This document shows, piece after piece, positions 1 through 64,000 of a DNA stretch of 64,000 nucleotides. Each line of letters begins with the position of its first letter. The stretch's first letter is position 1. Made by a program: the position numbers and the translations under genes. The stretch comes from Streptomyces fragilis (lineage in GTDB: Bacteria; Actinomycetota; Actinomycetes; Streptomycetales; Streptomycetaceae), in assembly GCF_003112515.1 (NCBI RefSeq), contig NZ_BEVZ01000001.1:1-64000 (forward strand), read 5' to 3'. Below the pieces are notes generated by a model. It was not told the origin of the DNA. It saw nothing but the letters and a program-made list of their open reading frames with translations, and made no database searches.

Positions 1-236
1 GACTTTATCAGATGTTTTCGGCCGGTCTTGCCGGCTTCGAATTTCCGATTTATCGGGGGATTGCCGCTCCGGTCCGGTGAACGTCCGGTAAGCGACTCGG
101 TAGATCCTACCGGCTGCCAGTGGGTGCTCCGCACCGCTCCGGGCAACTGTTCTAATCTACCTCCCCCATCGTGCCGCGTCAACGGCAGTTCCGGGGGCGA
201 AGAGGAGAGTAGCAGCTTGTAAGGGTCCGATGCACA

Positions 237-1244
237 TCAGGCGACGACCGGCGCCTCGGCGCTCCGGCCGCTCTCCTCCACGTCGCCCGTCTCGCCCGCC
301 CGTACCGCGCGACCGCCGAGTACCCAGACGTAGGCGAGGAACGCCAGCTCGACGACGACCCCGATGCCCACGCGCGCCCAGGTCGGAAGGCCCGACGGGG
401 TCACGAAGCCCTCGATCGCGCCGGCCACGAAGAGCACCAGGGCCAGGCCGATCGCCATGGCCAGAGCCGCCCGCCCTTCCTCGGCGAGCGCCGTCCTGCG
501 GGTCCGCGGTCCCGGGTCGATGACCGTCCAGCCGAGCTTGAGACCCGTCCCCGCGGCGACGAAGACGGCGGTGAGCTCGATCAGACCGTGCGGCAGGAGC
601 AGGCCGAGGAAGAGTTCGAGTCGTCCGGCGTCGGCCATCAGGCCCACACCGATGCCCAGGTTCAGCATGTTGAGGTAGAGGACGTAGAGCACCGGCAGCC
701 CGAGGAAGACGCCCATGATCAGGCAGAGCGCCGCGGCCTGGGCGTTGTTCGTCCACACCTGGGCGGCGAACGAGGCGGCCGGGTGGCTCGAGTAGTAGTT
801 CTCGTACTGACCGCCGGGACGGGTCATCTCGCGCAGGTCCTCGTCCGAGCCGAGGATCGCCTGGACCTCGGGGTGGGTGGCCACCCACCAGGCGAGGAGG
901 GCTCCGACCGCGATGGACAGGATCGCGGTCGGCACCCACCAGCGGCGGGAGCGGTAGACGGCGGCCGGGAAGCCCTGCCCGAGGAAACGGGCGACGTCCT
1001 TCCAGGACGCCTTGCGCGTGCCGGTGACACGGCTGCGGGCGCGGGCGACCAGCTGGCTCAGCCGGCCGGTGATCCGCGGGTCCGGGGCGCTGGAGCGGAC
1101 GGCGGAGAGGTGGGTCGCCGCGCGCTGGTAGAGGGCGACGAGTTCGTCCACCTCCGCGCCGGTCAGGCGGCGCCGGCGGTTGAGCAGCGCTTCCAGACGG
1201 TCCCACTCGGCACGATGGGTGGAGACGAAGACGTCCAGATCCAT
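237..1244 (-). CDS. SpoIIM-like (stage II sporulation protein M / DUF95) membrane protein
   Basis: A 335-residue integral membrane protein. The first 100 residues are charged and soluble; about five hydrophobic segments follow, beginning near residue 103. The stretch PHGLIEL in the middle membrane region is typical of the SpoIIM/DUF95 family. In Bacillus SpoIIM works with SpoIID and SpoIIP in peptidoglycan remodelling, but actinobacterial members usually sit beside RDD proteins and their role is not established. Here it is divergent from the RDD gene at 1404 with about 160 bp between starts. The ATG at 1244 gives the usual N-terminus. The family call is firm; the function is inferred. Confidence 0.85.
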   Translation of the reverse strand: MDLDVFVSTHRAEWDRLEALLNRRRRLTGAEVDELVALYQRAATHLSAVRSSAPDPRITGRLSQLVARARSRVTGTRKASWKDVARFLGQGFPAAVYRSRRWWVPTAILSIAVGALLAWWVATHPEVQAILGSDEDLREMTRPGGQYENYYSSHPAASFAAQVWTNNAQAAALCLIMGVFLGLPVLYVLYLNMLNLGIGVGLMADAGRLELFLGLLLPHGLIELTAVFVAAGTGLKLGWTVIDPGPRTRRTALAEEGRAALAMAIGLALVLFVAGAIEGFVTPSGLPTWARVGIGVVVELAFLAYVWVLGGRAVRAGETGDVEESGRSAEAPVVA

Positions 1245-1403
1245 GGGTGTCGGCTGCTCCTCAACCTGTGTCGACAGGGCGGTCCTGCGGCGGCGTGCTG
1301 CACAGCTTGGCAGACTGGCGGCCCGTACGTCAGTGCGGGAGGAATCCCGGCGGCGGCATGATCACGGTGTCGGAAGTCGGGGCGGTCGGAAGGGGCGGGG
1401 CGG

Positions 1404-2666
1404 ATGGATCAGTTGGTGACCGGGGAGGCGGTGGCCCTGGAGGTCAGACCGGCGCGGCTGCCGAGCAGGGCTCTGGCGGTGGTGCTCGACCTGATGGTGG
1501 TGCTGCTGGCCTGGGTCATCGTGATGATGCTGCTCTTCGCGACGATGAACACCGTCGACGACGCGGCGGGCGCCGCGATCTCGCTCGGGACCTTCCTGCT
1601 GATCCCCGTCGGCGCGCCCATCGCGGTGGAGGCGCTCACCCGCGGTCGGTCACTGGGCAAGCTGGCCCTGGGACTGCGGGTGGTGCGGGACGACGGCGGG
1701 CCCATCGGGTTCCGTCACGCGCTGGTCCGGGGACTGATCGGGATGTTCGAGCTCATCCTGACCTTCGGCGTGGTCGCCTGCATCGCCTCCCTGGCCTCGG
1801 CACGGGGCCGGCGGCTGGGCGACGTGTTCGCCGGGACGCTGGTGGTGCGCGAGCGGGTGCCGGGCGGGCAGGTGACGGGGACTCCTCCGCCGCCGCCGTG
1901 GCTGATCGGCCGGTTCGCCGCACTGGACCTCTCCGCCGTGCCGGACGACCTGTGGCTGGCGGTGCGGCAGTACCTGACGCGGATGTTCCAGCTGGACCCC
2001 GCGGTGGGCCATGAGGTGGCGCACCGGCTGGCCGGGGACGTCGCGGCCCGGACGGGGGCGCAGACGCAGGGGATGTCGGCGCCGGAGTTCCTGGGGGCGG
2101 TGTTCTACGAGCGGCAGATACGGGAGGCGGCTCGGGCGCAGGCCGCCGCGCAGGCGCGGGCGCGGGTGCAGGCGCCGGTGGGCGGGGCGTACCCCTCGCC
2201 GGTGGGCGGGGCCGCCCCCACATGGGGGCAGGCTCCGGGGTACGGCTCCGCTCCTGCTCCGGGGTACGGCCCCGCGGCCGCTCCGGGGTACGGCTCCGCT
2301 CCCGCTCCGGGGTACGGCTCCGCTCCCGCTCCGGGGTACGGCCCCGCGGCCGCTCCCGGCTCTTGGCCCGCGGCCGCTCCTGCTCCGGCGTCCTGGCCCG
2401 CTCCGGCTCCGGGGTCCGTTCCGGCTCCGCCGACGGCGGCAACCCCTGCGCCCCCTCCGACGACACCGCCGGCCCACCCGGACTCCCCCGCTCCCGCAGC
2501 GGCTCCGTCTCCCGCTCCGGCAACGGACCCGGCACCCCCGGCGCTCCCCGTGCCCCCGGCGCTCCCCGTGCCGCCCTCGGCGCCGTCGGGGCCCGCGGGC
2601 CCGGTGAAGCCGGCGGTGCCGGAGGAGACCCCGGCCCGCGGCGGCGGCTTCGCGCCGCCGGCCTGA
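1404..2666 (+). CDS. RDD family membrane protein with long Pro/Ala-rich tail
   Basis: A 420-residue protein. Residues about 10-165 form an RDD domain: an arginine before the first membrane segment, an aspartate inside it, and the closing block GRRLGDVFAGTLVV. RDD proteins are small membrane proteins, some proposed to be ion transporters; substrate unknown. After a soluble helical part (about 165-265) the C-terminal 150 residues are low-complexity, built of APGYGxA repeats and Pro-rich sequence, probably disordered. A GGAAGGGGCGGGG purine tract precedes the ATG. It is divergent from the SpoIIM-like gene, a pairing common in Actinobacteria. Confidence 0.85.
   Translation: MDQLVTGEAVALEVRPARLPSRALAVVLDLMVVLLAWVIVMMLLFATMNTVDDAAGAAISLGTFLLIPVGAPIAVEALTRGRSLGKLALGLRVVRDDGGPIGFRHALVRGLIGMFELILTFGVVACIASLASARGRRLGDVFAGTLVVRERVPGGQVTGTPPPPPWLIGRFAALDLSAVPDDLWLAVRQYLTRMFQLDPAVGHEVAHRLAGDVAARTGAQTQGMSAPEFLGAVFYERQIREAARAQAAAQARARVQAPVGGAYPSPVGGAAPTWGQAPGYGSAPAPGYGPAAAPGYGSAPAPGYGSAPAPGYGPAAAPGSWPAAAPAPASWPAPAPGSVPAPPTAATPAPPPTTPPAHPDSPAPAAAPSPAPATDPAPPALPVPPALPVPPSAPSGPAGPVKPAVPEETPARGGGFAPPA
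2232..2351 (+). repeat. five 24-bp tandem repeats inside the RDD gene
   Basis: Five consecutive 24-bp units start at 2232, 2256, 2280, 2304 and 2328, each beginning GCTCCGGGGTACGG. They encode an 8-residue repeat, APGYG followed by S or P, A and P or A. Two alternating unit types (ending CCGCTCC or CCGCGGCC) suggest expansion by unequal exchange. In frame, so the protein only changes tail length. Confidence 0.9.
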
Positions 2667-2676
2667 GGTCTGCGCG

Positions 2677-2712
2677 CCTCAGGCCCGGGGTCCACGTGCC
2701 CCCGGCCTGAGG
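2677..2712. terminator. bidirectional hairpin terminator
   Basis: Arms 2677-2690 and 2699-2712 pair over 14 bp with a single mismatch around an 8-nt loop. It lies between the converging RDD gene and the minus-strand gene at 2717, as expected for a shared terminator without a U-tract in a GC-rich genome. Confidence 0.8.
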
Positions 2713-2716
2713 TGGC

Positions 2717-3343
2717 CTACGCGCCGCCGTCGGCGAAGGCCGACGGCGGTGACCGCAGGTCGTCGAGCTCGATCCCGGGTGCGGACAGGACCACGTCACC
2801 CGCCAGGTGGACGGCGTGCACCTCCCCCGTGTCGAGGTCGGTGACCCGGTACTCGTCCACGACGAGCGGGCCGGCGTCGGTGGGGTGCGCGTCCCTGCCG
2901 ACGAGGGCCCAGGTCCGGTCGACCGTGAGCGGCGCGAGGACCGGGTCGGTGAACGCGACGAGACGGACGCGGACCGGCCCGCCGGACGGCTCCGGGCGCA
3001 GCAGGCGGGCGGTGGCGACCAGGAAGGCCGGGGAGTCGCCGGTGAAGGCGTGGGCGCGGACGTTCCCCTCGGTCGCGTGGGTCCCCGTCGGGTCGGTGCG
3101 CACCCAGGTGACGCCGTCGAGGGCGGCGCCGCGTACCTGCCAGCCGCCGGCGTGGAGCTCCACGCGCAGCGGGCGGCCGAGATCGTCGAGCGTGACGTCG
3201 ACCGATCCCCGGTGGTCACCCGTGGGAGTGAGCAGCTGGGAGACGTAGCGCCAGCCGGACGGGCCGGGCGCGCACTGGAAGTGCTCCTCGCCGAGCGGGG
3301 CGCCGTCGTGCGGGTCGTGGAGCAGGTAGCGGCCGGTGGGCAT
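2717..3343 (-). CDS. conserved hypothetical protein, 208 aa
   Basis: I do not recognise a named family. The protein has no signal peptide or membrane segment and appears rich in beta-strands (alternating V/L/R patterns, for example GSVDVTLDDLGRPLRVELHAGG). It has no cysteine cluster or obvious catalytic motif apart from scattered aspartates. It lies downstream of adenosylhomocysteinase on the same strand, but a strong hairpin between them argues against one transcript. The start has a modest purine tract upstream. Codon bias is normal for the genome, so it is very likely a real gene. Confidence 0.7.
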   Translation of the reverse strand: MPTGRYLLHDPHDGAPLGEEHFQCAPGPSGWRYVSQLLTPTGDHRGSVDVTLDDLGRPLRVELHAGGWQVRGAALDGVTWVRTDPTGTHATEGNVRAHAFTGDSPAFLVATARLLRPEPSGGPVRVRLVAFTDPVLAPLTVDRTWALVGRDAHPTDAGPLVVDEYRVTDLDTGEVHAVHLAGDVVLSAPGIELDDLRSPPSAFADGGA

Positions 3344-3376
3344 CGGATGTCCTGGGTGCTCGGGGTGCCGGACGGG

Positions 3377-3409
3377 GGCAGGCCCCCGCCGCGAGGGCGA
3401 GGGCCTGCC
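3377..3409 (-). terminator. terminator downstream of adenosylhomocysteinase
   Basis: A perfect 9-bp stem (3377-3385 with 3401-3409) around a 15-nt loop lies 28 bp beyond the stop codon of the minus-strand ahcY gene. Confidence 0.7.
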
Positions 3410-3436
3410 GGGAGGTGCCGTGCTGCGGACCGCCGC

Positions 3437-5053
<1,617 letters not shown>

Positions 5054-5192
5054 TCACCGCGGGGTACCGCCCGACCGCCATCAGCAGCGACGTCTGGCTC
5101 CGTCCCAAGCTACACCGGCCGCCCCGCCGCGCCCCAGTCCGGGACGGCCCCGCTAGCCTCTTCAGGCCCAACGGGGCCTGCAGAAGGGGCAG

Positions 5193-5891
5193 ATGATGAG
5201 TGGAGCGGCGCGGCTGGTGACGGCGGGCGTGACGGCGGCGGTGGTGGGGGCCGCGTTGACGGCGACGTGCCTCGTGCGGGTGCTGACGGGCTACGGAACG
5301 GCGACGATCCCCTCGGAGAGCATGCGGCCGACGTTCGAGCCGGGTGACCGGATGTTCTACGAGCGCATCGACGGGACGGACCTCGGGTCGGGCGGCGCGG
5401 GCGGGGACCGGCTCCGCCGCGGCGACGTGGTGCTGTACTCGGCTCCGGAGCGGTACGGCGACGTGCTGGTGGTGCAGCGGGTCGTCGCCACCGGCGGGGA
5501 GCGGGTGGCCTCGCGCCGCGAGGGGTGGACCGAGGAGGTGACGGTCGACGGGCGGAAGCTGGACGAGCCGTACCTGCCTGACGGGAGGACCGCCTCGACG
5601 TCGCCCTACGAGGTGACGGTGCCCGAGGGGCGGCTGTTCCTGCTGGGCGACAACCGGGGCAACGCGCGCGACTCGCGGTCCTTCCTCGACGACCGGGGTG
5701 GCACGGTCGCGGTGGACGCGGTGGTGGGGCGGGTGGTGCCGGGGTCCGCGCTGCGGTGGCTGCTGGTGGGGGCTGCGGCGGGGGTGCTCGTGCTGCTCGT
5801 GGGGATCGTGCTGGGGATCGTCGGGGCGGTGGGGCGGCGCCGGGAGGTGCCGGTGGGGGTCGCGATGCCGGAGTGGGCGGCACGGCCCTGA
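5193..5891 (+). CDS. signal peptidase I-like protein with Gln in place of the catalytic Lys
   Basis: A 232-residue S26-family protein with membrane segments at about 12-33 and 190-214. The nucleophile block SESMRPTF (Ser43) and the C-terminal block GDN...DSR (152-162) are intact. The block that carries the general-base lysine in signal peptidase I (normally KRV) reads VVQRVVATGG here, so residue 95 is glutamine. The only lysine in the protein is at about 122, in another block. It is therefore either inactive, a different type of enzyme or a binding protein. An AAGGGG tract precedes two consecutive ATG codons. It is convergent with the efflux gene. Confidence 0.8.
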   Translation: MMSGAARLVTAGVTAAVVGAALTATCLVRVLTGYGTATIPSESMRPTFEPGDRMFYERIDGTDLGSGGAGGDRLRRGDVVLYSAPERYGDVLVVQRVVATGGERVASRREGWTEEVTVDGRKLDEPYLPDGRTASTSPYEVTVPEGRLFLLGDNRGNARDSRSFLDDRGGTVAVDAVVGRVVPGSALRWLLVGAAAGVLVLLVGIVLGIVGAVGRRREVPVGVAMPEWAARP

Positions 5892-6081
5892 GTGCCGAGG
5901 GCTGGGCCACTGCTCGGGGCTTCCCGCCCGGGCCGGCCCCTCCCCGGAACCAACCCGGCCGGCCCTTCCCCGGAAACCGGCCGGCAGCTTCCCCGGAACC
6001 GGACCGCACCCCCGCCCCCGCCCCCGACCCCGTCGAGCGAGCCGGGGCGGGAACAGGGCGGGAACTGGACGGGAAACAAGC

Positions 6082-6113
6082 GGGCCCGCCGCCGGGGGTG
6101 CCGGGGCGGGCCC
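6082..6113. terminator. hairpin terminator between converging genes
   Basis: A 9-bp perfect stem (6082-6090 with 6105-6113) closes the convergent space between the signal peptidase-like gene and the cation efflux gene. The upstream part of this gap (5930-6005) has three copies of TTCCCCGGAA-like sequence at roughly 23-bp spacing and no coding potential that I trust. Confidence 0.65.
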
Positions 6114-6130
6114 TGGGAAGGGGAGGCGGG

Positions 6131-7102
6131 TCAGTGGCCGGGGGCGGCGCCGCCCGGGGTGGCCTCGGGGTCGGGGCCGGCGGCCGCGGCGGTCTCGCTG
6201 TAGATGTCCGGCTCGAGGTAGATGACGCGGGCGATGGGAACCGCGGCGCGCACGCGCTTCTCGGCGGCGTCGATCGCGCCGGCGATCTCCGCGGCGCTGG
6301 AGTCGGCCTTGACCGCGATCTTCGCGGCGACCAGCAGCTCCTCGGGGCCCAGGTGCAGCGTGCGCATGTGGATGAGACGGGGCACGGTGTCGCCGTCGAC
6401 CACCGCGGCTTCGATCTTCTTCACTTCCTCGATGCCGGCGGCCTCGCCGAGCAGCAGCGACTTGGTCTCGGCGGCCAGCACGAGGGCGATCACGATCAGC
6501 AGGACGCCGATGCACAGGGTGCCGATGCCGTCCCAGACACCGTCGCCGGTGAGGATGGCGAGGCCGACGCCGCCGAGGGCGAGGACCAGACCGACCAGCG
6601 CGCCGAGGTCCTCCAGCAGGACGACGGGCAGTTCGGGCGCCTTGGCCCGGCGGACGAACTGGGTCCAGGAGAGACCGCCGCGGAGGCCGTTGGACTCCTT
6701 GATGGCGGTCCGGAAGGAGAAGCCCTCGGCGATGATCGCGAAGACCAGCACGCCGACGGGCCAGTACCAGTGCTCCAGCGAGTGCGGGTCCTTGATCTTC
6801 TCGTAGCCCTCGTACAGGGCGAACATGCCGCCGAGCGAGAAGAGCACGATGGAGACCAGGAAGGCGTAGATGTACCGCTCGCGCCCGTAGCCGAAGGGGT
6901 GCTGCGGGGTGGCCTCGCGCTTGGCCTTCTTGCCGCCGACCAGCAGCAGGCCCTGGTTGCCGGAGTCGGCGAGCGAGTGGACGCTTTCCGCGAGCATCGA
7001 CGACGAGCCGCTGAAGAGGAACGCCACGAACTTCGCTACCGCGATCGCGAGGTTCGCGGCCAGTGCCGCCACGATCGCCTTGGTTCCGCCTGACGCGCTC
7101 AT
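6131..7102 (-). CDS. cation diffusion facilitator family transporter
   Basis: A 323-residue divalent metal/proton antiporter of the CDF family, probably exporting Zn, Fe, Co or Mn from the cytoplasm. The metal-site block AESVHSLADSGNQ in the second helix and six hydrophobic segments are visible, followed by a cytoplasmic C-terminal domain from about residue 205. The metal specificity cannot be read. I chose the ATG at 7102 (MSASGG...) with GGAAGGA upstream; the longer reading from 7135 adds 11 residues. It lies downstream of manA on the same strand, with about 100 bp between. Confidence 0.9.
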   Translation of the reverse strand: MSASGGTKAIVAALAANLAIAVAKFVAFLFSGSSSMLAESVHSLADSGNQGLLLVGGKKAKREATPQHPFGYGRERYIYAFLVSIVLFSLGGMFALYEGYEKIKDPHSLEHWYWPVGVLVFAIIAEGFSFRTAIKESNGLRGGLSWTQFVRRAKAPELPVVLLEDLGALVGLVLALGGVGLAILTGDGVWDGIGTLCIGVLLIVIALVLAAETKSLLLGEAAGIEEVKKIEAAVVDGDTVPRLIHMRTLHLGPEELLVAAKIAVKADSSAAEIAGAIDAAEKRVRAAVPIARVIYLEPDIYSETAAAAGPDPEATPGGAAPGH

Positions 7103-7205
7103 GAGTTCGCGTGGTCCTTCCTGCTCAGCCGTCATGTCCGTTGACCGTCGGCATTGTTGCAGGCCGCTGCCCCCGGGGCGTGACGGCCGTGCTGCCGAGC
7201 GGTCC

Positions 7206-8357
7206 TCAGCAGGAGACGGTTGCCCGGAAAAGCGTCCCGCTCCCGGACACTTCGGTTCTTTCTCCGGCGGGGACGAACACCGAAGCGCCGGGCCCGAGCT
7301 TCAGTTCGCCGACGCGGACACCGCCCTCGGTGCACAGCAGCACCTGGGGCGCGGGCCGGGTCAGGTCGACGCCGGCGGATCCGTCGGTGAGGCGGAGGCG
7401 GGAGAGGCGGAACTCGTCCACCGGGGTCTCGTACAGCTCCTCGCCGTCCGGCAGGGCGCGCGGGGTGAGGACCTCGCTCCCGCAGGACGCGAAGCGGACC
7501 ACCTTCAGCAGTTCGGGGACGTCGACGTGCTTGGGGGTGAGACCGCAGCGCAGCACGTTGTCCGAGGTGGACATCAGCTCGACGCCCAGGCCCCGGAGGT
7601 AGGCGTGCGGGACGCCCGCCGACAGGTAGAGGGCCTCGCCGGGCGCCAGGCGGACGTGGTGCAGCAGCATCGAGGCGAGGACCCCGGGGTCGCTGGGGAA
7701 GTGGCGCGCTATGCGGGCGTAGACCTCGTACCGCCCGCCGAGGCGCTCGCAGGCCGCCGCGGTGGCGGCGACGGTCCGGGCGGTCTCCTCGGAGTCGCCG
7801 GTGAGGACCGCGGTCAGGACCTGGCGCAGCGCGTCCTCCTCGGGGAGGGTGCGCAGGGCCTCGACGTACGGGGCGAGGGCGGGCACCTGGAGGCCGTCGA
7901 ACAGGTCGGCGGTCCCGGCCGCCGGGCGGAAGCCGCACAGGCCCTCGAAGTCGGTGAGGGCGCAGATCAGCTCGGGCTTGTGGTTGGCGTCCTTGTAGTT
8001 GCGGTCCGGGGCATCGAGGGCGATGCCGCGGCGCTGTTCGGCCTCGTACCCCTCGCGGGCCTGGACGAGGTCGGGGTGGACCTGCAGCGAGAGAGGACTG
8101 GCGGCGGCGAGCAGCTTGAGCAGGAACGGCAGCCGCGGGCCGAAGCGGGCGACGGTCCCGGCGCCGAGTTCGCGCTCGGGGTCGGCGGCGATCACGTCGG
8201 GCAGGCTGCCGCGCGGGGTCCGGGAGGGCGCTCCGGGGTGGGCCCCCATCCACATCTCGGCCTGCGGCTCACCGGTGGGCCGTTCGCCGATCAGTTCGGC
8301 GATGGCGGTGGTGGAGCCCCACGCGTAGGGGCGGATGGTGTTGGTGAGGAGGTCCAT
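7206..8357 (-). CDS. manA: mannose-6-phosphate isomerase, class I
   Basis: Interconverts fructose-6-phosphate and mannose-6-phosphate, the entry to GDP-mannose. The 383-residue protein carries the type I zinc-cupin features: QVHPDL, NHKPE (zinc ligands), and the later APGEALYLSAGVPHAY block with HxxL context. The ATG at 8357 starts MDLLTNTIRPYAWG, the family's standard N-terminus, and has GGAGACGAAGG just upstream; the frame is open further up to 8441 without conserved sequence. It follows the SIS protein by 76 bp and belongs to the mannose block that ends with manB and manC. Confidence 0.95.
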   Translation of the reverse strand: MDLLTNTIRPYAWGSTTAIAELIGERPTGEPQAEMWMGAHPGAPSRTPRGSLPDVIAADPERELGAGTVARFGPRLPFLLKLLAAASPLSLQVHPDLVQAREGYEAEQRRGIALDAPDRNYKDANHKPELICALTDFEGLCGFRPAAGTADLFDGLQVPALAPYVEALRTLPEEDALRQVLTAVLTGDSEETARTVAATAAACERLGGRYEVYARIARHFPSDPGVLASMLLHHVRLAPGEALYLSAGVPHAYLRGLGVELMSTSDNVLRCGLTPKHVDVPELLKVVRFASCGSEVLTPRALPDGEELYETPVDEFRLSRLRLTDGSAGVDLTRPAPQVLLCTEGGVRVGELKLGPGASVFVPAGERTEVSGSGTLFRATVSC

Positions 8358-8433
8358 ACCCTTCGTCTCCGGGTGTCTCGGCGTGTCCCCCGCGCCGGGG
8401 GTTCCGGGGCGGGTGCGGTGTTCCGGCACCAGC

Positions 8434-9582
8434 TCAGACACCCGAGGCGAGCGCCAGGTAAACGGCGGCGAAATCGGTGATGGCGATCAGTTCCGCCAGG
8501 GTCTCGAGTTCCTCGCCGTCCTCCGGCTCCAGTGCGCTGACCGGGGTGTCGTGGCCGACGGCCAGGTCCCGGGCGGCGGGGGCCGCGCTGAGGCCGCCGG
8601 TGGGGCGGTCCCGCAGGAGGACCACACGCGCCCGGAGGGCCGCCGGTTCCTCGACGCGGTCGCGGAAGAAGTCGTCGGGGTCGCCGCCGGCGGCGAGCGG
8701 GCCGGAGAGCAGGGCGCTGTGGGCGTCCATCGCCTCGGGGAGCTCGGCCACGACGGCGGGGCGGCCGGCCAGTTCGGCGAGGGCCGCGGCGAAGCGGCGG
8801 CCCGCCGGTCCGGCGGAGTGGCCCTCGGTCCAGACGACCGGCAGGGACTCGGCGAGTTCGGCGGCGAGGGTCTTGGCCGGATTGCCGTAGGCCGGCAGGG
8901 CGGGCCCGCAGCGCTCGGCGACGGCGTCGAGGCGGTCGGCGACCTTCTCCAGGGCGGCCGGCGGCGCGTGCAGCACGCCGGTGCGGTCCAGGAGGGCGAG
9001 CAGCGGGGTGAGCAGTGCCCACAGGACGCCGGGGGCCGAGGCGGTGAGGGCGGGCCGGGTGTCGTCCCGCTCGTCGTCGGAACGCCGGGGCGCCGCCGCC
9101 ATCGGCAGGAACAGGCCGCGCGCGACGCCGACGGAGTCCGCCAGCGGGCTGCGGCCGGGGGCCACGGCGACGACCGTGCAGCCGCGGCGGTACGCCTGCT
9201 CGGCCAGGAGCGACAGGCCGGGTTCGGCGCCGTCGGGGGTGGCGATCAGGAGCAGGTCCAGGGAGCCCGCCCAGCCGGGCAGGTCCCAGCGCAGGGCGCC
9301 CGCCGCCGGGGCGACGCCGGTGGGGGCCAGGCGGATGACGGGGCTGCCGGGGCCGGCCAGGGTGCCGAGGAGGTCGGCGGTGTGGGTGGCGGCGGCGCCG
9401 GGGCCGGCGATCAGCACGGCGCGCGGGCGGCCGTCCGGGCGCAGGCCGGGGACGCCGGCCTCGTCGGCGTTGCGCAGGGCGATGCGGACGCGGGCGCCCG
9501 CCTCGGCGGCGCCGCGGAGGAGTGCGCGCCGGTCCGCCGTGGACAGGCCCTCGGGGTCGTCGAGCAGCGATTCGTCGAACAT
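8434..9582 (-). CDS. SIS-domain protein (phosphosugar isomerase-like)
   Basis: A 382-residue cytoplasmic protein whose family sits between manB and manA in Actinobacteria and is annotated as SIS domain or bifunctional phosphoglucose/phosphomannose isomerase-like. An SIS-type fold is suggested by VLIAGPGAAATHTADLLG (residues about 53-70), then a variable middle and a second half with PVVWTEGHSAGPAGRRFAA. The active-site residues of true phosphoglucose isomerases are not evident, so the activity may differ. The start ATG at 9582 (MFDESLLDDPEG) has GGAGG upstream; the long open frame above it reaches across the next gene and is not coding. Confidence 0.85.
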   Translation of the reverse strand: MFDESLLDDPEGLSTADRRALLRGAAEAGARVRIALRNADEAGVPGLRPDGRPRAVLIAGPGAAATHTADLLGTLAGPGSPVIRLAPTGVAPAAGALRWDLPGWAGSLDLLLIATPDGAEPGLSLLAEQAYRRGCTVVAVAPGRSPLADSVGVARGLFLPMAAAPRRSDDERDDTRPALTASAPGVLWALLTPLLALLDRTGVLHAPPAALEKVADRLDAVAERCGPALPAYGNPAKTLAAELAESLPVVWTEGHSAGPAGRRFAAALAELAGRPAVVAELPEAMDAHSALLSGPLAAGGDPDDFFRDRVEEPAALRARVVLLRDRPTGGLSAAPAARDLAVGHDTPVSALEPEDGEELETLAELIAITDFAAVYLALASGV

Positions 9583-9700
9583 GGCGGGGAGCCTCCGGCG
9601 GCGGGTCGTGTCGTCGGTTCGCCCGGGAGGGGCGGGCCCTGCCGTGCGCCCGGGTGGGCGGCGGGGCGTCCGTCCGGGCGGGGCGGCGGGGCCGCGTCGC

Positions 9701-9871
9701 CTAGGCGGGGCGGCGGGCCTCGTCGACGAGCAGCACGGGGATGCCGTCGCGGACGGGGTAGGCCAGGGCGCAGTCGTCTGCGGTGCAGACGAGTTCCTCG
9801 TCGCGCTCCTGGAGGGGAGCGTGGCATGCCGGGCAGGCGAGGATCTCGAGGAGGCCGGGTTCGAGCGGCAT
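9701..9871 (-). CDS. Trm112 family small zinc protein, 56 aa
   Basis: A short gene: it begins [20 protein letters not shown] and ends [14 protein letters not shown]. Two CxxC-like pairs (CPAC near residue 13 and C33/C38 later) and the closing [11 protein letters not shown] are typical of the Trm112/YcaR fold. In eukaryotes and archaea Trm112 activates methyltransferases; the bacterial role is unknown. GGAGGG lies upstream of the ATG. It sits between manB and the SIS gene on the same strand, as in mycobacterial relatives. Confidence 0.9.
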
Positions 9872-10053
9872 GGGGTCCCTCCGGAGGGGTGGGGCTGTAG
9901 GGCGACGTCAGCGTACCCGGTCGGCTGTGGGGGGGGGTGAGGGCCGCGGCGGGGCAGCGGTGGTCCGCCGCGTGGGGCCTCTCCCCCGCCTGACCGGGGC
10001 TCCGCCGCGGACTCGGCCACTGTTGAGCGAACCGTCACGCATGGAACGCACCG

Positions 10054-10114
10054 CCTGCGCCGGCCCTCCCCCGAGCTCTCGGCTTCGCTCGAGCAGGGGG
10101 AGGACAGGCGCAGG
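10054..10114 (-). terminator. composite hairpin terminator of manB, Streptomyces-type repeat
   Basis: An outer 8-bp stem (10054-10061 with 10107-10114) encloses an imperfect CCTCCCCC/GGGGGAGG stem with a GAGCTCTCGGCTTCGCTCGAGC core (10065-10103). This core is a dispersed terminator-like element I have seen often in Streptomyces intergenic spaces. It lies directly beyond the manB stop. The rest of the 9872-10120 gap shows no gene. Confidence 0.75.
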
Positions 10115-10120
10115 GTGTGG

Positions 10121-11488
10121 TCAGCCGCGGATGATGGTGAGGACCTCGTCGCGGACACGGTTGACGGTCGGCTCGTCGCGGGCCTCGGCGTTGAGGCGCA
10201 GGAGCGGCTCCGTGTTGGAGGGCCGGACGTTGAACCACCAGTCGGCGGCGGTGACGGTCAGGCCGTCGAGCTCGTCGAGGGTGACGCCCTCGCGGCCCTG
10301 GTAGGTCTCCTTGAGCGCGGCGAGGCGGCCGGCCTGGTCGTCGACCGTGGAGTTGATCTCGCCGGAGGCCGCGTACCGGTCGTACTGGGCGACCAGCTCC
10401 GAGAGGGTGCCCTGCTGTCCGCCGAGGGCGGCGAGGACGTGCAGCGCGGCCAGCATGCCGGTGTCGGCGTTCCAGAAGTCGCGGAAGTAGTAGTGGGCGG
10501 AGTGCTCGCCACCGAAGATCGCACCGGACTTCGCCATCTCCGCCTTGATGAAGGAGTGGCCGACCCGGGTGCGCACGGGGGTGCCGCCGCACTCCTCGAC
10601 CACCTCGGGGACGGACCAGGAGGTGATGAGGTTGTGGATGACCACGCCCTCGCCGCCGTGCTTGGCGAGCTCGCGGGAGGCCACCAGCGCGGTGATCGCG
10701 GACGGGGAGACCGGCTCGCCGCGCTCGTCGACCACGAAGCAGCGGTCGGCGTCGCCGTCGAAGGCCAGGCCGATGTCGGCGCCCTCCTCGCGGACCCGCT
10801 TCTGCAGGTCGACGATGTTGGCCGGGTCGAGCGGGTTGGCCTCGTGGTTGGGGAAGGTGCCGTCGAGCTCGAAGTACATGGGGACGACTTCGAGGGGCAG
10901 ACCGCCGAGCACCGTGGGGACGGTGTGGCCGCCCATGCCGTTGCCGGCGTCGACCACGACCTTCAGCGGGCGGATCGAGGTGAGGTCGACCAGCGACCGC
11001 AGGTAGGCGGCGTAGTCCTCGAGGGTCTCCCGCTGGGTGATGGAACCCTGCTTCTCGGCGATCTCGGGGATCCCGCCGGTCTCGGCCCAGCCCTCGACCA
11101 GGGCGCGGATCTCGGCGAGCCCGGTGTCCTGGCCGACCGGTGCGGCGCCCGCGCGGCACATCTTGATGCCGTTGTACTGCGCCGGGTTGTGCGAGGCGGT
11201 GAACATCGCGCCGGGCAGGTCGAGGGCGCCGGAGGCGTAGTACAGCTGGTCGGTGGAGCAGAGGCCGATCTCGACGACGTCCGCGCCACGGGCCGCCGCG
11301 CCGCGCGCGAAGGCGCGGGAGAGGCCGGGGGACGACGGGCGCATGTCGTGCCCGGTGACGATCGCTGTGGCGCCCACGACGTCGACGAAGGCGGCCCCGA
11401 AGAGCTCGGCCAGCGGCTCGTCCCACTGGTCCGGCACCACACCGCGCACGTCGTACGCCTTCACGAGCTGCGACAGATCTACGGCCAC
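10121..11488 (-). CDS. manB: phosphomannomutase/phosphoglucomutase
   Basis: Converts mannose-6-phosphate to mannose-1-phosphate (and probably glucose phosphates). The 455-residue alpha-D-phosphohexomutase shows all four signature blocks: the phosphoserine loop TASHNPAQYNG, the metal loop FDGDADRC, the sugar-specificity loop GGEHSAHYYF and the phosphate-binding loop RPSNTEPLLRLN. The ATG at 11488 starts MAVDLSQLVKAYDVRG and has AGGAGGACAG upstream. It supplies the substrate of the guanylyltransferase at 23711. Confidence 0.96.
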   Translation of the reverse strand: MAVDLSQLVKAYDVRGVVPDQWDEPLAELFGAAFVDVVGATAIVTGHDMRPSSPGLSRAFARGAAARGADVVEIGLCSTDQLYYASGALDLPGAMFTASHNPAQYNGIKMCRAGAAPVGQDTGLAEIRALVEGWAETGGIPEIAEKQGSITQRETLEDYAAYLRSLVDLTSIRPLKVVVDAGNGMGGHTVPTVLGGLPLEVVPMYFELDGTFPNHEANPLDPANIVDLQKRVREEGADIGLAFDGDADRCFVVDERGEPVSPSAITALVASRELAKHGGEGVVIHNLITSWSVPEVVEECGGTPVRTRVGHSFIKAEMAKSGAIFGGEHSAHYYFRDFWNADTGMLAALHVLAALGGQQGTLSELVAQYDRYAASGEINSTVDDQAGRLAALKETYQGREGVTLDELDGLTVTAADWWFNVRPSNTEPLLRLNAEARDEPTVNRVRDEVLTIIRG

Positions 11489-11691
11489 GGCCTGTCCTCC
11501 TGGAAGTCGGCTGATGACCCCAAGTTACCCTCCGCCCTTTTCGCCACACCGTGCGACCGGCCCGCCGTCCGGGCGACCGCGGGCCGGCGGGGAGCGGCTC
11601 GGCCGACGAGGGCGTGGAGACCGCGCGCACAACCGTCGGCCGTGTGGCGGCGGTTGTCCGGGAGACGCGGTCGACGCCGGGGCCGGGCGGG

Positions 11692-12066
11692 TCAGTTGTC
11701 GGGCGAACGCAGCACGCGGAGGTGTCCGCGGCGGGGACCCTCCAGGGGGTCGCCGGACCGGCCGGCGGAACCGCCCTCGGTGGTGCGCTCCGGCGGACGG
11801 GCCGCCTCACGCACGGCGTTGGCGAGGGCCTCGAGGTCGTCGCCGGTGGGGCGGGCGGGGGCCGAGCCGTCGAGGAGCCGGACGACCTCCCAGCCGCGCG
11901 GGGCGGTGAGGCGCTCGGAGTGCTCGGCGCACAGGTCGTAGCAGTGGGGCTCGGCGTAGGTGGCGAGCGGGCCGAGGACCGCGGTCGAGTCGGCGTAGAC
12001 GTACGTCAGCGTCGCGACGGCGGGTCGGCCGCAGGCGGTGCGCGAACAGCGACGTACAGGGCTCAC
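11692..12066 (-). CDS. DUF3499 family protein
   Basis: A 124-residue actinobacterial protein of unknown function. Four or more cysteines and histidines (RCSRTACGRPA, then HCYDLCAEH) could bind a metal. Its position next to whiB and manB is conserved in Mycobacterium. I set the start at the GTG at 12066 (VSPVRRCSRTACG) because conservation starts there, although no good ribosome binding site is visible; the frame is open from a TTG at 12174. It is divergent from the small metallopeptidase-like gene. Confidence 0.8.
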   Translation of the reverse strand: MSPVRRCSRTACGRPAVATLTYVYADSTAVLGPLATYAEPHCYDLCAEHSERLTAPRGWEVVRLLDGSAPARPTGDDLEALANAVREAARPPERTTEGGSAGRSGDPLEGPRRGHLRVLRSPDN

Positions 12067-12217
12067 GACGATGGACGGTACCGCACTCTTGAGCGGGCCG
12101 CGACGACTCTCCCCTACGTCACCCGCCCGTGTCGCGACGACACCTCCGGCGAACTCACGGCAAAAAGGGATCAACCGGTACCCGCCGCGCGGGCGGGCGC
12201 GGGGCGGCGCGGACGAT

Positions 12218-12223
12218 TACGCT
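12218..12223 (+). promoter_or_regulatory. predicted -10 element of a leaderless transcript
   Basis: TACGCT ends exactly 6 nt before the GTG at 12230, so transcription would start on the start codon. This fits the TANNNT rule for leaderless genes in Actinobacteria. No ribosome binding site is present. Confidence 0.6.
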
Positions 12224-12229
12224 GCACCG

Positions 12230-12685
12230 GTGATGGAGAACCCCGTACCGCCCCGCCCCACGGGCCCCGGGCCCCGCCGGCGGGACCGCCACGGCCGCGG
12301 CATGCGCGGCCCGATCGCGCCTCCGCAGGTGCCGCTCGCCGCGAGCCGTGCGGAGCTCTTCGCCGACCTGGTGCAGGACTCGGTGGAGCGGCTGGAGCGG
12401 CGCTGGCCGCAGCTGGCCGAGGTCGACTTCCTGGTCCTCGAGGTGCCGCCCGCGCCGGGTTCCGACGACGCGTGGAACGACGAGGCGGTGCCGCTGGGCG
12501 GTACGGTCCCCGGCCGGGAGGGCCGCCCGGCCCGCGTCGTGGTCTACCGGCGGCCGGTGGAGATCCGGAGCAAGGGCCGGGAGGAGCGGGCCGCGCTGGT
12601 GCACGAGGTGGTGGTCGAGCAGGTCGCGGATCTGCTGGGCCTCACCCCGGAGGCGGTGGATCCCCGCTACGACGACGAGGACTGA
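12230..12685 (+). CDS. metallopeptidase-family (zincin-like, DUF1025) protein with degenerate HExxH
   Basis: A 151-residue protein of the small zincin-like family found beside DUF3499 in Actinobacteria. The expected HExxH zinc motif, usually HEIAHH, is here ALVHEVVVEQ (His at about residue 125): the first His and the Glu remain, the second His is Val. Peptidase activity is therefore doubtful. The first 30 residues are Arg/Pro/Gly-rich. The GTG at 12230 is favoured over the ATG 3 nt later because of the -10 spacing. A long hairpin follows the stop. Confidence 0.8.
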   Translation: MMENPVPPRPTGPGPRRRDRHGRGMRGPIAPPQVPLAASRAELFADLVQDSVERLERRWPQLAEVDFLVLEVPPAPGSDDAWNDEAVPLGGTVPGREGRPARVVVYRRPVEIRSKGREERAALVHEVVVEQVADLLGLTPEAVDPRYDDED

Positions 12686-12733
12686 GCCGGCGTCCGCCGG
12701 GGGCCGGCGTCCCGTGGTGCGCGCGGTGCGGAC

Positions 12734-12777
12734 GGCAGCGGGGGAGGAGGGCGCTCGCGCCCTCCTCCCCCGCTGCC
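12734..12777. terminator. bidirectional terminator, 21-bp perfect stem
   Basis: Arms 12734-12754 and 12757-12777 are perfectly complementary. It separates the converging metallopeptidase-like and DUF5719 genes. Confidence 0.85.
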
Positions 12778-12799
12778 GGTGGTCCGACGTGGCGGACCG

Positions 12800-14380
12800 T
12801 CAGTCCTGCAGCACCGTCAGGTCCTGCTCGGCGGTGGGGACGGCGACCCGGCCGCGGTCGTCCGGCAGGGTCTGCACGGTGAACGCGGCGATGCCGCCCA
12901 GGCTGTCCACCAGGGTGCGCGACGCGTACACCGGACCGCCGGAGACCGGTTCGACCACCAGGGCGTAGGTGCCCTTGAGGCCGCTCGGCACGGGCACTTC
13001 CACGTTCGTGGTGGTGCCCTTCTTCAGCTTGTAGGTCCGGGAGGCGCCGGTGCCGCCCTCGCTGCCCGGGGACGAGGTCACCTTCACCGTGGCGTCCCCG
13101 GTCGGCGCGACCAGGGAGAGCGTGGTGCCCTTGGCGGTGTTGCCGAGCGCGGTGGCGCGGGTGGTGACGGCCTCGGTGGCGGGGATGAAGGCCGTCTCCT
13201 GCTTGCCGCCCTTGCCGCGGACCACCTGGAGTCCGGCCACCACGGGCACGTCGCGCCCGGTCGGGGTGAGCAGCAGCGAGCCGGCCTCGCCACGGGTGAC
13301 GTCCTTGAGGTCCGTGGAGGCGGTCATGCCCGCCTTGACGTGCAGGGACTCGTGACCGGCCGGGGTGATGGTCCCGGTCGGCGAGGCGAGGCGGACGGTG
13401 AGGTCGGCGTCCGAGTCGCCGGGCGCGTAGGCGATCAGGCGGACCGAGGTGGCGTCCTCGGGGATGCCGGGCAGCACCAGCGAGCCCGCCGGTTCGGCGG
13501 CGGGGGCGATCCAGTCGCCGCCGTTGCCGGTGTCCAGGGCCTCCACCTGGGCGGCGACCCGGCCGCTGCGGACGCCGACGTGCGCCGTGACGTCGGGCAG
13601 CGGCTGGTCGGTCAGGGTGGAGAGCAGCACGCGCTCGCTGCCCAGGGGCGGCACGGTGATCCCGTCGGGAATGGAGGTCTCCAGCTGGCCCTCGGGACCG
13701 TAGAGCTCGATGTCGACGACGGCGGCCGAGTCGTCCGGGTTCGTCAGGTGGACGTAGTCGGTGCGGAACTCGGCGGTGCTGGCGCCCGGGAACCAGAAGT
13801 CGGTGTCGGGCACGGTGCAGGCGGCGCCGTGCAGGCCGCGGCCTGAGCCGACGGTGACCGTGGTGGTCTGCTGGACCGCCCAGCCGGGGGCGAAGCGACC
13901 GTCGGCGGTGCCGAGCAGCGCGTCCCCCTCGCCGCCGGAGACCTCCCGGGTGGCCGGCTTGCCGGGCTCCTTGAGCTTGAGCACCGGCTTGCCGGACGCC
14001 GCGCCGGCGCCCTCGGACTTCCCGCCGTCCCCGGACTTCTCCCGGTCCCCGGACTTCTCCGGGTCCTCGGACGTGCCGCCGTCCTCGCCCTCCTGCTGCT
14101 CCGCGCCGTCGTAGGCGCCGCCGGGCGGAGCGGCGGCCACCAGCTCGGCCCCGCCGCCCTCGGCGGCGCCCTCGGTGACCGGGCTGAAGGTCGTGTAGAG
14201 CGTCTCCGCGATGTCCGAGCGGCTGGGCGACGGGCAGAGCAGCTTGGTGCGCTCCACGGGCCGCTCGGCGGCCGCCCGGGCCACCTCGGCCGACGGGGCC
14301 TCGGGGGCGGTCAGCACGGCGACGCCGGTGACGGCGGCCAGGGCGACCGTGCCGGCGATCAGGGACATGGTGCGGTTCAC
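12800..14380 (-). CDS. DUF5719 family secreted/anchored protein
   Basis: A 526-residue protein with an N-terminal signal or anchor segment (residues about 5-27), then an extracellular beta-rich region with an acidic linker (about 85-140) of Gly, Glu, Ser and Lys. The repeated short beta blocks in the second half resemble the DUF5719 family. It is translationally coupled to the large glycosyltransferase: the GTG start overlaps the upstream stop in GTGA. The pairing suggests it assists that enzyme at the outer face of the membrane, for example by binding the glycan. Function not known. Confidence 0.8.
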   Translation of the reverse strand: MNRTMSLIAGTVALAAVTGVAVLTAPEAPSAEVARAAAERPVERTKLLCPSPSRSDIAETLYTTFSPVTEGAAEGGGAELVAAAPPGGAYDGAEQQEGEDGGTSEDPEKSGDREKSGDGGKSEGAGAASGKPVLKLKEPGKPATREVSGGEGDALLGTADGRFAPGWAVQQTTTVTVGSGRGLHGAACTVPDTDFWFPGASTAEFRTDYVHLTNPDDSAAVVDIELYGPEGQLETSIPDGITVPPLGSERVLLSTLTDQPLPDVTAHVGVRSGRVAAQVEALDTGNGGDWIAPAAEPAGSLVLPGIPEDATSVRLIAYAPGDSDADLTVRLASPTGTITPAGHESLHVKAGMTASTDLKDVTRGEAGSLLLTPTGRDVPVVAGLQVVRGKGGKQETAFIPATEAVTTRATALGNTAKGTTLSLVAPTGDATVKVTSSPGSEGGTGASRTYKLKKGTTTNVEVPVPSGLKGTYALVVEPVSGGPVYASRTLVDSLGGIAAFTVQTLPDDRGRVAVPTAEQDLTVLQD

Positions 14381-17300
14381 TGCTGGCTCCCGTCGGGACG
14401 CTCACTGCCGTAGTCGTGGCCGTAGTGCTCCCGGCCGTACCCGGCGTCGTACTCCTGGCCGTACTGCTGGCCGTAGGACCCCCCGTACTCCTGGCCGTCC
14501 TGGCGGTAGCCCTGGGCGTCGGCGTCCGGCGCGTACGCCTCCCCGGCGACGAAGTCGCCGTAGGGGCCGTTGTACTCGCCGCCGCCCGCGGGGGCCGCGG
14601 GGTCGCCGGCAGCGGGGCCGTACGGGTCGTAGGCGTCGGCGGGCCAGCCGCCGTTGCCGTAGCCGCCGGACTGCGCCGCGGCGGCGTAGGCCTCCTCGGC
14701 CGGGGCGCCGGAACGACCGTCGTCGTCACGGCCGTCGTCGTCACGGCCGTCGTCCTCCCGGGCGTCCCCGGGGCGGGGGTACGGCTCGCCGGTCTGCTGG
14801 TGCGGCACCGCGGCCCCCTGCCCGGTGGTCGCCTGCGCGGCGGCCCCCTGCGCGGTGGCCCCCTGCGCGGTGGCCCCCTGGGTGGCGGCCTCCGCCTCGG
14901 CCTGGGCGCGCAGACGGCGGGCCCGGCGGCCGTCTCCCTCCAGGTCCTCCGCGGTGATCACGGGGGCCTCGTCGGGCAGGTCGTCGTCGATGTCGCGGCG
15001 GCGGCCCGGCAGGGCGAGCACGACCAGCGTGAGGGCGAGCAGGCCCTGCGCGCCGAGCCACACCGTGTGGGTCAGCGTGTTCTCGTGGGTGACCTCCAGC
15101 GCGCCGCCGCCGGGCGGCAGCCGGAAGCCCTGGGCCCAGCCGTCGAGCTCGACCGGGGTGAGCTCGGCGCCGTCGACGGTGGCGGTCCAGCCGTCGTCGA
15201 AGGTGTCGGCGAGGCGCAGGACGCGGCCCTCGGGACCGGCCGGGATCCGGCCGGCGACGTCCACCGGGCCCGCGGCGACCGGCTCGGCCTTGCCCGCGGG
15301 GGCGTCCTTGGAGGGCAGGACCACGGCGCGGGAGACCTCACGGTCCAGGCGCCACAGGCCGCTGCCGTCCTGCTGGCTCAGCCGGCTCAGACCGGGGGTG
15401 GCGTCCAGCACGCGGGTGATCTCGCGGGGGGCGCCCGGGCGGACCAGGACGTAGCGGATCGCGAAGTCGCCGAGCTCGTCGGTCTGGTCGGCGCCGGAAC
15501 CGGCGACCAGGTGGGCGACCACCTTGTCGAGGACCGTGTTGTCGCCCATGGTGAGCGCCGCGTCGGCGTCGCCGAGGCGGGCGCCGGAACCGCGGACCAG
15601 GGTGTAGCCGACGTGGGCCGGGGAGGTGCTGTCCAGGACCAGGGTGCGGGCCTGGTCGTCGTCGCCGCTCTCCTCGGCGACGAACGCGGGCACCTGCACC
15701 GGGTCGCGCCGCTCCAGCGGCCCCTCGGCGCCGGCCACCATCCAGCCGACGGCCGCGATCAGCGGGCCGACCGCGGCGGCCAGGCCGATCAGCGCGGCGA
15801 CCGGCTGGCGCCAGCCGAAGCTCTGCTCGGCGACCCGGGAGCGCGCGCCGTCCGCGCCGATGGCGGCGGCGCACAGCAGGGCCAGGCCGTAGACCAGGGT
15901 GGCCGGGCCGGCCCAGGCGGAGCGGTTGGACAGGGCCGCGAGGAGCAGGGCCAGCAGGGCGACCACCCAGGCGCCCGTGACCGGCATGCGGCGCTCGTCG
16001 CGCAGCAGGGCGGCCAGCGCCGCCAGGACGACGCCGACCAGCAGCAGCCCGCCGACCGTGCCGGGCCCGCCGGGGCTGGCGCCCAGCAGGTCGAGCGGCG
16101 AGGCGGCGCCGACGCCGAAGTCCATGCCGGCCTCGGTGAAGAAGCCGGTCGGCAGCAGCGAGAGCGACCAGGGCGCGAGCACCAGCAGGGGCGTGCCCAG
16201 CTGGGCGAGCAGGCGCAGCGCGTAGGGCACCAGGTCCCGGCGGCGCAGCGCGAGCACGATGACCCCGACGACCAGGGCGAGCGGCCACACGATCGGCGTG
16301 AACGCCGTGGTGAGGGTGAGCAGCAGGGTGTAGGCCCAGGTGGCGCGCCAGGTGCCGCGGGCGTCACCGCGCGCGGTGAGGCCGCTCGCGGCGACCGCCG
16401 CACGGGCCATCAGGGGCAGCACCATCGCCAGCACGGCCGTGCCGAGGCGGCCGCCGGCCAGGGCGCCCGTCACGGCGGGCAGGAACGCGTAGACGACGGA
16501 GGCCCAGGCGCGCAGCAGCCGGGACGGGACCAGCGGGCGGGAGGCGAAGTAGGCGCTCAGGCCGGCCAGCGGCACCGAGCACACCAGCAGGAAGGTGACC
16601 GCGAAGCCCGCGGAGCCTCCGAACAGGGTGCCGAGGGCGGCCACCACGGCGAGGTACGGGGGCGCGGCGCCGGTGCCGCCGGCGCCGACCGCGTGCCAGG
16701 CGGACGTGTAGGAGGCCCACAGGTCGAAGGCGCTGTCGGGGGCGGGCAGCAGGGCGCCGCCGGCCAGCGCTCCGCCGGAGAACAGCGAGCGGCAGGCGAC
16801 CAGCGAGACCAGCAGGAGCAGCGCGAAGAGGACCGGGGCGGGGTTGCGGGCGACCCGCTTGAGGCGGGCGTGCTGCTCGGGCGCGACGAACGCCTCGTCC
16901 GAGTCGCCGCCGCCGCCGTGCCGGCCCGCGCCGGTGGTGGCGTCCGGGTCGGAGCGGTCGGTCAGGCTGCCCGCGGCCTGTTCGAGGGTGGCCCTCAGGG
17001 TCGCGCCGCGGGGCGGGAAGAGTTCCTTCAGCTCGCTCCTGGGGACCTCGGGGCGGGCTCGGCGGCGGCGCCCGGCGAGGATCCGCTCGGGGCGCAGCAG
17101 CACGCCGAGCAGGCCGCGGATCTCGTCGACGGCCTGGCCGGGGAGCTTGCCGACGAGGTAGCCCAGGGTGCGCAGCACGGTGCCGACGACCAGGCGCAGG
17201 AGCACCCAGGGCAGCGCGGAGCCGGGGCTGTTGACGAGCAGCGTGTAGACGGCGCCGGCCTTGTCCACGCGGTGCGGGGAGGCGACGGTGCGGCCCACGC

Positions 17301-18162
17301 AGTCGACGTCGCGGCGCTCGCGGGAGGCGGCCTCGGCGTGCCGGACGACGGCCTCGGGGGCGACCAGGACGCGGTGGCCGCGGGACTGGGCGCGCCAGCA
17401 CAGGTCGACGTCGTCGCGCATCAGCGGCAGCCGGCGGTCGAAGCCGCCGAGCTCCTCGTAGACGTCGCGGCGGATCAGCATGCCGGCGGTGGAGACGGCG
17501 AGGGCGGGCTTGACGAAGTCGTGCTGCCCCTGGTCCTGTTCGCGGCGGTCCAGGCCCGTCCAGCGGCGGCCGCTGTTGGCGATGGTGACGCCGGCCTCGA
17601 GGAGCTGGCGGCGGTCGTACCAGCCGCGCAGCTTGGGCCCGACGACGGCGATGTCGCGGCCGACCTGGGCCTCGCGCTCGACGACGGACAGCATCTGGGC
17701 CAGGGCGTCCGGGGCGGGCGCGCAGTCGTCGTGCAGCAGCCAGAGCCAGTGCACCGGCTCGCCGTGGGGCAGGTCGGGGAGGTCGTAGGCCTCGTCCCGC
17801 CAGCTGCGGGTGGCCGGGTCCCAGCCGCTCGGCCTCTTCAGGTAGGGCAGGTCCTCGGGGGTGAGGACGGGCGCCGAGCGGTGCACCTCGTCGACCGCCT
17901 GGCCGAAGCCGGTGCGGCGGGCGAGGTGCAGCACGCGGTCGGGGCCGAGCGCCTCGGTGACCAGGCGCGCGGAGTCGTCGGCGCTGCCGGTGTCGGCGGC
18001 GAAGGCGTCCTGCACCGGACGCTCCTGGCCGAGCAGCCCCGCGAGCGCGTCGGGGAGCCAGCGGGCGCCGTCGTGTGCGACGAGCACCGCCGTGACCACG
18101 TGGCGCGGGAACTCGGGAGTGGCGGCGTCCCGAGGGACTGCCGTTTGGCTGTGCACGGTCAT
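14377..18162 (-). CDS. very large GT2 glycosyltransferase with multi-membrane domain
   Basis: A 1261-residue membrane protein. Residues about 15-300 are a GT-A family 2 domain (AVLVAHDGARWLPDALAG, later LLHDDCAP with the acidic metal motif, and RDDVDLCWRAQSRG). A basic linker leads to about a dozen membrane segments (roughly 450-870), an extracellular domain, a final membrane helix near 1090, and a cytoplasmic tail rich in Gln, Gly, Tyr and Asp. It probably uses lipid- or nucleotide-linked sugars to build an envelope glycan with GDP-mannose from the neighbouring genes. I start at the ATG at 18162; a GTG at 18282 would add 40 poor residues. Confidence 0.9.
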   Translation of the reverse strand: MTVHSQTAVPRDAATPEFPRHVVTAVLVAHDGARWLPDALAGLLGQERPVQDAFAADTGSADDSARLVTEALGPDRVLHLARRTGFGQAVDEVHRSAPVLTPEDLPYLKRPSGWDPATRSWRDEAYDLPDLPHGEPVHWLWLLHDDCAPAPDALAQMLSVVEREAQVGRDIAVVGPKLRGWYDRRQLLEAGVTIANSGRRWTGLDRREQDQGQHDFVKPALAVSTAGMLIRRDVYEELGGFDRRLPLMRDDVDLCWRAQSRGHRVLVAPEAVVRHAEAASRERRDVDCVGRTVASPHRVDKAGAVYTLLVNSPGSALPWVLLRLVVGTVLRTLGYLVGKLPGQAVDEIRGLLGVLLRPERILAGRRRRARPEVPRSELKELFPPRGATLRATLEQAAGSLTDRSDPDATTGAGRHGGGGDSDEAFVAPEQHARLKRVARNPAPVLFALLLLVSLVACRSLFSGGALAGGALLPAPDSAFDLWASYTSAWHAVGAGGTGAAPPYLAVVAALGTLFGGSAGFAVTFLLVCSVPLAGLSAYFASRPLVPSRLLRAWASVVYAFLPAVTGALAGGRLGTAVLAMVLPLMARAAVAASGLTARGDARGTWRATWAYTLLLTLTTAFTPIVWPLALVVGVIVLALRRRDLVPYALRLLAQLGTPLLVLAPWSLSLLPTGFFTEAGMDFGVGAASPLDLLGASPGGPGTVGGLLLVGVVLAALAALLRDERRMPVTGAWVVALLALLLAALSNRSAWAGPATLVYGLALLCAAAIGADGARSRVAEQSFGWRQPVAALIGLAAAVGPLIAAVGWMVAGAEGPLERRDPVQVPAFVAEESGDDDQARTLVLDSTSPAHVGYTLVRGSGARLGDADAALTMGDNTVLDKVVAHLVAGSGADQTDELGDFAIRYVLVRPGAPREITRVLDATPGLSRLSQQDGSGLWRLDREVSRAVVLPSKDAPAGKAEPVAAGPVDVAGRIPAGPEGRVLRLADTFDDGWTATVDGAELTPVELDGWAQGFRLPPGGGALEVTHENTLTHTVWLGAQGLLALTLVVLALPGRRRDIDDDLPDEAPVITAEDLEGDGRRARRLRAQAEAEAATQGATAQGATAQGAAAQATTGQGAAVPHQQTGEPYPRPGDAREDDGRDDDGRDDDGRSGAPAEEAYAAAAQSGGYGNGGWPADAYDPYGPAAGDPAAPAGGGEYNGPYGDFVAGEAYAPDADAQGYRQDGQEYGGSYGQQYGQEYDAGYGREHYGHDYGSERPDGSQQ

Positions 18163-18299
18163 CGAGGTACAGGCCCCGGTTCGATGGACTGCGGTGGACG
18201 CCCCACCCCCGGCACAGGCGGCAGCCCCGGAGGCTGCGGCCTCGGCCGGCGACGGTGTGGCGTCTCGGACGGAGAGCCACACTAACGGCTGGACGACAA

Positions 18300-18339
18300 A
18301 CGGCCCGCCGCCTGTGGAGAACCACGGGCGGCGGGCCGT
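18300..18339 (-). terminator. whiB terminator
   Basis: A 13-bp perfect stem (18300-18312 with 18327-18339) whose inner part continues as GTGG/CCAC lies 55 bp beyond the whiB stop and upstream of the glycosyltransferase start. Confidence 0.75.
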
Positions 18340-18393
18340 ACGTTGTGGAACGAACTGTGCCGTCTGTCCGGTCGCCGGGAGGCGTCCGGTCGG

Positions 18394-18657
18394 TCAGACG
18401 GCGGCCTTCTTGAGCCTGCGGCGCTCCCGCTCGGAGAGCCCGCCCCAGATCCCGAAGCGCTCGTCGTTGGCGAGCGCGTACTCCAGGCACTCGGAGCGCA
18501 CCTCGCAGGCGAGACAGACCTTCTTGGCCTCCCGCGTGGAGCCGCCCTTCTCCGGGAAGAAGGACTCGGGGTCGGTCTGGGCGCACAGCGCGCGCTCCTG
18601 CCAGCCGAGCTCCTCGTTCGCGTCGTCGACCAGCAGTTGCTGCACCAGCTCGGTCAT
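18394..18657 (-). CDS. whiB: WhiB sporulation regulator, iron-sulfur Wbl protein
   Basis: An 87-residue Wbl protein. Four cysteines at 25, 48, 51 and 57 (C...CxxC...C) bind a [4Fe-4S] cluster; GIWGG at 69-73 and a basic C-terminus (RERRRLKKAAV) contact sigma factor and DNA. From memory this sequence is almost identical to WhiB of Streptomyces coelicolor, which with WhiA controls the switch from aerial growth to septation. Its position beside DUF3499 and upstream of fbiA is conserved (whiB2 in Mycobacterium). A single convincing start at 18657. A promoter is visible upstream. Confidence 0.96.
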   Translation of the reverse strand: MTELVQQLLVDDANEELGWQERALCAQTDPESFFPEKGGSTREAKKVCLACEVRSECLEYALANDERFGIWGGLSERERRRLKKAAV

Positions 18658-18733
18658 GCTGCGCCCCTCGTCTGTCTTTCCGCGTCCCCGTGATGTCCCC
18701 GTGTGATTCGGCCGTTACTGACTGTGGCCGAAC

Positions 18734-18775
18734 GACACGAGTGAAATTACAAGTGTGCCGCTCCGGGCGAGTCAA
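18734..18775 (-). promoter_or_regulatory. whiB: candidate whiB promoter with GACAC (WhiA-type) site
   Basis: On the minus strand TTGACT (18770-18775) and TGTAAT (18746-18751) are separated by 18 bp, a vegetative-type promoter about 90 bp upstream of whiB. GACAC, the core recognised by WhiA, is at 18734-18738 near the predicted start point. The region 18776-19050 is relatively AT-rich and I see no gene in it. Confidence 0.55.
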
Positions 18776-19054
18776 GCCAGGATCTGCTATTGAGCCCCTT
18801 ATTCACCCTGCGGAACCAAGGACCCGTCGAAAGTGTTCAAATCATCCTGAACTTCCACGGGCTGACGTTGGCTCAGCAGACGCCCCCTGCGAGCTCGATC
18901 ACAGCTGGATCAGGGCTCGCCGGGAGGCGATCGGCACCGACAGGTTTGACGCGACCGGTTGTGCGCCATGTGTCCCGGCCACACACGGCACAAACCTTCC
19001 TTCTTTCAAGACGACCCCAGAAGGTGAAGTTCGTCCCATTCGCGCGTGGCCAGG

Positions 19055-19083
19055 TTGACACCCGAGGTGTGAGCCGCTGTGCT
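19055..19083 (+). promoter_or_regulatory. consensus promoter of the cysteine leader peptide
   Basis: TTGACA (19055-19060), 17-bp spacer, then TGTGCT (19078-19083). The -10 ends 7 nt before the ATG at 19091, so the transcript is predicted to begin at the start codon. The match to the -35 consensus is unusually good for this genome. Confidence 0.65.
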
Positions 19084-19090
19084 GTGGGGC

Positions 19091-19198
19091 ATGTTCGCGA
19101 ACTCGGCATCCGCCCCGTCGCGCACCGCCACGCACGTGCCGGTCGCGGTCCTCGGTGCTGCCCTCGTTCGCCGCTGTTGTCGCCGCACCGGCTGTTGA
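19091..19198 (+). CDS. predicted cysteine-responsive leader peptide, 35 aa
   Basis: A 35-codon frame reading MFANSASAPS... and ending RRCCRRTGC. Three of its last seven codons are cysteine, and all three are TGT, the codon that high-GC Streptomyces genes avoid in favour of TGC. It appears to be leaderless and stands 193 bp upstream of a cysteine dioxygenase-like gene, with a strong hairpin 22 bp beyond its stop. This layout resembles the leaderless poly-cysteine reading frames that attenuate sulfur genes in mycobacteria. The peptide is probably not the product of interest; ribosome stalling at the TGT codons would be. The assignment is inferred. Confidence 0.55.
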   Translation: MFANSASAPSRTATHVPVAVLGAALVRRCCRRTGC

Positions 19199-19220
19199 GC
19201 CTCTGACGCTCCGGCCGTAG

Positions 19221-19244
19221 CCCGCCCGACGATCCCCGGGCGGG
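19221..19244 (+). promoter_or_regulatory. leader hairpin between the Cys peptide and cysteine dioxygenase
   Basis: A perfect 8-bp stem, CCCGCCCG (19221-19228) with CGGGCGGG (19237-19244), loop of 8 nt, located 22 nt after the peptide stop. It lacks a U-tract, so it may act by structure or by Rho rather than as a classical intrinsic terminator. A second small hairpin (TCACGG/CCGTGA) is near 19311-19323. Confidence 0.55.
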
Positions 19245-19391
19245 TACGCGCACCCCTTCCGGGACGCCTCGTCCCCACCGCCTTCCGCGGCCCGCACCCG
19301 GGCCCAGCCGTCACGGTCCGTGATCCGGACCCCGGCGCAGGCGGCGCCCCGCACCCCCACCGCCCTCCTCGCCCCAGGAACCAGCGCACCC

Positions 19392-19901
19392 ATGAACAGC
19401 GACAGCGACCTGCAGATCGCCGGCGACATCCTCGAGGTCCTCCACCTGCTCCGGCCGCAGCCCGAACACCCCTCCACCGTCGCCGACTTCGTCGGTCTCT
19501 CCCGGACGGTCGCCGCGGACCGCGGCCGGTGGGAGCACCTGGTGCGCTACGACACCACCACCCGTTGGTACCACCGCCTGCGCACCGGGCCGGGGTACGA
19601 GGTGTGGCTGCTGTCCTGGCTGCCCGGCCAGGGCACCGGTCTGCACGACCACGGCGCCTCCTCCGGCGTGCTCACCGTCCTGGACGGCTCCCTCACCGAG
19701 CACGGCGCCGCCGGCGGGCGCTCCGGGCCCGCCCGCCGCGTGCTGGGGACCGGCGCCCAGCGGGTCTTCGCCCCGGGGTACGTCCACGAGATCGTCAACG
19801 ACTCCCTGGAACCGGCGGTCAGCCTGCACGTCTACTTCCCGGGCCTGACCGAGATGCCCATGCACACGCCCGCGCGCACCGGCGCCCGCGCGGCCCTCTG
19901 A
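19392..19901 (+). CDS. cysteine dioxygenase-type cupin protein
   Basis: A 169-residue mononuclear-iron cupin. The iron motif LHDHGASSGVLTVLDG (about residues 84-100) supplies two histidines and the later FAPGYVHEIVND supplies the third; the pattern is that of bacterial cysteine dioxygenase, which oxidises cysteine to cysteine sulfinate. The ATG at 19392 has an AGGAA site; the frame is open to 19320 without conserved sequence. The upstream Cys leader peptide supports a role in thiol metabolism. Substrate could also be a related thiol. Confidence 0.85.
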   Translation: MNSDSDLQIAGDILEVLHLLRPQPEHPSTVADFVGLSRTVAADRGRWEHLVRYDTTTRWYHRLRTGPGYEVWLLSWLPGQGTGLHDHGASSGVLTVLDGSLTEHGAAGGRSGPARRVLGTGAQRVFAPGYVHEIVNDSLEPAVSLHVYFPGLTEMPMHTPARTGARAAL

Positions 19902-19964
19902 CGCGCCGCCGCACGCCCGTGGCCGCCTGCCGGTCGCCGGGGCACGCCTGCGAGACTGGGGCCC

Positions 19965-20924
19965 ATGCGCATTGTGGTTCTGGCAGGCGGCATCGGCGGT
20001 GCCCGGTTCCTGCGTGGTCTGAAGGCGGCGGCGCCCGAGGCGGACGTCACCGTGATCGGCAACACCGGGGACGACATCCACCTCTTCGGGCTGAAGGTCT
20101 GCCCGGACCTCGACACGGTGATGTACACCCTGGGCGGCGGCATCAACGAGGAGCAGGGCTGGGGAAGGACCGACGAGACCTTCCACGTCAAGGAGGAACT
20201 CAACGCCTACGGCGTGGGCCCCGACTGGTTCGGGCTCGGTGACCGCGACTTCGCCACGCACATCGTCCGCACCCAGATGCTGGAGGCCGGCTACCCGCTG
20301 AGCGCGGTCACCGAGGCGCTGTGCGACCGGTGGAAGCCCGGCGTGCGGCTGATCCCGATGTCCGACGACCGGGTGGAGACCCATGTCGCGGTGACGGTGG
20401 ACGGCGAGCGGCGTGCGGTGCACTTCCAGGAGTACTGGGTGCGGTTGCGGGCCTCGGTCCCGGCGGAGGCGATCGTGCCGGTCGGCGCGGAGCAGTCCAA
20501 GCCCGCGCCCGGCGTGCTCGAGGCGATCGCCGGGGCCGACGTGATCCTCTTCCCGCCGTCCAACCCGGTCGTCTCGGTCGGCACCATCCTCGCCGTGCCC
20601 GGGATCCGCGAGGCGGTCGCCGAGGCCGGGGTGCCGGTGGTGGGGCTCTCCCCCATCGTCGGCGGCGCCCCCGTGCGCGGGATGGCCGACAAGGTGCTGG
20701 CGGCGGTGGGCGTGGAGGCCACGGCCGCGGCGGTCGCCGAGCACTACGGCTCGGGGCTGCTGGACGGCTGGCTGGTCGACACCGTCGACGCCGGCGCGGT
20801 GGAGCGGGTGGAGGCGGCGGGCATCCGCTGCCGGGCCGTGCCGCTGATGATGACGGACCTGGACGCCACCGCGGCGATGGCCCGCGAGGCGCTGGCGCTC
20901 GCCGAGGAGGTGCGGGAGGCGTGA
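19965..20924 (+). CDS. fbiA: 2-phospho-L-lactate (PEP) transferase of coenzyme F420 synthesis
   Basis: A 319-residue CofD/FbiA protein that joins the lactyl- or PEP-derived guanylyl intermediate to the deazaflavin Fo, giving (dehydro-)F420-0. Motifs: [16 protein letters not shown] at the start, [31 protein letters not shown] and GMADKVL. It overlaps fbiB by 4 nt (GTGA), so the two are coupled. A weak -10-like GAGACT lies 7 nt before the ATG and no ribosome binding site is evident, so the transcript may be leaderless. Confidence 0.97.
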
Positions 20925-22243
20925 GCGGTGAGCAGCCGGACGGGCGGCCCGAATTCCGGGTGTGGGCGGTCGAAGGGCTCCCCGAGATCCAGGAGGGCGA
21001 CGACCTCGCCAAGCTGATCGCCGCCGCGGAGCCCGGCCTGGCGGACGGCGACGTGGTCCTGGTCACCTCCAAGGTCGTCTCCAAGGCGGAGGGCCGGATC
21101 ATGGCGGCCGCCGACCGGGAGGCCGCCATCGACGCGGAGACGGTCCGGGTGGTCGCCCGGCGCGGCACGCTGCGGATCGTGGAGAACCGGCAGGGGCTGG
21201 TGATGGCCGCGGCCGGCGTGGACGCCTCCAACACCCCCGCCGGGACGGTCCTGCTGCTGCCCGAGGACCCCGACGCGTCGGCGCGCGCGATCCGGGAGGG
21301 CCTGCGGGCCGCGCTCGGCGTCCGGGTCGGCGTGGTCGTCACCGACACCTTCGGACGGCCGTGGCGCAACGGGCTCACCGACGTCGGCATCGGCGCGGCC
21401 GGGGTGCGGGTGCTGGACGACCTGCGGGGCGGGACCGACGCGTTCGGCAACCCGCTGTCCGCCACGGTGGTCGCCCTCGCGGACGAGCTCGCGGCGGCGG
21501 GCGACCTGGTCAAGGGCAAGGCCGCCGGGCGGCCGGTGGCCGTGGTGCGCGGGCTCCCCGACCTCGTCGGCGACCAGGACGACGCCGCGGGGGCGCGGGC
21601 GCTGGTGCGGTCGGCGCGGGACGACATGTTCCGGCTGGGCACCTCCGAGGCGGTGCGGGAGGCCGTCGCGCAGCGGCGCACCGTGCGGGCGTTCACCGAC
21701 GAGCCGGTCGACCCCGGGGCGGTGCGCAGGGCCGTCGCGTCGGCGGTGACCGCGCCCGCGCCGCACCACACGACGCCGTGGCGGTTCGTGCTGCTGGAGA
21801 GCGAGGAGTCGCGGACCCGGTTGCTGGACGCGATGAAGGACGCCTGGATCGCCGACCTGCGGCGGGACGGCAAGAGCGAGGAGTCGATCGCCAGGCGGGT
21901 GCGGCGCGGGGACGTGCTGCGCAACGCGCCGTACCTGGTGGTGCCCTGCCTGGTCATGGACGGCTCGCACCACTACGGCGACGCCCGGCGGGACGGGGCG
22001 GAGCGGGAGATGTTCGTCGTCGCCATGGGCGCGGGCGTGCAGAACTTCCTGGTCGCGCTGGCCGGGGAACGGCTGGGGTCGGCCTGGGTGTCGTCCACCA
22101 TGTTCTGCCGCGACGTGGTGCGGGACGTGCTGGACCTGCCCGAGGGCTGGGACCCGATGGGAGCGGTCGCGGTCGGGCATCCGGCCGGCGAGCCGCGGGC
22201 GCGGGCGGAGCGGGACGCGGAGACCTTCCTCACCGTGCGCTGA
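20921..22243 (+). CDS. fbiB: bifunctional F420:gamma-glutamyl ligase / dehydro-F420-0 reductase
   Basis: A 440-residue fusion typical of Actinobacteria. The N-terminal half (to about residue 245) is the CofE ligase that adds glutamates to F420-0 ([43 protein letters not shown]). The C-terminal half is an FMN-binding nitroreductase fold ([35 protein letters not shown]) that reduces dehydro-F420-0. The GTG start overlaps the fbiA stop. The frame is open far upstream within fbiA but that part is not coding. F420 serves redox enzymes, including antibiotic tailoring. Confidence 0.96.
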
Positions 22244-22273
22244 CACCGCCTCGGGCCGGGGCGGGGCGGCCCG

Positions 22274-22279
22274 TACCCT
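22274..22279 (+). promoter_or_regulatory. predicted -10 of leaderless DNA glycosylase transcript
   Basis: TACCCT ends 7 nt before the ATG at 22287; no ribosome binding site is present in the gap after fbiB. Confidence 0.5.
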
Positions 22280-22286
22280 CGGGGGC

Positions 22287-23270
22287 ATGGCAGGACGTTT
22301 CGCGCCGCGGGCGCCCCGGGGCGGCGGTGTCCCCCGGCAGGCCGGGGTTCCCGGCGCCGTGCGGGAAGTGGTCCCGGACGGACCGGTCGACCTCCCGCTG
22401 GTGCTCGGGGTGCTGCGGCGCGGGGCCGGCGACCCGTCGTTCCGGATCACCCCGGACGGCGCGGTGTGGCGGGCCACCCGCACGCCGCTGGGGCCCGGCA
22501 CGCTCCGCGTCACCGCGCGGCCCTCGCTGGGCACGGTGCGCGGCGAGGCCTGGGGCCCGGGCGCGCGGTGGCTGCTGGAAGGACTGCCGGGCCTGGTCGG
22601 CATGGAGGACGACCCCTCGGTGTTCGTGCCGCACCACCCGCTGCTGGCGCTGACCGCCCGCCGCGTGCCGGGGCTGCGGCTGACGCGGACGGGGCTGGTG
22701 CTGGAGTCGCTGATCCCCTCGGTGCTGGAGCAGAAGGTCACCGCCGACGAGGCCTACCGGGGGTGGCGGCGGCTGCTCCAGGCGTTCGGGGAGCCCGCGC
22801 CCGGCCCCGCCCCGGAGGGGATGCGCGTGATGCCGCACCCGCGGGCGTGGGCGCTGGTGCCGTCCTGGGAGTGGCACCGCGCCGGGGTCGACGACAAGCG
22901 GGCGGCGACGATCCTGCGGGCGGTGCGGGTCTTCGAGCGGATGGAGGAGGCCGCGGCGATGCCGCCCGAGGCGGCCCGGGCCCGGCTGGAGGTGCTGCCC
23001 GGCATCGGGCCGTGGACCTCGGCGGAGGTGGTGCAGCGCTCCCACGGCGCCGCGGACGCGGTGACCACCGGCGACCTGCACCTGCCGGGCATCGTCGGGC
23101 ACGCGCTGGCCGACGACCGGGACGCCGACGACGCGGCGATGCTGCGGCTGCTGGAGCCGTACGCGGGGGCCGGCCAGCGTCACCGGGCCGCCCGGCTCGT
23201 CCTGCTCAGCGGGCGGACGCCGGCGCGGCGGGCGCCGCGAATGCGGCGGGGCGACATCAGCGTCTGGTGA
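22287..23270 (+). CDS. DNA-3-methyladenine glycosylase family protein (AlkA-like)
   Basis: A 327-residue base-excision repair protein. The helix-hairpin-helix motif LEVLPGIGPWTSAEVV (about residue 233-248) is followed by the catalytic aspartate in TGDLHLPG, the HhH-GPD pattern of AlkA. An N-terminal domain of about 120 residues precedes it. It would remove alkylated purines from DNA. It stands alone after fbiB with 43 bp between and is followed by a repeat tract. Confidence 0.9.
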   Translation: MAGRFAPRAPRGGGVPRQAGVPGAVREVVPDGPVDLPLVLGVLRRGAGDPSFRITPDGAVWRATRTPLGPGTLRVTARPSLGTVRGEAWGPGARWLLEGLPGLVGMEDDPSVFVPHHPLLALTARRVPGLRLTRTGLVLESLIPSVLEQKVTADEAYRGWRRLLQAFGEPAPGPAPEGMRVMPHPRAWALVPSWEWHRAGVDDKRAATILRAVRVFERMEEAAAMPPEAARARLEVLPGIGPWTSAEVVQRSHGAADAVTTGDLHLPGIVGHALADDRDADDAAMLRLLEPYAGAGQRHRAARLVLLSGRTPARRAPRMRRGDISVW

Positions 23271-23341
23271 CGCCCGGGGCCGTCACGGGAGCGGCCGCCG
23301 CGATCCGCGCGCCCGCAAGACGGTCACGTGAGCCGGCAGCC

Positions 23342-23650
23342 CCCAGGGACGGTCGCGCGGGCCCGCGAAGGGCGGGACCCTCGCGCAGGCCCGCGAGAGA
23401 CGGCACTGTCGTGCGGGCTCGCGAGGCACGGGACAGGCCCGCAGGCCCGCGAGGAACGGCACGGTCGGCACGGGCCGCGAGGGAAGTGACAGGCACGGGG
23501 ACGCGAGGGACAGGCCCGTCGCGCGGGCCCGCGAGGCACGGAGACGGTCGGCGCGGGCCCGCGAAAGTAATAACAGGGCACGCAGGCGCGAGGGACGGCA
23601 CCGTCGCCCAGGCCCGTGAGAACACGGCACCGTCGCGCAGGCGCGTGAGG
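23342..23650. repeat. degenerate 28-bp tandem repeat tract, 11 units, non-coding
   Basis: Eleven imperfect units, each ending in GCCCGCGAG or a close variant; the ends of this motif fall at 23369, 23397, 23425, 23453, 23481, 23507, 23535, 23565, 23592, 23620 and 23649, so the period is 26-30, mostly 28. The common half-unit contains GCGGGCCCGC, itself a 10-bp palindrome. The period is not a multiple of 3. It fills most of the convergent gap between the glycosylase and manC; earlier partial copies reach back to about 23310. Confidence 0.8.
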
Positions 23651-23710
23651 AGCCGGGGCGGAACGCCCGGGGGAACCCGGCGGTCCCCCGGGGGTTCAGG
23701 GCGGCGGGGG

Positions 23711-24796
23711 TCAGGCCACGTCGGAGGAGAAGCGCACCGCGCCCGCCGGGATGCGCGCGTCGCACCAGATCCGCGTCCCGGCCCGCAGCTCGTTGTCGGG
23801 GCCGACGAACGCGCCGTCGCCGATCACCGCGCCGGTGAGGACCGTGCGCTCCCCGACGTGTGCGCGGGCGCCGACCAGGGAGTCGGTGATGACCGCGCCG
23901 GGCCGGACCACCGCGCCGGGCAGGATGGTCGAGCCGCTGATCCGCGCGCCACCGGCGACCCGCGCGCCCTCGCCGACCACGGTGCCGCCCGTGAGCTTGG
24001 CGTCGGCGGCCACCACCGCCGACGGCAGGACCAGCCGGTCGCCGCAGCGGCCGGGCACCGCGGGCGACGGGGCGCGGCCGAGGACCAGGTCGGCCGAGCC
24101 GCGGACGAAGGCCTCGGGGGTGCCGAGGTCCAGCCAGTAGGTGGAGTCGACCATGCCCTGCAGGTGGGCGCCCGCGGCGAGCAGGTCGGGGAAGGTCTCA
24201 CGCTCGACGGAGACCGGCCGCCCCGCCGGGATGGTGTCGATCACCGAGCGCCGGAAGACGTAGCACCCGGCGTTGATCTGGTCGGTGACGATCTCCTCGG
24301 GCGTCTGCGGCTTCTCCAGGAACGCCGTCACCCGGCCCGTGGCGTCGGTCGGGACCAGCCCGTAGGCGCGCGGGTCGGCGACCCGGGTGAGGTGGAGGGA
24401 GACGTCCGCCCCGCCGGCGGCGTGGGTGCGGACCAGGGCGCGGATGTCGAGGCCGGTGAGGATGTCGCCGTTGAAGACGAGGACGGGCTCGTCGGCGCCG
24501 GATCTCAGCCGGGTCGCCGCGTTGCGGATGGCGCCGCCGGTGCCCAGCGGCTCCCGCTCGGTGACGTACTCCAGGTGCAGGCCCAGCGCGGAGCCGTCGC
24601 CGAAGTGCGGCTCGAACACCTCGGCAAGGTAGGACGTGGCGAGCACCACGTGTTCCACGCCCGCCGCGGCGGCCCGGGCCAACTGGTGCGTGAGGAACGG
24701 CACCCCGGCCGCGCGGACCATGGGCTTCGGCGTGTTCACCGTCACCGGGCGCAGCCGGGTGCCCTTGCCGCCGACCAGGAGGATCGCTTCTGTCAC
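23711..24796 (-). CDS. manC: mannose-1-phosphate guanylyltransferase (GDP-mannose pyrophosphorylase)
   Basis: A 361-residue nucleotidyltransferase making GDP-mannose from GTP and mannose-1-phosphate. The signature GGKGTRLRPVT...PKPMV is at residues 8-26; NGDILTGLDI and INAGCYVFRRS are further substrate blocks. From about residue 245 the C-terminus is a left-handed beta-helix of hexapeptide repeats. Because manA and manB are nearby, mannose is the likely sugar, but other NDP-sugar specificities are possible. Transcribed alone on the minus strand after the amidase gene. Confidence 0.9.
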   Translation of the reverse strand: MTEAILLVGGKGTRLRPVTVNTPKPMVRAAGVPFLTHQLARAAAAGVEHVVLATSYLAEVFEPHFGDGSALGLHLEYVTEREPLGTGGAIRNAATRLRSGADEPVLVFNGDILTGLDIRALVRTHAAGGADVSLHLTRVADPRAYGLVPTDATGRVTAFLEKPQTPEEIVTDQINAGCYVFRRSVIDTIPAGRPVSVERETFPDLLAAGAHLQGMVDSTYWLDLGTPEAFVRGSADLVLGRAPSPAVPGRCGDRLVLPSAVVAADAKLTGGTVVGEGARVAGGARISGSTILPGAVVRPGAVITDSLVGARAHVGERTVLTGAVIGDGAFVGPDNELRAGTRIWCDARIPAGAVRFSSDVA

Positions 24797-24935
24797 CTGT
24801 CGTCTCTGCTTCCTGCCGGGACCGGCCGCTCGTGATGTCGGCCGGCCAGTGTACGCAGACCGTTCGATGGCTGTGCGAGCGTCAGGGGCCGGCCGGCCCC
24901 CGGCCGTGGGCCGGGGGTTCGCCCCTGCCCCGGCG

Positions 24936-26348
24936 TCAACGCCCCTGGTAGCGGGCCGAGGTCGTCCGGGCCGTGCCGAGCTTGCTGTAGAGGCGACCGC
25001 CCGGACAGCTCGTGGCGAATCCGTCCCGGTGCCCGGAGATGGTGTTCAGCCGTACATTCTTGCCTTTTCGGTAGCGGTTGCCACCGCCCGACGTCAGATA
25101 GGTCTTGCCCTTCGGGTTCATGCCGTGCAGGCCGAGCTTCCACGCCGTCAGGCGGGCGATCCCGCGCACGGCCTTCGCGGAGGGCTTGGTGTAGCCGAAG
25201 CTGCCGATCACGGCGACGCCCATGCTGTTGCTGTTGAAGCCCAGCGTGTGGGCGCCCATCACGGGGCGGGCGACGCCGCCCGCGCGGCCCTCGTAGATCT
25301 TGCCGCACTTGTCGACGAGGAAGTTGTAGCCGATGTCCCGCCAGCCCATGCTGCCCACGTGGTAGCGGTAGATACTGCGGATGACCGAGGGTGCCTGGGC
25401 GCAGGTGTACCCGTTGCCGGTCGCGGTGTGGTGCACGAAGGCCACCTTCACCTTGCTGGTGTACACGAACCCCTGCTCGCGCAGGCCCTCGTTCGCCTTC
25501 CAGCCCTTGCGGGTGACGATCGCGGGCCGCGGGCCGATGTACGGGGCGGCCAGGGGCTCGTCCACCACGTCCCCGGCGGCCGGTGCGGGCGCCTCCTGCT
25601 CCGGGGTGGCGTCCGGGTCGGGGGTGACGGCGCGCAGCGCCACGGCCTCCCGTCGGGTCTCCGCGCGGCTCAGTGCGGGCAGGACCTCCGGTCCGCGTCC
25701 GGCCGGAGCCCCGGGCAGGCCGCCGGACCGGGCCGGGGCGCCCGCGCGGCCGACCGGGGCCGCCGCGGAACCGTCGCCCGGGTCGACCAGTTCGGCCCGC
25801 AGCCCCGACGGGAGCGCGGGGAGCGCTCCGCCCTCCGCGTGCGCGTCCGCCTCGGGCCCGGTGCGCACCTCCACGCCGTCGGAGGCGCCGACCCAGAGCG
25901 GGGCGGTGCCGCCACGGGCCGCCTTCTCGGCGGTGCCGGGGTCGGCGCCGTGCTCGGAGGTGTGGGTCTCCAGGTCCTTCCAGTCGCTCCACCCGCCGGT
26001 CGCGGCGGCGCGGGTGCGGACCTGGACCCGGCCGTGGAACTCGGCGTCCGGGTCGTCCCAGACCACGCCGACGAGGGAGAACGGCCGCACGTGCTGCCGG
26101 ACGAGGCCCCGCTCGGCCCGGTCCGGGGCGGCGCCGGCGGCCCGGCGGCCGGCGAGGGGGGCGAGGGGCAGCGACTGGGTGGAGCCGGCGTCCTGCGTCT
26201 CCGCCGCGACGGCGCGGGGGGCGGGTCCGCCCGCCATGGCGGGGGCCGCCGCCACCACGGCGAGCGGAACGACCAGCGTGGTCGCACAGGTGATGCCCAG
26301 TGAGGAGGTGAAGGGGGAGGCGAATGTGGAAGAGAGGAGTCCGCGCAT
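24936..26348 (-). CDS. secreted N-acetylmuramoyl-L-alanine amidase (PGRP type)
   Basis: A 470-residue exported peptidoglycan hydrolase. A signal peptide (about 1-38, hydrophobic TCATTLVVPLAVVAAAPAMA) is followed by a variable Ala/Pro region of about 230 residues and a C-terminal amidase_2/PGRP domain: zinc ligands in FVHHTATGN and GHRDGFATSCPGG, with SMGVAVIGSFG between. It would cut the MurNAc-L-Ala bond. Start: ATG at 26348 after AGGATCGGGGG; an ATG at 26366 is the alternative. It lies in a cell-wall gene cluster. Confidence 0.9.
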   Translation of the reverse strand: MRGLLSSTFASPFTSSLGITCATTLVVPLAVVAAAPAMAGGPAPRAVAAETQDAGSTQSLPLAPLAGRRAAGAAPDRAERGLVRQHVRPFSLVGVVWDDPDAEFHGRVQVRTRAAATGGWSDWKDLETHTSEHGADPGTAEKAARGGTAPLWVGASDGVEVRTGPEADAHAEGGALPALPSGLRAELVDPGDGSAAAPVGRAGAPARSGGLPGAPAGRGPEVLPALSRAETRREAVALRAVTPDPDATPEQEAPAPAAGDVVDEPLAAPYIGPRPAIVTRKGWKANEGLREQGFVYTSKVKVAFVHHTATGNGYTCAQAPSVIRSIYRYHVGSMGWRDIGYNFLVDKCGKIYEGRAGGVARPVMGAHTLGFNSNSMGVAVIGSFGYTKPSAKAVRGIARLTAWKLGLHGMNPKGKTYLTSGGGNRYRKGKNVRLNTISGHRDGFATSCPGGRLYSKLGTARTTSARYQGR

Positions 26349-26370
26349 ACCCCCGATCCTGAACATAATC

Positions 26371-26384
26371 GGACATTCTTGTCC
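26371..26384 (-). promoter_or_regulatory. small inverted repeat upstream of the amidase
   Basis: GGACA-TTCT-TGTCC, 5-bp arms, 23-36 bp upstream of the amidase start; a possible operator, low certainty. Confidence 0.3.
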
Positions 26385-26474
26385 ATCGTTCTCCTGACGG
26401 CCTGTCGGGCGTCGTTCCGCCGAACCGGTTGCGCCGACCCGTCTCCGGCACCCCGGCGGCCTCCTCGCGGCGCG

Positions 26475-26480
26475 TAGGCT
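26475..26480 (+). promoter_or_regulatory. predicted -10 of a leaderless transcript
   Basis: TAGGCT ends 7 nt before the GTG at 26488, with no ribosome binding site, consistent with a leaderless transcript. Confidence 0.55.
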
Positions 26481-26487
26481 TGGGCCC

Positions 26488-27243
26488 GTGAACGCCACCG
26501 ATCGCACCCCCGCCGACCTGCTGCGTTCCGCGCTCGCCGCGGACGCCGCGCGCCCCCTGGTGACCTTCTACGACGACGCCACCGGTGAGCGCGTCGAACT
26601 CTCCGTCGCCACCTTCGCCAATTGGGTGGCCAAGACGGCGAACTACCTCCAGGACGAGTTGTCCGCCGAGCCGGGCGACCGGGTGGCGCTGCTGCTGCCC
26701 GGACACTGGCAGACGGCCGTCTGGCTGATGGCCTGTCACTCCGTCGGCGTGGTCGCGGCTCCGGGCGGCGACCCGGGCGCGGCGGACCTGGTCGTCTCCG
26801 GGCCGGACACACTGGAGGCCGCCCGGGCCTGCTCCGGCGAGCGGATCGCGCTCGCGCTGCGGCCGCTCGGCGGGCGTTTCCCCCAGCCCCCTGCGGGCTT
26901 CCGCGACTACGCCCTCGAAGTGCCGGGGATGGGCGACCGGTTCGCGCCCTACGCGCCGGTCGACCCGGAGGAGCCCGCGCTGGTCGTCGCCGGCCGGGAG
27001 TTCAGCGGCGCCGAACTGGTCGAGCGGGCAGGGGCCGAGGCCCCCGGCCTCGGGCTGACCGGGCCCACCTCACGGATCCTCAGCGCGCTGCCCTACGACA
27101 CCTGGGCGGGCGTCGCGGCGGGTCTGTACGCGCCGCTGGCGATCGGCGGCTCGGTGGTCCTGTGCCGCAACCTCGACCAGCTCTCCGACGAGGCCCTCGC
27201 CAAGCGGGTGGACTCCGAGCGGGTCACGGCGACGGCACGCTGA
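26488..27243 (+). CDS. TIGR03089 family protein (AMP-ligase-like fragment)
   Basis: A 251-residue actinobacterial protein that resembles the N-terminal part of acyl-CoA synthetases/AMP-binding enzymes (GDRVALLLPGHWQTAVWLMA, then ILSALPYDTWAGV) but stops before the ATP-binding and catalytic domains. Such short versions form the TIGR03089 family, function unknown. It is probably not a truncated pseudogene because the family has this length. GTG start supported by the -10 spacing. It precedes the LCP cluster on the same strand. Confidence 0.85.
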   Translation: MNATDRTPADLLRSALAADAARPLVTFYDDATGERVELSVATFANWVAKTANYLQDELSAEPGDRVALLLPGHWQTAVWLMACHSVGVVAAPGGDPGAADLVVSGPDTLEAARACSGERIALALRPLGGRFPQPPAGFRDYALEVPGMGDRFAPYAPVDPEEPALVVAGREFSGAELVERAGAEAPGLGLTGPTSRILSALPYDTWAGVAAGLYAPLAIGGSVVLCRNLDQLSDEALAKRVDSERVTATAR

Positions 27244-27333
27244 ACCGGGGGCGCGGGGCGCGGCCACGGCGACGGCGCGCCCTGCCGCCCGGTTCTGCGG
27301 GGCGTCCCCGCGGCCCGGCCCCGGGGCGCGGCC

Positions 27334-27385
27334 GTGAGGTGCGGCCGTGAGGTGCGGCCGTGAGGTGCGCCCGTGAGGTGCGCCC
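27334..27385 (+). repeat. four 13-bp tandem repeats
   Basis: GTGAGGTGCGGCC twice (27334-27346, 27347-27359), then GTGAGGTGCGCCC twice (27360-27372, 27373-27385). Each unit contains a GTG and a GAGG, so each resembles a start plus ribosome binding site. The array ends exactly where the LCP start GTG at 27386 begins. Confidence 0.9.
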
Positions 27386-28606
27386 GTGAGGGCGAAGTTG
27401 TCACTCACCCGGCCGCACCGGCGGGAGAGGGTCGCGCCGGACGGGCATGGCACCGGGGTGCCGCCCGTGTCGTCGCCCACCCCGTCCCGCCGTCGCCGGC
27501 TCCGGATCGCCGTCGTCACCCTCGGCACGCTCACGGCCGTGCTGCTGATCGCCGCTGTGCTGGCCGGCTGGGCCGCCTACAGCCGGCTCAGCGAGAACGT
27601 CACCTCCGACGACGCGACCGCCGCCGAGCTCGCCCGGCACGCCGCGGAGCGGCCGAAGCGGCTGGCCCCCGACGCGCGCAACGTGCTGCTGATCGGCTCC
27701 GACACCCGCTCCGGCAAGGGCAACACCCGCTACGGCCCGAACCTGGGCGGCGAGCGCTCCGACACCACGATCCTGCTGCACCTGGCCGGCGACCGGGACA
27801 GCGCCGTCGCCGTCTCCCTGCCGCGCGACCTGATGGTGCGCGTCCCCGCCTGCCGTGACCGCGACGGCCGCGGCACCACGGCGGCCCGCCTCGCCCAGTT
27901 CAACAGCGCCTTCTCCACGGGCGGCCCGGCCTGCACGATCCGCACCGTGGAGAAGATGACCGGGGTGCGCGTGGACCACCACATGGTGATCGACTTCCAC
28001 GGCTTCAAGGAGATGGTGGACGCCGTCGACGGCGTCGACATGTGCCTGGCCGGGCCGGTGCGGGACAAGGCGGCGAAGCTGGACCTCCCGGCCGGGCGGG
28101 TCACCCTGGACGGCGAGCAGGCCCTCGGCTGGGTCCGCGCCCGCAAGTCCCTCGGCGACGGCAGCGACACCGCGCGGATGGAACGGCAGCAGCGCTTCCT
28201 GGGCGCCCTGGTGCAGAAGGTCCGCAGCGACCACGTCCTGTACAACCCGCTGCGGCTCTACCCGGTGCTCCACGCGGCCACCTCCTCGCTGACCACGGAC
28301 CCGGGTCTGGCGGGGCTGCGCGACCTGTACGGCTTCGTGCGCGAGGTGCGCGGCATCCCCTCCGAGCGGATCCGGTTCACCACCGTGCCGCGCGAGGCGT
28401 ACCCGGCCGACCCCAACCGCGACCGGCTCCTGCAGCCGGCCGCCGGCCGCCTCTTCCGGCTGCTGCGCCACGACCGCCCGGTGCCCGTCGCGGCGCCGAC
28501 CGCCACCGCCCGCACGGGCGCCGTCGACGCGTCCGGCGTCCCCGCGGCGCCCGGCCCCTCGCCCTCGTTCAGCGGCAGGACCGCCGCGGAGGACCCCTGC
28601 CGGTGA
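27386..28606 (+). CDS. LCP family (LytR-CpsA-Psr) glycopolymer transferase 1
   Basis: A 406-residue type II membrane protein with a single anchor at about 39-65 and an extracellular LCP domain (NVLLIGSDTR, SDTTILLHL, SLPRDLMV, FNSAFSTGG). LCP proteins transfer lipid-linked glycopolymers to peptidoglycan. No LytR_C domain; the last 60 residues are Pro/Ala-rich. I use GTG at 27386, which has GAGG within the tandem repeat upstream; GTG at 27467 (27 residues shorter) is an equally fair choice. First of five LCP genes. Confidence 0.85.
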   Translation: MRAKLSLTRPHRRERVAPDGHGTGVPPVSSPTPSRRRRLRIAVVTLGTLTAVLLIAAVLAGWAAYSRLSENVTSDDATAAELARHAAERPKRLAPDARNVLLIGSDTRSGKGNTRYGPNLGGERSDTTILLHLAGDRDSAVAVSLPRDLMVRVPACRDRDGRGTTAARLAQFNSAFSTGGPACTIRTVEKMTGVRVDHHMVIDFHGFKEMVDAVDGVDMCLAGPVRDKAAKLDLPAGRVTLDGEQALGWVRARKSLGDGSDTARMERQQRFLGALVQKVRSDHVLYNPLRLYPVLHAATSSLTTDPGLAGLRDLYGFVREVRGIPSERIRFTTVPREAYPADPNRDRLLQPAAGRLFRLLRHDRPVPVAAPTATARTGAVDASGVPAAPGPSPSFSGRTAAEDPCR

Positions 28607-28848
28607 ACGACGGCCCACGCGGGCCGAAACACTTCCTTATGCCCGGCGTACCGCAGGTAAAACCATGGCCAAGGCGTCGCGCAGAGGTAACAGAATGGGG
28701 CAGATTGCCCGGTTGTAGGGAAGTGGAATGTGTCACCGTCGTCGCTGCGCGCCGTTGCGGGCGGATAGTGTGAGCGATCCGGTGCCCCGGCCAGGGTCCG
28801 CCCCGCTGTCGGCACCATGACGAGACCCCGCGCCTGGGGGAAGGCGCC

Positions 28849-30636
28849 GTGGCCCCGACGGAGGATTCAACAACCGTGGACGCGCATGGCCGTGGACGGG
28901 CGGACAACATCGATCCCGCCGACCAGTGGGTGCTCAACCCGCAGACCGGCGAGTACGAACTGCGACTGAGCAGTGCCGTTCCGCAGTCGGCGCCACCGCC
29001 GGTGCCGGGTCCGCGCCGCCCCGCTCCCCGCGAGGAGGGCACGCCGCGCGAGCGCACCTCCCACGAGGCCGGCTACAGCCGTGAGGCCCCCGCGCGTCCG
29101 CGTCCGGGCCGCGAGGTGCCGCCGCCGCGCAGGCGGCGCGGCGAGCCGGAGGAGCCGGAGACCGGCCGCCGCCGGGGCCGCCCGAAGAAGAAGAGCAAGG
29201 CCAGGAAGATCCTCGCCTGGACCGGCGGATCGCTGGCCTTCGTGATCCTCGCGACCTCGGGCTACGGCTACTGGTACATCAAGGACCTCGAGGACAACAT
29301 CCAGAAGACCAACTGCGGCGACGCCTGCTCCGACGGGTTCGCCAAGGACGAGGCCTTCAACCTCCTGATCATCGGCACCGACAAGCGCACCGGCAGCGGC
29401 AACAAGGGTTACGGCGACAAGAACAGCGTCGGCCACGCCGACACCACGCTGCTGCTGCACGTGGCCGAGGACCGCAGCAACGCCACGGTGCTGAGCATCC
29501 CGCGCGACCTCGTGATCGACATCCCGGACTGCGAGACCGTCTCGCAGGACGGCACCAGCAAGATCGTGCCGGGCACCCCGAACACCCGCTTCAACGAGAG
29601 CCTCGGGCAGGGCGGCCGCAACGCGGGCTGCACCGCGAAGACCATCAAGGAAGTCACGGGCATCAAGGTCGACCACTTCATGGTCGCCGACTTCAACGCC
29701 GTGAAGACGCTGACCGCGGCCATCGAAGGCGTCGAGGTGTGCGTCGAGAAGGCGGTCGACGACCCGAAGTCGCACCTGAAGCTGCCCGCCGGCAAGTCGA
29801 CCATCGAGGGCGAGCAGGCCCTCGCCTTCCTGCGCACCCGCTACAGCTTCGGCAACTCGGGCGACCTGGACCGGATCAAGGCCCAGCAGGCCTTCCTCGC
29901 CTCGATGATGCGGAAGATGTCCTCCGGCGACACCCTCAAGAGCCCCACCAAGCTCAACAACCTGGCGCAGGCCGCGACCAAGGCCCTCGAGGTCGACGAG
30001 GCGATCGGCTCGGTCTCGGTGCTCAAGGACATCGCGCTGGAGATCAAGAAGGTCAACCCGAAGAACATGTCCTTCGTGACGGTTCCGGTCGTCGACAACC
30101 CGGCCGAGCCGACCCCGGTCACCGTGGTGCCCAACCCGGCCAAGGCCCCGGAGGTCTTCGGCCTGATCCGCGAGGACGTCTCCTTCACCGAGGTGAAGAA
30201 GGAGAAGCAGAAGAAGAAGGACGCCGACGCCGCCCGCCTCAAGGGCTCCAAGGCCGACGCCGCCGACGTGCGGGTCCAGGTCTTCAACGGCGGCGCCAAG
30301 GCGGGCTCCGCCTCGGCGACCCTGACCTGGCTGCAGAACGACCAGGGCGTCCTCAAGTCGGACAACGGCGGCAACGCCGACGCGACGCAGGCGAGGACGA
30401 CGCTCGAGTACGCCCCGGACCAGGCCGACCAGGCCCGCGCGCTGGCCGCGATGATGGGGCTCCCGGGCTCGGCGCTCAAGGAGGGGGAGAGCGCCACCAA
30501 CGCCCAGGGCATGCCGACCATGACGCTGGTCCTGGGTGAGGACTTCAAGGGGGCGGGCGTGCCGCTGACCGCGCCGGAGAAGGCGCCGGACGACATCGAC
30601 AAGTCCACGGCCGACAAGGTCCAGTGCGCCAAGTAG
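28849..30636 (+). CDS. LCP family glycopolymer transferase 2 with LytR_C domain
   Basis: A 595-residue type II membrane protein. The first 115 residues are charged, Arg/Pro-rich and cytoplasmic; the anchor is at about 118-144; the LCP domain follows (FNLLIIGTDKR, HADTTLLLHV, SIPRDLVIDIP, FLRTRYSFGNSGDLDR). The region from about residue 475 to 570 is a LytR_C domain (VRVQVFNGGAKAGSA...). The GTG at 28849 has GGGGGAAGG upstream. The 242-bp gap upstream probably holds its promoter. Confidence 0.9.
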   Translation: MAPTEDSTTVDAHGRGRADNIDPADQWVLNPQTGEYELRLSSAVPQSAPPPVPGPRRPAPREEGTPRERTSHEAGYSREAPARPRPGREVPPPRRRRGEPEEPETGRRRGRPKKKSKARKILAWTGGSLAFVILATSGYGYWYIKDLEDNIQKTNCGDACSDGFAKDEAFNLLIIGTDKRTGSGNKGYGDKNSVGHADTTLLLHVAEDRSNATVLSIPRDLVIDIPDCETVSQDGTSKIVPGTPNTRFNESLGQGGRNAGCTAKTIKEVTGIKVDHFMVADFNAVKTLTAAIEGVEVCVEKAVDDPKSHLKLPAGKSTIEGEQALAFLRTRYSFGNSGDLDRIKAQQAFLASMMRKMSSGDTLKSPTKLNNLAQAATKALEVDEAIGSVSVLKDIALEIKKVNPKNMSFVTVPVVDNPAEPTPVTVVPNPAKAPEVFGLIREDVSFTEVKKEKQKKKDADAARLKGSKADAADVRVQVFNGGAKAGSASATLTWLQNDQGVLKSDNGGNADATQARTTLEYAPDQADQARALAAMMGLPGSALKEGESATNAQGMPTMTLVLGEDFKGAGVPLTAPEKAPDDIDKSTADKVQCAK

Positions 30637-30764
30637 CGCACGTCACAGTCGAGTTACCGAAACACACGGCACGAAGCACGCAACGAAAAGGCCGCCTCGC
30701 GCATCTCACAGGTGAGACGCGCGGGGCGGTCCCGTAGGCGAGCGAGGACAGGGGGAGGGGCACG

Positions 30765-32462
30765 ATGGCACAGACGCGTGTGCGCGGCGAGGGCCGGCGC
30801 CGCCGCTCTGCGGGGGACGCAGCCGACCTGGGGTGGGACGACAGCCTGTACGGGGCCGACCGCACCGAGGACGGACCGCTCGGCGAGGACGGGGACCGCT
30901 CCGACACGTCCCCGCGGGACGCCGGCCGGCACGGCGGCGGTGGTGGCCGCGGCAGCCGTAGACGCGGCAGCGGCGGGGGAAGAGGCCGCGTCCTGCGCTG
31001 GACGGGGCTGACGCTCGCCTTTCTGCTGGTCGGCACGGGCGTGGCGGGTTACCTGTACTACCAGCACCTCAACGGCAACATCAGGACCGATGCCCGCGCC
31101 GGCGGGAAGTCGCACGCCAAGAAGACCAAGCCCAACGCGGCCGGCCAGACTCCGCTGAACATCCTGATCATGGGGTCCGACGACCGCAACGACCCGCGGA
31201 ACCTGAAGCTGGGCGGCAGCAAGGACAACGTCGGCCAGAAGCCCCGCGCCGACGTGCAGATGCTCCTCCACATATCGGCGGACCGTAAGAACGCCTCGAT
31301 GGTGAGCATCCCGCGCGACACCATGGTGAAGATCCCCGAGTGCCGCGACGCCGAGGACGGCACGGTCTACCCGGCGGACTACGACATGATCAACTCCACG
31401 CTGCAGCGCGGCGGCCCCGGCTGCACGCTGTCGACCTGGGAGAACCTCACCGGGGTCTACATCGACCACTGGATCGTCATCGACTTCATCGGCGTGGTGG
31501 AGATGACGAACGCCATCGGCGGCGTTCCCGTCTGCGTCGAGGAGAACGTCTGGGACCGGTCGACGGCCATGCAGCGCGGCGGCTCCGGGCTGAAGCTCAA
31601 GGCCGGTACGCGCCCCATCAAGGGCAAGCAGGCGCTGCAGTGGCTGCGCACCCGGCACGCCTGGGGCAGCGACCCGATGCGTGCCAAGGCTCAGCAGATG
31701 TACATGAACTCGATGATGCGCGAGCTGCAGAGCAAGAGCATCTTCACCGACACCGGCGAACTGAGGAGACTCGCGGAGGCCGCCACCAAGGCGCTGAAGG
31801 TCTCCGAGGAGATCGGCACCGTCGCCAAGCTGGCCGACCTGGCGCTGGAGCTGAAGGACGTCCCGGTCAACCGGATCACCACGACCACGATGCCCAACGT
31901 CCCGTGGCCCCAGGACAACAACCGGCTGATACCCAAGCAGGGCGACGCCGACCAGCTGTGGGCGATGCTCCAGGACGACGTGCCCTTCGACAGCAACGGC
32001 AAGAAGAAGGGCGCGGACACCGGCCCCAAGGACGAGGCCGCCCCCGACGGGGAGATCGCCGTCCGGGTCCGCAACGGCACGGCCGACGAGACGCTCGGCC
32101 CCGTGTCGGGCCGCGCCCTGACGATCAAGGACACGCTGGTGGGCGAGGGCTTCGAGCTTGCCGCGGTGGACGAGGCCGCGGCGGATCCCGCCAAGCGGAC
32201 CGTGGTGCAGTACCCGAGCGCCGACCTCAAGGGCGACGCCCTGCGGGTCGCCACGTCGCTGGGCATCCCCGCCGCCTCGGTGAAGAAGTCCTCCGCGGTG
32301 GACGGCGTGACGCTGACGGTGGGCGGCGACTGGCGCGAGGGCACCAGCTACCCCAAGGAGAAGGTGCTGGAGGAGGGCAGGCTCCCCGACAGCGCGGGCG
32401 CGCAGAACGGCGCCGACACGAAGCAGTGCATGCCGGTCGCCGAGAAGATCTACACCTGGTAG
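30765..32462 (+). CDS. LCP family glycopolymer transferase 3 with LytR_C domain
   Basis: A 565-residue protein. Cytoplasmic head of about 75 residues, anchor at about 76-102, LCP domain (LNILIMGSDDR, VSIPRDTMVKIP, LRTRHAWGSDPMR) and a C-terminal LytR_C domain (IAVRVRNGTADETLG). Clear ribosome binding site AGGGGGAGGGG. It and LCP 2 are paralogues by architecture. Its last codons lie in a tandem repeat that continues beyond the stop. Confidence 0.9.
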   Translation: MAQTRVRGEGRRRRSAGDAADLGWDDSLYGADRTEDGPLGEDGDRSDTSPRDAGRHGGGGGRGSRRRGSGGGRGRVLRWTGLTLAFLLVGTGVAGYLYYQHLNGNIRTDARAGGKSHAKKTKPNAAGQTPLNILIMGSDDRNDPRNLKLGGSKDNVGQKPRADVQMLLHISADRKNASMVSIPRDTMVKIPECRDAEDGTVYPADYDMINSTLQRGGPGCTLSTWENLTGVYIDHWIVIDFIGVVEMTNAIGGVPVCVEENVWDRSTAMQRGGSGLKLKAGTRPIKGKQALQWLRTRHAWGSDPMRAKAQQMYMNSMMRELQSKSIFTDTGELRRLAEAATKALKVSEEIGTVAKLADLALELKDVPVNRITTTTMPNVPWPQDNNRLIPKQGDADQLWAMLQDDVPFDSNGKKKGADTGPKDEAAPDGEIAVRVRNGTADETLGPVSGRALTIKDTLVGEGFELAAVDEAAADPAKRTVVQYPSADLKGDALRVATSLGIPAASVKKSSAVDGVTLTVGGDWREGTSYPKEKVLEEGRLPDSAGAQNGADTKQCMPVAEKIYTW

Positions 32463-32537
32463 TCGCCCGGTCCGGTGGGCGCCCGGCCTGGTAGTCGCCC
32501 GGCCTGGTGGGCGCCCGGCCCGGTGGGCGCCTGGCCG
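32458..32537 (+). repeat. five 16-bp tandem repeats overlapping the stop codon
   Basis: Five units of the type GGTRGKCGCCCGGYCY at 32458, 32474, 32490, 32506 and 32522. The first supplies the TAG stop codon of LCP 3 and the third carries the same TAG. Followed at once by a large terminator. Confidence 0.85.
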
Positions 32538-32542
32538 CGCTG

Positions 32543-32591
32543 CCAACGGCGGAGGGCCCCGGTCGCATCGACCGGGGCCCTCCGCCGTTGG
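32543..32591. terminator. bidirectional terminator, 23-bp perfect stem
   Basis: Arms 32543-32565 and 32569-32591 pair without mismatch around a 3-nt loop, between the converging LCP 3 and GT2 genes. It is one of the strongest hairpins in the window. Confidence 0.9.
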
Positions 32592-32622
32592 AGTGCGGGA
32601 CGTGCGGGGATGTGGCGGCGCG

Positions 32623-33657
32623 TCAGTCGGCGGCCGGGGTGAGCACGGCCGGGCGGCGGGAGGCGATGACCTTGCGGGCCAGCGACTTCGGGCTGGTCAG
32701 GAAGCCCCAGCCCCAGGACATGTGCATGGTGGCCAGCGCGACCGGGATCTGCAGCCGCGCCTTGAGCGGGAGGCCCTTGCCGGCCGGGACGGACCCGGCC
32801 ACGATCGCGGCCAGGTAGCCGCCGGGCACCAGCAGCGCCCACGGGGTGAGCGCGACGCCCGCGACCAGGCCCGCGGCGATGGCACACACGGCGGTCGGCG
32901 GGGCGAGGTAGCGCAGGTTGATGGAACCCTGGTGGTAGCGGGCCACCACGTGCCGCCAGCGGCCGTAGTCCTTGTACTGCTTGGCGAGCGCCTTCACGCT
33001 GGGCCGCGGCCGGTAGGAGACCCGCAGTTCGGGCGAGAACCAGATCAGGCCGCCCGCCTCACGGATCCGGAAGTTGAGCTCCCAGTCCTGGGCGCGGATG
33101 AACTCCACGTTGTAGCCGCCCTGCTGCTCCAGCGCCTCACGGCGGAAGACGCCCAGGTAGACCGTCTCCGCCGGGCCGGCCGTGCCACCCGTGTGGAAGG
33201 CCGCGTTGCCCACGCCGATCTTCGAGGTCATGGCGGCGGCGACCGCGTGCTCCCAGTCGTTCTCGCCCTCGGCGTGCATGATGCCGCCGACGTTCTGCGC
33301 GCCGGTCTCCTCCAGGAGGCGGACGGCGGTGGCGATGTAGTTCGGGGAGAGCATCCCGTGGCCGTCGACGCGGACCACCACGGGGTGGCGGGAGGCGTTG
33401 ATCGCCGCGTTCAGGGCGGCGGGGGTGCGGCCGGTCGGGTTGGGGACCGTGTGCACCCGCGGGTCCTCGCGGACGAGTTCGGCGGCGATCTCGTCCGTGC
33501 GGTCCGTGGAGGGGCCGAGGGCGATCACGACCTCCATCTCGCCCGCGTACTCCTGGGCGAGGATCGCACGGACTGCCTCGCGAAGGTGCCGCTCCTCGTT
33601 GAGGACCGGCATGATCACGGACACGGCGGGAAGCTGCGCGGCGGAATTGGCGTTCAT
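32623..33657 (-). CDS. GT2 family glycosyltransferase, membrane-associated
   Basis: A 344-residue GT-A enzyme: PAVSVIMPVLNEERHLREAV at the N-terminus, the metal motif HGMLSPNY region with VRVDGHG, and RAQDWELNFRIREAG (catalytic/acceptor block). Two or three hydrophobic segments near residues 255-300 hold it at the membrane. It probably builds an envelope polysaccharide on a lipid carrier, fitting its position among LCP genes. Start ATG at 33657 is clear. Opposite strand to its neighbours, so separately transcribed. Confidence 0.88.
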   Translation of the reverse strand: MNANSAAQLPAVSVIMPVLNEERHLREAVRAILAQEYAGEMEVVIALGPSTDRTDEIAAELVREDPRVHTVPNPTGRTPAALNAAINASRHPVVVRVDGHGMLSPNYIATAVRLLEETGAQNVGGIMHAEGENDWEHAVAAAMTSKIGVGNAAFHTGGTAGPAETVYLGVFRREALEQQGGYNVEFIRAQDWELNFRIREAGGLIWFSPELRVSYRPRPSVKALAKQYKDYGRWRHVVARYHQGSINLRYLAPPTAVCAIAAGLVAGVALTPWALLVPGGYLAAIVAGSVPAGKGLPLKARLQIPVALATMHMSWGWGFLTSPKSLARKVIASRRPAVLTPAAD

Positions 33658-33819
33658 CAGGGCTCACGTTACCGCGATCGGGGGACACGGTCGCGCGCCG
33701 TCCTGCCTGGGGTCCGGGCTGCAGATCCTATCGGCCTACCGTGCTCACGGAACGGATGCATATGGCCCGTTTACGGAGCCCCCGGCCCTCCCCAGGCCCT
33801 CGTGGAGGTGTACCGCCCC

Positions 33820-35961
33820 ATGCCCGCCACACCGCCCCGACCGCCCGAACGACCGGACCCCCGGCGCCGTCGCCCGCAGCCCGGTCCGGTGCCGGGTTCC
33901 TCGCCCGCGCCCCGGGTCCCCCGGGGCGGGCGCACCGCCCCCCAGGGGCCCGACTCGCCTGCCGCGTCCCGGGCGGGGACGCCGCGGTCCGGGGCGCCCA
34001 CGGCCGGTCCCGCCTCACGGGGCGGGTCCTCGCGGGCGGCCGGGCGGCGGTCGGCATCGCCCCGTCCCTCCCGGACGGCCGACGGCTCGCCCGGACGGGA
34101 CGGCACCCTCCGGGCGAGCGGCGGAGCCGCCGGGCGGGACGGCGGCGGCCGGGGCGGGGACGGCCCGGTGGGTGGCGGCTGGGGCCGGCGGTCCGTGGGC
34201 CGTCGGTCCGTGGACGACCGGCCGGTGAGCGGACGACCGGTGGGCGGACGGTCGATGGACCGTCGGCAGGTGAGCGGCCGGTCGATGGACCGTCGGCAGG
34301 TGGGTGACCGATCGGTGAACGACCGCGCGATGGACGGTCGGCCGGTGGACCGTCGGCAGGTGGGCGGGCGGGTGGTGGGGCGTTCCGAGGGGAGTTCCGT
34401 GGGGCGCGTGCCCCGGGGGCCCCAGGGATCCCGGCGGGACGGCGGGCCGGGTGCAGGCACCGGGCGTCGCGGCTCCGGCCCGGGTTCCGGGTGGGGCTCC
34501 GGCGGCGACGGCGTGCCGCCGCGGAAGACGGGCGGCCCCGGTCGCGGCCGGGGCGGGCCCCGGCGGCCCGCGGGACGCCGGCGCGGATGGGGCGGTCGCA
34601 TGGTGACCGCCCTCTCGGTGACGGTCCTCGCCCTGGCCGGCGTGGGGCACTCGGTCCTGTCCGGGATCGACGACGGCATCGCGCGGATCGATCCGTTCCG
34701 CGACATGAAGAACCGCCCGCACGACGGCAACGGCACCAACGTCCTGGTGGTCGGCACGGACGGGCGGGACAAGGTCTCCGCGCAGGCGAGGCGCAAGTAC
34801 CGCCTCGGGGGCACGCCGTGCCACTGCACGGACACCGTGATGATCGTCCACATCTCCGAGGACCGGGACCGGGCCAGTGTGGTGAGCCTGCCGCGCGACT
34901 CGTTCGCGGTGGCGCCCGAGTACACGGAGCCCGCCACCGGCAGGAAACGGGCCGCGCACCCGGTGCGGCTGAACGCCGCCTACGCCGAGGGCGGACCGGA
35001 GCTGACCGTGCGGACGGTGGAGAGGATGACCGCCGTGAAGATCGACCACTACGTGGAGGTCGACTTCACCAGCTTCATCCGCACCGTCGACGTGCTGGGC
35101 GGGGTGCGGATCTGCACGATCGACCCGCTGAAGGACTCGCACACGGGCCTGGACCTGGCGCCCGGGCAGCACCGGCTGGACGGCGGGCGGGCCCTGCAGT
35201 ACGTCCGCTCCCGGCACGTGGACGCGGCGTCCGACTTCGGGCGGATGCACCGCCAGCAGCGGTTCCTGGCGGCGCTGATCGAGCAGGCCACCTCCTCCGG
35301 GGTGCTGCTCAACCCGGTCAAGCTGCGCGACGTGGCCGGCACGGTCCTGGACTCGGTGCGGGCGGACCGCGGCTTCGGAGCGGGCGTGATGATCGACCTG
35401 GGGCGGGCGATGCGGCACTTCTCGCCGTCCTCGTCGGAGTTCACCACGGTGCCGATCGCCGACCGCAGGTACCGGGCCCGGGGCGTCGTCGGCGAGACGC
35501 TCAAGTGGGACGAGAGGAAGGCGCGGCGCATCTTCGCCGCGCTGCGCGCCGACCAGCCGCTGGCGCCGCACGTCGCGAAGCGGCCCAAGGCGCTGCGGGT
35601 GCCGGTGGCGCCGGAGCAGATCCGGGTCCAGGTGGAGAACGGGACCCTGACGCCCGGACTCGGCAGGCGGGTGGACGCCAGGCTGGCGGCGACGGGGTTC
35701 GTGACGACCGGGAGGCCGGTGAACGCGGCGGACCGGGCGGTGCGGCGGACGGTGGTGCTGTACGACCCCCGCTGGGACCGCTCCGCGCGGTCCCTCGCGG
35801 CGGCGCTCCCCGGCAGCGAGCTGCGGGCCCGGCCGGGGCTGGGGCCGACGCTGCGGGTCCTGGCGGGGGCCGACTTCCACGGGGTGCGGCGGGTGCGGGC
35901 GGAGGACCCCTACCAGGGCGAGGACGGCGTCGTCACGGGCGACCAGGTCGTCTGCGAGTGA
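33820..35961 (+). CDS. LCP family protein 4 with 260-residue repetitive cytoplasmic arm
   Basis: A 713-residue LCP protein. A GGAGGTG site precedes the ATG at 33820 by 9 nt; the open frame runs much further upstream but is a shadow of the GT2 gene. Residues 1-260 are Pro/Arg/Gly-rich and repetitive, the anchor is at about 261-283, then the LCP domain (NVLVVGTDGRDK, SLPRDSFAV, VRSRHVDAASDFGRMH) and a LytR_C domain from about residue 600. The arm is far longer than the 20-120 residues in the other four LCPs here and is probably disordered. Confidence 0.88.
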   Translation: MPATPPRPPERPDPRRRRPQPGPVPGSSPAPRVPRGGRTAPQGPDSPAASRAGTPRSGAPTAGPASRGGSSRAAGRRSASPRPSRTADGSPGRDGTLRASGGAAGRDGGGRGGDGPVGGGWGRRSVGRRSVDDRPVSGRPVGGRSMDRRQVSGRSMDRRQVGDRSVNDRAMDGRPVDRRQVGGRVVGRSEGSSVGRVPRGPQGSRRDGGPGAGTGRRGSGPGSGWGSGGDGVPPRKTGGPGRGRGGPRRPAGRRRGWGGRMVTALSVTVLALAGVGHSVLSGIDDGIARIDPFRDMKNRPHDGNGTNVLVVGTDGRDKVSAQARRKYRLGGTPCHCTDTVMIVHISEDRDRASVVSLPRDSFAVAPEYTEPATGRKRAAHPVRLNAAYAEGGPELTVRTVERMTAVKIDHYVEVDFTSFIRTVDVLGGVRICTIDPLKDSHTGLDLAPGQHRLDGGRALQYVRSRHVDAASDFGRMHRQQRFLAALIEQATSSGVLLNPVKLRDVAGTVLDSVRADRGFGAGVMIDLGRAMRHFSPSSSEFTTVPIADRRYRARGVVGETLKWDERKARRIFAALRADQPLAPHVAKRPKALRVPVAPEQIRVQVENGTLTPGLGRRVDARLAATGFVTTGRPVNAADRAVRRTVVLYDPRWDRSARSLAAALPGSELRARPGLGPTLRVLAGADFHGVRRVRAEDPYQGEDGVVTGDQVVCE
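34190..34380 (+). repeat. 30-bp tandem repeats encoding RSMDRRQV-type units
   Basis: About six 30-bp units encode 10-residue repeats such as GRSMDRRQVS, GRSMDRRQVG, DRSVNDRAMD, GRPVDRRQVG. Two consecutive units (34250-34272 and 34280-34302) are identical over 23 bp. Confidence 0.85.
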
Positions 35962-35963
35962 CC

Positions 35964-35998
35964 CGGGGAGGCTGAGGCCTTCCCCGCCCGCGCGGGGA
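35964..35998. terminator. terminator between LCP 4 and the thioesterase
   Basis: TCCCCGC (35981-35987) pairs with GCGGGGA (35992-35998); an overlapping GGGGAGGC/GCCTTCCCC stem begins at 35964. The genes converge with only 38 bp between their stops. Confidence 0.55.
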
Positions 35999-35999
35999 G

Positions 36000-36551
36000 T
36001 CAGTCGGCGAGCCCGGCGGCGGTGCGCTGCTCGCGGAGTTCGAGGATGGCGCGCCGCCGCGCCAGCCGGTGGCTGCGGCGGATCTGCGCCTCCTGGCACC
36101 GCCGCCGGTCCTGTTCCGTCTCCGGGATCACCGGCGGCACCGGCCGCGGCTTCCCGCCCTCGTCGACCGCCGCGAACACCAGGTACGCCGACCCCACGTG
36201 GCTGAGCGGCACGGACTCGTTCCACCGCTCGGTGAGCACCTTCACGCCGATCTCCATCGAGGTGCGCCCCGTCCAGTTCACCTGGGCGCGCACGTGGACC
36301 ACGTCGCCGACCCGGACCGGCTGGAGGAAGGCCATCTCGTCCATGGACGCGGTGACAGCGGGCCCCTCGGAGTGCCGGCCTGCGACCGCCCCGGCGGCGT
36401 CGTCCACCAGTTTCATGATCACACCGCCGTGCACGGTACCCAGGAGGTTGGTGTCGTGGTGGGTCATGATGTGGCTCAGCGTGAGGCGTGAAGCGGACGC
36501 GGGCTTGCCCGCGGCTATGCCGGAATCGGAGGTCAGGGCCTGTTCTGTCAT
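36000..36551 (-). CDS. acyl-CoA thioesterase (hotdog fold)
   Basis: A 183-residue cytoplasmic thioesterase of the YciA/ACOT type: HHDTNLLGTVHGGVIMKLVDDAAG contains the hotdog-helix and catalytic aspartate, and FLQPVRVGDVVHVRAQV follows. It would hydrolyse acyl-CoA esters. Start ATG at 36551 with AAGG at 8 nt; a GTG 9 nt further upstream is possible. It divides LCP 4 from LCP 5 on the other strand. The C-terminal 40 residues are Arg-rich. Confidence 0.88.
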   Translation of the reverse strand: MTEQALTSDSGIAAGKPASASRLTLSHIMTHHDTNLLGTVHGGVIMKLVDDAAGAVAGRHSEGPAVTASMDEMAFLQPVRVGDVVHVRAQVNWTGRTSMEIGVKVLTERWNESVPLSHVGSAYLVFAAVDEGGKPRPVPPVIPETEQDRRRCQEAQIRRSHRLARRRAILELREQRTAAGLAD

Positions 36552-36683
36552 GCCCTCCACCTTATGCCGGATCTTTTCCCCCGCCCGATTTGTCCCCGTT
36601 CATGTGTCGGGTTCGCAACAGCCGGGCCCCGGGTTTTCCACAGGCCTTCTGGGGGCCCCTTCCGAACGTGCACACTGTCGGTC

Positions 36684-37940
36684 ATGAATGAGTGGCCCCA
36701 GGGATGGTCGGAGAACAACCGCGGCGGCAGCGCGGGCGAGCCCGAGCCCGCCCGCGTCATGCGCCAGGTCCGCCGCGAGCCGTCCGGCCCCTACCCGGGC
36801 CAGGCTCCGCAGTACGGCGGCAGCGTGCCGCGTCAGCCCGCCTCGCCGCCGTACGAGCCCGCGTACGACAGCGGCTACAACACCGGCCAGGTCTACGGCG
36901 GCCAGGGCCAGGGCGGTGGCGGCTACGACGACGGCGGGTACACCGGCGGCTACCGCCAGACCCCGGACTGGGGCCGCAGGATCAAGCGCACGCTGACCAC
37001 CGTCGTGGTGGCCCTGCTCGTGATCTCGGTCGGCACCTACTTCTGGGCCGACTCCAAGCTCCGCGAAGAGGTCGACCTCTCCAAGGTCATCAGCCGGCCC
37101 GAGGAGGGCGACGGCACCAACTACCTGATCGTCGGCTCCGACAGCCGCGACGGGATGTCCGACGAGGACAAGAAGCGCCTGCACACCGGCTCCGCCGACG
37201 GCAAGCGCACGGACTCGATGATGATCCTGCACACCGGCAGCAACGGCCCGACGCTGATATCCCTGCCCCGCGACTCCGACGTGGAGCTCCCCGACTTCAA
37301 GGGCTCCGAGTCCGGCAAGTCCTACCCGGCCACGGGCCGGCGCATCAAGCTGAACGCCGCGTACTCCATGGACGGCCCCGAGCTGCTCGTGCGCACGGTC
37401 GAGTACAACACCGGGCTGCACATCGACCACTACGTGGAGATCGGCTTCGCCGGCTTCGCCAACATCGTGGACGCGGTCGGCGGCGTGGAGATGGACATCC
37501 CCAAGGCGTTCAAGGACAAGAACTCCGGCGCCGACTTCGAGGCCGGCAAGCAGACCCTGAACGGCGAGGAGGCGCTGGCCTTCGTCCGCACCCGGTACGC
37601 CTTCGCGGGCAGCGACCTGGACCGGACGAAGAACCAGCAGAAGTTCCTCTCCGCGCTCGCCAACCAGGCGGCCACCCCGGGCACGGTCCTCAACCCGTTC
37701 CGCCTCTACCCGACGCTGAGCGCGGGCCTGGACACCCTGATCGTCAGCGAGGGCACCGGCCTGTTCGACCTGGCCTCGATGTTCTGGGCGATGAAGGGCG
37801 TCACCGGCGGCGAGGGCACGTCGATGAACATGCCGATATCCGGCTCCAGCGGCGGCAACCTGGTCTGGGACAAGGCCAAGGTCAAGAAGCTGGTCGAGCA
37901 GCTGAAGAACGACGAGCGGGTCACGGTCAAGGGGAACTGA
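36684..37940 (+). CDS. LCP family glycopolymer transferase 5
   Basis: A 418-residue protein starting MNEWPQGWSENN. The 100-residue cytoplasmic part is rich in Gly, Tyr and Gln (GYDDGGYTGGYRQ), the anchor is at about 104-122, and the LCP domain carries NYLIVGSDSRDG, SLPRDSDVEL, LNAAYSMDGPELLVRTVEYNTG and VRTRYAFAGSDLDRTKNQQ. No LytR_C domain. It ends at a perfect terminator. No Shine-Dalgarno sequence is obvious and the transcript may be leaderless. Confidence 0.9.
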   Translation: MNEWPQGWSENNRGGSAGEPEPARVMRQVRREPSGPYPGQAPQYGGSVPRQPASPPYEPAYDSGYNTGQVYGGQGQGGGGYDDGGYTGGYRQTPDWGRRIKRTLTTVVVALLVISVGTYFWADSKLREEVDLSKVISRPEEGDGTNYLIVGSDSRDGMSDEDKKRLHTGSADGKRTDSMMILHTGSNGPTLISLPRDSDVELPDFKGSESGKSYPATGRRIKLNAAYSMDGPELLVRTVEYNTGLHIDHYVEIGFAGFANIVDAVGGVEMDIPKAFKDKNSGADFEAGKQTLNGEEALAFVRTRYAFAGSDLDRTKNQQKFLSALANQAATPGTVLNPFRLYPTLSAGLDTLIVSEGTGLFDLASMFWAMKGVTGGEGTSMNMPISGSSGGNLVWDKAKVKKLVEQLKNDERVTVKGN

Positions 37941-37962
37941 GTCACTCACCCCCGCGGAACGC

Positions 37963-38000
37963 CGAAGGGCGCCCCGGCCGTGCGGCCGGGGCGCCCTTCG
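37963..38000. terminator. bidirectional terminator, 17-bp perfect stem
   Basis: Arms 37963-37979 and 37984-38000, 4-nt loop, between the converging LCP 5 and acyl-CoA dehydrogenase genes. Confidence 0.9.
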
Positions 38001-38026
38001 CGCGTCGCGCGGACGGCTGCGGACGG

Positions 38027-39184
38027 CTACGGCAGGTTGCGCGCCATGACGATGCGCTGCACCTGGTTGGTGCCCTCGTAGATCTGCGTGATCTTCGCGT
38101 CGCGCATCATGCGCTCGACCGGGTAGTCACGGGTGTAGCCGTAGCCGCCCAGCAGCTGCACGGCGTCCGTGGTGACCTCCATGGCGACGTCGGAGGCGAA
38201 GCACTTGGCCGCGGCGCCCTGGAAGGTCAGGTCCGCGTCGCCCCGCTCGGACTTCGCGGCGGCCGCGTAGGTCAGCTGGCGGGCGGCCTCGATCTTCATG
38301 GCCATGTCCGCGAGCATGAACTGCACGCCCTGGAAGTCGCCGATCGGCTTGCCGAACTGCTTGCGCTCCTGGACGTAGCCCTTGGCGTAGTCCAGCGCGC
38401 CCTGGGCGATGCCGAGGGCCTGGGCGGCGATGGTGATGCGGGTGTGGTCCAGCGTCTTCATCGCGGTGGCGAAGCCGGTGCCCTCCGCGCCGATCATGCG
38501 GTCGGCGGGGATGCGGACGTTATCGAAGTAGACCTCGCGGGTCGGGGAGCCCTTGATGCCGAGCTTCTTCTCCGGGGCGCCGAAGGAGACGCCCTCGTCG
38601 GACTTCTCGACGACGAAGGCGGAGATGCCCTTGGAGCGCTTGGTGGGGTCGGTGACCGCCATCACCGTGTAGAACTCGGACTCGCCGGCGTTGGTGATCC
38701 AGCGCTTGACGCCGTTGAGCACCCAGAAGTCGCCGTCGCGCACCGCGCGGGTCTTCATGCCCGCCGCGTCCGAGCCGGCGTCCGGCTCGGAGAGGCAGTA
38801 GGAGAAGCCGCCCTGGCCCTTGGCGAGCGGGGTCATGTACTTCTTCTTCAGCTCCTCGGAGCCGGAGAGGATCACCGGCAGCGAGCCCAGCTTGTTGACC
38901 GCGGGGATCAGGGAGGACGAGGCGCACACGCGCGCCACCTCCTCGATCACGATCACCGTGGCGAGGGCGTCGGCGCCCGCGCCGCCGTACTCCTCGGGGA
39001 CGTGCACGGCGTGCAGGTCGTTGGCGACCAGGGCGTCCTGCGCCTCCTGGGGGAAGCGGGCCTCCTCGTCCACCGCCGCGGCGTACGGGGCGATCTTCGC
39101 CTCGGCGAGGGCGCGCACCGACTCACGGAGCATGTCGTGCTCCTCGGACGGGCGGTACAGGTCGAAGTCAGCCGATCCGGCCAA
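38027..39184 (-). CDS. acyl-CoA dehydrogenase
   Basis: A 385-residue FAD flavoprotein introducing a trans-2 double bond into acyl-CoA. Signatures FSYCLSEPDAGSDAAG and GGYGYTRDYPVERMMRDAKITQIYEGT (containing the catalytic glutamate) are complete; MSKGISAFVVEK-type FAD contact also present (KGISAFVVEKSDEG). It matches, in position beside purE/purK, mycobacterial fadE25. The start is a TTG at 39184 with GGAG at about 10 nt. It is probably controlled through a site in its upstream region. Confidence 0.92.
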   Translation of the reverse strand: MAGSADFDLYRPSEEHDMLRESVRALAEAKIAPYAAAVDEEARFPQEAQDALVANDLHAVHVPEEYGGAGADALATVIVIEEVARVCASSSLIPAVNKLGSLPVILSGSEELKKKYMTPLAKGQGGFSYCLSEPDAGSDAAGMKTRAVRDGDFWVLNGVKRWITNAGESEFYTVMAVTDPTKRSKGISAFVVEKSDEGVSFGAPEKKLGIKGSPTREVYFDNVRIPADRMIGAEGTGFATAMKTLDHTRITIAAQALGIAQGALDYAKGYVQERKQFGKPIGDFQGVQFMLADMAMKIEAARQLTYAAAAKSERGDADLTFQGAAAKCFASDVAMEVTTDAVQLLGGYGYTRDYPVERMMRDAKITQIYEGTNQVQRIVMARNLP

Positions 39185-39227
39185 GGTCTCTCACGCTCCA
39201 AGCGAAGGAAGAAGAGGGGACATTCAG

Positions 39228-39245
39228 TTAACTACCGTTTAGTAG
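39228..39245 (-). promoter_or_regulatory. AT-rich inverted repeat upstream of acyl-CoA dehydrogenase
   Basis: The sequence TTAACTACCGTTTAGTAG (39228-39245) contains CTAC/GTAG arms separated by 6 bp in an AT-rich patch within a very GC-rich genome, 44-61 bp upstream of the start. It resembles operators of TetR-type fatty-acid regulators, but no regulator gene is adjacent. Confidence 0.45.
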
Positions 39246-39419
39246 CCAAATCCTAGGCCGTCTCCTCCGCCGCGGCACCGTGAGGTTGACGACAGAGTTG
39301 ACGGCGGAGGTGACGCGTTCCAGGGTCTTCCCATGAGGGAGCCCTCGCACCCCCGGTTATGCTCGGTCGGCGCGCAGCAGGCACGCGGACCCGCAAGGAC
39401 GTCACCACCAGGAGCATCC

Positions 39420-40763
39420 ATGGCCCTCAAGATCACCGTGATCGGCACCGGCTATCTCGGCGCCACACACGCCGCGGCCATGGCCGAGCTCGGCTTCGAG
39501 GTCCTCGGCCTGGACGTCGTCCCCGAGAAGATCGAGATGCTGCAGCGGGGCGAGGTCCCGATGTACGAGCCCGGTCTCGAGGACCTGCTGCGGCGGCACG
39601 TGGCCGGCATCGAGGGTTCCTCCGGGCGGCTGCGCTTCACGATGGACTTCGCGGAGGCCGGCGCCTTCGGCGACGTGCACTTCGTCTGCGTGAACACCCC
39701 GCAGCGGCATGGTGAGTACGCGGCGGACATGAGCTACGTGAACTCCGCGATCGCCTCGCTGGCCCCGCACCTGACCGGGCCCGCGCTGGTCGTCGGCAAG
39801 TCCACGGTGCCGGTGGGCACGGCGGACCGTCTCGCCGCCTACCTGGCCGAGCACGCGCCGGGCGGCGCGGACGTGGAGCTGGCGTGGAACCCGGAGTTCC
39901 TGCGCGAGGGCTTCGCGGTCGACGACACCCTGCACCCGGACCGGATCGTGGTCGGCGTGCGCGGCGGGCAGGCCGAGAAGCTGCTCCGCGAGGTGTACGC
40001 GACGCCGCTGTCCGAGGGGACGCCGTTCGTGGTGACGGACTTCCCCACCGCCGAACTGGTGAAGACCTCGGCGAACTCCTTCCTCGCCACCAAGATCTCC
40101 TTCATCAACGCGATGGCCGAGGTGTGCGAGGCGGCGGGCGGCGACGTCGCCAAGCTGGCCGAGGCGATCGGCTACGACGACCGGATCGGAAGGAAGTTCC
40201 TGCGGGCCGGCATCGGCTTCGGCGGCGGCTGCCTGCCCAAGGACATCCGGGCGTTCATGGCGCGCGCCGGCGAGCTGGGCGCGGACCAGGCGCTGACCTT
40301 CCTGCGGGAGATCGACTCCATCAACATGCGCCAGCGCGGCCGGATGGTGGAGCTGGCCCGGGAGGCGCTGGGCGGCGGGCCGTTCCTCGGCAAGCGGGTC
40401 GCGGTGCTCGGCGCCACGTTCAAGCCGGACTCCGACGACGTCCGGGACTCGCCGGCGCTGAACGTCGCGGGGCAGATCCACCTGCAGGGCGGCCAGGTCA
40501 CCGTGTACGACCCCAAGGGCATGGACAACGCGCGGCGGGTCTTCCCGACGCTGGGCTACGCGGAGACGGCAGAGGACGCCGTGCGCGGGGCGGAGATAGT
40601 GCTCCACCTGACCGAGTGGCGCGAGTTCCGGGAGCTGGATCCCGAGAAGCTGGGCCAGGTCGCGGCGCGGCGGGTGCTGCTGGACGGCCGCAACGCGCTG
40701 GACCCCGAGCCGTGGCGCGCCGCCGGCTGGACCTACCGGGGCATGGGCCGCCCCGCCGCCTGA
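39420..40763 (+). CDS. UDP-glucose/GDP-mannose dehydrogenase family protein
   Basis: A 447-residue NAD-dependent enzyme oxidising the C6 hydroxyl of a nucleotide sugar to a uronic acid, most likely UDP-glucose to UDP-glucuronate. Rossmann motif TVIGTGYLGATHAAAMAELG (residues 5-24), GKSTVPVGTA, WNPEFLREG and the catalytic cysteine in GIGFGGGCLPKDIRAF are visible. AGGAG precedes the ATG at 39420. It may feed uronic acids to envelope glycans made by neighbours. Confidence 0.92.
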   Translation: MALKITVIGTGYLGATHAAAMAELGFEVLGLDVVPEKIEMLQRGEVPMYEPGLEDLLRRHVAGIEGSSGRLRFTMDFAEAGAFGDVHFVCVNTPQRHGEYAADMSYVNSAIASLAPHLTGPALVVGKSTVPVGTADRLAAYLAEHAPGGADVELAWNPEFLREGFAVDDTLHPDRIVVGVRGGQAEKLLREVYATPLSEGTPFVVTDFPTAELVKTSANSFLATKISFINAMAEVCEAAGGDVAKLAEAIGYDDRIGRKFLRAGIGFGGGCLPKDIRAFMARAGELGADQALTFLREIDSINMRQRGRMVELAREALGGGPFLGKRVAVLGATFKPDSDDVRDSPALNVAGQIHLQGGQVTVYDPKGMDNARRVFPTLGYAETAEDAVRGAEIVLHLTEWREFRELDPEKLGQVAARRVLLDGRNALDPEPWRAAGWTYRGMGRPAA

Positions 40764-40800
40764 CCCCCGGGGCCCAGGGCGGAAGTGCCCGTACACAACG

Positions 40801-40845
40801 GGTGAGCCCGGGGTGTCTGCTGGAGCAGCACACCCGGGGCTCACC
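40801..40845. terminator. terminator between UDP-sugar dehydrogenase and dipeptidase
   Basis: A long, nearly perfect stem (GGTGAGCCC... against ...GGGCTCACC) spans 40801-40845 between two converging genes. Confidence 0.8.
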
Positions 40846-40871
40846 TGTGGAGCACGGCCGGCCGGGGGCGG

Positions 40872-42062
40872 CTACGCGTCGACCGTGGTGATCGTCGCGT
40901 GGGAGGGTGCGGTGGTGGCGCGGAGATCGCGGGCCACCGCTTCCGCGTCGCGCAGGACGCGGACCGTGTTGCCCCAGGTCAGCTTGGCGAGGTCGTCGCG
41001 GGACCAGTTGCGGTCCAGGAGCTCGGCGACCAGGTTCGGGTAGCCGGCGACGTCGCGCAGGCCGTCCGGGGTGAACGCCGTGCCGTCGTAGTCGCCGCCG
41101 ATGCCGATGTGGTCCACGCCGGCGACCTCACGCATGTGGTCGAGGTGGTCGGCGACCGTGGAGGCCGTGGCCCGCGGGCGCGGGTGGGCCTCCTCGAAGG
41201 CCTGGTGGACCTTCATCGCCTCCGGGGTGGTGTCCAGGTGGTGGAAGCCGTGCGCCCGCAGGTTCTCGTCCGCCTCGACCGTCCAGTCCACCGCGGCCTG
41301 CAGGACGAACTTCGGCACGAAGGTCGCCATGGCGACGCCGCCGTTGGCCGCCAGCCGCTCCAGCACGTCGTCCGGGACGTTGCGCGGGTGGTCGCAGACG
41401 GCGCGGGCGGAGGAGTGGGAGAAGATCACCGGCGCCGCGGAGGCGTCCAGCGCGTCCCGCATGGTCGACGCGGCCACGTGGGAGAGGTCGACCAGCATGC
41501 CCTCGCGGTTCATCTCCCGCACCACCAGCCGCCCGAAGGCGGTGAGCCCGCCGTGCCGCGGCTCGTCGGTGGCGGAGTCCGCCCAGTCGACGTTGCTGTT
41601 GTGGGTGAGGGTCATGTACCGCACGCCCAGCGCGTACAGCATCCGCAGCGCGCCCAGCGAGTTCTCGATGGAGTGGCCGCCCTCGGCGCCCATCAGCGAG
41701 GCGATGCGGCCCTCGGCGCGGGCCGCCTCCAGGTCGTCCGCGGTGGACGCGGCCCGCAGGTCGCCCGGGTACCGGTCGAGGAGCTGCCGCACGCAGTCGA
41801 TCTGCTCCAGCGTCGCGGCGAGCGGGTACGGCTGCTCGTAGGGCACGTACACCGACCAGTACTGGGCGCCCACGCAGCCCTCGCGCAGCCGCGCCAGGTC
41901 GGTGTGCAGCGCGGCGCTCTGGTCGGTGGCGATGTCGCGGGCGCCGAGGTCGTAGCCGACCTGTTCGCGCAGCGCCCACGGCAGGTCGTTGTGGCCGTCG
42001 ACGACCGGGAATTCCCGCAGCAGCTCGCGGGCCCGCGCCAGGGACTCCCGGGAGGCGCTCAC
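40872..42062 (-). CDS. membrane (renal-type) dipeptidase, peptidase M19
   Basis: A 396-residue metallopeptidase family protein hydrolysing dipeptides, possibly including D-amino acid-containing ones. Metal-binding [12 protein letters not shown] near the N-terminus, [34 protein letters not shown] and GIGGDYDG follow the family order. No signal peptide, so cytoplasmic. Its GTG start overlaps the purE stop by 4 nt, so it is cotranslated with purE-purK. The link to purine synthesis is not evident. Confidence 0.9.
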
Positions 42063-42586
42063 CGGCCGTTCCCGGACCCGGCGCCCATGGCCTTGGCGCG
42101 GAGCCGGCGGCCCTTCTCGGTGGCCTGGTCGTTGAGCTCCTGCTGGAACTCGCGCATCCGCTCGAGCAGCGCCTCGTCGTGCGCGGCGAGGATCCGGGCG
42201 GCCAGCAGACCGGCGTTGCGGGCGCCGCCGACGGAGACCGTGGCGACGGGCACGCCGGCCGGCATCTGGACGATGGAGAGCAGCGAGTCCATGCCGTCCA
42301 GGTACTTCAGCGGCACCGGAACGCCGATGACCGGCAGCGGCGTCACCGAGGCGAGCATGCCCGGGAGGTGGGCGGCGCCGCCGGCGCCCGCGACGATCGC
42401 CTTGAGCCCGCGCTCCGCGGCCTGCTCGCCGTAGGCGACCATCTCGCGGGGCATCCGGTGGGCGGAGACGACGTCCACCTCGTAGGGGATCTCGAACTCG
42501 TCGAGGGCCTGGGCGGCGGCCTCCATCACGGGCCAGTCGGAGTCCGACCCCATGACGATGCCGACCAGCGGCGCTTCGCTGCTCAT
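42059..42586 (-). CDS. purE: N5-carboxyaminoimidazole ribonucleotide mutase
   Basis: A 175-residue class I PurE converting N5-CAIR to CAIR in de novo purine synthesis. [22 protein letters not shown] and [12 protein letters not shown] are the substrate-binding blocks. Its start overlaps purK's stop as ATGA and its own stop overlaps the dipeptidase start, so three genes are coupled. The C-terminal 25 residues are charged and longer than in E. coli PurE. The frame is open above the start within purK but is not coding. Confidence 0.96.
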
Positions 42587-43776
42587 TCGGTGACGATTCC
42601 CCTCAGGTAGTGGGCCGCGTGCGTGGCGCGCTCCAGGACGTCGTCCAGGTCGGCGCCGTAGGTGTTGACGTGACCCACCTTGCGGCCGGGCTTCACGTCC
42701 TTGCCGTACATGTGGATCTTCAGCTGGGGGTCCCGCGCCATGCAGTGCAGGTACGCCGAGTACATGTCCGGGTAGTCGCCGCCGAGGACGTTGACCATCA
42801 CCGTCCACGGCTGGCGGGGGCGCGGGTCGCCGAGCGGCAGGTCGAGGACGGCCCGCACGTGGTTGGCGAACTGCGAGGTGACCGCGCCGTCCATCGACCA
42901 GTGGCCGGAGTTGTGCGGGCGCATCGCCAGCTCGTTGACCAGGATGCGGCCGTCGCGGGTCTGGAACAGCTCGACCGCGAGGTGGCCGACGACGCCGAGC
43001 TCCTTGGCGATGGTGAGCGCCATCTCCGTGGCCTCGGCGGCGAGGGCGGCGTCGAGGTCGGGGGCGGGGGCGATCACGGTGTCGCAGACGCCCGCGACCT
43101 GGCGGGACTCGACCACCGGGTAGGCGACGGCCTGGCCGTGCGGGGAGCGCACCACGTTGGCGGCGAGCTCGCGGACGAAGTCGACCTTCTCCTCGGCCAG
43201 CACCTCGACGCCGGCCTTGAAGGGCTCGGTGATCGCCGGGTCGTCGGCGCCCTTGATCACCCAGACGCCCTTGCCGTCGTACCCGCCGCGCACGGTCTTC
43301 AGGACGACGGGGAAGCCGTCGCCCTCCCCGGAACCCCCGCCGGCGCCCCCGCCGGTGCGCTCGGCGGCGCCCTCGGCGGCGAACGCCGCCACGTCGGCCG
43401 GGCCGGCGACGATGCGGTGCCGGGGGCAGGCCACCCCGATCGCGGTCAGCCTGGCCCGCATCACGCCCTTGTCCTGGGCGTGCACCAGCGCGTCCGGGCC
43501 GGGGCGCACGGGGATGCCGTCGGCCTCCAGGGCCCGCAGGTGCTCGGTGGGCACGTGCTCGTGGTCGAAGGTGATGACATCGCAGCCGCGGGCGAAGTCG
43601 CGGAGGGTGTCCAGGTCGCGATAGTCGCCGATGACGACCTCGTTGACGACCTGGGCCGCGGAGTCCTGCGGGGTGTCACTGAGCAGCTTGAAACGGATGC
43701 CGAGCGGGATGCCTGCCTCGTGCGTCATACGCGCGAGCTGGCCGCCGCCGATCATGCCGACTACCGGGAACGTCAC
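42583..43776 (-). CDS. purK: 5-(carboxyamino)imidazole ribonucleotide synthase
   Basis: A 397-residue ATP-grasp enzyme that makes N5-CAIR from AIR, bicarbonate and ATP. The N-terminal [12 protein letters not shown] is the family start; [19 protein letters not shown] is the ATP-grasp lysine loop; [24 protein letters not shown] is the metal/substrate block. Just before the lysine loop there is an unusual Gly/Glu/Ala-rich insertion ([15 protein letters not shown]). The GTG start at 43776 is leaderless by prediction. First gene of the operon. Confidence 0.96.
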
Positions 43777-43782
43777 GCGTCA

Positions 43783-43788
43783 AGGGTA
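43783..43788 (-). promoter_or_regulatory. purK: predicted -10 of the leaderless purK operon
   Basis: On the minus strand TACCCT ends exactly 6 nt before the purK GTG, with no ribosome binding site. Confidence 0.65.
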
Positions 43789-43959
43789 TCGGGCGCGCGT
43801 TCCGGTTCCGCTTTCCGTCCCCGTGGGCGGAAACCGGTCAGCCGGGTACCACTTCTGCCCGACTTCCACACGCCCCACGTCGTTGCGCGCGCGAGGCCGG
43901 AGAGGCCGTGGTTAGCATGACTGAGTTGACGTCGATCACATGAACGGGGCTGGGCCGCG

Positions 43960-44478
43960 ATGGGCAGAGAGCTTCCTCGCACCGCCGCGCCGGGCGGGTT
44001 CCGCCGCCGCCTGCGCGCCCTGTGGCGTGAAATCGTCAAGTTCGGCGCGGTCGGCGGGGCCGGCCTGCTGGTCAACTTCGCCGCGTTCAACGTGCTGCTG
44101 CACATGGGCGTGCGCCCCGGCCGGGCCGGGGTGGCGGCGACCGCGCTGGCCATCGCCTTCAACTACCTGGGCTTCCGCTACTTCACCTACCGTGACCGCG
44201 ACCGCGGGCACCGCACGCGGGAGATGAGCCTGTTCCTGGCGTTCAGCGCGGTGGGCCTGGTCATCGAGAACGGTGTGCTCTTCCTGGCCACGTACGGGAT
44301 GGGCTGGGACACCCCGCTGGAGAACAACGTCTTCAAGTTCGTGGGCGTCGGGGTGGCCACGCTGTTCCGCTTCTGGTCCTACCGGACCTGGGTCTTCCGG
44401 GCCCTGCCCGAGCCGCGGGAGCGCCCGTCACGGGTGCATCCGCAGGGGCGCACCACGGAACGGGTCGGGCGGCCTTAG
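43960..44478 (+). CDS. GtrA family membrane protein
   Basis: A 172-residue protein with four membrane segments (for example VKFGAVGGAGLLVNFAAF, ATALAIAFNYLGFRYF, LFLAFSAVGLVIENGVLF, FKFVGVGVATLFRFWSYRTW). GtrA proteins are thought to flip polyprenyl-phosphate-linked sugars across the membrane. Both ends are charged and cytoplasmic, with a C-terminal Arg/Pro tail. It diverges from purK and sits beside purE/purK, as in Mycobacterium. The ATG at 43960 is the likely start. Confidence 0.88.
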   Translation: MGRELPRTAAPGGFRRRLRALWREIVKFGAVGGAGLLVNFAAFNVLLHMGVRPGRAGVAATALAIAFNYLGFRYFTYRDRDRGHRTREMSLFLAFSAVGLVIENGVLFLATYGMGWDTPLENNVFKFVGVGVATLFRFWSYRTWVFRALPEPRERPSRVHPQGRTTERVGRP

Positions 44479-44489
44479 CAGCCCGCGGC

Positions 44490-45764
44490 TCAGCGGACCG
44501 TCGGCCCCGAGGGCTTGGAGCTGGGGCGCCCGGGCTGCGGCCGGCTCAGGAAGAGGCCGAACACCGGCGGCTGCGCCTGCAGCATCTCCAGCCGCCCTCC
44601 GTCCGCCTCGGCGAGGTCGCGGGCGACGGCCAGGCCGATGCCGGTCGAGTTGTGCCCGCTGATCGTCCGCTCGAAGATCCGCGCGCCCAGGTCGGCCGGG
44701 ATGCCCGGCCCCTCGTCGGTCACCTCGACGACCGCCTGGTTGCCCACCACGCGGGTGCGCAGGGCCACCGTCCCGCCACCGTGCATCAGCGAGTTCTCGA
44801 TCAGCGCCGCCAGCACCTGCGCCACGGCGCCGGGCGTGCCCATCGCCTCCAAATGCCGTTTGCCGGAGGTGACGATGGCCCGGCCTGCGCTGCGGTAGGC
44901 GGGCCGCCACTCGGCGATCTGCTGCTGGATGACCTCGTCGATGTCGAAGGAGACCGCGGAGCCGGTGCGCGGGTCGCGCGAGTTGGTGAGCAGCCGCTGC
45001 ACCACGTCGGTGAGCCGCTCGACCTGGGTGAGCGCGATGGAGGCCTCCTCCCGCGCGGTCTTCAGGTCGTCGGTGAGGGTGATCTCCTCCAGCCGCATGG
45101 AGAGCGCGGTGAGTGGCGTGCGCAGCTGGTGGGAGGCGTCGGCGGCCAGCCGGCGCTCGGCGGTCAGCATCCGGCCGATGCGCTCGGCGGAGCGGTCGAG
45201 CACGTCGCCGACCCGGTCCAGCTCGGGCACGCCGTACCGCTTGTTGCGGGGCCTGGGGTCGCCGGAGCCGAGACGCTCGGCGGTCTCGGCGAGGTCGGTG
45301 AGCGGGGAGGCGAGCCGGTTGGCCTGGCGCACGGCCAGCAGGATCGCGGCGACGACCGCGAGCAGCGCCACGCCTCCGATGATCAGCAGGGTGCGCCCGA
45401 CCTCGCGGGTCACCGCGGAGCGGGGTTCCTCGACCCGGACCGTCTCGCCGCCCTCGCCGCGGGTGGTCGCGTGGATGACGTCGCCGGACGGCTTGTCGCC
45501 GACCTCGATCACCTGCCCGCCGGGGAGGGTGATCACCGCGTGCCGTCCGGCCTCGACCTGGTTCTCCAGGATGGCGGCGCTGACGTCCTCCTCCCCGAGG
45601 ACCCGGGCGTCGACGATGCTCGCCAGCCGCACCGCCTCGGACTCGACCCGTTCCTGGGCGCTGGCGCTGATGGTGCGGGTCTCCACCAGGACCAGGGAGA
45701 CGCCGAAGACGGTGATCACCACGAGGACCACGAGGAGGGTGGACTGGATGAGGCGGCGGCGCAT
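44490..45764 (-). CDS. two-component sensor histidine kinase
   Basis: A 424-residue membrane kinase. Membrane helices at about 8-28 and 125-147 enclose an extracellular sensor of about 95 residues; a HAMP region (NRLASPLTDLAETAERLGSG) follows, then the H-box ASHQLRTPLTALSMRL (phospho-His about 219) and an ATPase domain with an N-box (ALIENSLMHGGG) and G-box (DEGPGIPAD...NSTGIGLAVARDLAEADGG). Cotranscribed with the response regulator, 12 bp apart. The signal is unknown. Confidence 0.93.
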   Translation of the reverse strand: MRRRLIQSTLLVVLVVITVFGVSLVLVETRTISASAQERVESEAVRLASIVDARVLGEEDVSAAILENQVEAGRHAVITLPGGQVIEVGDKPSGDVIHATTRGEGGETVRVEEPRSAVTREVGRTLLIIGGVALLAVVAAILLAVRQANRLASPLTDLAETAERLGSGDPRPRNKRYGVPELDRVGDVLDRSAERIGRMLTAERRLAADASHQLRTPLTALSMRLEEITLTDDLKTAREEASIALTQVERLTDVVQRLLTNSRDPRTGSAVSFDIDEVIQQQIAEWRPAYRSAGRAIVTSGKRHLEAMGTPGAVAQVLAALIENSLMHGGGTVALRTRVVGNQAVVEVTDEGPGIPADLGARIFERTISGHNSTGIGLAVARDLAEADGGRLEMLQAQPPVFGLFLSRPQPGRPSSKPSGPTVR

Positions 45765-45776
45765 GGGGGAAGGGTG

Positions 45777-46454
45777 TCAGCTCTTCTCGAAGCGGAAGCC
45801 CACGCCGCGCACGGTGGCGATGTAGCGAGGGTTCGCCGCATCGTCGCCGAGCTTCTTGCGGAGCCAGGAGATGTGCATGTCGAGGGTCTTGGTCGACGAC
45901 CACCAGGTGGTGTCCCAGACCTCGCGCATCAGCTGGTCCCGGGTGACGACCCGGCCGGCGTCGCGGACCAGCACCCGCAGCAGGTCGAACTCCTTGGCGG
46001 TGAGCTGGAGCTCCTCCTCGCCCATCCAGGCGCGGTGCGACTCGACGTCGATCCGCACGCCGTGGATGGCGGGCGGCTGCTGCGGCTCGGCGGCGCCGCG
46101 CCGCAGCAGGGCCCGGACCCTGGCCAGCAGCTCGGCGAGCCGGAAGGGCTTGGTGACGTAGTCGTCGGCGCCCGCGTCGAGGCCGACGACGGTGTCCACC
46201 TCGTCCGCGCGCGCGGTCAGGATGAGGATGGGCACACCGAGGCCCTCGGCGCGGAGCCGGCGGGCGACCTCCAGGCCGTCCATGCCGGGCAGCCCCAGGT
46301 CGAGCACGACCAGGTCCACCCCGCCACGCATCCCGGCGTCGAGGGCGGTCGGGCCGTCCTCGCGCACCTCGACCTCGTAGCCCTCCCTGCGCAGGGCGCG
46401 GGCCAGCGGCTCAGAGATGGACGAGTCGTCCTCGGCGAGCAGTACACGGGTCAT
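45777..46454 (-). CDS. OmpR/PhoB-type response regulator
   Basis: A 225-residue regulator: receiver domain 1-115 with DD at 8-9, phospho-acceptor Asp in VVLDLGLPGMDG, Thr in LTARADE and Lys in YVTKPF; C-terminal winged helix (ELQLTAKEFDLLRVLVRDAG, VDTHISWLRKKLGDD type recognition: LDMHISWLRKKL). It partners the adjacent kinase. It is the first gene of the pair; 510 bp of non-coding DNA lie upstream. Target genes are not known, perhaps envelope-related. Confidence 0.94.
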   Translation of the reverse strand: MTRVLLAEDDSSISEPLARALRREGYEVEVREDGPTALDAGMRGGVDLVVLDLGLPGMDGLEVARRLRAEGLGVPILILTARADEVDTVVGLDAGADDYVTKPFRLAELLARVRALLRRGAAEPQQPPAIHGVRIDVESHRAWMGEEELQLTAKEFDLLRVLVRDAGRVVTRDQLMREVWDTTWWSSTKTLDMHISWLRKKLGDDAANPRYIATVRGVGFRFEKS

Positions 46455-46663
46455 GGGGTGATGGTAGTCCCGCCCCCGTGATCACCGGAGCCCGCCTTCG
46501 CACCGCATTTCGAGGACGGCGGGCCCTTCCGGTGCTCGTTCCGCCGTCCTCGTTCCCCGCGCGCGACCGGCCGGGGTAAGAAGCTGTATCGGCCACGGAT
46601 ATCATGGGGGCGGACGAGACGGCAGAGGTGTGATCATCACCTCACATGCCCCCTATATGCCCA

Positions 46664-46690
46664 TTGACACGCGTTCCTGCTGTCTAATGG
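46664..46690 (+). promoter_or_regulatory. candidate promoter of the peptide transporter
   Basis: TTGACA (46664-46669) and TAATGG (46685-46690), 15 bp apart, about 275 bp upstream of the transporter. The leader 46691-46964 is GC-rich and contains GC hairpins (for example 46805-46850) but no open frame that I believe. Confidence 0.4.
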
Positions 46691-46964
46691 CTCTGGCCTC
46701 ATGGGCAGCCTCCGCGTATGCGCGTCGGATGCCGCACGTGGGTGCGGGCCGGTTCCCAAGCCGGCCCTGACAGTGACAGACCTGCGGCCGGGTCCCTCGC
46801 GTCGACGACGACGCCCGGGGCGTGGATCCCGGGGTCGTCCTCCCGCTCCCCACCCATGGAGCGTTCCTCCCCTCGGCGGGATCTGGGCGGACGACACCGG
46901 TGCCGGCCTCCCCCCACCGGGCGCGCACCCATCCCCTCGCGCGTCCCGACAGCAAGGAACGATC

Positions 46965-48452
46965 ATGGCGTCCAGCCTGACGAAGTCCTCGGCCCCGGTG
47001 AACGGGCCCGACAAGACTTTCTTCGGCCACCCGCGCGGACTGGCCACCCTCTTCATGACCGAGATGTGGGAGCGCTTCTCCTACTACGGCATGCGCGCGC
47101 TGCTCCCGCTGTACCTGGTGGCGGAGGAGGGCCTGGCCCTCGGGGCCACCACGGCGGTGGCGATCTACTCCGTGTACGTCGCCACGGTCTACCTGCTCGC
47201 GATGCCGGGCGGCTGGTTCGGTGACCGCGTCTGGGGCGCCCGGAAGACCACCGCGGTCGCGGCCGGCATCATCATGACCGGTCACCTGCTGCTGGCGCTC
47301 CCGCTGAACGCCATCTTCTACGTCGGCCTGCTCTTCGTGGCCGTCGGCTCCGGTCTGCTGAAGGCCAACATCTCCACGATGGTCGGCCACCTCTACGACG
47401 GCCCGGACGACCCGCGCCGTGACGGTGGCTTCACCCTCTTCTACATGGGCATCAACATGGGTGCCTTCGCCGCTCCGCTGATCATCGGCACCATCGGCCA
47501 GACGGTCAGCTGGCACCTGGGCTTCGGCCTCGCCGCGGTGGGCATGGGCCTGGGTCTGCTGCAGTTCCTGCTCGGCACCCGTCACCTGGCCCCCGAGTCC
47601 AGCATCGTCCCCAAGCCGCTGTCGCCTCTCGAGCGGGCCGCCACGCTGCGCAAGGCCATGGTCTGGCTGCTCGTCGCCGTCGTCTTCTACGGCATCGTCA
47701 CGCTGACCGGCTCCTTCACGCTGAAGTGGGCCACCGTTCCGCTGCTGGTCCTCGGCCTGGTCGTGCCGGTCTCGGTCCTGGTCCGCATCAAGCGGGACAA
47801 GGAGCTGACGGCCACCGAGCAGTCGAAGGTCTCCGGCTACGTCTGGTTCTTCGTCGCCGCCGCCATCTTCTGGATGATCTACGACCAGGGCGGCTCGACG
47901 CTGTCGCTCTTCGCGGACGAGCACGTCGACAACCAGGTCTTCGGCTGGGAGTTCCCGGTCTCCTGGTTCCAGTCGGTCAACCCCGTCCTGATCATGGCGC
48001 TGGCCCCGGTCTTCGCCACGATCTGGCTCTCCCTGGCCCGCAAGGACAAGGAGCCCAGCACCATCGCGAAGTTCGCGGGCGGTCTGGCCCTGGTCGGCAT
48101 CTCCTTCTTCGTCTTCATGCTGCCGCTGGTGGCCTCGGGCGACGGCAAGGTCTCGCCGTGGTGGCTGGTGCTCATCTACTTCTGCCAGACCGTGGGTGAG
48201 CTGATGCTCTCGCCGGTCGGCCTGTCGGTCACCACCAAGATGGCGCCGGCGAAGTACGCCTCGCAGATGATGGGCGTCTGGTTCCTGGCCGTCACCGCGG
48301 GCGACGCGGTGACCGGGCTGGTCGCCGAGGCGGGGGTGAACCTGGACCGGACCGGGTTCGTGGCCCTCGAGGCGGCGCTGGCGGTGCTGGCCGGGTTCGC
48401 GGTCTACATGTACCGGGGCAAGGTCAAGCAGCTCATGGGCGACGTCCGCTGA
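46965..48452 (+). CDS. POT/PTR family proton-coupled peptide transporter
   Basis: A 495-residue membrane protein with about 12-14 helices taking up di- and tripeptides with protons. The POT signature TEMWERFSYYGMRALLPLYL starts near residue 31, and FYMGINMGAFAAPLIIG is the second family block; KANISTMVGHLY lies between. The ATG at 46965 has an AAGGA site. A long leader and a perfect terminator bound it. It is monocistronic. Confidence 0.93.
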   Translation: MASSLTKSSAPVNGPDKTFFGHPRGLATLFMTEMWERFSYYGMRALLPLYLVAEEGLALGATTAVAIYSVYVATVYLLAMPGGWFGDRVWGARKTTAVAAGIIMTGHLLLALPLNAIFYVGLLFVAVGSGLLKANISTMVGHLYDGPDDPRRDGGFTLFYMGINMGAFAAPLIIGTIGQTVSWHLGFGLAAVGMGLGLLQFLLGTRHLAPESSIVPKPLSPLERAATLRKAMVWLLVAVVFYGIVTLTGSFTLKWATVPLLVLGLVVPVSVLVRIKRDKELTATEQSKVSGYVWFFVAAAIFWMIYDQGGSTLSLFADEHVDNQVFGWEFPVSWFQSVNPVLIMALAPVFATIWLSLARKDKEPSTIAKFAGGLALVGISFFVFMLPLVASGDGKVSPWWLVLIYFCQTVGELMLSPVGLSVTTKMAPAKYASQMMGVWFLAVTAGDAVTGLVAEAGVNLDRTGFVALEAALAVLAGFAVYMYRGKVKQLMGDVR

Positions 48453-48465
48453 CGTCCCCCGACCC

Positions 48466-48503
48466 CGAAGGGGCCCTCCCGTACCCACGGGAGGGCCCCT
48501 TCG
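48466..48503. terminator. terminator of the peptide transporter, 17-bp perfect stem
   Basis: Arms 48466-48482 and 48487-48503 pair fully around a 4-nt loop, 13 bp beyond the stop. Confidence 0.9.
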
Positions 48504-48675
48504 CGTTGTCCGGCTCGCTCCGGGGCACGTGACCCCCTCCGGGCGAGGTGGGGAGACGACGACGCCGCAGCGCGGGGGCGGTGGCCGGCGCGCTGCGGCG
48601 TGGGTGCCCAGGAGGGCCTGGAGGCACCGTGGGGTGGTGCGGCGCGGGAGCGGGTCCGCGCGCCGCGGACAGGTC

Positions 48676-49230
48676 CTAGGCGGTGGGGCGGGCGAGGTCG
48701 GCCCAGACGGTCTTGCCGGGGAGCTCGGGGGCCGCGGCGACCCCCCAGTCCATCGACAGCCGCTGGACTATGAACATGCCGTGGCCGCCGGGCCGCCCCG
48801 CCTGGTGCGGCGTGCGCGGCGTCGGCTGTCCCTCGCCCCGGTCGGTGACCGCGATGCGGATCGCCTTGCCGTCGAAGGTGAGCGTCAGCGACTCCGGCTC
48901 CTCCGCGTGCAGGCACGCGTTGGTGACCAGCTCGGACACGATCAGCAGCACGTCCTCGGCCGCCGCGCGTCCGTCGTCCGTGGACGACGGCAACCAGCCC
49001 CACGCGTACAGGGCCTGTCGCGTGAAGTCGCGGGAGAGGGGAACGACGCCGCTTTCCCCCGCCAGATTCAGTTGCCGTACCTCCGGCGCCACCGGCGCGC
49101 CTCCGTTCGAAGCCCCCGTCCCCTGTTCCAGGGCGGGAGACGTCCCGTCCACCGTCGTGGCGGGCGGAGCGGTGGAAGCGCCGGGCTGCGGGCCGCGGTC
49201 GCCCGGCGGATAGGGCCGGGTGGTGCTCAT
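48676..49230 (-). CDS. anti-sigma factor-type ATP-binding protein (HATPase_c)
   Basis: A 184-residue protein. Its first 55 residues are Pro/Gly-rich; the rest is a GHKL ATPase of the RsbW/SpoIIAB type: SELVTNACLHAEEPESL (N-box), VTDRGEGQP (G1) and GRPGGHGMFIVQRL (G2). Such proteins bind a SigB-family sigma factor and phosphorylate a STAS antagonist. The antagonist and sigma genes are the next two to the right. Alternatively it may be one of the many Streptomyces regulators with an ATPase domain only. Confidence 0.88.
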   Translation of the reverse strand: MSTTRPYPPGDRGPQPGASTAPPATTVDGTSPALEQGTGASNGGAPVAPEVRQLNLAGESGVVPLSRDFTRQALYAWGWLPSSTDDGRAAAEDVLLIVSELVTNACLHAEEPESLTLTFDGKAIRIAVTDRGEGQPTPRTPHQAGRPGGHGMFIVQRLSMDWGVAAAPELPGKTVWADLARPTA

Positions 49231-49482
49231 CAGCGCTTCACCTCACCGATTCACCGATACACGAGTGGACCTCGGGGTCTTCGGGGCGTCGGAAACGGTT
49301 CGGGCCGTCGGCCCGGCCCCGTCGAAGGCGCCCCCTGTCCTCAGCATTCTCCTGCCCGCCCCGGACGTCGGAACACTCACCGATTCGCCCCGTTTCGCCC
49401 TATCCGCCATCTTTCACCGATTCAGCACAAGATGTCACGAATGACCGCGCATCGCGTCGCCCTCCGTGACGTCCGTCACCGA

Positions 49483-49866
49483 TCAGCCGGTTCCCGTGCC
49501 TTCCGCGAGCGCGCCCTCCACCGTGTCGTGCACGGAGAAGACCGTGTCCGCGCCGGTGATCTCGAAGACGCGCGCCACCGCGGGCCGCATCGCCACCAGG
49601 TGGATACCGCCGCCGACCTCTTCCGCCTTCAGGCGGGCGCCGAGCAGCACGTTCAGCCCAGTGGAGTCACAGAACTCCAGCTGGGAGCAGTCCACCACGA
49701 GCCGGGTGCGCCCCTTCGCCAGGTTGCGCTCCAACGGCTCGCGGAGGAGTTCGGCGGTGTGGTGGTCGAGTTCGCCCGCCGGGATCACGACGGCACTGGC
49801 TCCCTCTTCCCGTACCTCCACCAGAAGCCGGCCCGACTGCGCGCTGCCGACCGTCCCGTGGTCCAT
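49483..49866 (-). CDS. STAS-domain anti-anti-sigma factor
   Basis: A 127-residue protein of the RsbV/SpoIIAA type. The switch serine lies in LEFCDSTGLNVLLGARL, where phosphorylation by the anti-sigma kinase would block binding. I start at ATG 49866 (MDHGTVGSAQS); the open frame continues upstream without conserved sequence. Divergent from the sigma gene with 250 bp between, and 252 bp from the anti-sigma gene. Confidence 0.88.
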   Translation of the reverse strand: MDHGTVGSAQSGRLLVEVREEGASAVVIPAGELDHHTAELLREPLERNLAKGRTRLVVDCSQLEFCDSTGLNVLLGARLKAEEVGGGIHLVAMRPAVARVFEITGADTVFSVHDTVEGALAEGTGTG

Positions 49867-50116
49867 TGCCGTCTCTCTCTCGACGTCCGATCTGCTGATA
49901 CCGCCTCCGAACCCTACGCCCTCTGCGCAGAATTCGGCAGTCGAACAATCATAAGAATTGGGACATACGCGTACAGAGCGTACTTGCGGTCTTGTTGCTC
50001 GAGCGGGTAGGGCTGATGAGAACACATCCGATCCGGCCGGCTTTGGAGGCGCCGCACACCGCAGAGGCGCACGTACTGGCATCGGCAGCCATATGCCGAG
50101 AACGATGGAGGACTTC

Positions 50117-51142
50117 ATGTCACCCCGGCTCGACGCATCGCATACCCCCACAGCGACGTCGGCAATCCCGCCTCATTCGCACGAGGAGAGCACGTCCCCC
50201 ACGGTGGACGCGACGCTCCCCGCCCAGACCCTTCCCCACCTCCCCCACCAGCGGACCGCGACCGTGCTCGAAGCCGGTCCCGACCCCGCGCCGCACGGCC
50301 CCGCCGGCACCGCTCCCCCCGCGGATCCCGCCGGGCTGCTGGACGGCCTCCCCGAGATCCCGCACTACTCGGGAGTGCGCGCGGCCGACGCCCGCGCCCT
50401 CTCCAAGGCCCTGTTCGCGCGGCTGGAGTCGCTCGAGGAGGGGACCGCGGAGCACAGCTACGTACGCAACACGCTGGTCGAGCTGAACCTGGCCCTGGTG
50501 AAGTTCGCCGCTTCCCGCTTCGGCTCCCGCAGCGAGCCGATGGACGACATCATCCAGGTCGCGACCATCGGCCTCATCAAGGCGATCGACCGGTTCGAAC
50601 TGAGCCGCGGTGTGGAGTTCCCCACATTCGCCATGCCGACCATCATCGGCGAGATCAAGCGCTTCTTCCGCGACACCTCCTGGTCCGTGCGCGTCCCGCG
50701 CCGGCTGCAGGAGCTGCGGCTGGACCTCGCCAGGGCCACCGACGAGCTGCAGCAGCGGCTCGACCGCGCGCCGACCGTCGGCGAGCTGGCCGAGCACCTG
50801 GGGATCTCCCGCGAGGAGGTGCTGGAGGGCATGGTCGCCTCCAACGCCTACACGGCCTCCTCGCTGGACGCACAGCCCGAGGAGGACGACTCGGAGGGCG
50901 CCCTGGCCGACCGCATCGGCTACGAGGACGACGATCTGGAGGGCGTCGAGTACATCGAGTCGCTCAAGCCCCTGATCGCCGGGCTCCCGGCCCGGGAGCG
51001 GAAGATCCTCTCGTTGCGGTTCACGGCCGGCATGACCCAGTCCGAGATCGGTGAGGAGCTCGGCATCTCCCAGATGCACGTCTCCCGGCTGCTGTCCCGG
51101 ACGCTCGTCAAGCTGCGTGCGGGCCTCACCGGCGAGGAGTAG
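50117..51142 (+). CDS. sigI: SigB/SigF-type RNA polymerase sigma factor
   Basis: A 341-residue sigma-70 of the SigB/F/G family. Region 2 is at about 105-180 (HSYVRNTLVELNLALVKF, DDIIQVATIGLIKAIDRF), region 3 at 190-260 (RRLQELRLDLARATDELQ) and region 4 at 285-335 (MTQSEIGEELGISQMHVSRLLSR). An 80-residue Pro/His/Ala-rich head is unusual. GGAGG precedes the ATG at 50117 by 5 nt; longer in-frame starts at 50093 and 50105 are weaker. Its position beside the hut genes matches, from memory, sigI of S. coelicolor; the symbol is therefore tentative. Confidence 0.9.
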   Translation: MSPRLDASHTPTATSAIPPHSHEESTSPTVDATLPAQTLPHLPHQRTATVLEAGPDPAPHGPAGTAPPADPAGLLDGLPEIPHYSGVRAADARALSKALFARLESLEEGTAEHSYVRNTLVELNLALVKFAASRFGSRSEPMDDIIQVATIGLIKAIDRFELSRGVEFPTFAMPTIIGEIKRFFRDTSWSVRVPRRLQELRLDLARATDELQQRLDRAPTVGELAEHLGISREEVLEGMVASNAYTASSLDAQPEEDDSEGALADRIGYEDDDLEGVEYIESLKPLIAGLPARERKILSLRFTAGMTQSEIGEELGISQMHVSRLLSRTLVKLRAGLTGEE

Positions 51143-51175
51143 CCCGACCGCCGGGTGTGGGGAGCCTCGGGGGCC

Positions 51176-52396
51176 TCATACCTCGCGGACGCCGCCCCGC
51201 CACACCCCCGCCACCAGGGGGACGCCCGGCCGGTAGGCCAGGTGCACGTGGCTGGGCGCGTCGAGCAGCAGCAGGTCCGCGCGGGCGCCGGGCGTGATCC
51301 GTCCGACGTCCGCGCGGCGCAGCGCCGCCGCGCCGCCCGCGGTGGCCGCCCACACCGCCTCGTCGGGGGTCATGCCCATGTCCCGCACGGCGAGCGCGAC
51401 GCAGAACCCCATGGACGAGGTGTACGACGATCCGGGGTTGCAGTCCGTCGACAGGGCGACGGTCACCCCGGCGTCGAGCAGCCGCCGCGCGTCGGGCCAC
51501 TCGGCCCGGGTGGAGAACTCCGCCCCGGGCAGCAGGGTGGCCACGGTCCGCCCGCCGGAGCTCGCCAGCGCGTCCACGTCGGCGTCGCTCAGGTGGGTGC
51601 AGTGGTCGGCGCTGGCCGCGTCCAGCTCGACCGCCAGCCGGACGCCCGGGCCGTGCCCCAGCTGGTTGGCGTGCACGCGCGGCACCAGGCCGCGCTCCCG
51701 GCCCGCGGTGAGGATCGCGCGGGCCTGGTCGCCGTCGAAGGCGCCGCGCTCGCAGAACACGTCGACCCAGCGGGCGTGCGGGGCGCACGCGTCCAGCATT
51801 CCGCCGGTGACCAGCTCCACGTAGGCCGCCGGGTCGTCGGCGTGCTCGGGGGCCACGATGTGCGCGCCGAGGTAGGTGACCTCCCGCGTGTGCCGGGCGG
51901 CGATCCGCAGCGAGCGGGCCTCGTCCTCGACGGTCAGCCCGTACCCCGACTTGGTCTCCACGGTGGTGGTGCCCTGCCGCAGCGCCTCCGTCAGGTGCCG
52001 CACCAGGTTGGCCTCCAGCTCGGCGTCGGTGGCCGCGCGGGTGGCCGCGACCGTGGTCCGGATGCCGCCCGCGGTGTAGGGCCGGCCGGACATGCGCGCG
52101 TTGAACTCCTCGGTGCGGTCACCGGCGAAGACCAGGTGCGTGTGGGAGTCCACGAATCCCGGCAGCATCGCGCGTCCCCCGGCGTCGACCCGGTTGTCGG
52201 TGGCGGGTGCTTTCCTGGACATACCGGTCCACACGACGCGGTCGCCCTCCGTCACGACGGCCGCGTCCCGGACCACGCCGAGCGGTGAGCCGTCCGGGGA
52301 GGAGCCGAGGGAGGGGTCGTTGGTGACCAGGTGGCCGATGTTGTCGATCAGGGTGCTGCTCGCGGTGCCGGCGGGGGTGCCGGGAAGGGTGCTCAT
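51176..52396 (-). CDS. hutI: imidazolonepropionase
   Basis: A 406-residue metal-dependent amidohydrolase that converts imidazolone propionate to N-formimidoyl-L-glutamate, the third step of histidine breakdown. [20 protein letters not shown] carries the metal ligands; [22 protein letters not shown] and [16 protein letters not shown] follow the family order. Its start ATG overlaps the hutF stop (ATGA). Last gene of the four-gene operon. The start at 52396 is chosen by this overlap and the homologous N-terminus. Confidence 0.95.
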
Positions 52397-53781
52397 GCTC
52401 GTCCTGTGCGCAGGTGGGCGACGGCCGTCGCCAGTTCTCGGGCGGGTTCGGGGACCAGGGTGTGCGCCCCGTCGCGGACCACGTGGCGGCCCGCGCACAC
52501 GGTGTGGCGCACGTCCGCGGCCGTCGCGGCGAATACCGCGGTCTCCGCGCCCCGCTCGGGCGGCGGGCCCGCGGTCCTGACGGTGTCCAGGGCGACGGTC
52601 GTCCAGTCGGCCGGCGCGCCCGGCGCGAGCGTGCCCGCCTCCGGGCGGCCGAGGGCGGCGTGGCCGTCGGCCCCGGCGGCGCGCAGCAGCGCCCCGGCGC
52701 CCCAGTGGCCGCGCACCCGGGTCCGCAGCCGCTCGTTCAGCTCCAGGGCGCGTGCCTCCTCGAACAGGTCGATGACGGCGTGGCTGTCGGAGCCGAGGCT
52801 GAGCGGCGATCCGGCCCGCTGGAGGGCGGGTGCCGGTCCGATGCCGTCGGCGAGGTCGCGTTCGGTGGTGGGGCACATGCAGGTACCGGTACCCGATCCG
52901 CCGATCAGGGCGATGTCCTCGTCGGTGAGGTGGGTGTTGTGCACGCCGGTGGTGCGCGGGCCCAGGACGCCGTGGTCGGCGAGCAGCCCGGCCGGGGTGC
53001 GGCCGTGGGCGGCCAGGCACGCCTCGTTCTCCGCGGGCTGCTCGGAGAGGTGGACGTGCAGCGGCGCGCCGCGCTCCTCGGCCCAGCGGGCGACCTGGGC
53101 CAGCTGGCCTGCCGGGACGGCGCGGACGGAGTGGATCGCCGCGCCGAGGGTGACGTGGTCGCGTTCCTTCAGCAGCGAGGCGCGGGCGGCCCAGGCCTCG
53201 GCGTCGCCGTCACTGAAGCGCAGCTGCGCCCCGGTGGGGGGTTCGCCGAAGCCGGCGGACAGGTAGGCGGTGTCCAGCAGGGTGATCCGCACGCCGGCCT
53301 GGGCGGCGGCCTCGATGAGCGCCTCGCCCATGGCGTTCGGATCGTCGTAGCGGGCCCCGCCGGGTGCGTGGTGCAGGTAGTGGAACTCGCCGACGGCGGT
53401 GACGCCGGCCAGTGCCATCTCGGCGTAGACGGCGCGGGCGAGGGCCAGGTAGGAGTCCGGGTCGAGCCGTCCGGCGACCTGGTACATCACCTCGCGCCAG
53501 GTCCAGAAGGTGCCGCGGTCGGCGTGGACGACGCCGCGCAGCGCCCGGTGGAAGGCGTGCGAGTGGGTGTTGGCCAGGCCGGGCAGGGTGAGGCCGCGCA
53601 GCGGCTCCGCCCCGGGCGGCGGCGCCGCGACGTCCTCGGTGAGCGCGGCGACGCGGCCGTCCGGGCCGGTTTCCACCAGGACGCCGTCGCGCACGGGGCC
53701 GTCCGCGGTGAGCAGGGCGTGCTCCAGCCAGTAGGCGGTGGTGCGGCCGGAGCCGGGGCGGGCGGTGTTCGGGGGCGTCAC
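52393..53781 (-). CDS. hutF: formimidoylglutamate deiminase
   Basis: A 462-residue amidohydrolase that turns N-formimidoylglutamate into N-formylglutamate and ammonia. Metal ligands in [36 protein letters not shown] and [19 protein letters not shown] are typical. GTG start at 53781 overlaps the M20 gene's stop (GTGA). The open frame reaches to 54822 through the M20 gene and is not coding. Its presence shows that this organism uses the formylglutamate route rather than HutG acting directly on the formimino compound. Confidence 0.93.
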
Positions 53782-55024
53782 GCGCTTGCCAGTCCTTTCA
53801 GGGCGTCGGCGAGGGCGCGCACCCCCGCGACGCAGTCGTCCTCGGTGGCCCGCTCGGCCGGGGAGTGGGAGACGCCGGTGGGGTTGCGCACGAACAGCAT
53901 GGCGGTGGGGATGCTCCCGGCGAGGATCCCGGCGTCGTGTCCGGCGCCGGTGCCCAGCACGGGGGCGGGCCCGCGCTCGCCGCCGAGCAGGGCGGCGAGG
54001 CGGTCGCGCAGCGCGTGGTCGAAGCGGGTCTCGCCGGTGAACGACTCGCGGGCCACCTCCAGCCGGACGCCGTGCTCCTCGGCGGCGGCGCGGGCGGCCC
54101 GCTCCACGGCACCGACCACGTCGTCCAGGGCGTCCTGCGCGGCGGCGCGGGAGTCCAGCCAGCCGCGCACCAGGGAGGGCACGGCGTTCACCCCGTTGGG
54201 GTCGACGGCGACCTTGCCGAAGGTCGCGACGGCGCCCGCGCGCACCGCCTCGCGGCGGGCGGCGAGGACGGTCTCGGCGTAGGGCAGCATCGGGTCGCGG
54301 CGGTCGGCGAGGCGGGTGGTTCCGGCGTGATTGGCCTCGCCGTGGAAGTCGAACCGCCAGCGGCCGTGCGGCCAGACGGCGCTCGCCACGCCCACCGGGT
54401 CGCCGGTCAGGTCCAGGGCGCGCCCCTGCTCGATGTGCAGTTCCACGAACGCGCCGACGCGGCCGAGGCGTTCGGGGTCCGCGCCGATGGCGTCCGGGTC
54501 GTGCCCGGCGGCCTCCATGGCGCGGGGCAGGGTGACGCCGTCGGCGTCGGTGAGCCGGTGCGCCTGTTCGCGGGTGAGCAGCCCGGCGGTGAGGCGGGAG
54601 CCGACGCAGGCCAGGCCGAACCGGGCGCCCTCCTCGTCGCCGAAGTTGACCACCGCGAGGGGGCGGCCGAAGCGGGTGCCCCTGGCGCGCAGTTCGTCGA
54701 GCGCGGCGAAGGCGGACACCACGCCCAGCGGGCCGTCGAAGGCGCCGCCGTCCGGCACGGAGTCCAGGTGGGATCCGGTCACCACGGCGTCGCCGGCCGA
54801 CGGGTCGCCCAGCCACGCCCACTGGTTGCCGTTGCGGTCGGTCTCCACGGACAGGCCGCGGGCCTCGGCCTGTTCACGGAACCAGGCCCGGCAGTCGCCG
54901 TCGGCCGCCGTCCAGGCGAACCGGCGGTACCCGCCGCAGGAGCGGTCCCGGCCGATGCCGGCCAGGTCCCGCCACATCTCGTGGAACGACGCGCCCTTGG
55001 GAGCGGCGGGCTCCTCCGGCACGC

Positions 55025-55028
<4 letters not shown>
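53778..55028 (-). CDS. M20 metallohydrolase, allantoate amidohydrolase family, in the hut operon
   Basis: A 416-residue dinuclear zinc hydrolase of the AllC/N-carbamoyl amino acid hydrolase group: [41 protein letters not shown] and a late HDAG block ([11 protein letters not shown]). Annotated relatives are called allantoate amidohydrolase, but coupling to hutU and hutF by 4-nt overlaps, and the absence of an N-formylglutamate deformylase gene here, suggest it may hydrolyse N-formylglutamate. That is inference. Start GTG at 55028 overlaps the hutU stop. Confidence 0.9.
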
Positions 55029-56701
<1,673 letters not shown>

Positions 56702-56734
56702 GCCGGTGGCCTCCTGGGCGCGATTGCTTGACCT

Positions 56735-56771
56735 CTATTCACATCCTGTCCGCGTGAATAGCTCCAGTCAA
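56735..56771 (-). promoter_or_regulatory. hutU: hutU promoter overlapped by a palindromic operator
   Basis: On the minus strand TTGACT (56766-56771), 17 bp, CAGGAT (56743-56748). A perfect 8-bp inverted repeat, CTATTCAC (56735-56742) and GTGAATAG (56754-56761) with an 11-bp spacer, covers the -35/-10 spacer and the start point; an outer imperfect TTGAC/GTCAA pair extends it. This is the classical placement of a repressor site. The repressor is not identified in this window. Confidence 0.75.
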
Positions 56772-57082
56772 CAGCGCCGCCCCCCTCCCGCAAGGGCGTG
56801 TGTCCCGCGGAGCGAGCTGTCCGGTGCGGACGTGAGGCCCTGCGCCCAGCTGGGCCAAGGCGGCGCGACGGTGCGGCGGGGGCAGGGGGCGGCGCCCGTA
56901 CGATCACCCGCGATCCCGGGCGGGAGGAATGGGGGCAAGGTGGGGCAACAGCGGGGCAGTTGACCCACGATAGTGGGGTTGTCGCATGTTCCGCTGCAAA
57001 ATGCCAGAACGCTCACTCATCCCCACAGCCCCTGCGTAGCGTCTCCGTCGTTCAGCCGACCGCCAGGTGGAGGGGGCCGCGC

Positions 57083-57484
57083 GTGCCCGGGATCGACGAG
57101 TGTCTGCTGGAAGTCATGCGGTTGCCCGGGGCCAGGGGCGCCGCGCTGGTCGACTGGACCAGCGGACTGCCGCTCGGCACGGTCGGCGACCCACCCGGCG
57201 GCGAGGACCACGACACCGCCGCCGCGGAGGCCGCCGAACTCGCCCGCCTCGCCGCCGAGCACGGCGCCTTCACCCCCGACGAGGGGGCCGGCTGGGACAG
57301 CTCCGAGCCGCCGGTGGAGGACGTCATCATCAGCAACCGGGACAGCTACCACGTCCTGCGCTTCCTGCGGGCCACCTACGAGAGCAGCGTCTTCCTCCAC
57401 CTGTGGCTGGACCGCGACGAGGGCAACCTCGCGCTGGCCCGGATCCGTCTGGGCGACCTGGCCGGGCGGCTGGTGCTCGGATGA
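57083..57484 (+). CDS. Roadblock/LC7-like small protein A
   Basis: A 133-residue protein. ALVDWTSGLPLGTVGD near the N-terminus and VEDVIISNRDSYHVLRFLR further on align clearly with the protein at 59795 (ALVDYTSGMALGTLGG, IEDILITLTDQYHLIRLIK), so they are paralogues. The fold is predicted to be Roadblock-like. This copy has an acidic insert (about residues 30-65) absent from the other. GTG at 57083 after AGGTGGAGGGG. Its stop overlaps the next start (ATGA). First gene of a four-gene operon. Confidence 0.75.
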   Translation: MPGIDECLLEVMRLPGARGAALVDWTSGLPLGTVGDPPGGEDHDTAAAEAAELARLAAEHGAFTPDEGAGWDSSEPPVEDVIISNRDSYHVLRFLRATYESSVFLHLWLDRDEGNLALARIRLGDLAGRLVLG

Positions 57485-59199
57485 CGCCCGTGAACACGCC
57501 CCCGCCGAGACTCCCGGTCCGGGACCCCTCGTCCGCACGGCAGCGCCCCTGGGGCAGCGTCTCCCCGATGCTGAACCGCCTCGCCGCCGAGCACGCCACC
57601 GGCGTCCTGGTCCGCGAGCGCGGCACGCTCTACCTCTCCGGGGGCCGCGTGGTGCACGCCGAGAGCCCGGCCACTCCCGGCATCGACGTGCTGCTCACCG
57701 CCGGCGGCGCGGTGGACCCGGACGGATGGCAGCGGGCCGTCGAGGGCGCGGAGGCCGACCCGGAGCGGCCGGTGAGCCGCACGCTGATCTCGCAGGGCGT
57801 GCTCTCCCAGGGCCAGCTGGAGCTGTGCCACCTCGGCAGCCTCTTCGACGCCGCCTACTTCGCGCTCGCCCCGAGCAGCGCACCGGGGCACTTCCGCTAC
57901 GGCGCCTGGCACTGGATGGGGGCCGTGCGGCCGGTGCCCGTCTCGGCGCTGGAGCGGGAGACGATGCGGCGGCGCTCGCTGCTGAACCGCATCTGGCCGG
58001 ACCCGTCCACCGACACCGCCCCGCTCAGCCTGATACGGCCGGCGCGCACCGCCCAGGTCTGCGTGCGGCGGCAGGCGATCCTGGACCTGGTCGACGGCCG
58101 GCGGACGGCCACCGACATCGCGCGCGAGCTGGGCCGGCCCGCGTTCCACACGCTGGTGGACCTGCGCCGGCTGGCGGCGGCAGGGCTGGTCGCCGCCACC
58201 CACCGCCCGGCGCCTCCCGCGCCCGGGGCCACCGGCCCGGCGGCGGAGTCCGGTGCGGCACCCCTCCCCCTCCTTCCGTGGCCCGCGCCACCGGCCTCGC
58301 TCCCGCCCTTGTCCGGTGGCGGGTCCGGTCAGGACTCCGGGAGCGCGCCCGACGACGCCCCCGGGCAGACGCCCGAGACCACCCGGTCGGCCGTATCCGG
58401 GGCGGAGGCGCGGTACGGATCCGTCCCCGCCCAGCCCCACGGGGACCGGACCTCTCCGGACCGGCCCCACCCGGGCCAACCCCACCGAGAACCGGCCCAA
58501 GGTAACCAAGCCCACGCGGGGCAACGGTGCGCGCCACCGCCGCCGCCGTCCCCGGGGCAGTCGTACGCCGACGGGCTGCACGCCGGGCAGGCGCACCCCG
58601 AGCGGGCGCCGTACCCCCGGCAGGGCCTCGCCGGGCAGGTGCTGCCCGCGCCGTTCCTGGAGCAGCCCACCGCCCGGACCCGTCCGGACTCCGGACCGTC
58701 GGTGCGCCCGGCCCCGCTGGTACGCCCTGCCCCGCCGGTGCGCCCTGCCCCGCCGGTGCGCCCTGCCCCGCCGGTGCGCCCGGCCCCGCTGGTGCACCCG
58801 GCCCCGCTGGTGCCGCCCGTGCAGCCGCTGCCGCCGGCGGTGCCCCCGCGCCCGGTCCGTCCGCCGGACGACAGGGCGGGGCAGCCGGCCCGCAACCACC
58901 CCGACGTGGACACCCCGCTGCCGCGCCGCCCCTCCGGCGGCCGGCACCGTGCGGGCCAGGCCCCCGCCGTGACGGTCGCTCCGCCGACTCCGGCCGCCCC
59001 GACCCCCGAGACGGCGCCCGCGATTCCGGCCGTGCCCGCGGTACCGGCGGCGCCCCCGGTGCCGGCCGTGCCCGCCGCCCCGGCCCTCCCGCCGCAGCGG
59101 ACTCCGGCGGCCGCCCCGGCGCCGATGCCGCCCACCCACTTCGCCGACCCCGACGTCACCCTGCTCCAGCGACTGCGGGCAGCCTTGGAGGCCCTGTGA
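57481..59199 (+). CDS. PATAN/DUF4388 protein with winged helix and long proline-rich tail
   Basis: A 572-residue protein. Residues about 25-185 look like the PATAN (DUF4388) domain (GVLVRERGTLYLSGGRVVHAES, ISQGVLSQGQLEL, FRYGAWHWMG). Residues about 195-240 form a winged-helix segment (AILDLVDGRRTATDIARELG, VDLRRLAAAGLV). From 250 to 550 it is Pro/Ala-rich and probably disordered, with a repeat block; the last 20 residues (DVTLLQRLRAALEAL) could be an amphipathic helix. Overlaps both neighbours, ATGA and GTGA. PATAN and Roadblock domains often occur together; function unknown. Confidence 0.75.
   Translation: MTPVNTPPPRLPVRDPSSARQRPWGSVSPMLNRLAAEHATGVLVRERGTLYLSGGRVVHAESPATPGIDVLLTAGGAVDPDGWQRAVEGAEADPERPVSRTLISQGVLSQGQLELCHLGSLFDAAYFALAPSSAPGHFRYGAWHWMGAVRPVPVSALERETMRRRSLLNRIWPDPSTDTAPLSLIRPARTAQVCVRRQAILDLVDGRRTATDIARELGRPAFHTLVDLRRLAAAGLVAATHRPAPPAPGATGPAAESGAAPLPLLPWPAPPASLPPLSGGGSGQDSGSAPDDAPGQTPETTRSAVSGAEARYGSVPAQPHGDRTSPDRPHPGQPHREPAQGNQAHAGQRCAPPPPPSPGQSYADGLHAGQAHPERAPYPRQGLAGQVLPAPFLEQPTARTRPDSGPSVRPAPLVRPAPPVRPAPPVRPAPPVRPAPLVHPAPLVPPVQPLPPAVPPRPVRPPDDRAGQPARNHPDVDTPLPRRPSGGRHRAGQAPAVTVAPPTPAAPTPETAPAIPAVPAVPAAPPVPAVPAAPALPPQRTPAAAPAPMPPTHFADPDVTLLQRLRAALEAL
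58701..58808 (+). repeat. six 18-bp tandem repeats in the PATAN protein gene
   Basis: Units start at 58701, 58719, 58737, 58755, 58773 and 58791, each GGTRCRCCCKGCCCCGCY, and encode the hexapeptide repeat VRPAPP/L. Confidence 0.85.
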
Positions 59200-59780
59200 T
59201 CCGCGCGCTGAGGCACCGTGCCGGGAGGAAGCAGCTGCCGGCCGTGGAGACGGAGGTGCGCAGCGAACTGCGCCGCATCCGCTCGCGGATGTTCCAGCTG
59301 ACCGGCGCCCTCGCCACCTCGGCCGACGGCACGGTGCTGGCCGAGGACTCCCCCGGCGTGGAGACGGAGGCGGCCGCGGCGCAGACCGCGGACGTGCTCG
59401 CCGCGGTCCTGCGGCTGGCCGACGTCACCGGACGCGGGACGCCGCGCGAACTGGTGGTGCGCGGCGGGTCCGGCTACCTGGCCACCTACGCGGCCGGCCG
59501 GTCCACCGTGCTCACCCTGCTCGCCGAGGACGGGGTGAACCTGGGCCGGCTGCACCTGGAGGGCCGCCGCTGCGCCGCCCGGATCGGCGAGCTCGTCGAC
59601 GGGGGGACGGCTGCTCCGCCGGCCCCGGACCCCGCGCCCCTCTCCCCCACCACCGCACCCACCACCGCGGCCGTCGCGGCCCCCGGCGCCGTCGGCGCCA
59701 CCGCGGCTCCCGCGTCCGTACCGCACCGGACGCACCCGCCCCGCACCGACGGGGCGAGCGCGCCCACCACCCACCGTTGA
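59196..59780 (+). CDS. Roadblock/LC7 domain protein B
   Basis: A 194-residue protein. Residues about 28-130 fit the Roadblock/LC7 pattern (MFQLTGALATSADGTVLAED... STVLTLLAEDGVNLGRLHLEGRRCAARIGELV); the C-terminal 60 residues are Pro/Thr/Ala-rich. It is closest in form to conservon CvnB proteins, which regulate a CvnD GTPase, but no GTPase, DUF742 protein or kinase is adjacent. The GTG start overlaps the stop of the PATAN gene (GTGA). Confidence 0.8.
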   Translation: MIRALRHRAGRKQLPAVETEVRSELRRIRSRMFQLTGALATSADGTVLAEDSPGVETEAAAAQTADVLAAVLRLADVTGRGTPRELVVRGGSGYLATYAAGRSTVLTLLAEDGVNLGRLHLEGRRCAARIGELVDGGTAAPPAPDPAPLSPTTAPTTAAVAAPGAVGATAAPASVPHRTHPPRTDGASAPTTHR

Positions 59781-59794
59781 GAGGAAGCACCGCA

Positions 59795-60169
59795 ATGGCC
59801 AGCACCGAGACCGCCCTGAAGGAAGCCCTGACGACCATCGAGGGCGCCACCGGCGTCGCGCTGGTGGACTACACCAGCGGCATGGCGCTCGGCACGCTCG
59901 GCGGCAGCAAGGACTTCGACCTGAACGTCGCCGCCGCCGGCAACACCGACGTGGTGCGCGCCAAGATGCGCACCATGGAGCACCTCGGGATCCAGTCCGA
60001 GATCGAGGACATCCTGATCACCCTCACCGACCAGTACCACCTGATCCGGCTGATCAAGGGCCGCAGCGGGAACGGGCTGTTCCTCTACCTGGCGCTGGAC
60101 GCCGCCCGCTCCAACCTGGCGATGGCCCGCCACCAGCTGAAGCGCATCGAGGCGGACCTGGAGGTCTGA
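59795..60169 (+). CDS. Roadblock/LC7-like small protein C
   Basis: A 124-residue protein starting MASTETALKEALTTIEGATG. It has the same core as the protein at 57083 without the acidic insert. A GAGGAAG site precedes the ATG at 59795. It is the last gene of the operon, 14 bp after the LC7 gene. Relatives are frequent in Streptomyces and have no assigned role. Confidence 0.78.
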   Translation: MASTETALKEALTTIEGATGVALVDYTSGMALGTLGGSKDFDLNVAAAGNTDVVRAKMRTMEHLGIQSEIEDILITLTDQYHLIRLIKGRSGNGLFLYLALDAARSNLAMARHQLKRIEADLEV

Positions 60170-60171
60170 CT

Positions 60172-60222
60172 CCCCGGCCGGGACCGCACCCGGTGCGCTC
60201 CGGCGTACGGTCCCGGCCGGGG
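60172..60222. terminator. terminator of the Roadblock operon, 15-bp perfect stem
   Basis: Arms 60172-60186 and 60208-60222 pair fully; the 21-nt loop has a further small hairpin. Lies between converging genes, 2 bp beyond the stop. Confidence 0.8.
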
Positions 60223-60245
60223 ACCCGCGGGAACCCGTTGTCCGG

Positions 60246-60830
60246 TCAGGCCGGAACCGGGGTGCGGCGGCGGCGTGCCCCACCAGGCGTCGCGTCACCC
60301 GCCGCGACGCCCGTGACGCGGTAGCCCCGGACGGTCTTCCCGGCCGGGGCGCCTCCGCGCCGCAGCCAGTCCACCCGCACCCACAGCAGCGCCTCGCCGG
60401 CCCGCTCCTGGTGGCCCAGCCAGGCCGCCTTCAGCCACAGGCCGACGCCCGCGCCCGCCAGCGCCATACCGCCGGCCGCCGGCATCGCGAACGAGGACGC
60501 CGCCGCGGCGAGGAAGCCGAGCACCAGCCACCACCCGTGTCCGCGCCGCCACACCCGGGACGACACCGCACGGTCCTGCAGTACGTCGTTGCGGCCGGCC
60601 CTGGCCGCGGCCTTCACCAGCGCCCGGTACCGCTTGCGCCGGGCGACGGCCACCACGGCGGCGGTCAGCAGGAACAGCACCGCCCCCGCGTACCAGCCGA
60701 TCCGCCGGCCGGTCAGTCCCGGCAGGAGCGATCCCGCCCCCGCCGCCAGCACCCCGAGCCACCACATCGGGGCCGCTCCCGCTCTCACGACCACGGCCAC
60801 CCGGGCCAGTCCCTGACCTCCGCGCGCCAC
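60246..60830 (-). CDS. hypothetical membrane protein, 194 aa
   Basis: I do not recognise the family. It has about four hydrophobic segments (near 18-38, 44-63, 98-118, 118-140), a basic cytoplasmic loop with RRKRYRALVKAAARAGRND between, and a basic C-terminal tail with RRRRTPVPA. The GTG at 60830 has an AGGAGGGA site. Ending in a convergent terminator, it appears monocistronic. Confidence 0.75.
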   Translation of the reverse strand: MARGGQGLARVAVVVRAGAAPMWWLGVLAAGAGSLLPGLTGRRIGWYAGAVLFLLTAAVVAVARRKRYRALVKAAARAGRNDVLQDRAVSSRVWRRGHGWWLVLGFLAAAASSFAMPAAGGMALAGAGVGLWLKAAWLGHQERAGEALLWVRVDWLRRGGAPAGKTVRGYRVTGVAAGDATPGGARRRRTPVPA

Positions 60831-60989
60831 GATCCCTCCTCGTCCTCCCGCGCTGTCGCGCTCGTCTCCTGTGTCGGACCGTTCGAGCGAAAATCGTAGT
60901 CAAGGCTTGTCAGAACGGCGTCAGTACGGACGAGATCAACATGCGCCGCCGCACGCCGCACGCCGCGCGCCGCCCCGCGCCGGCCCCCG

Positions 60990-61850
60990 CTACTCGGCGA
61001 AGAGCCCCCGGGACGCGGCGCGGACGTCGAACTCCTCGAGCCGGGCCTGCGCCTCCGGCAGGCCGTCGCACATCGCCTCGAGCAGCACCCGGCCCAGCAG
61101 CATCGGCGCGCACGCCGTGTCGAAGGCCAAACCGGTGCCCACGGCCGCCGGGATCAGCAGGTCGGACACCCTGGCCACCGGCGCGAAGGCGGAGTCGGCG
61201 ACGGTCACCACGGTCAGGCCCTCCTGCTGGGCGTGGGCCAGCGCCTCGACCGTCTCCTTCGGGTGGCGCGGCAGCGCGAAGCAGAGCAGGCCGCCCGCAC
61301 CGGCCCGGCGGGCGCCGTCGATCCGGTCGTGGAGCATCGAACCGCCCTCGGTGAGCAGGCGGACGTCCGGGTGCACCTTGGCGGCGAAGTACGCGAACCC
61401 GTGGGCCTGCGCGGCCGCCGCCCGCAGGCCGAGGACCGGCAGCGGGCGGGAGGCGGCCAGCAGCCGGCCCGCCTCGCGGACCGGTTCCGGGTCGGCCAGC
61501 GCGTCGGCCAGACGGCGCAGGTTGTCGATCTCCGCCTCGACGGCGCGCTGGTAGGAGTTCGTCTCCGCCCGCTCCCCGCCCTGCGACGGGTCCGCCGGCG
61601 CCGGCACCATCTCGCGCAGACGGCGGCGGAGCGCCGGGTAGCCGTCGAAGCCCAGGGCCACCGCGAAGCGGGTGACGGACGGCTGGCTGACGCCGGCCAG
61701 CTCCGCGACCTCCACGCTGGACAGGTACGGCATCTCGGCGGCGCGGCGCACCATGCAGTGGGCGATGCGGCGCTGGGTGGGGGTGAGCCGCCGGCCCTCG
61801 AAGAGCGCCCTCAGCCGGGCGTCGGCGGGGCTCCCGGTGGTGGTGCTCAA
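60990..61850 (-). CDS. MurR/RpiR family transcriptional regulator
   Basis: A 286-residue regulator with an N-terminal HTH_6 (SSVEVAELAGVSQPSVTRFAVALG, about residue 43-66) and a C-terminal SIS domain (VLGLRAAAAQAHGFAYFAAK, LLCFALPRHPKETVEALAHAQQ) that senses phosphorylated sugars or amino sugars. I choose the TTG at 61850 because GGGAGAGGGAG stands 6-12 nt upstream; a GTG at 61877 would add 9 residues. No sugar-metabolism neighbour is present to name the effector. Confidence 0.88.
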   Translation of the reverse strand: MSTTTGSPADARLRALFEGRRLTPTQRRIAHCMVRRAAEMPYLSSVEVAELAGVSQPSVTRFAVALGFDGYPALRRRLREMVPAPADPSQGGERAETNSYQRAVEAEIDNLRRLADALADPEPVREAGRLLAASRPLPVLGLRAAAAQAHGFAYFAAKVHPDVRLLTEGGSMLHDRIDGARRAGAGGLLCFALPRHPKETVEALAHAQQEGLTVVTVADSAFAPVARVSDLLIPAAVGTGLAFDTACAPMLLGRVLLEAMCDGLPEAQARLEEFDVRAASRGLFAE

Positions 61851-61989
61851 TGCATACTCCCTCTCCCGGCGGGTCACTCCGCATGACTTTATTCAGCCCG
61901 GCGCGGCGACGGGAGGGGTGCCCGGGGAGCGGACCGTCACGGCGTGCCGGCACCGGGCTCGGCGCGGGCGGGCCCGGAGGAACGCCCGG

Positions 61990-62301
61990 TCAGACGCCGG
62001 CGCGCCGCTGTGCCTCGACGACCAGGTCGGCGGCCTCGGCGACCGTGGACTCGTCCGGGGCCACCGTCGCGAGGTCGTGGGCGGCGACGGTCAGCTGGTC
62101 GGCGACGGCGAACATGCCGGCGTCCGGCATCTCCCGCGGCTCGGCGCCGGGCGCCTCCAGCCGCTGGGCCCGCGCCGCGAGCTCGCGGGCCACGCCGAGG
62201 GCCTCACCCGCCGCCCCGCGCTGCAGCCGGCTCTGCGGCGCGGCGCGCAAGCGGTCGGCGAACTGTTCCACGGCTCGGGTCAGGGGCGTCGTATCAACCA
62301 C
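61990..62301 (-). CDS. small conserved hypothetical protein, 103 aa
   Basis: A soluble, mostly helical protein (AVEQFADRLRAAPQSRLQRG, EADELVVEAQRR-like end) rich in Ala, Glu and Arg, with no motif that I recognise. Its GTG start at 62301 shows leaderless -10 spacing and no ribosome binding site. It is followed by the RpiR gene after 140 bp on the same strand. Confidence 0.7.
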   Translation of the reverse strand: MVDTTPLTRAVEQFADRLRAAPQSRLQRGAAGEALGVARELAARAQRLEAPGAEPREMPDAGMFAVADQLTVAAHDLATVAPDESTVAEAADLVVEAQRRAGV

Positions 62302-62307
62302 ACCCCG

Positions 62308-62313
62308 AGACTA
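62308..62313 (-). promoter_or_regulatory. predicted -10 of a leaderless transcript
   Basis: TAGTCT on the minus strand ends exactly 6 nt before the GTG at 62301. Confidence 0.6.
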
Positions 62314-62338
62314 CGCCCGTCCCGCCCGCCCGGAACGC

Positions 62339-62371
62339 CGGAAGGGCCCCGGGAGACCCGGGGCCCTTCCG
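62339..62371 (-). terminator. terminator of the Bax-inhibitor-1 gene, 15-bp perfect stem
   Basis: Arms 62339-62353 and 62357-62371, 3-nt loop, 14 bp beyond the stop of the minus-strand gene at 62386. Confidence 0.85.
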
Positions 62372-62385
62372 CGTGCGCGGGGTGG

Positions 62386-63270
62386 TCAGTCGCTGCTGTT
62401 CAGGATCGCGATCAGACGGAGGAACTCCGTGTAGATCCAGACCAGGGTCAGCGTCAGACCGAAGGCGGCCATCCACGACTCCTCGCGGGGCGCGCCGTAG
62501 GCGATGCCGTCCTCGACCTGCTTGAAGTCCAGGGCGAGGAAGCAGGCGCCCAGCAGGACGCCGATGACGCCGAACATGATGCCCAGGCCGCCGCTGCGGA
62601 AGCCGAGGCCGTCACCGCCGCCGAAGACGGCGAACAGCATGTTGACCATCATCAGCAGGACGAAGCCGAGCGCGGCCGCCATGACGAAGCCGGCGAAGCG
62701 GCGGTTGACCCGGATCCAGCGCATCTTGTACGCGAACAGGACCGCGGCGAAGACCGCCATCGTGCCGAGCACGGCCTGCATGGCCGCGCCGCTCGCGATG
62801 TGCGTGTCGACGATGTTCGACAGGACGCCGAGGAACACGCCCTCGAAGGCGGCGTAGGTCAGGATCAGCGCGGGCGAGGCCTTGCGCTTGAACGACTGGA
62901 CCATGGCCAGCACGAAGCCGATGAGGGCCGCACCGATGGCGACGCCGTACGACCGGTTGATGTTGCCCATGTCGACCGGCAGCAGCGCCCAGGAGAGGGC
63001 GGCGGTGACGATCAGCACGCCGAGGGTGCTCGCGGTGCGCATGATGACGTCGTCCATCGTCATGCGGCCGGCGGAGACCGGGGCCTGCGGGGCGCCGTAC
63101 TGGGCGGCGTCCTGGGCGTAGGGGTTCTGCGCGTACGGGTTCTGCGCGTAGGGGTTGGCGCCCTGCGTGCCGACAGCTGCTCCCCCGGCCTGCGGCGCGG
63201 TGTTGAAGCCCGCGTAGCCGTTGTCGCGGCTGAACCCCCGTCGCGAGAAGACCGGGTTGCTGCTCCTCAT
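62386..63270 (-). CDS. Bax inhibitor-1/YccA family membrane protein
   Basis: A 294-residue protein with a disordered N-terminus of about 70 residues containing three NPYAQ repeats, then seven hydrophobic helices. The BI-1/LFG family blocks FEGVFLGVLSNI and GACFLALDFKQVEDGI are visible. Bacterial members such as YetJ leak calcium; role here unknown. GGAGTGAAATG is its start context. Confidence 0.9.
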   Translation of the reverse strand: MRSSNPVFSRRGFSRDNGYAGFNTAPQAGGAAVGTQGANPYAQNPYAQNPYAQDAAQYGAPQAPVSAGRMTMDDVIMRTASTLGVLIVTAALSWALLPVDMGNINRSYGVAIGAALIGFVLAMVQSFKRKASPALILTYAAFEGVFLGVLSNIVDTHIASGAAMQAVLGTMAVFAAVLFAYKMRWIRVNRRFAGFVMAAALGFVLLMMVNMLFAVFGGGDGLGFRSGGLGIMFGVIGVLLGACFLALDFKQVEDGIAYGAPREESWMAAFGLTLTLVWIYTEFLRLIAILNSSD

Positions 63271-63400
63271 TTCACTCCTCCATGGCCACCCTGCGCGGCC
63301 TTGGCCTCAAGAGTAATGGACAGGCAAAAAAGTGACTCTACTGCTTGGGTAGGATCTTTCCTTCCCCTCTGCTGCGACGCAACGCATCCGGCCTGCTCGT

Positions 63401-64000
63401 TTATGCCCCCATGGAGCTGCGGGAGGCGGGCTCGTGGACCGTCGGGGGGTTCACCCGCCGGCGGCGGCGCCGCTTGAGCATGGCCCACGCGCCCCGTACC
63501 CCGCCCGGCGAGGCCGCCGTGACCTCGGTGCCGGCCTCCTCGGCCGCCTCCGCCGCGGCGCGGGCCACCGGCAGGAAGCCCTCGTCACGGGTGGCGTCCG
63601 GACGCTCCTCCTCGGCCGGCCACAGCGCCAGGGCCGCGCACACCGTGGGCAGCACCGCCATCGCCGCCGTCTGGTACCCCTCGGCCGAGGGGTGGTAGGC
63701 GTCGGGGCCGAACAGCTCCCGCGGATGGGCGGCGAACTCGGGCCCCAGCAGGTCTCCCAGCGAGACGGTCCGCCCGCCCTGCTCCACGGTGCCGATGGTC
63801 TGGGCGGCGGCCAGCTGGCGCGAGGTCCGTCTCGCCAGCCAGCGCAGCGGCTGCTGGATGGGCTCGATGGTGCCGAGGTCCGGGCAGGTGCCGACGACCA
63901 CCTCCGCCCCGGCGGTGCGCAGCCGGCGCACCGCGGCCGCCAGGCAGCGCACCGAGCGGGTGGCGGGCGTGCGGCTGGTGACGTCGTTGGCGCCCACCAT
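63401..64000 (-). CDS. SGNH/GDSL-type esterase/lipase, 3' part only
   Basis: The gene runs off the right edge, so its N-terminal nucleophile block is missing. The 199 visible residues contain VGANDVT (block III, oxyanion Asn) and PDAYHPSAEGYQ (block V, catalytic Asp and His), typical of SGNH hydrolases, and a C-terminal Ala/Glu/Arg-rich tail. The first Met shown at the window edge is not necessarily the start. Confidence 0.85.
   Translation of the reverse strand: MVGANDVTSRTPATRSVRCLAAAVRRLRTAGAEVVVGTCPDLGTIEPIQQPLRWLARRTSRQLAAAQTIGTVEQGGRTVSLGDLLGPEFAAHPRELFGPDAYHPSAEGYQTAAMAVLPTVCAALALWPAEEERPDATRDEGFLPVARAAAEAAEEAGTEVTAASPGGVRGAWAMLKRRRRRRVNPPTVHEPASRSSMGA

Follow-up and report, generated by a model that had tools for sequence, protein, structure and literature searches.

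The association of a short, Cys-ended reading frame with the gene for cysteine dioxygenase (CDO), first noted in the window (the whole 64,000-nt stretch of Streptomyces fragilis DNA analyzed here), is confirmed as real and exceeds chance; chance is ruled out because the leader is conserved in orthologous loci. Judged from its sequence, the leader together with the CDO gene is a conserved, functional-looking element of the family that holds Streptomyces. We propose, with a probability of about 0.6, that the frame encodes a cysteine-sensing leaderless leader peptide that acts in cis on CDO, and that stalling of ribosomes on the frame at low Cys-tRNA would open the CDO start.

In the window, the putative leader peptide (MFANSASAPSRTATHVPVAVLGAALVRRCCRRTGC; 19091..19198, plus strand) comprises 35 codons followed by TGA (19196-19198), and relatives share the order of the genes around it. 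The frame reads as the earlier note had described it, with its ATG at 19091, the ending RRCCRRTGC, and TGT for all three Cys codons, the proposed sensing codons (19175-19177, 19178-19180, and 19193-19195, plus strand). The proposed controlled gene (19392..19901, plus strand, 169 aa) has its ATG at 19392, at the claimed distance of 193 nt past the leader stop, and its identity as cysteine dioxygenase is borne out by Pfam CDO_I (E = 6.1e-19), which supplies the cysteine-metabolism gene expected downstream of a polycysteine attenuator; solved CDOs match the protein with E values down to 2.6e-12. A candidate ribosome-binding site of CDO, AGGAA, lies at 19376..19380 (plus strand), and a GAGGAA-like site occupies the same place in many of the relatives that we compared by eye. 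The divergent neighbor is whiB (18394..18657, minus strand; Pfam Whib) and the downstream neighbor is cofD (19965..20924, plus strand; TIGR01819 over cut-off); minus-strand whiB upstream of CDO and cofD downstream of CDO are each found in 80 of the 80 best relatives. No Rfam family reached its gathering score within 18700-19960, where the best match was sub-threshold (E 0.89, minus strand), and a plasmid search gave no match.

Support for the promoter comes from conservation, not from consensus, because its −10 element is poor and a strict scan was negative. The proposed promoter (19055..19083, plus strand) consists of TTGACA as −35 element (19055-19060), 17 nt, and the −10-like TGTGCT (19078-19083), with 7 nt more to the ATG at 19091. 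The earlier note had called this a consensus promoter; the TTGACA and the 17-nt spacing stand, but TGTGCT agrees with TATAAT at 3 of 6 positions and a strict sigma-70 consensus scan of 18650-20000 found 0 promoters. Across 249 leader loci, the distance from TTGACA to the start of the frame is 36 nt in 170, 37 nt in 77, and 35 nt in 2, a spacing that is partly preselected, since an exact TTGACA 33-39 nt before the start was the entry condition for these loci. The leaderless geometry proposed earlier is thus found, with 36 or 37 nt, in 247 of 249 loci, and the range of 35-37 nt over all 249 would fit a leaderless short ORF that opens the transcript, as in polycysteine attenuators. From the promoter spacing we infer that transcription starts at the leader ATG or no more than a few nt away from it.

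Conservation of the upstream region among orthologues, the check proposed in the earlier note, shows that both the frame and its Cys tail are kept. In a first set of loci, the 80 best Streptomyces relatives found with the CDO protein, a Cys-ended frame with its stop 74-198 nt before CDO, always TGA, is present in 80 of 80, as in the window. For further loci we used a leader rule that called for two things: a frame of 12-60 codons, starting with ATG or GTG and carrying 2 or more Cys codons near its end, and an exact TTGACA located 33-39 nt ahead of that start. In an evenly drawn second Streptomyces set the rule is satisfied by 110 of 114 loci (misses: L213, L227, L233, and L234), and in other genera of the same family by 44 of 48 loci, where one of the misses, L246, has merely 27 nt of upstream sequence, too short to judge. 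Odd-looking leaders were still counted as present (L145, L231, and L232, all within the 110, and L261). The CDO gene itself was found in 120 of 121 Streptomyces genomes; the CDO matches left out were those of G010, G050, and G119, which are partial genes, and those of G090 and G113. A TTGACA in L233 and in L146, a further Streptomyces locus, and a TTGACG in L234 lie near the beginning of CDO on its upstream side, but a search for a Cys frame came up empty in all three, and the CDO starts of these three loci differ (MDNDN in L233, MDNDN in L234, and MNNDN in L146). The leader-bearing total of 249 loci is the sum of the 80 best relatives, 168 loci of the second collection, and the window, with species that may recur across collections; 223 of the 249 remain when loci that share both leader tail and CDO start are counted once.

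Outside the family, the leader rule is satisfied by 1 of 32 CDO-like loci, L283, the leader of which (MAEVQQQRGLVVRRHVDLMRLCSAACRLALA) resembles the annotated sulfur type (NF042934-like) and stands, with an exact TTGACA, ahead of a CDO-type gene. When gene positions were rechecked with tblastn, no exact-TTGACA case was found among the 28 of these 32 loci that could be placed; the other four, including L283, gave no tblastn hit, with about 130 nt of the gene covered, and L154 and L281 have little upstream sequence. Among 15 loci from other families of the same taxonomic order, one is a good candidate (L337, with a Cys leader, MYQRADRLHHVKLRRVASALCCCLCCRPSL, and an exact TTGACA before a CDO-type gene), one is weaker (L349, 5/6), and 13, one of which (L342) has only 251 nt of upstream sequence, have none.

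The usual Streptomyces leaders end in RCSCCCCSSC or RCCCSSC, and the main forms resemble MLANLALTSTRTAGSHGAARARCSCCCCSSC and MPATSAPSATHARGFRRAVQDRCCCCCSSC; leaders of other genera take forms such as MSEQRAHSESLVTELRRAASALCCRCS or end in RRAASALCCRC, and both length and N-terminus vary among groups. The run of Cys codons is pronounced in the main group, defined as the 137 distinct loci in which CDO begins MNSD[SN]D, with a mean of 5.3 Cys in the last 16 codons. The tails are changed in the window, where RRCCRRTGC contains CC plus the final C, three Cys in all, and in L002 (S. abyssomicinicus, the best-matching named CDO), where the tail is CCQPCCRRTGC. VESD-type loci such as L164 and L195 keep the Cys run despite a changed CDO start, and in these the leader may act otherwise.

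The choice of Cys codon within the leaders is strongly biased. The earlier statement that genes of such composition avoid TGT agrees with the counts: TGT accounts for 26 of 290 Cys codons (9%) in 68 coding-like ORFs from 12 x 20 kb of the genome, and for 11 of 92 in 26 coding-like ORFs of the window, so that three TGT in three leader Cys codons have a probability of about 0.0007-0.0017 against this background. Over 81 frames (the 80 best relatives and the window) the Cys codons are TGT 353 times and TGC 90 times, TGT encodes the last leader Cys in 204 of the 223 distinct CDO leaders, and it still makes up 53% of Cys codons in the VESD group, for which no pairing with the CDO start is predicted. 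The same holds for the leaders described by NF042934, a protein model, so that codons are not selected by the search. Every Cys at the last position of the model is encoded by TGT (38 of 38 and 30 of 30 loci, 68 of 68 in all), and earlier Cys codons within the model are TGC in 37 of 38; the loci scored (L325-L335, L352-L381, and L419-L448) were the best-scoring matches, many of them near-identical, and left out were L360 and L364, which contig ends cut, and L333 and L336, in which the match ends before the last Cys. In ten different NF042934-type leaders of this genome the sensing Cys is TGT in 10 of 10. A scan of seven pattern hits revealed a tRNA-Cys (anticodon GCA) in one of them. We infer that the sensing Cys codon is held at its wobble-read UGU form, and offer as a rule that the sensing codon is UGU, there being no UGC at that position in the 68 leaders scored. 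Base pairing was considered as a general reason for TGT in sulfur leaders and rejected: the third base of the sensing TGT is not consistently paired, being unpaired in 44%, paired with A in 38%, and paired with G in 17% of 52 distinct loci.

In full folds of the relatives, the Cys tract of the leader base-pairs with the start of CDO. Within the main group, the best unbroken helix between tract and start has a mean length of 12.8 bp and reaches 14 bp in 62 of the 137 loci. Among the 117 loci in which TGT and TGC could be arranged otherwise, no alternative surpasses the actual arrangement in 95, and the share of better alternatives averages 8%; in 90 of 137 loci no recoding would improve on the observed helix. 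Shuffles of codon order give p <= 0.05 in only 63 of 137 loci, with a mean z of 1.7. All of these helix statistics are to be read with the facts that the best register was chosen, that the CDO start hardly varies, and that the species are related. Other measures are weaker: the dinucleotide-shuffle z for a wider-window duplex is modest (mean −1.2; +0.69 in the window), the signal is absent in the VESD group and in the window, and, when partners were swapped between groups, a locus's own combination of Cys tract and CDO start was not favored. CDO codons 2-6 show nearly no synonymous variation in 81 loci, but the constraint is not specific to the paired codons, because codons 8-12 vary as little. 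In the window itself the complementarity is weak, amounting to 9 bp between 19172..19180 (plus strand) on the leader side and 19399-19407, and has no predicted effect.

To assess how the position of a ribosome on the leader would affect the CDO start, we computed by folding the cost of freeing 33 nt around that start, in 121 of the 223 distinct loci. The mean opening cost is 16.3 kcal/mol for bare RNA, 11.7 kcal/mol with a ribosome at the first Cys codon, and 13.6 kcal/mol with a ribosome at the stop codon, whereas control masks placed elsewhere give 16.4 and 16.0 kcal/mol. The stalled state is cheaper than the bare state by more than 1 kcal/mol in 87 of 121 loci and dearer by more than 1 in 3 of 121. 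When the ribosome was slid codon by codon along 28 main-group loci, the cost, starting from 16.9, dropped to 10.2-11.8 over the stretch 1-9 codons ahead of the stop; it was 13.6 at the stop, 12.3-13.9 at 10-11 codons, and 16.5 by 12 codons. The opening effect is thus seen only with the A site 0-11 codons ahead of the stop, and most strongly at 1-9; the main-group Cys codons sit 1 and 4-9 codons before the stop. The MNSDV group (10 loci) behaves as the main group does, and the remaining class, 42 of the 61 members of which belong to other genera, shows a weak drop (16.6 to about 13; 14 loci profiled). No clear effect of the ribosome was predicted by slide folding in the VESD group (8 profiled of 10 distinct loci), in the window, or in L002. 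A start-hiding structure opened by a ribosome on Cys codons, as in polycysteine attenuators, is accordingly predicted in the main group and not in these three.

The predicted gain in the main group depends on codon identity. In 40 of the 137 loci, recoding of all Cys codons to TGC reduces the gain from 6.5 to 0.3, recoding of all to TGT leaves 6.2, exchange of TGT and TGC leaves 1.4, and, on the other side of the helix, recoding of Ser AGC to TCC in CDO cuts the gain to 0.4. The folding model predicts, therefore, that TGT-to-TGC recoding would remove the lock in the main group. Use of a rare codon is not the sole reading of the TGT bias, because main-group TGT is also needed for pairing with the CDO start. 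Part of the predicted effect is composition, because almost half of the gain survives when the tail codons are put in random order (3.0 of 6.5, with 26 of 40 loci still above 2). The window behaves differently: its bare opening cost, 8.7 kcal/mol, is the fourth lowest of 121, so that the start is already rather open, and the cost with a ribosome is 9.1-9.3 at the CC codons, 11.0 at the last Cys codon, and 12.1 at the stop. The window leader is, in our models, a divergent, partly eroded member of the family for which the detailed lock is not predicted, and control in this species may be weak or may act through the stop-codon hairpin described below.

According to the mechanism that we propose, transcription would begin at the leader ATG, as the promoter spacing suggests, and a shortage of Cys-tRNA would slow a ribosome on the short frame at its cluster of Cys codons. 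In most Streptomyces, as predicted by folding, the free Cys tract would pair with the first CDO codons, AUGAACAGCGACAGC, and close the CDO start, and a ribosome halted on the tract would keep the start open. If stalling opens the CDO start, CDO would therefore be ON at low Cys-tRNA: more CDO would be made when charged Cys-tRNA is low, alongside sulfur-acquisition genes with related Cys leaders. A hairpin over the leader stop (P1), together with a second hairpin (P2), would probably keep the space between tract and start compact; in the window species the leader, P1, and P2 would persist, with the Cys run and the pairing eroded. The earlier proposal that stalling at low Cys-tRNA controls thiol catabolism holds in part: the conserved Cys-rich tail, TGT as last Cys codon in 204 of 223 CDO leaders, and the 68 of 68 sulfur leaders speak for it, but the predicted sign is induction at low cysteine and the window copy, with 3 Cys codons and 9 bp, has no predicted lock. 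More tentatively, the Cys codons may do double duty, the sensing codon being fixed as UGU and the UGU/UGC run of the CDO leader serving as an antisense lock, with induction of CDO at low Cys-tRNA.

The sign of this control deserves separate consideration. It is physiologically odd that low cysteine should induce an enzyme that destroys cysteine; simple catabolic logic predicts the reverse. On the opposite account, ribosomes that pass or terminate at high cysteine keep the tract open and an abundance of cysteine turns CDO on, as befits a catabolic enzyme; a ribosome at the stop codon does cheapen opening (13.6 vs. 16.3 kcal/mol). In addition, growth on feather medium, which can hardly be considered poor in cysteine, raised cdo1 50-fold in Streptomyces SCUT-3 (PMC7181669), and this counts against CDO being ON at low cysteine. 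We nevertheless consider the opposite sign doubtful. A stalled ribosome lowers the mean opening cost further than a terminating one does (11.7 vs. 13.6 kcal/mol), and related Cys leaders precede sulfur-acquisition genes. NF042934 has 8 matches over cut-off in this genome, and the genes behind nine such leaders, some below cut-off, are by Pfam a sulfatase, an NMT1-like substrate-binding protein, TauD, a PALP enzyme (cysteine synthase type), a nitrite/sulfite reductase, a luciferase-like monooxygenase, a rhodanese, a sodium:dicarboxylate symporter, and an acyl-CoA dehydrogenase. Most of these fit sulfur gain and are expected to be ON at low cysteine; the symporter and the acyl-CoA dehydrogenase are not sulfur genes by Pfam alone. 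Further, in S. coelicolor under H2O2, SCO3035 is up 6.54-fold together with SCO6094-6102, SCO4164, and SCO2910 (Table 1 of PMC4991794), that is, it rises with cysteine-synthesis genes; these are transcript levels, and the authors credit HbpS-SenS-SenR (PMC4991794). Since whiB of S. coelicolor is SCO3034 (PMC4255298), SCO3035 is very likely the CDO gene, from gene order and numbering alone. Induction at low Cys-tRNA remains the sign that we favor.

Two hairpins follow the Cys codons of the window. The first, P1, which the earlier note had overlooked, lies across the last Cys codon and the stop (19189..19217, plus strand) and has ten pairs, formed by 19189-19194 and 19197-19200 with 19208-19217 around a bulge at 19195-19196; its strand CAGCUG-UU-GAGC pairs with GCUCCAGCUG, perfectly in the window. 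In an alignment of 63 rows (the window and 62 of the 80 best relatives), reduced to 61 distinct rows by dropping repeats, 92.1% of 610 cells are paired, vs. 21-42% for slid versions. Cells changed on both sides number 12, compared with 3.6 in shuffles (0 of 500 as high), and one pair exchanges A-U for G-C in 11 rows, a change that also turns Ser into Gly. The support from compensation comes mostly from one pair, because the number of pairs with two-sided change (2) is not above shuffles (156 of 500). A cruder test finds at least 6 bp spanning the leader stop in 204 of 230 loci vs. 133-148 in five shuffles. In L034, L066, and L067 the loop of P1 contains an extra self-complementary GCGC, which lengthens the hairpin. 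The second hairpin, P2 (plus strand), had been described as a perfect 8-bp hairpin beginning 22 nt after the leader stop, and is present as such: 19221-19228 (CCCGCCCG) pairs with 19237-19244 (CGGGCGGG) across a loop of 8 nt, with no U tract.

These hairpins invite the alternative of cysteine-responsive transcription attenuation, in which the position of the leader ribosome would pick between P1/P2 and alternative hairpins, with intrinsic or Rho termination. The compensatory change in P1 among relatives fits this alternative, as does the presence of the stop codon within P1, a hairpin that a ribosome at the stop would therefore disrupt; moreover, the states predicted for the window differ according to whether the ribosome sits at the stop or at the CC codons. 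Nevertheless, a scan of 18650-20000 found 0 terminator-like sites, and with them no hairpin and U tract of the trp type, and P2 is followed by TACGCGCAC. By that scan P2, which lacks a U tract, is not an intrinsic terminator, although terminators in Streptomyces can lack U tracts. On balance, we regard attenuation as unlikely.

A further alternative reverses the relation between codon and RNA: the Cys run would be a by-product of an RNA that acts as an antisense lock on the CDO start, and translation of the frame would be irrelevant. The complement of AACAGCGACAGC does encode UGU/UGC. The codons facing each other in the helix are TGT/ACA 252 times, TGC/GCG 114, CGC/GCG 62, TGT/GCG 33, and TGT/ACG 20 (since codons were counted inside the unbroken helix only, TGC facing ACA is impossible and its absence carries no weight), so that an Arg codon, CGC, stands opposite GCG 62 times, and the N-terminus of the leader shows no third-position excess, which speaks against our main proposal as well. 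Against the by-product account, groups with no predicted pairing (VESD) still keep the Cys run, and a Cys end is common to the leaders of unrelated sulfur genes, which makes the by-product account quite improbable. That the frame encodes a small functional protein would explain why it is kept in the leader loci counted but has very little to recommend it, since searches of Pfam and NCBIfam matched no model to the window peptide, length and N-terminus differ among groups, and third positions vary no more than first positions do across 105 MLAN-type leaders (0.097 vs. 0.165). CDO codons 8-12 (19413-19427 in the window, and their orthologues) are nearly invariant at synonymous sites, beyond the paired part.

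Polycysteine leaderless short ORFs of mycobacteria were reportedly treated by Canestrari et al. in 2020. In these mycobacterial frames, stalled ribosomes block an RNA that hides the start of the next gene. The CDO leader is like them in having a putatively leaderless first frame, clustered Cys codons, and a cysteine-metabolism gene behind (PMC9031893, PMC9094748, PMC4633059). It is unlike them in that it belongs to Streptomyces and its target is a cysteine-degrading enzyme, no CDO being named in the passages drawn on from PMC9031893, PMC9094748, and PMC4633059; in that its own Cys tract would hide the start; in that its Cys codons are mostly TGT; and in that a hairpin lies over its stop. Leader peptides of S. 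lividans (Table 4 of PMC8079986) are likewise leaderless and stand before amino-acid genes, and the metL peptide also has several Cys; among the eight leaders of that list, none is before CDO and none is called cysteine-dependent. In the open-access literature that we searched, we recognized no report of a cysteine leader before CDO in Streptomyces. We conclude that the CDO leader would work like the mycobacterial polycysteine attenuators, and that the CDO target and the antisense use of the codons appear, to us, to be new. If the proposal is true, codon choice serves as both sensor and RNA lock, and a cysteine-destroying enzyme joins a family-wide set of ribosome-gauged sulfur genes, with the paradox of why cysteine dioxygenase should be made at low cysteine.

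The closest annotated relatives are the leaders of NF042934 (cis_reg_atten 'putative leader peptide', RxHVDLxRxxSAxC), which is found over cut-off in 41 of 41 Streptomyces sampled, and which likewise describes short peptides with Cys near the end. The Streptomyces CDO leader is unlike these in having a Cys run, not one sensing Cys, and a different N-terminus; at the cut-off of 27 bits, the window peptide and three other Streptomyces CDO leaders gave no match. TTGACA-spaced starts are not general in NF042934 leaders, 6/6 agreement being found in 7 of 53 with starts as located here. The CDO leaders of other genera (RRAASALCCRC) resemble NF042934 leaders, as does the CDO-like L283 outside the family, which hints at a common origin of NF042934 leaders and the CDO leaders of other genera; the scores of four other-genus CDO leaders were 14.5 bits for one and no match for three, and the leader of one CDO paralogue scored 20.9 bits. 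In the genomes G018, G036, and G037, a distant second CDO-type gene has no leader among the matches listed. In at least 14 Streptomyces genomes, compared by eye, an NF042934 leader lies 117-295 nt upstream of the matched stretch of this second gene, on the same strand (G002 C235, G004 C2, G013 C1, G015 C1, G021 C22, G029 C20, G030 C22, G035 C10, G056 C19, G067 C1, G087 C15, G095 C7, G107 C1, and G169 C14).
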